Origin: Deltaproteobacteria bacterium
GTDB taxonomy: Bacteria > Desulfobacterota > Desulfobacteria > Desulfobacterales > ETH-SRB1
Direction of reading: 5' to 3'
DNA length: 11,771 nucleotides
Assembly (NCBI GenBank): GCA_030611115.1
Contig: JAUWQK010000013.1
Coordinates: 1-11,771 of the forward strand
Shown here: positions 1 to 11,771 of the stretch, piece by piece
Layout of the letters: each line of letters begins with the position of its first letter
How positions within the stretch are numbered: position 1 is the first letter of the stretch
The notes under the pieces: generated by a model
Databases searched by the model: none
The model's input: only the letters and a program-made list of their open reading frames with translations
Told to the model about the DNA's origin: nothing
Program-made: the position numbers and the translations under genes

Positions 1-290
1 GATGAATCAAAACGGAGCAGGTCATATTTGTCCTTAACATTAACTACATCGTAAAGATAAATGATGCTTTCAACCGCCTCTTGCTGGGCAAAGTAGTATT
101 CAAACTTCGCCATCGCGCCGCCTGATTTCGGCAGCATATGCTCTTGATTAAACCACCAGTTCAGCAAGGCGATACTGGTATCTATTGCCCCTTCATAGCC
201 GTTATCACGCCACGCCTTTACTTTTTTACGCAGTTCATGCACCAGAGGCGGCAACAGCTTTTCATAGCTTGATAGTATAGGAATTTCCAT
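1..290 (-). CDS. Type III restriction subunit R / DEAD-box helicase, N-terminus (partial)
   Basis: Only the first 96 codons lie in the window; the gene runs off the left edge. The reading frame is open from ATG at 288-290 (minus strand). The peptide starts MEIPILSSYEKLLPPLV and contains NGYEGAIDTSIALLNWWF followed by FEYYFAQQEAVESIIYLYDV. I recognise this 'GY.G..DTS..LLNWWF ... YYFAQ.EAVE..IYLY' block as the segment just before the helicase core in Res-type subunits of type III restriction enzymes and their DEAD/DEAH helicase relatives. Those proteins unwind or translocate on DNA using ATP and cut unmodified DNA together with a methyltransferase subunit. Walker motifs and the nuclease domain would be outside the window, so activity cannot be judged. 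The upstream Shine-Dalgarno match is poor (TAGGC). The family call is from recalled sequence similarity, not from a search. Confidence 0.7.
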   Translation of the reverse strand, partial: MEIPILSSYEKLLPPLVHELRKKVKAWRDNGYEGAIDTSIALLNWWFNQEHMLPKSGGAMAKFEYYFAQQEAVESIIYLYDVVNVKDKYDLLRFDS

Positions 291-337
291 TTTATGCCTA
301 ATGAATTCGGTATGATAGGATATAGGTGAATTTTTTT

Positions 338-462
338 GAACGTCCAACATCGAACACCCAACGTCGAACATCGAATGATGAAATCGCTTCGCTCTGCCGG
401 TTTATAAATTGGCAGAATACCTTATTCAAAATTCGATGTTGGGCGTTCGATGTTCGACGTTC
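338..462. repeat. Heptad-repeat hairpin A (GATGTTC family)
   Basis: The left arm (338-376) is five consecutive 7-bp units of the form (G/C)AAC(A/G)(T/C)C plus GAAT. The right arm (431-462) is ATTC followed by four units of GATGTTC type. The two arms are imperfect reverse complements that can form a stem of about 30 bp, with one heptad more on the left. The 54-nt loop contains its own small hairpin, CTGCC (394-398) with GGCAG (411-415). I found no target duplication at its edges. It lies between a divergent restriction gene and cbiQ and could act as a terminator or RNA-stability element, but the sequence does not prove this. Confidence 0.8.
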
Positions 463-652
463 ATCTTTTAAGTCCGCCCGAAGGGCGCTAATTTAATACG
501 CACCTTCTTCAAGTTGTGATTATATTTTATGATTTACTGGATAACTACAATGAAAGTTGGCTTTGTTTGTGCGTTTTATATAAAATCTTGTTTATCCTGT
601 TATCCTGTCAGGTTCTTTTTCAAAAGTCTAAATTGTTACAAGAAATGATGTA
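463..652. other. Non-coding spacer upstream of cbiQ
   Basis: I see no gene here. It contains a short hairpin GCCC-GAA-GGGC near 477-487, a 6-bp inverted repeat ACGCAC (498-503) / GTGCGT (569-574), and a tandem 8-mer TTATCCTG at 592-599 and 600-607. No convincing -35/-10 pair was identified, although the promoter for cbiQ should lie in this stretch. Just before cbiQ the string ATGATGTAATGG places a stop codon overlapping the cbiQ start, but no credible ORF leads into that stop. Confidence 0.5.
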
Positions 653-1411
653 ATGGCAGTCGAAGAATTAATAAGCATTGATTCGCTGATTAATCGCATT
701 GATCCCAGGGTTAAGATAATTGAGGTGTTTTTTTTCTCCATTGTTGTGGCTGTATCAAACAGTTTGCCGGTTCTTTTGTCAGCTCTTATTATTTCCCTCG
801 GTATTATTCTTACGGCCGGAATACCTGCAAGAGAAATTTTCAGGCGTCTTGTACCCGTCAATATAATGATAATTTTCCTCTGGTTTTTTCTTCCCTTTAC
901 TACTGAAGGGAAACCCCTGTTTAACATCGGCACGCTTGCGGTAACTCATGAAGGATTAATATATGCATTTCGTATAAGCATAAAGTCTAATGCCATGATG
1001 CTTATGCTGATCTCGCTTATAGCCTCAACTCCAATCTTTACACTGGGACATGCCATGCTTGAATTAAAGCTGCCCAAAAAACTGGTGCATCTTTTTTTCT
1101 TCACATACCGCTATATTCATGTCATGGATAAAGAATATATCCGCTTAATAAATGCCATAAAAATGAGAGGATTCAGGCCTGGAACAAATTTGCACACGTA
1201 CAGAACATTTGCTTATATAGTCGGCATGCTTTTGATAAAAAGCTTTGACCGTATGCAGAGAGTGCGTAATGCCATGCTGTGCCGCGGTTTTAAGGGTAAT
1301 TTTTACACCATTAGAAATTTTTCTTTTAAAAAAATTGATGCGATTTCTGTCGCTTTGATGATCGTGATTATAATGTTACTGGGGGTAATGGAGTGGACAA
1401 CAATAACCTGA
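653..1411 (+). CDS. cbiQ: ECF transporter transmembrane protein CbiQ (cobalt/nickel type)
   Basis: This is the membrane T-component of an energy-coupling-factor importer for Co2+ or Ni2+. It sits in the inner membrane and couples the ATPase to a substrate-capture protein. The 252-residue product has the family's usual length. It begins with the IDPRVKI segment (16-22) and has several hydrophobic helices (about 23-55, 68-82, 108-132, 183-196, 229-245). It contains both cytoplasmic coupling motifs that contact the ATPase: KMRGF (170-174) and LCRGF (209-213). The ATG at 653 is the only start after an in-frame stop at 629; its ribosome binding site is weak. The gene overlaps cbiO by 19 bp, so the two are co-translated. 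No substrate-specific CbiM/CbiN or NikM lies next to it in this window; the upstream gap holds repeats instead. The family is clear; whether the metal is cobalt or nickel is not. Confidence 0.9.
   Translation: MAVEELISIDSLINRIDPRVKIIEVFFFSIVVAVSNSLPVLLSALIISLGIILTAGIPAREIFRRLVPVNIMIIFLWFFLPFTTEGKPLFNIGTLAVTHEGLIYAFRISIKSNAMMLMLISLIASTPIFTLGHAMLELKLPKKLVHLFFFTYRYIHVMDKEYIRLINAIKMRGFRPGTNLHTYRTFAYIVGMLLIKSFDRMQRVRNAMLCRGFKGNFYTIRNFSFKKIDAISVALMIVIIMLLGVMEWTTIT
1381..1385 (+). promoter_or_regulatory. Ribosome binding site for cbiO GTG start
   Basis: GGGGG lies 7 nt before the GTG at 1393-1395 and inside the cbiQ coding region. It supports the GTG start, which puts the product at 242 residues, and implies translational coupling with cbiQ. 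Confidence 0.5.
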
Positions 1412-2121
1412 TCATCAATCTAATAGATATATCTTTCAGCTATCCTGGAGAAGCTGAAGTCCTTGATAAGCTAAACCTGCAGTTTTCAAGGAATGAAAAA
1501 ACAGGTCTAATGGGACCCAACGGCAGTGGGAAAACCACTCTTTTCCACATAATAATGGGCCTGTTAAAACCTTTGTCAGGTAACATTGAAATTTTTGGGA
1601 AGCCTGCAAAAGAAGAAAAAGACTTTATAGATGTGCGCAAAAGAATCGGCCTGCTTTTTCAGGACGCAGATGATCAGCTTTTCAGCCCAACCGTGCTGGA
1701 AGATGTTGCATTCGGCCCTTTGAATCTTGGCAAGTCAAAGGATGAAGCTATTGATATTGCTCGGAAAACTCTGGAATTCCTTGATCTTGCAGGATTTGAG
1801 GACAGGATAACCTACAAGCTGTCAGGTGGGGAGAAAAGGCTGGTATCACTGGCCACAGTCCTTGCCATGGAACCTGAAATACTGCTTCTTGATGAACCAA
1901 CTACAGGCCTCGACGAAAAAACTAAAACAAAGATAAAAAAAACTCTGCGTGAACTTGATCTTTCATATATACTGATATCACATGAATTTGATTTACTCTC
2001 TGAAATAACGGATTCAATATATACAATGGACAAAGGGAAAATACTTTTTGACAAGGAAGTCCATCTGCACGAGCATGTTCACGCCCATCCCCATGGTTCA
2101 TATTCCCACGAACATGAGTAA
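1393..2121 (+). CDS. cbiO: ECF transporter ATP-binding protein CbiO
   Basis: This is the ABC-type ATPase that powers the CbiQ membrane component. All nucleotide-binding elements are present and intact: Walker A GPNGSGKT (41-48), Q-loop Gln90 in LLFQDADDQLFSP, signature LSGGE (143-147), Walker B ILLLDEP (163-169) and H-loop His197. The Q-loop region, with DQLF, is typical of ECF A-components. After the catalytic domain comes a short tail (about 221-242) with eight histidines, mostly alternating with other residues, which looks like a Ni2+/Co2+/Zn2+ binding tail. It starts at GTG 1393 inside the end of cbiQ (19-bp overlap). The next gene in the same direction is almost 600 bp away, so cbiQO probably forms a two-gene unit. 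Confidence 0.93.
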   Translation: MDNNNLIINLIDISFSYPGEAEVLDKLNLQFSRNEKTGLMGPNGSGKTTLFHIIMGLLKPLSGNIEIFGKPAKEEKDFIDVRKRIGLLFQDADDQLFSPTVLEDVAFGPLNLGKSKDEAIDIARKTLEFLDLAGFEDRITYKLSGGEKRLVSLATVLAMEPEILLLDEPTTGLDEKTKTKIKKTLRELDLSYILISHEFDLLSEITDSIYTMDKGKILFDKEVHLHEHVHAHPHGSYSHEHE

Positions 2122-2142
2122 CATTTAATGTAAACATTCACG

Positions 2143-2307
2143 TGACTACTCACGTAGTCAGACTGAAGCTGTTTAGGCTGAAGGCTGAAGGGGGTCAGAA
2201 GAGTACGATTGCCGTACTTTGGCGGAAACATCTGATTCTTGCACCAAACATGGCTTCAAAATGCGCTTTTTCCTAACAGCCTTCAGCCTATCCACCTGAG
2301 TAGTTAC
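2143..2307. mobile_element. MITE-like element with terminal inverted repeats and 8-9 bp target duplication
   Basis: About 165 bp bounded by terminal inverted repeats: GTGACTACTCA at 2142-2152 and the reverse complement of GTAACTACTCA at 2297-2307 (10 of 11 match). The element is flanked by a perfect direct repeat ACATTCACG at 2134-2142 and 2308-2316, as expected for a target-site duplication (8 or 9 bp, because one G is shared). Inside is a second, perfect 14-bp inverted repeat, TAGGCTGAAGGCTG (2174-2187) with CAGCCTTCAGCCTA (2277-2290), made of AGGCTGA heptads. There is also a 6-bp-stem hairpin AGTACG/CGTACT (2202-2207, 2213-2218). It has no coding capacity worth naming, so a non-autonomous element mobilised in trans is the simplest reading. 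Confidence 0.65.
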
Positions 2308-2310
2308 ACA

Positions 2311-2433
2311 TTCACGGAACGTTGAAATTGGAAATTTGGCCTTCATGCTTTTGTACTGTTCTTCCCAATTTCCAATTTCTATTTTAATCTCTCCCTGATT
2401 TCTACTTTCCAATTTCGAGCTTCAAGCCGTGAA
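2311..2433. repeat. Heptad-repeat hairpin B' (GAAATTG family)
   Basis: Outer arms TTCACGG (2311-2317) and CCGTGAA (2427-2433) are inverted. Inside them, GAAATTGGAAATT (2324-2336) pairs perfectly with AATTTCCAATTTC (2367-2379), and a further CAATTTC lies at 2409-2415. The arms again follow a 7-bp period (GAAATTG / CAATTTC). A small hairpin AGCCG-TGAA-CGGCT overlaps the right edge (2425-2438). It starts exactly at the target duplication of the neighbouring MITE-like element, so that element may have inserted into the left end of this one. Confidence 0.65.
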
Positions 2434-2567
2434 CGGCTACCAAATAAATTTATTGTAAAAAATCTATAATAATGGTATAAAAAAAGTTAGAATTTTGAAA
2501 ATCAAAAAACATTCCGGCTTCCCTTCAGAAGTTGTAAAAAAGGAAAAGCCGCTTAATTTCTTGTTTT
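2434..2567. other. AT-rich non-coding stretch before cytochrome genes
   Basis: No gene supported. It contains TATAAT at 2465-2470 and TATAAA at 2476-2481, plausible -10 boxes for the cytochrome operon, but no good -35 hexamer stands at the right distance. It may therefore hold the promoter, with low confidence. Confidence 0.3.
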
Positions 2568-2673
2568 TAATACCTAAGTTGAGCGATTCTTTGCGAAGAA
2601 ATGTGCCAGGATCTTGATGCGCAAGAAATTGGTGCAGGTCGAGTAAAAAATCGCTCAATTTAGCTAAGTATTT
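2568..2673. repeat. Long inverted repeat / structured leader before cytochrome 1
   Basis: TTGAGCGATT (2579-2588) and AATCGCTCAA (2649-2658) are perfect inverted arms. They extend imperfectly outward (AATACCTAAG against CTAAGTATT) to about 2568 and 2673. Inside is a second stem TTGCG (2591-2595) / CGCAA (2620-2624) and an imperfect direct repeat (2593-2610 against 2619-2638, both of the form GCG.AAGAAAT...GCAGG or GCCAGG). It ends about 45 nt before the ATG of the first cytochrome gene, so the mRNA leader could fold. It does not use the 7-bp word structure of the other repeats here. It could be a regulatory leader or a small insertion remnant. Confidence 0.5.
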
Positions 2674-2718
2674 AGGAGATCACATTAGCTTGTAAAAGAG
2701 TGGAAAAAGGAGACGGGG

Positions 2719-3702
2719 ATGGAAAAAAAGCATAATATTTTAATTTACGGTTTTATTGCATTAATTTTCTTGAGTGTGTTTGTTATGTCAAGATTTCAAA
2801 AAGCTCCGCAAACAGAGGTTCAAAAGGCTTCAATAGAAGAAGCCGAACAAGTTCTGCCGGAAAATGTTGAACCGGAACCTGCAGCGGAAGTTGAGCCGAC
2901 TGTTGAAGCTGAACCGGAACCCGTAGCGGAAGTTGAGCCGACTGTTGAAGCCGAACCGGAACCCGCGCCGACAGTTGAGGTTAAACCGGCCGATTTTGAT
3001 ATAATTCCATTAGAAGATCAGGACTGTACAAAATGTCATCCATATGCTGTCAAAGATATCAACGAACGTGGCGGATTGCACCAGTCAATAGGTTGCAGCG
3101 AATGTCACCTGGAACATCCACCACTTGGAAAGAATCCGATTCCAACATGTGAAATGTGTCATGATCCTGGAGATGCAACGCATTATAACATCAAAAATTG
3201 CAGCGCTTGCCATTACCCGCATTATCCCACTGAGATGGAGTTCGGTGAAATCGATGCGTCTGCCTGCCTTTCATGTCACCCGGATCAAGGTAAAGAAATG
3301 GAAGCAAAACCGAGCGAACACGCCGGTTTAAATTGTACTGAATGCCATATGGTTCATCGTGAGTGGGCTAACTGTGCGGATTGTCATACTCCCCATGCTG
3401 AGGAAATGACCCATGCGGATTGTCTCGCCTGTCACAAGCCGCATAGTCCCAAAGCAGTCAATTATGCTGATGGTATTCCCAATAATTACTGCGCTTGCTG
3501 TCATGAAGATGTGGGCAATGCCCTTGCATCAAGCAAGAAAGCTCATTCTGAAATGGGCTGCATAGAATGTCATGAGAGCGAGCATATGGCGGTCACACAA
3601 TGTGACGGGTGCCACGACGCCGATCTGCATGGCGCCACTATGCATGAACGATACCCGTTATGCCTTGACTGTCATAATAATCCTCATGCATTAGCAGAGT
3701 AG
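2719..3702 (+). CDS. Membrane-anchored dodecahaem c-type cytochrome
   Basis: The 327-residue product has 12 CXXCH haem-attachment motifs with first Cys at 103, 126, 144, 161, 183, 206, 219, 235, 258, 281, 295 and 315. It is presumably an electron carrier on the outer face of the inner membrane. The N-terminus has a basic stretch (MEKKH) and a hydrophobic helix at about 8-24 without an obvious cleavage site, so it is probably a signal anchor. Residues about 50-90 form a Glu/Pro linker with a 14-residue repeat (EPEPAAEVEPTVEA). The haem part is an 8-haem module (103-245) followed by a 4-haem module (258-320), with the same motif spacing as the downstream cytochromes. The start is well supported by AAGGAG at 2706-2711. 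Many extra His residues may be distal haem ligands. Redox partner and location beyond the periplasm are not shown by the sequence. Confidence 0.9.
   Translation: MEKKHNILIYGFIALIFLSVFVMSRFQKAPQTEVQKASIEEAEQVLPENVEPEPAAEVEPTVEAEPEPVAEVEPTVEAEPEPAPTVEVKPADFDIIPLEDQDCTKCHPYAVKDINERGGLHQSIGCSECHLEHPPLGKNPIPTCEMCHDPGDATHYNIKNCSACHYPHYPTEMEFGEIDASACLSCHPDQGKEMEAKPSEHAGLNCTECHMVHREWANCADCHTPHAEEMTHADCLACHKPHSPKAVNYADGIPNNYCACCHEDVGNALASSKKAHSEMGCIECHESEHMAVTQCDGCHDADLHGATMHERYPLCLDCHNNPHALAE
2869..2979 (+). repeat. 42-bp in-frame tandem repeat coding for Glu/Pro linker
   Basis: Two full 42-bp copies (2869-2910 and 2911-2952) differ at only a few positions, and a third, truncated copy starts at 2953. 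Each full copy encodes 14 residues (EPEP-A/V-AEVEPTVEA). The near identity suggests recent slippage, so linker length is likely to vary between strains. Confidence 0.85.
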
Positions 3703-3723
3703 AAAATAAAGTACTTAGGTTTA

Positions 3724-3795
3724 AGGGTTCAGCGTTCAACGGTTCACGGTTAAAAGCCGACAACCCTTGAACCCTGAACCCTGAACCTTGAACCC
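3724..3795. repeat. Heptad-repeat hairpin C (GGGTTCA family)
   Basis: The left arm (3724-3751) is built of GGGTTCA-like units and the right arm (3761-3795) of CCCTGAA-like units, separated by a loop of about 10 nt. The arms are imperfect reverse complements, so a stable hairpin is expected in the 105-nt spacer between cytochromes 1 and 2. It lies 25 nt before the ATG of cytochrome 2 and could attenuate transcription or stabilise the upstream mRNA. No target duplication seen. Confidence 0.75.
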
Positions 3796-3809
3796 AAAGC
3801 CCTATACGT

Positions 3810-3814
3810 GGAGG
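3810..3814 (+). promoter_or_regulatory. Ribosome binding site deciding the cytochrome 2 start
   Basis: GGAGG lies 5 nt before ATG 3820. It selects that ATG over an in-frame GTG at 3808, which would put the GGAGG inside the coding region. Confidence 0.75.
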
Positions 3815-3819
3815 CAAAG

Positions 3820-5082
3820 ATGAGAAAAAAGGTGTTTGTCAGTATTATTAGTTGGTTAGCTATGCTTCTCTTTAGCACCTTGTCTTTGGCTGAGAACAAT
3901 TCTCTTGAATTAGTCGAAGGGGATTGTATCAAGTGCCATCCGCGCAACATACGGGAAATCAATGAGCGGGGGGCATTGCATAAAACAAAAGTCACTTGTA
4001 TTGATTGTCACGAGGAACATCCCCCCCATGGGAAAAATATCATTCCAAAATGCAGTGCTTGTCACGCACCTGATACAAGTTCCCATTATGCTCTAAAAGA
4101 GTGCAAAAAGTGCCATCATCCACATTACCCCAAAGAGATGGATCTGAGCAAAATCGATAATGTAAAACCGGCCTGTGTATCCTGCCACCCAACTGAAGGG
4201 CAGGAGAACCGGACATATCCAAGTGCGCATTCCGAATTAGACTGCAAAGAGTGCCATTCAAAGCATGGCGAATCTACTGCATGCCTGGAATGTCATGAGC
4301 CTCATTCACCTGAAATGAACGATAAGGACTGCTTCCTTTGTCATAAACCTCATCGTCCCTCAGCAATCGAGTATGATGCTGTAGTTCTTCCGGCTTTATG
4401 CGCCAGTTGTCATGATGAAACGGTAAATGCAGTTGACGAGCGTGGAGGAGCGCACAAATCAGTCAAATGTATTGATTGCCATCAGCAGCATCCTCCTGCT
4501 GAAAAAAATGTTATTCCAAAATGTTCTCTGTGTCATGTGCCGTCAGATAAACCACACTATAAGGTGGAAAATTGTGCATCATGCCACCATCCTCATTATC
4601 CCATGGAGATGGATCTGAGCAAGGCTGATTCTGTTAACTCGGCCTGTGTATCCTGCCATCCGTACCAGGGTAAAGAGATGAAGGCGCATCCGAGCGAACA
4701 CGCCGGATTAGACTGCAATGAATGCCATGTAAAGCATGGCGAATCTTCATCATGCCTGGAATGTCATGAGGCGCATACAGAGGAAATGGCCCTTGATGAT
4801 TGTCTGCGATGCCATAAACCCCATATGCCGTTGGAAGTAATCTATGGCGAAGACATTGACACGTCTTTCTGTTTAATCTGCCACGAACTTGTGGGGGAAA
4901 AGATGTCAGCAGTAAGTCAGACAAAACATCATGAATTAGGATGTGTGTATTGTCATAAAAACAAGCATAAAAGTTTACTTAAATGCAAAACATGCCATGG
5001 GGAACCGCATAAATACGATATTCATGCAAAATTTCCGGATTGCCTTGCATGTCATCAAGATCCTCATGGATTGATCAAGTAA
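3820..5082 (+). CDS. Periplasmic/exported 20-haem c-type cytochrome
   Basis: From ATG 3820 the product is 420 residues, with a typical signal peptide (MRKK, hydrophobic core, probable cleavage after LSLA at residue 24). It has 20 CXXCH motifs, first Cys at 36, 60, 78, 95, 119, 142, 155, 171, 194, 217, 235, 252, 276, 299, 312, 328, 351, 375, 389 and 408. Residues 36-190 and 194-345 are two tandem copies of the 8-haem module (spacings agree to within one residue), followed by the 4-haem module (351-412). Each 8-haem copy carries the conserved pieces IN/DERG..H, (E/Q)HPP..KN(I/V)IPKC and CHHPHYP.EMDLSK. Such a haem density points to long-range electron transfer, possibly along or out of the periplasm. 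That role is inferred; I cannot assign a named cytochrome family. It sits between two related cytochrome genes but is separated from each by a repeat hairpin. Confidence 0.92.
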   Translation: MRKKVFVSIISWLAMLLFSTLSLAENNSLELVEGDCIKCHPRNIREINERGALHKTKVTCIDCHEEHPPHGKNIIPKCSACHAPDTSSHYALKECKKCHHPHYPKEMDLSKIDNVKPACVSCHPTEGQENRTYPSAHSELDCKECHSKHGESTACLECHEPHSPEMNDKDCFLCHKPHRPSAIEYDAVVLPALCASCHDETVNAVDERGGAHKSVKCIDCHQQHPPAEKNVIPKCSLCHVPSDKPHYKVENCASCHHPHYPMEMDLSKADSVNSACVSCHPYQGKEMKAHPSEHAGLDCNECHVKHGESSSCLECHEAHTEEMALDDCLRCHKPHMPLEVIYGEDIDTSFCLICHELVGEKMSAVSQTKHHELGCVYCHKNKHKSLLKCKTCHGEPHKYDIHAKFPDCLACHQDPHGLIK

Positions 5083-5181
5083 GAAATGGTTTACGGTTCA
5101 CAGTTCACGGTTCACAGTTAACAAAGATAGACAGTAGATAAGAATTATTGAAATCAATATTCAAAATGCTTCAACCTGTGC

Positions 5182-5216
5182 GGTTAGCCATTAGCCATTA
5201 GCGTTTAGCCGTTAGC
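5182..5216 (+). repeat. CATTAGC heptad array inside element D
   Basis: Five consecutive 7-bp units all ending in TTAGC or TTTAGC (GGTTAGC, CATTAGC twice, GTTTAGC, CGTTAGC). Only the first unit has an inverted partner (GCTAACC, 5312-5318), so the array seems to have expanded on one side only. Confidence 0.8.
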
Positions 5217-5234
5217 ATTGAACAAGGGGTGGGA

Positions 5235-5375
5235 ATGAGAGATTTTAGAGAACTTAATCAACAGGTCAATGAGGTAGAGGTAAAGAGGATGTTGAACAGT
5301 TTTATCCAAAAGCTAACCGCACAGGTCGAAATGCTACAGCCGTTGCATGGCTCATTAAAAAACTGTGAACTGTGA
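5235..5375 (+). pseudogene. Remnant of a four-helix-bundle (23S rRNA IVS / S23-type) protein gene
   Basis: A 46-codon ORF with a good ribosome binding site (AAGGGGTGGG before ATG 5235). The start MRDFREL matches the usual opening of four-helix-bundle proteins found in 23S rRNA intervening sequences (MRDFR.LKVW...). The following part, VNEVEVKRMLNSFIQKL, matches their usual C-terminal helix (EV.EVKRML..LI.KL). The family is about 115-125 residues long, so roughly 70-80 central residues, including the expected VW.KAH segment, are missing, joined in frame. The last codons run into the right heptad arm. I call it a decayed gene; translation of the short peptide cannot be excluded. The family match is from memory of the family, not from an alignment. 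Confidence 0.5.
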
Positions 5376-5421
5376 ACTGTGAACCGACAACTGTAAACCG
5401 AATAAAAGATGGGGACACAAA

Positions 5422-6270
5422 ATGGGAAGAAAGTTTTTCGCCGACATTGTTGGTTGCACTTTGATCATATACTTGAGCTTGAGCGCCTTTTCGTTGATTA
5501 ATGTCGCTGCTGAAGAGTGTGGTACTGCGTTTTACGAGCAAAGAATCGAACCGATTACAAATCGTGATTGTGCCCGGTGTCATTTTTCAGTTTTTACGGA
5601 CATTAGAGACAAAGGTGGAGCACATCAGGTGGTTTGCAAGAAATGTCACAAAATATTTCACACATATAAACCGGGAAAAAACTGGAAAGACGTTGTTCCC
5701 AACTGCACTGACTGCCACACCCTATTCCATGGAGCCGGTTTTCCAGACTGCCTGCGGTGTCATGAAAATGCTCATGCACCTGTAGATAGTCTAAGTTTTG
5801 AAAAAATGGTTGAGGATTGCGGCAACTGCCATATTGATCAGGCAGCCGAGACAACTCAAAACCTTAGCGCACATACCGACACTGCATGCTCTTCATGTCA
5901 CCACGACAGGCACGGCTACATACCGACTTGTATCGAATGCCATGATAAAACACATACACCATTTATCGGAAATACGGGGTGTAATGCTTGCCACCCGAGT
6001 CATTCGCCCTTGATGGTCGGCTATACCGAAGATGCGGCAGATGCTGTCTGTACGGGTTGTCATGCTGATGTCGGCAACAAATTATTGAGCGGCAATAATA
6101 AACATAGTTTTCTTAAATGCGCCAATTGCCATGCTGATAAGCACCGATATATTCCAATGTGCCGGGAGTGTCATGGGCAGGAACCCCATTCAAAGGAATT
6201 GCTTGAGAAATTCAGCAGTTGTAATGATTGTCACGGAGATCCGCATACTCTGATTTTGCAGTTACCGTAA
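5422..6270 (+). CDS. Exported dodecahaem c-type cytochrome
   Basis: The 282-residue product has a signal peptide (positively charged start, hydrophobic 10-27, likely cleavage after NVAA at about 30). It has 12 CXXCH motifs with first Cys at 50, 72, 95, 110, 133, 156, 170, 187, 210, 233, 247 and 267. The 8+4 layout and the CHADVGN/KHSFLKC...KH...MC.ECHG pattern at the C-terminus match the other two cytochromes, but the 8-haem part is more diverged (it lacks the HPP..KN block). One additional Cys (33) outside any haem motif follows the signal peptide. GGGGA at 5411-5415 is the ribosome binding site. The next gene starts 35 nt downstream, so the two are probably co-transcribed. Expected role: periplasmic electron transfer with its two paralogues. 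Confidence 0.9.
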   Translation: MGRKFFADIVGCTLIIYLSLSAFSLINVAAEECGTAFYEQRIEPITNRDCARCHFSVFTDIRDKGGAHQVVCKKCHKIFHTYKPGKNWKDVVPNCTDCHTLFHGAGFPDCLRCHENAHAPVDSLSFEKMVEDCGNCHIDQAAETTQNLSAHTDTACSSCHHDRHGYIPTCIECHDKTHTPFIGNTGCNACHPSHSPLMVGYTEDAADAVCTGCHADVGNKLLSGNNKHSFLKCANCHADKHRYIPMCRECHGQEPHSKELLEKFSSCNDCHGDPHTLILQLP

Positions 6271-6305
6271 ACATTGTGCCCCAAACAAAGCCAAAGGGTC
6301 GCTAA

Positions 6306-7391
6306 ATGACGATAGAAAAAAAATTAAGGTCTGTAGCATTGTTTCTTGGAATTTGCCTGGGTATTTATGTTATTTTCATGCTCTATTATCTACTTGGGGA
6401 TGGCTGCTGGAATTGCAGCCCGCAAGATTATTATTCCAGAGGAATAGCGATGATATCAGAGGATGATAATAATGATCTGAAAAAGGGAGTCAAATATCTT
6501 AAGACAGCAGCAAAAAAAGGTAATATTAAAGCAATTATCTTTCTTGGAGAACTATATTCGGACGATTTCCCGGGTGCGTACATTACAGACAACAAAGAGA
6601 AAATCGCAACTCTTAGAAGTCTAATATCTGCAAATATTAAGAAACGAGAATCATATTTTAATGAGTTAATCGAAAATCAATCTTTTTTTGATAGAAAATA
6701 CAGCAAGGCGCAATACAATCTCGGCATTTTATACAAAGCCGGCATCCTGAAAAGTGAAGATAAAGAGGAAGCGTACAAAAAATGGTTAACAATATCGGCT
6801 GATAACGACAATCCTCTTGCCATTTATCAAATGGGCATCTTCTTTAATAATAAAGGCAAATATATGGAAGCACTGAAATGGTTCACAAAAGCGTTTGATT
6901 CCAGCCGGGAGCCTGCTTCAGCAATAATGATCGGGGATTATTATTTTTACGGCAAAGGCGTGGCAAGGGATTACCAGCAATCAATAGAGTGGTATCAGCA
7001 GTCTTTGAGTGCGCCGGCATTACCAGATGCTTCTTTATGGATCAAAAATAAAGAAGAACTGACTGAATGGGCGACCCAGAGATTAAATATTGCAGAAAAA
7101 AAAGTTCGCAGTAAAATGTCAAAACAAGTCGTTATTGTTAAATATCGTATCATAGGCGGTTTAAATTCATTTTCAATTTTTACATCAGATCTGAAGGAAA
7201 ATCTTATTGGTAAAGTAAAGAAACAAGACGACTATATCCGGGCGCGGTCTAACATAATGATCAAGTCGGTCTCCATCTCAAAATCAGCTAAGGTTGATTC
7301 TATGAGCGAAGGCCTGCATTGGGTGCTGACCACATATGCTAAAAATAAATATGGGGCTGATAAGGATTTCAATTTTGTCATTACAAAGTAA
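6306..7391 (+). CDS. Sel1-repeat (TPR-like) membrane-anchored protein
   Basis: A 361-residue protein with one N-terminal transmembrane or signal-anchor helix (about 9-30). Several Sel1/TPR-like helical repeats follow: about 42-85 (GVKYLKTAAKKGNIKAIIFLGELY), 131-165, 170-205, and the clearest at 205-235 (IMIGDYYFYGKGVARDYQQSIEWY). A C-terminal region of about 90 residues (270-361) is not recognised. Sel1 repeats are protein-protein scaffolds. Placed 35 nt after the third cytochrome gene, it may help assemble or anchor the cytochromes, but this is inferred from position. The ribosome binding site is AAGGG at 6294-6298. A CWNC pair at 34-37 just after the membrane segment is a possible redox or disulfide site; it is not a haem motif since no His follows. 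Confidence 0.8.
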   Translation: MTIEKKLRSVALFLGICLGIYVIFMLYYLLGDGCWNCSPQDYYSRGIAMISEDDNNDLKKGVKYLKTAAKKGNIKAIIFLGELYSDDFPGAYITDNKEKIATLRSLISANIKKRESYFNELIENQSFFDRKYSKAQYNLGILYKAGILKSEDKEEAYKKWLTISADNDNPLAIYQMGIFFNNKGKYMEALKWFTKAFDSSREPASAIMIGDYYFYGKGVARDYQQSIEWYQQSLSAPALPDASLWIKNKEELTEWATQRLNIAEKKVRSKMSKQVVIVKYRIIGGLNSFSIFTSDLKENLIGKVKKQDDYIRARSNIMIKSVSISKSAKVDSMSEGLHWVLTTYAKNKYGADKDFNFVITK

Positions 7392-7397
7392 GTGAGT

Positions 7398-7474
7398 AGG
7401 CTGAAGGCTGAAGGTTGAAGGTTAAAGGCTAAAGGTTGAAGGTTGAAGGTTAAAGGCTGAAGGCTGAAGGCTTT
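7398..7474 (+). repeat. AGGCTGA heptad tandem array E
   Basis: Ten consecutive units in perfect 7-bp register (7398-7467), variants AGGCTGA, AGGTTGA, AGGTTAA and AGGCTAA, then a degenerate AGGCTTT. Unlike the other arrays it is mostly one-sided: the only inverted partner is CCTTCGGACTGTCTACCTGAG (7480-7500) for the first unit and its flank. It shares both the heptamer and the right-end string ACCTGAGT with the MITE-like element at 2143-2307, so the two are probably relatives. It begins 7 nt after the Sel1 gene's stop codon and ends before the next gene's ribosome binding site. Confidence 0.85.
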
Positions 7475-7527
7475 TAGGGACCTTCGGACTGTCTACCTGA
7501 GTTTTTTATAATAAGGAGAATATATGT

Positions 7528-8274
7528 ATGTCTGAATTAGACAATAATGGCTTCAAAGGCATATCTACGCTTTTTGATGCAACTGAATTAAAAAAATTTA
7601 TTAAATATTACATCAGCTTGATTTTTTTGCTGGAAATTATAATTTTTGGATCTTGCTTTCTTTTCCAGCTTGAACCGGTCAATCTTCCTTTTCCCTGGAA
7701 ATACTATTTTCTCGCATCTTTTTTGGTGCCGATTGGAGTAACATTCATATTGGGCATTTTTATAACTGCCTTTAATTTATTTATTTTCGGTCATTCTACT
7801 CCTCAAACTGTGGATTCCGGGTCATCTGAGGAGGATAATGAAAAAAACAATCCTTTTAATAAAATAAATGCATCATTAACTTTAATTCGACAGGCCCCCT
7901 TTTTACTGACTTTGCTATTATTGGGCATTGGTTCTATAATTTTTTCTCAATTAGACAATTTGATAATATTTCTGGGAGAGATAGGGGTAAAAACCGTGGA
8001 GTATGCTCTTATCATCCTTGGAGTTGTTTTTGCCGTTGCGGTAGTTTTTGCATTGATCTGGATTTTTATGAAATATAAATTAGAAAAGATGAAATACGAT
8101 TATCAATATAAACAGGATGTAATGTCGCAGTTGGGCTTACTTGTCCTCGATAAAAACACCGTGGTAAATCATGAAGGAGAAGTTATAAACAAAAAAAAGA
8201 AACTGTTATTAGGGAAAACCAAAAGCGATAAAGATGCATTATTAATCGCCCAATCAACAAGACAGCAAAGATAG
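7528..8274 (+). CDS. Hypothetical four-helix integral membrane protein
   Basis: I do not recognise a family. The 248-residue product has four hydrophobic helices (about 27-46, 60-88, 123-143, 157-181). An acidic, hydrophilic loop (about 92-118, with SSEEDNEKNN) lies between helices 2 and 3. A charged, Lys-rich C-terminal region of about 65 residues is probably cytoplasmic (YKLEKMKYDYQYK, NKKKKLLLGKTK). An even number of helices with a basic tail suggests both termini are inside. AAGGAG at 7513-7518 supports the ATG at 7528; the ATG at 7524 leads to a three-codon dead end. It follows the Sel1 gene on the same strand and could belong to the cytochrome operon, but the heptad array between them may separate transcription. 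Confidence 0.7.
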   Translation: MSELDNNGFKGISTLFDATELKKFIKYYISLIFLLEIIIFGSCFLFQLEPVNLPFPWKYYFLASFLVPIGVTFILGIFITAFNLFIFGHSTPQTVDSGSSEEDNEKNNPFNKINASLTLIRQAPFLLTLLLLGIGSIIFSQLDNLIIFLGEIGVKTVEYALIILGVVFAVAVVFALIWIFMKYKLEKMKYDYQYKQDVMSQLGLLVLDKNTVVNHEGEVINKKKKLLLGKTKSDKDALLIAQSTRQQR

Positions 8275-8288
8275 TACTGCCTTATGAA

Positions 8289-9620
8289 TTAAAAAAGTTT
8301 TAGAAATACAAAGATCCACAGAGGTATAAGTTCGATGGTTTTTCCATTCAGTGTTTTTCTTTCAAAATGCTTTTTGGTCACAATTATGGATCTTTCAGGC
8401 GTTGCAATTTTTGAGAAGGCTTTGAATGCCTCGAACTCTCGGGTCGGTAATTCGTCAGTATATGATACATTGATTGCAATCGGCTGGTTGCGTGGTTTTA
8501 TGACGAAATCTATCTCTTTTTTACTGCTGTCTTCATACCAGTAATAGACCTTATCGGTTATTCGCCTTAACATTTGAAATACAGTATTCTCAGCATACCT
8601 TCCACTGTCTTTCGAAAAAGAGAATGAAGTTGCATCTCTCATTCCGCAGTCCACGGCATATATTTTTCTGTTCCTTTTAAACTGCTTTTTAAGAGAATAC
8701 TCAAAATAATCTACAGAAAAAAACAGATAAGCTTTTTCAAAATAAGAGAGATACTCTTTAACTGTATTCTCATTGGTTCCCACTGCATCTGCAAGTTTTC
8801 TGTAAGAATATATGGAAGTGAAGTTTGTAGAAAGATAATATGCCAATTGTTCAATGACTTTTGTTTTCCTGATAGAGAACCTGCGCACAATATCCCGAAA
8901 CAGCACATTCTGAAAATATTGCGAAAGAATATCTTTAACAAGTTCAATGTCCTCAAGATACGCAACTTCCGGGAACAGCCCTCTTTTAAAACTCAATTCA
9001 ATATAATGCAGAAGTTTCTCTTTATATGGATACAAATGTTCATAAAGTTTTTCAGGGCTGTATGATTCAGTAAGTTCCGGGAGATGGGGATCATTCAGCC
9101 CTTTAAAATATTCAGTAAAAGAAAATGGAAAATTATCAAAAGCAAGTACTCTGCCTGTGAGATGTGTGGCAAGCTCATCAGAAAGAAGCTCGGCATTTGA
9201 ACCTGTTATGAAAATTTTGACGTGCTCATTTCTGTCATATATATCTCTTACCCAAAACTGCCAGTTATTTATATTCTGTATTTCATCCAGAAACAGATAA
9301 ACCTTTCCGGCAGGATTTTTTATGTTAAGAAATTCCGAATAAAGATTTTCAAATATAGAAATATCATTACGCAAAGAAATAAAGAACGGATCTTCGAAAT
9401 TGACCTGCAGAATGTTTTCCCGCTTTACTTTGGAATCAATAAGGTGCTTGATAAGTTGTCTAAAAATGTAAGATTTGCCTGATCTTCGAGCTCCGGATAT
9501 TGCGACCACGTAGCGGATATCAAGTGTTTTGATAATCTTTGCAAGAAGATCTCTTTTTATACCAGTATCAAAGCTCCTGTCATGCCACTGGTAATTATGT
9601 TTTAGCAGAACTTCTTTCAT
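8289..9620 (-). CDS. AAA-type ATPase with DUF4143 domain
   Basis: A 443-residue protein of the AAA_14/DUF4143 family: an N-terminal P-loop ATPase and a C-terminal nuclease-like fold. Seen directly: Walker A GARRSGKS (43-50), Walker B VYLFLDEIQN (107-116), the FITGSNAELLS sensor segment (137-147), TGR (155-157), a winged-helix-like stretch (about 270-300), and a C-terminal region with E344, KEIDF (368-372) and AINVSY (382-387). The last part resembles a PD-(D/E)XK core in which the usual Lys is absent, so nuclease activity is doubtful. The cellular role of these ATPases is not established; they are common in archaea and anaerobes and are often found near mobile or defence genes. The gene converges with the membrane protein gene (14-nt gap) and diverges from cas6. 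There is no Shine-Dalgarno match before ATG 9618-9620. Confidence 0.85.
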   Translation of the reverse strand: MKEVLLKHNYQWHDRSFDTGIKRDLLAKIIKTLDIRYVVAISGARRSGKSYIFRQLIKHLIDSKVKRENILQVNFEDPFFISLRNDISIFENLYSEFLNIKNPAGKVYLFLDEIQNINNWQFWVRDIYDRNEHVKIFITGSNAELLSDELATHLTGRVLAFDNFPFSFTEYFKGLNDPHLPELTESYSPEKLYEHLYPYKEKLLHYIELSFKRGLFPEVAYLEDIELVKDILSQYFQNVLFRDIVRRFSIRKTKVIEQLAYYLSTNFTSIYSYRKLADAVGTNENTVKEYLSYFEKAYLFFSVDYFEYSLKKQFKRNRKIYAVDCGMRDATSFSFSKDSGRYAENTVFQMLRRITDKVYYWYEDSSKKEIDFVIKPRNQPIAINVSYTDELPTREFEAFKAFSKIATPERSIIVTKKHFERKTLNGKTIELIPLWIFVFLKLF

Positions 9621-9623
9621 TTT

Positions 9624-9674
9624 TGCGAATTATATCTCATATTAACATCATTAATATGCTAATTATAATTCGCA
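9624..9674. promoter_or_regulatory. Nested palindrome in the ATPase/cas6 divergent region
   Basis: Outer arms TGCGAATTATA (9624-9634) and TATAATTCGCA (9664-9674) are perfect inverted 11-mers. Inside them CATATTAA (9638-9645) and TTAATATG (9651-9658) form a second perfect 8-bp pair, centred within 1 nt of the first. The whole 51-bp unit lies 3 nt upstream of the ATPase ATG and provides TATAAT-like -10 boxes for the minus strand. A dimeric repressor operator is the simplest reading. If the TATAAT at 9629-9634 is used, the ATPase mRNA would be nearly leaderless, which fits its missing ribosome binding site. Confidence 0.5.
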
Positions 9675-9815
9675 TATCATGTTTTGTCAAGAAAAGCTTT
9701 TTTCAAACGCTCCTCTCCTTTGATGGCAAGGTTGCAAGGCTTGCTATATGAAAAAGTTCATGTTATTTTCGGAGAAATTTGATCAGAACTTTAAGAAAAT
9801 GTTTGAGTATTTGCA

Positions 9816-10754
9816 ATGCGTTACGGAAAATACCGATTTCTTTGCAGGCTTGAGAATAAGGCAAGCCTGCCATTTTACAAAGGATCAACTTTCAGAGGTG
9901 CATTTGGTCTGGCCTTGAAAAATATTGTATGCGCTCTAAAGAGAGAAGAGTGCACCAAATGCCTGCTGAAGCAAAAATGTGTTTATGCCCTGGTCTTTGA
10001 AACATCCGGGGCCATGGAGCTGTCTGAAGGCTCAAGAATCGCTTCGCCTCCACACCCATTTGTAATTGAACCTCCGCTGACAACTGAAACGGAATTTCAG
10101 GAAGGAGCATTATTTGATTTTAACTTTCTCCTTTTTGGTGAAGTAAACAATAGTCTCCCTTATTTCATTTATGCCTTTGACCGTATGGGCAAGATCGGCA
10201 TTGGAAAGAAAATTAACGGCAAACGGAGCCGATTTGCTTTGGAAGTGGTGAGACATGGGAAACAAATTGTTTATTCCGACGTTGACCAGAAACTGAAGTC
10301 GCCTGATTCTTTAGAGGCTTTATCCTTTTTCGCCATAACCGACTATCCGAAAAGCAGTTTTCGTTTCAAAATTATTCTTGAAACACCACTTCGCCTCAAG
10401 TTCAAAAACCGGTTTAAGGCTGAACTGCCGTTTCACGTCCTTGTCAGAGCCATGCTCAGGAGAGCGTCTTCCCTTCTCGACTGTTATGGAGACGGCGAAC
10501 CTCTCCTGGATTACCGAGGGCTTGTGAAAAGGGCTGAAACAGTTCACGTTGTTGATACAAATCTCAGTTGGTTTGACTGGAAGCGTTACTCGCATCGCCA
10601 GGACAAAAGCATGCTTATGGGCGGTATGATCGGTTCCGTAATCTTTGAGGGAAAGATCGGAGAATATCTACCTCTCATTGAGTTCTGCTCAAAGACACAT
10701 TTGGGAAAGCAGACCTCGTTTGGACTGGGTAAAATCAAAGCGGAGAAGATATAA
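9816..10754 (+). CDS. cas6: CRISPR pre-crRNA endoribonuclease Cas6
   Basis: A 312-residue RAMP-fold protein that would cut the CRISPR transcript into crRNAs. Evidence: the N-terminal LPFYKGSTFRGAFGLALK block (18-35), followed by a Cys cluster (39, 46, 49, 55; CTKCLLKQKC) and the VFE segment, all typical of one Cas6 branch. At the C-terminus, GGMIGSVIFEG and the glycine-rich loop GKQTSFGLGKI (297-307) are the RAMP signature. The catalytic residue is not obvious; His-containing YSHRQDK just before the C-terminal motif and the N-terminal half offer candidates. ATG 9816 is the only good start after an in-frame stop at 9804, with a weak ribosome binding site. The stop TAA shares its last base with the next gene's ATG (TAATG), so the two genes are translationally coupled. 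Confidence 0.85.
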   Translation: MRYGKYRFLCRLENKASLPFYKGSTFRGAFGLALKNIVCALKREECTKCLLKQKCVYALVFETSGAMELSEGSRIASPPHPFVIEPPLTTETEFQEGALFDFNFLLFGEVNNSLPYFIYAFDRMGKIGIGKKINGKRSRFALEVVRHGKQIVYSDVDQKLKSPDSLEALSFFAITDYPKSSFRFKIILETPLRLKFKNRFKAELPFHVLVRAMLRRASSLLDCYGDGEPLLDYRGLVKRAETVHVVDTNLSWFDWKRYSHRQDKSMLMGGMIGSVIFEGKIGEYLPLIEFCSKTHLGKQTSFGLGKIKAEKI

Positions 10755-11771
10755 TGAAGACCGTCATCTTAGCCGTAACCGGATTAAGCCCTCAAGTTAT
10801 CACCGAAACCCTGTATGCGCTGCACCAGAGCAGCCGGCATGTGGATGCGATACATGTGATTACAACACGAGATGGGAAGGAAAAAATCTTTGCTGAACTT
10901 TTGGGTGGAAAAAACGGGCACTATTACCGATATCTGAAAGAATACAGCATTGACCCCGCAACCATAGACTTCGGTCACCGGAATATTCATGTAATTACTG
11001 ATGAATACGGCATTGAGCTGCCGGATATCGAGAGTGAATCAGACAATGAACAGCTTTTAAAAAAATGCATGGACCTGGCTTTTTATTTTACAAAAGATCC
11101 TGAAACCGCCGTGCTCTTTTCCATAGCCGGTGGTCGCAAGACCATGAGTTCCTGCCTGACCCTGGCGGCCCAGATGTATGGCCGTCCGCAGGACCGCCTC
11201 TACCATGTGCTGGTTTCCCCGGAATTTGAAAGCAACCGCAATTTCTTTTATCCTCCCAGGAAGTCGCAAGCCATTGAACTTAGAAACAACCAGAGGCAGC
11301 CGTTCTACAAGGAAACAAAATTCGCGCAGATCAACCTCATCCATATCCCGTTTGTTTCTATCAGGGATAACTTATCCGGTGATATGCTCAAAGAACCGAA
11401 AGAGCCCGGCACACTTGCTCTTTCCTTAATCAAGGAGGAAACATCTCGCCTTACCGTTAATCTGATTTCAGGCAAAATTACTTACAAGAAAATGGAATTC
11501 GATATGATGCTTGCCCCTCTGGCATTGTATACATTCTTTGCGATGCAAAAAAAGAATTGCTTAAAAGAAGTCGAGACCTGCGGCAATTGTATTGACTGCT
11601 TTCTTGATGTTCATGCGGTTTATGAAAAGCAGAAAGAGATAAACAATATATACAAAAAAATATCCGGCAGCCGCCCCTTAGATGAAATGAGCGATACCGG
11701 CATCGTCAAATTGAACTCTGACAACTTCAGCGCCTACAAGGCAAAAATAAAAGCTAATCTGCTTGGCAGAT
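10754..11771 (+). CDS. CRISPR-associated CARF/ring-nuclease family protein (NE0113 / Csm6-like), partial
   Basis: 339 codons are open to the window edge with no stop; the 3' end is missing. The start MKTVILAVTGLSPQVITETLYAL and the SIAGGRKTM motif (123-131) are hallmarks of the NE0113 family (annotated as Csm6-type CRISPR ring nuclease), which binds cyclic oligoadenylate made by type III CRISPR effectors. The Rossmann-like CARF part covers about 1-225. A C-terminal region follows, with a winged-helix-like stretch (about 235-265) and a CGNCIDC cluster (266-272) that may bind zinc. No HEPN RNase motif (R-x4-6-H) was recognised in the visible part. Known for the family: signal sensing and turnover. 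Inferred: a regulator or off-switch of a type III system whose cas10 and csm/cmr genes should lie to the right. Confidence 0.8.
   Translation, partial: MKTVILAVTGLSPQVITETLYALHQSSRHVDAIHVITTRDGKEKIFAELLGGKNGHYYRYLKEYSIDPATIDFGHRNIHVITDEYGIELPDIESESDNEQLLKKCMDLAFYFTKDPETAVLFSIAGGRKTMSSCLTLAAQMYGRPQDRLYHVLVSPEFESNRNFFYPPRKSQAIELRNNQRQPFYKETKFAQINLIHIPFVSIRDNLSGDMLKEPKEPGTLALSLIKEETSRLTVNLISGKITYKKMEFDMMLAPLALYTFFAMQKKNCLKEVETCGNCIDCFLDVHAVYEKQKEINNIYKKISGSRPLDEMSDTGIVKLNSDNFSAYKAKIKANLLGR

Follow-up and report, generated by a model that had tools for sequence, protein, structure and literature searches.

Heptanucleotide repeat arrays between protein genes as probable arms and remnants of small S23-type elements, likely mobile

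The window analysed here, a stretch of 11,771 nucleotides, contains intergenic arrays with a period of seven nucleotides that are the arms and remnants of small S23-type elements, with two nested insertions and target duplications. In the parent element, inverted arms enclose a gene for an S23/IVP four-helix-bundle protein (PF05635); each arm repeats a word in tandem, usually of 7 nt and sometimes of 8 or 9, and a complete element spans about 430 bp at the best-defined site. We consider it highly probable that the arrays as a whole are the arms and leftovers of several small elements, all of one class built on this gene, and these elements are probably mobile and related to the interrupters of ribosomal RNA genes. 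This supports an earlier suspicion, in the first-pass annotation, that the arrays share an origin in one kind of thing and not in one ancestral word.

In a lag scan of the window over periods 4–30, period 7 scored 155.5, compared to a mean of 2.8 and a maximum of 20 in 20 first-order Markov shuffles, and only lags 7, 14, 21 and 28 were strongly elevated, with lag 30 marginally above the shuffles, confirming that the annotated arrays are real and specific to 7 nt. The repeat units abut without unique spacers, unlike those of a CRISPR array, as had been noted. The genome-scale scan that the first-pass annotation had proposed found 41 period-7 arrays in 400 kb of one relative's genome (G002) and none in a Markov control; this comparison with other periods covers only the 400 kb taken at the beginnings of contigs C1–C5, the other half of our 800-kb G002 sample having been picked mostly for AGGCTGA repeats. 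The array scan and the inverted-repeat search of the window returned the following.

Period-7 arrays, first set: 338–375, 432–462, 2175–2191, 2365–2379 and 3718–3751.
Period-7 arrays, second set: 3762–3795, 5096–5123, 5184–5216, 5361–5384 and 7398–7472.
Inverted arms: 338–462, 2142–2307 (72% complementary), 2324–2379, 3721–3785, 5088–5399 and 5170–5330.

The described arrangement as inverted arms therefore stands for six pairs, including 338–462, but not for 7390–7530, where no pair was found at the settings used. Predicted RNA folds were far better than those of shuffled sequences at 337–463 (z −10.1), 3717–3804 (z −6.7) and 5085–5402 (z −8.3), weaker at 2308–2437 (z −2.7) and not significant at 7390–7500 (z −1.6). 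We assign the arrays and their surroundings to these features:

337–463, unstranded: F4 hairpin element, family GATGTTC/GAACATC, with a conserved loop between its two heptamer arms.
2130–2440, unstranded: F1 element, word GAAATTG, with ends GTAAACATTCAC and GTAGCCGTTCACGG, split by F2a.
2142–2307, unstranded: F2a element, word AGGCTGA, with ends GTGACTACTC and GTAACTACTCAGG, sitting in the left end of F1.
3717–3789, unstranded: GGGTTCA hairpin with a cytochrome gene on either side; its arms leave almost no loop.
5088–5401, plus strand: F5 element, word GGTTCAC, with outer arms at 5088–5123 and 5361–5401.
5171–5328, plus strand: F6 element, word TTAGCCA, inserted in F5 and holding an internally deleted S23 gene.
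5235–5328, plus strand: deleted S23 ORF of F6, in which the start MRDFREL runs directly into the C-terminal part (tblastn).
5331–5375, plus strand: what is probably left of the C-terminal end of the S23 gene of F5, MLQPLHGSLKNCEL (cf. KILQSLHSSLKKL in locus L131), recognised by eye and too short to score.
7395–7495, unstranded: expanded AGGCTGA array of the F2 family, about 10 units, with decayed ends and no clear hairpin.

Within the window, F6 is the only element with a scored, though deleted, S23 copy. A relative of F6 (L137) has the same arms and a longer S23 ORF, and its protein matches the window at 5244–5321 by tblastn (84.6% identity, E 8e-9). F6 is bounded by a 7-bp duplication, AAATGCT, at 5164–5170 and 5329–5335, and lies inside F5, whose arms are 36 nt long and 83% complementary; what had been annotated at 5088–5399 as one array of two words does have inverted arms, but is really two nested elements. 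Arms like those of F5 were seen by eye at the S23 gene L131 of G002, a locus that the formal word comparison did not select. The F4 arms (49 nt, 80% complementary) enclose a loop that recurs in relatives within the 800 kb of G002, and the best match of the F4 word to any S23 arm was only 0.69. Among the window arrays AGGCTGA alone matched an S23 word strongly (0.90, L264), several other S23 words reaching 0.80, and the similarity of 338–375, 3762–3795 and 5088–5123 to S23 words was 0.70 at most; word similarity alone was accordingly rejected as the link between the window arrays and S23. No recognisable match to an S23 remnant was found in the loops at 338–462 and 2142–2307, which counts against our preferred explanation.

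F1 reads as a miniature derivative of an S23 element. Region 2296–2486 was matched by blastn up to 26 times in the 800-kb G002 sample, with precise ends in the alignment, and five of the G002 copies retain 66–230 nt of S23 coding sequence, best matched by locus L158 of a further genome (G008), where an F1-like left end and arm precede a 117-aa S23 ORF and the right side is lost at the contig end. An 8-bp duplication with at most one mismatch flanks 14 of 20 F1 copies, compared to 3 of 380 mismatched pairs; that of the window copy is not clear (CATTTAAT/CAAATAAA, 3 mismatches). F2a is flanked by a perfect 8-bp duplication, ACATTCAC, at 2134–2141 and 2308–2315, as are two G002 copies of 91–92% identity, and the duplications are perfect in three of six F2 rows, the window copy included. 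The annotated array at 2174–2290 has the reported period of 7, but belongs to an element inserted into another that ends at 2440, and AGGCTGA occurs twice in the window because 2142–2307 and 7395–7495 are of one family. Like MITEs, F1 and F2 have sharp inverted ends and target duplications and lack coding capacity, apart from the part of a coding sequence retained in the five F1 copies; in this lineage, copies with GTRA ends multiplied as miniature elements with 8-bp duplications.

Those GTRA ends and 8-bp duplications would also suit ordinary MITE or REP families whose mover is a RAYT or some other transposase, with the S23 gene as a chance passenger, and RAYT-like genes (Y1_Tnp) are present in all eight genomes (77 matches). 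We nevertheless regard this as quite unlikely. Flanks were viewed by eye for 23 ORFs, representing 22 distinct genes of the 77 matches and some with one flank missing, and none had F1, F2 or F5 ends. To our knowledge, RAYT elements are not expected to produce 8-bp duplications, and S23 elements elsewhere retain periodic arms, with no GTRA ends among those viewed. The dispersed palindromes and GTAG-like ends described for REP/REPIN and RAYT-linked repeats in the excerpted text of PMC3733652 are a likeness; the absence of such flanks at the 22 inspected RAYT-like genes, of 77 matches, the 8-bp duplications and arms periodic at 7 nt set our elements apart. IS66 was rejected as the mover, PF03050 being found in one of four genomes, as a fragment, and not in G002, the genome used for the duplication counts. 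In L043 two F2 ends stand 2.4 kb apart; a transposase between them was likewise discarded, since none of the long ORFs there resembled one when viewed by eye. Separately, a short 7-nt run was seen at L086, the only one among the 22 inspected Y1_Tnp genes.

The comparison of gaps in relatives (L001–L004), suggested with the original observation, showed that array presence and size vary at the same gap. F1 is missing from its gap in L003 and L004; the F5 gap is short and without arrays in L001, L002 and L003; the GGGTTCA hairpin is retained with a similar word in L002–L004, its left part being replaced in L001; and the site of 7395–7495 holds a minimal hairpin in L002, an intermediate one in L003 and no such array in L004. 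This variation speaks against arrays kept for host benefit as regulator binding sites or transcription terminators, a reading we hold to be very improbable, as does the tracking of the word with the S23 protein. Such a role would fit the location in short intergenic gaps. Similar arrays of Geobacter metallireducens have been interpreted as regulator sites (PMC2700814), and for those of Beggiatoaceae a possible role as translational sites has been considered (PMC4679880).

Inverted flanks were more frequent at S23 genes than at control ORFs in three collections. PF05635 exceeded its curated cut-off in seven of eight relatives and, across the phylum, in 82 of 148 genomes. With a flank score of at least 12, inverted flanks were present in Desulfobacterota at 60 of 82 S23 genes and 1 of 41 controls, in plasmids at 11 of 20 and 1 of 7, and in viral contigs at 30 of 43 and 1 of 45; dereplicating at 90% identity gave S23 counts of 56/78, 10/19 and 24/33. 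The S23 profile was built from 28 sequences. Desulfobacterota loci comprised 30 of the 50 matches in relatives, 30 from the phylum scan and 40 from its high-scoring listed matches, and this choice by high score therefore favoured well-preserved genes; requiring full flanks reduced 85 S23 ORFs to 82 and 68 controls to 41. The plasmid set consisted of 20 S23 places drawn from 5 and 27 records, and the viral set of 46 loci from one scan, 43 of them usable. Against the preferred explanation, 22 of 82, 9 of 20 and 13 of 43 S23 genes fell below the threshold. Three of these, with scores of 10 (L295), 11.6 (L288) and 7.6 (L292), have arms visible by eye, with a predicted start or stop codon falling within an arm. 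Also counting against it, of the 16 stretches of S23 coding sequence in the window and the G002 sample, only 8 had a period-7 array at a distance of up to 150 bp (base rate 7%).

The arm words differ between elements and are shared within them. Similarity between the two arms averaged 0.80 within elements and 0.50 between them (n=61), in line with a word that is constant within a hairpin; the accompanying expectation of randomness between hairpins failed, 56 of 65 array clusters in the 800 kb of G002 carrying the word of a recurring family (with motifs written from the same data) and 9, a point against the element explanation, fitting no family motif. A periodic arm was found at 124 of 149 S23 genes (period 7 in 97, 8 in 23 and 9 in 4), a share inflated because the best of five periods (6–10) was chosen for each gene; the inverted-flank counts have controls. 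For 230 pairs with at least 50% protein identity, word similarity was 0.512, compared to 0.320 when permuted within source (maximum 0.388 of 1000), and the period was the same in 0.822 of pairs, compared to 0.655 (maximum 0.774). Word and word length follow the S23 protein lineage, in one case between phyla, and the words, recurring as dispersed families, are not the independent inventions they had been taken for. Two further ideas found no backing: G-U tolerance as a transition excess in arms (ratio 1.36 in arms, 2.39 between window and L002, so that no excess was seen) and ribosome-binding-site motifs in words (26 of 124, compared to 19 after one shuffle per word, which was not convincing).

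Dependence on protein lineage bears on polymerase slippage alone, whereby 7 nt simply fits the polymerase and heptamers arise anywhere with no element behind them. Slippage has been proposed for the heptamer excess in bacteria (PMC4692102, as excerpted), and unit number does shift among close relatives, as at L288 and L298, whose upstream arms differ by two units. As the whole explanation we find it very hard to credit: the unit length of 7, 8 or 9 tracks the protein lineage and is set by the element, not the host, and the arms are inverted around one gene family. Arrays are also rare in sampled S23-free genomes, with 1 in 241.4 kb of 9 such genomes (10 were taken of 20 listed, 61 in all, and G044, which read N, was dropped) compared to 18 in 280.6 kb from 10 genomes rich in S23, chosen among those with the highest counts. 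Half of the S23-rich genomes had no period-7 array in the stretch taken, which counts against the element explanation.

In cyanobacterial plasmids, where occupied and empty sites were compared, the empty sites lack heptamer arms, a further point against slippage; L288 and L292 provide the two clearest comparisons. Empty sites together with short target duplications indicate that the elements are mobile. The duplications measure 8 bp in F1 and F2a, 7 in F6 and about 5 in the cyanobacteria, read by eye at sites I, III and IV; at site I an automatic comparison gave an overlap of length 8 that contained mismatches. As these lengths differ, the elements may have more than one mover, which counts against our preferred explanation.

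The relation to ribosomal RNA interrupters also answers the first-pass statement that no named system was known for such arrays, since a close one exists in 23S rRNA intervening sequences. S23/IVP genes are found in such intervening sequences in bacteria besides Coxiella. One S23 gene with heptamer arms, L295, sits within 23S rRNA on an Azospirillum plasmid, the only one in 23S rRNA in an Rfam scan of ten S23 loci and again in an exact-motif scan of loci L129–L295. The Coxiella intervening sequence, as described in excerpts of PMC4990558, has heptameric repeats before its S23 gene and is cleaved by RNase III in vitro; its authors consider the protein probably not made in the cell and the RNA more important, which weighs against a working role for the protein in that case. 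Our element class shares with it the S23 gene, complementary ends forming a terminal stem, heptamers by the start codon and a unit number that varies between strains. It differs in that the window elements lie between protein genes, outside rRNA (an Rfam scan of the window gave no match), in having arms on both sides with a lineage-specific word of 7, 8 or 9 nt, and in its numerous gene-less miniature derivatives.

In the mechanism we favour, a complete element carries a single S23/IVP gene flanked on each side by an inverted arm of mostly 3–8 tandem copies of its word, and since the arms are inverted, the transcript can fold into a long hairpin whose loop holds the gene. RNase III may cut the arms in RNA, by analogy with the Coxiella sequence in vitro, and insertion into transcribed gene rows would therefore be tolerated. 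Tandem unit number would change through slippage or recombination, and the S23 protein might read its own word as repeated sites; elements that have lost the gene and decayed to gene-less arms are seen. Solved structures of two S23 relatives have five chains per entry, which we take to be a pentamer. More tentatively, and with considerable doubt, we suggest that S23 elements could be self-sufficient mobile DNA without a classical transposase, in which an S23 pentamer reads one word, one unit per subunit, lineages read different 7-, 8- or 9-nt words, protein and word move together between phyla, and rRNA intervening sequences are copies that landed in rRNA. Five units per arm as a match to the pentamer was not decisive, the 162 period-7 arms spanning 1.9–19 units, with 126 between 3 and 8 and 4.3 the commonest.

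Retro-mobility would instead have S23 work with a reverse transcriptase in trans, the hairpin RNA being copied back; PF05635 is reported, in an excerpt of PMC10053308, to be homologous to Avd of diversity-generating retroelements. We think this unlikely, as the accompanying reverse transcriptase of those systems (RVT_1) went undetected in 49 of 87 S23-bearing genomes, among which incomplete drafts may miss genes, and the association did not reach significance (both present in 38 genomes, RVT_1 alone in 19, neither in 42; odds ratio 1.7, p 0.17). The hairpin-primed copying offered as an example in the first-pass annotation likewise found no support here.

A single element class could account for many heptamer arrays reported in distant bacteria, where they have been attributed to slippage, quadruplexes or regulators, and could also explain why some gaps differ among closely related strains. 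The orphan S23 family would gain a context outside rRNA, and coupling between a protein and a nucleic-acid word would become directly testable; were our more doubtful proposal of word reading true, the family would form a natural catalogue of word readers. The arrays of cyanobacteria, Xanthomonas, Geobacter and Beggiatoaceae resemble ours as intergenic 7-nt tandems of few units, some inverted, and are not linked to an S23 gene in the excerpted open-access texts (PMC4692102, PMC2700814, PMC4679880). The Geobacter consensus MTYCTGA, with five units at 15 of 16 sites in the excerpt of PMC2700814, is similar on the opposite strand to the words of one S23 lineage here, TCAGAAG/TCAGGAG.

Local self-match in the window, scored at lags of 4–30, peaked at period 7 (155.5, compared to a shuffle mean of 2.8), with the next highest scores at lags 14, 21 and 28, all multiples of 7, and no clear excess at the remaining lags, confirming that the 7-nt periodicity described in the first-pass annotation is real. 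A scan for 7-bp autocorrelation in a relative, which the annotation had proposed, likewise showed enrichment: in G002, the source genome of relative locus L002, a 400-kb sample contained 41 period-7 arrays at score 12, compared to none in a third-order Markov control, while lags other than multiples of 7 gave 0–6 arrays. Searches with Tandem Repeats Finder and for inverted repeats agreed with the annotated places and inverted arms of the arrays; the layout, however, was revised at 5088–5399, which consists of two nested elements, and at 2174–2290, which lies inside another element. The word AGGCTGA is seen at two places because 2142–2307 and 7395–7495 are members of a single family. By RNA folding, three of the five window stretches were far stabler than shuffles, 2308–2437 was moderately stabler and 7390–7500 was not.

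Using the second cytochrome of the window as a query, we found eight relative loci in public genomes, four at 84–95% protein identity and in Deltaproteobacteria drafts, two of these with EthSRB1 in the contig name. The window gaps compare with those of relative loci L001–L004 as follows.

2122–2440: both elements absent from L003 and L004.
3703–3807: a GGTTCA-like hairpin kept in L002–L004; in L001 the left part is another repeat.
5083–5421: short and array-free in L001–L003; a different array in L004.
7392–7527: hairpin minimal in L002 and intermediate in L003; L004 lacks any such array.

The comparison of orthologous gaps suggested in the annotation thus reveals array presence and size varying among L001–L004, and these differences, taken together with the window, indicate that arrays appear, vanish and change size within one lineage. 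Three consecutive multihaem cytochrome genes occupy window 2719–6270, with similar DNA in L001–L004. L002 carries about 5.6 kb extra (14192–19796) relative to the window at 8284, and a Cas6 gene (PF10040) is located at 9816–10754, close to the window end.

The annotation had further proposed testing whether the word, the repeat unit of an arm, is constant within a hairpin but random between hairpins. Constancy within hairpins was borne out, with an arm-to-arm similarity of 0.80 within one element versus 0.50 between elements, and own-arm agreement above the 95th percentile of cross-element comparisons in 52 of 61 elements. Randomness between them was not: 65 array clusters were detected in 800 kb of G002 (half of it mostly picked for AGGCTGA repeats), and 56 of these have a word of the window families or of the related TTAGC family, leaving nine without. 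Alignments from G002 showed conserved ends and loops in several array families. Family F1 (GAAATTG; window copy at 2130–2440) has sharp ends, with an 8-bp duplication at no more than one mismatch in 14 of 20 copies, perfect in nine, compared to 3 of 380 and none, respectively, for mismatched control pairs; the target duplication of the window copy itself is not clear. Family F2 (AGGCTGA) showed a perfect duplication in 3 of 6 rows, and its window copy F2a (2142–2307), positioned inside F1, has a perfect 8-bp duplication. Similarly, window element F6 (TTAGCCA, 5171–5328) is nested in F5 (GGTTCAC, 5088–5401), with a duplication of 7 bp. Other dispersed repeats are also present: a palindromic one lacking a 7-nt period at window 2553–2675, which blastn matched up to 40 times across the 800 kb sampled from G002, and one at 491–656, with up to five matches over 583–644 in G002, which L008 also has.

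In some F1 copies the loop is longer, and its sequence can be read as a segment of an S23/IVP protein (PF05635). PF05635 matches were found in all eight relative genomes, above cut-off in seven, and in 87 of 148 genomes of Desulfobacterota, above cut-off in 82. Inverted periodic arms flank many complete S23 genes, each with its own word, and several S23 loci are counterparts of the window elements.

L158: counterpart of F1, sharing an end and the protein; right side lost at the contig end.
L132 and L264: counterparts of the F2 word.
L131: counterpart of F5, by eye.
L137: counterpart of F6.

Remainders of the gene persist in the elements, as 66–230 nt of S23 coding in five F1 copies of G002 and as the C-terminal remainder of an L137-like S23 gene at window 5244–5321. 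In the G002 sample and the window, a period-7 array is found no more than 150 bp from 8 of 16 S23-coding stretches, against a base rate of about 7% of sequence; the other eight include L047, which is the L145 gene and has period-8 arms.

We compared S23 genes with other ORFs, taken from the same loci in Desulfobacterota, for inverted flanks (score of at least 12) and periodic arms (lag score of at least 9 on a side).

Inverted flanks and periodic arms, S23 genes versus controls, in Desulfobacterota; plasmids (mostly cyanobacterial); viral contigs
Inverted flanks: 60/82 vs 1/41; 11/20 vs 1/7; 30/43 vs 1/45
Period 7: 45/82 vs 6/41; 14/20 vs 2/7; 34/43 vs 8/45
Period 8: 19/82 vs 3/41; 6/20 vs 0/7; 2/43 vs 3/45
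Period 9: 4/82 vs 3/41; 0/20 vs 1/7; 1/43 vs 1/45

After dereplication of S23 at 90% identity, inverted flanks were found at 56/78 Desulfobacterota, 10/19 plasmid and 24/33 viral genes. A periodic arm was present at 124 of 149 S23 ORFs, with period 7 in 97, 8 in 23 and 9 in 4. Upstream arms were G-rich on the sense strand of the gene (G > C in 106 of 124). At the genome level, sampling up to 40 kb per genome, we detected 18 period-7 arrays in 280.6 kb from ten S23-rich genomes compared to one in 241.4 kb from nine S23-free genomes (p = 0.0001 by bases; p = 0.03 by genome, the safer figure because arrays of one genome are not independent), with any array in 5/10 and 1/9 genomes, respectively.

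The word follows the protein lineage. Across 271 pairs with at least 50% protein identity, same-locus pairs excluded, word similarity was 0.503 versus 0.309 when permuted (maximum of 500, 0.360). With dereplication at 90%, permutation within source and no same-locus filter, it was 0.512 versus 0.320 (maximum of 1000, 0.388), and the period was shared at 0.822 versus 0.655 (maximum 0.774). At 60–80% identity, similarity was at least 0.75 for 30% of same-period pairs compared in sense and for none compared in antisense; at 80% or above (four pairs), the fractions were 0.75 and 0.25. In lineage FQDLIVWQKAHQ, words are alike (similarity 0.68–0.87) in Desulfobacterota and Cyanobacteria, typically TCAGAAG/TCAGGAG. 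This coupling could be explained by co-inheritance alone, and is not proof of binding.

Occupied and empty sites were found in cyanobacterial plasmids. Site one holds an S23 element in Trichormus and Scytonema versus a 13-bp gap in Fremyella, with 97–98% surrounding identity, an insert of about 430 bp and, by eye, the duplicated stretch GTAAT; an apparent decayed copy occupies this place in L297. At site two, two Nostoc plasmids carry an element and three do not (duplication TTCTA, by eye). The genes at these two sites score 11.6 and 7.6, below the inverted-flank threshold, because the gene extends into its own downstream arm; the arms are plain on both sides of the gene, and the empty sites have none. 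Site three (L284 versus L301) showed an imperfect duplication, TAATG/TTATG, by eye, and the comparison at site four (L287 versus L299) was not clean; at the latter place, L300 has inverted heptamers of a similar word with no annotated S23 gene. S23 genes also separate cas6 from cas4, cmr genes from one another and, likewise, genes of ribonucleotide reductase. Those of L280, L285 and L286 are within cas or cmr gene rows of cyanobacterial plasmids; L283, L285 and L286 have inverted flanks and L280 does not (score 5.2). L163 and L167 apparently represent one place in two genomes with the S23 gene oppositely oriented, as if flipped between the arms (by eye). GGGGTCA-type repeats in L084, L085, L098 and L107 adjoin RAYT-like genes, resembling the TIR-linked genes of PMC3733652.

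Heptamer repeats are known from Xanthomonas, Nostoc, Geobacter and Beggiatoaceae, for which the reports offer slippage, a quadruplex or a regulator as explanations (PMC4692102, PMC2700814, PMC4679880). Words published for Xanthomonas, Geobacter metallireducens, Nostoc PCC 7120 and Beggiatoaceae include GGGAATC, GGGACCG, MTYCTGA, GGGGAYT and TAACTGA. Term searches gave no S23 in PMC4692102 or PMC2700814 and no 'four helix' or '23S' in PMC4679880, and among open-access papers, judged partly from listings, we did not find the link between such arrays and S23 elements that is proposed here. According to PMC4990558, the Coxiella rRNA intervening sequence contains an S23 gene, a 28-bp terminal stem and three tandem heptamers (GACAGAT) upstream of the start codon, their number strain-dependent, and is cleaved by RNase III in vitro; in its authors' view, the protein is unlikely to be produced and it is the RNA that counts. 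This is the same architecture as that of the S23 elements here. RNase III excision may be how such elements are tolerated in transcripts. Additionally, at L295, an Azospirillum lipoferum plasmid locus, 23S rRNA (Rfam LSU_rRNA_bacteria, 1707 bits) contains an S23 gene with a heptamer arm upstream (by eye) and downstream; the gene's inverted score of 10 is below threshold because the predicted start falls within the arm. These observations support the view that rRNA intervening sequences are members of the wider S23-element class found here.
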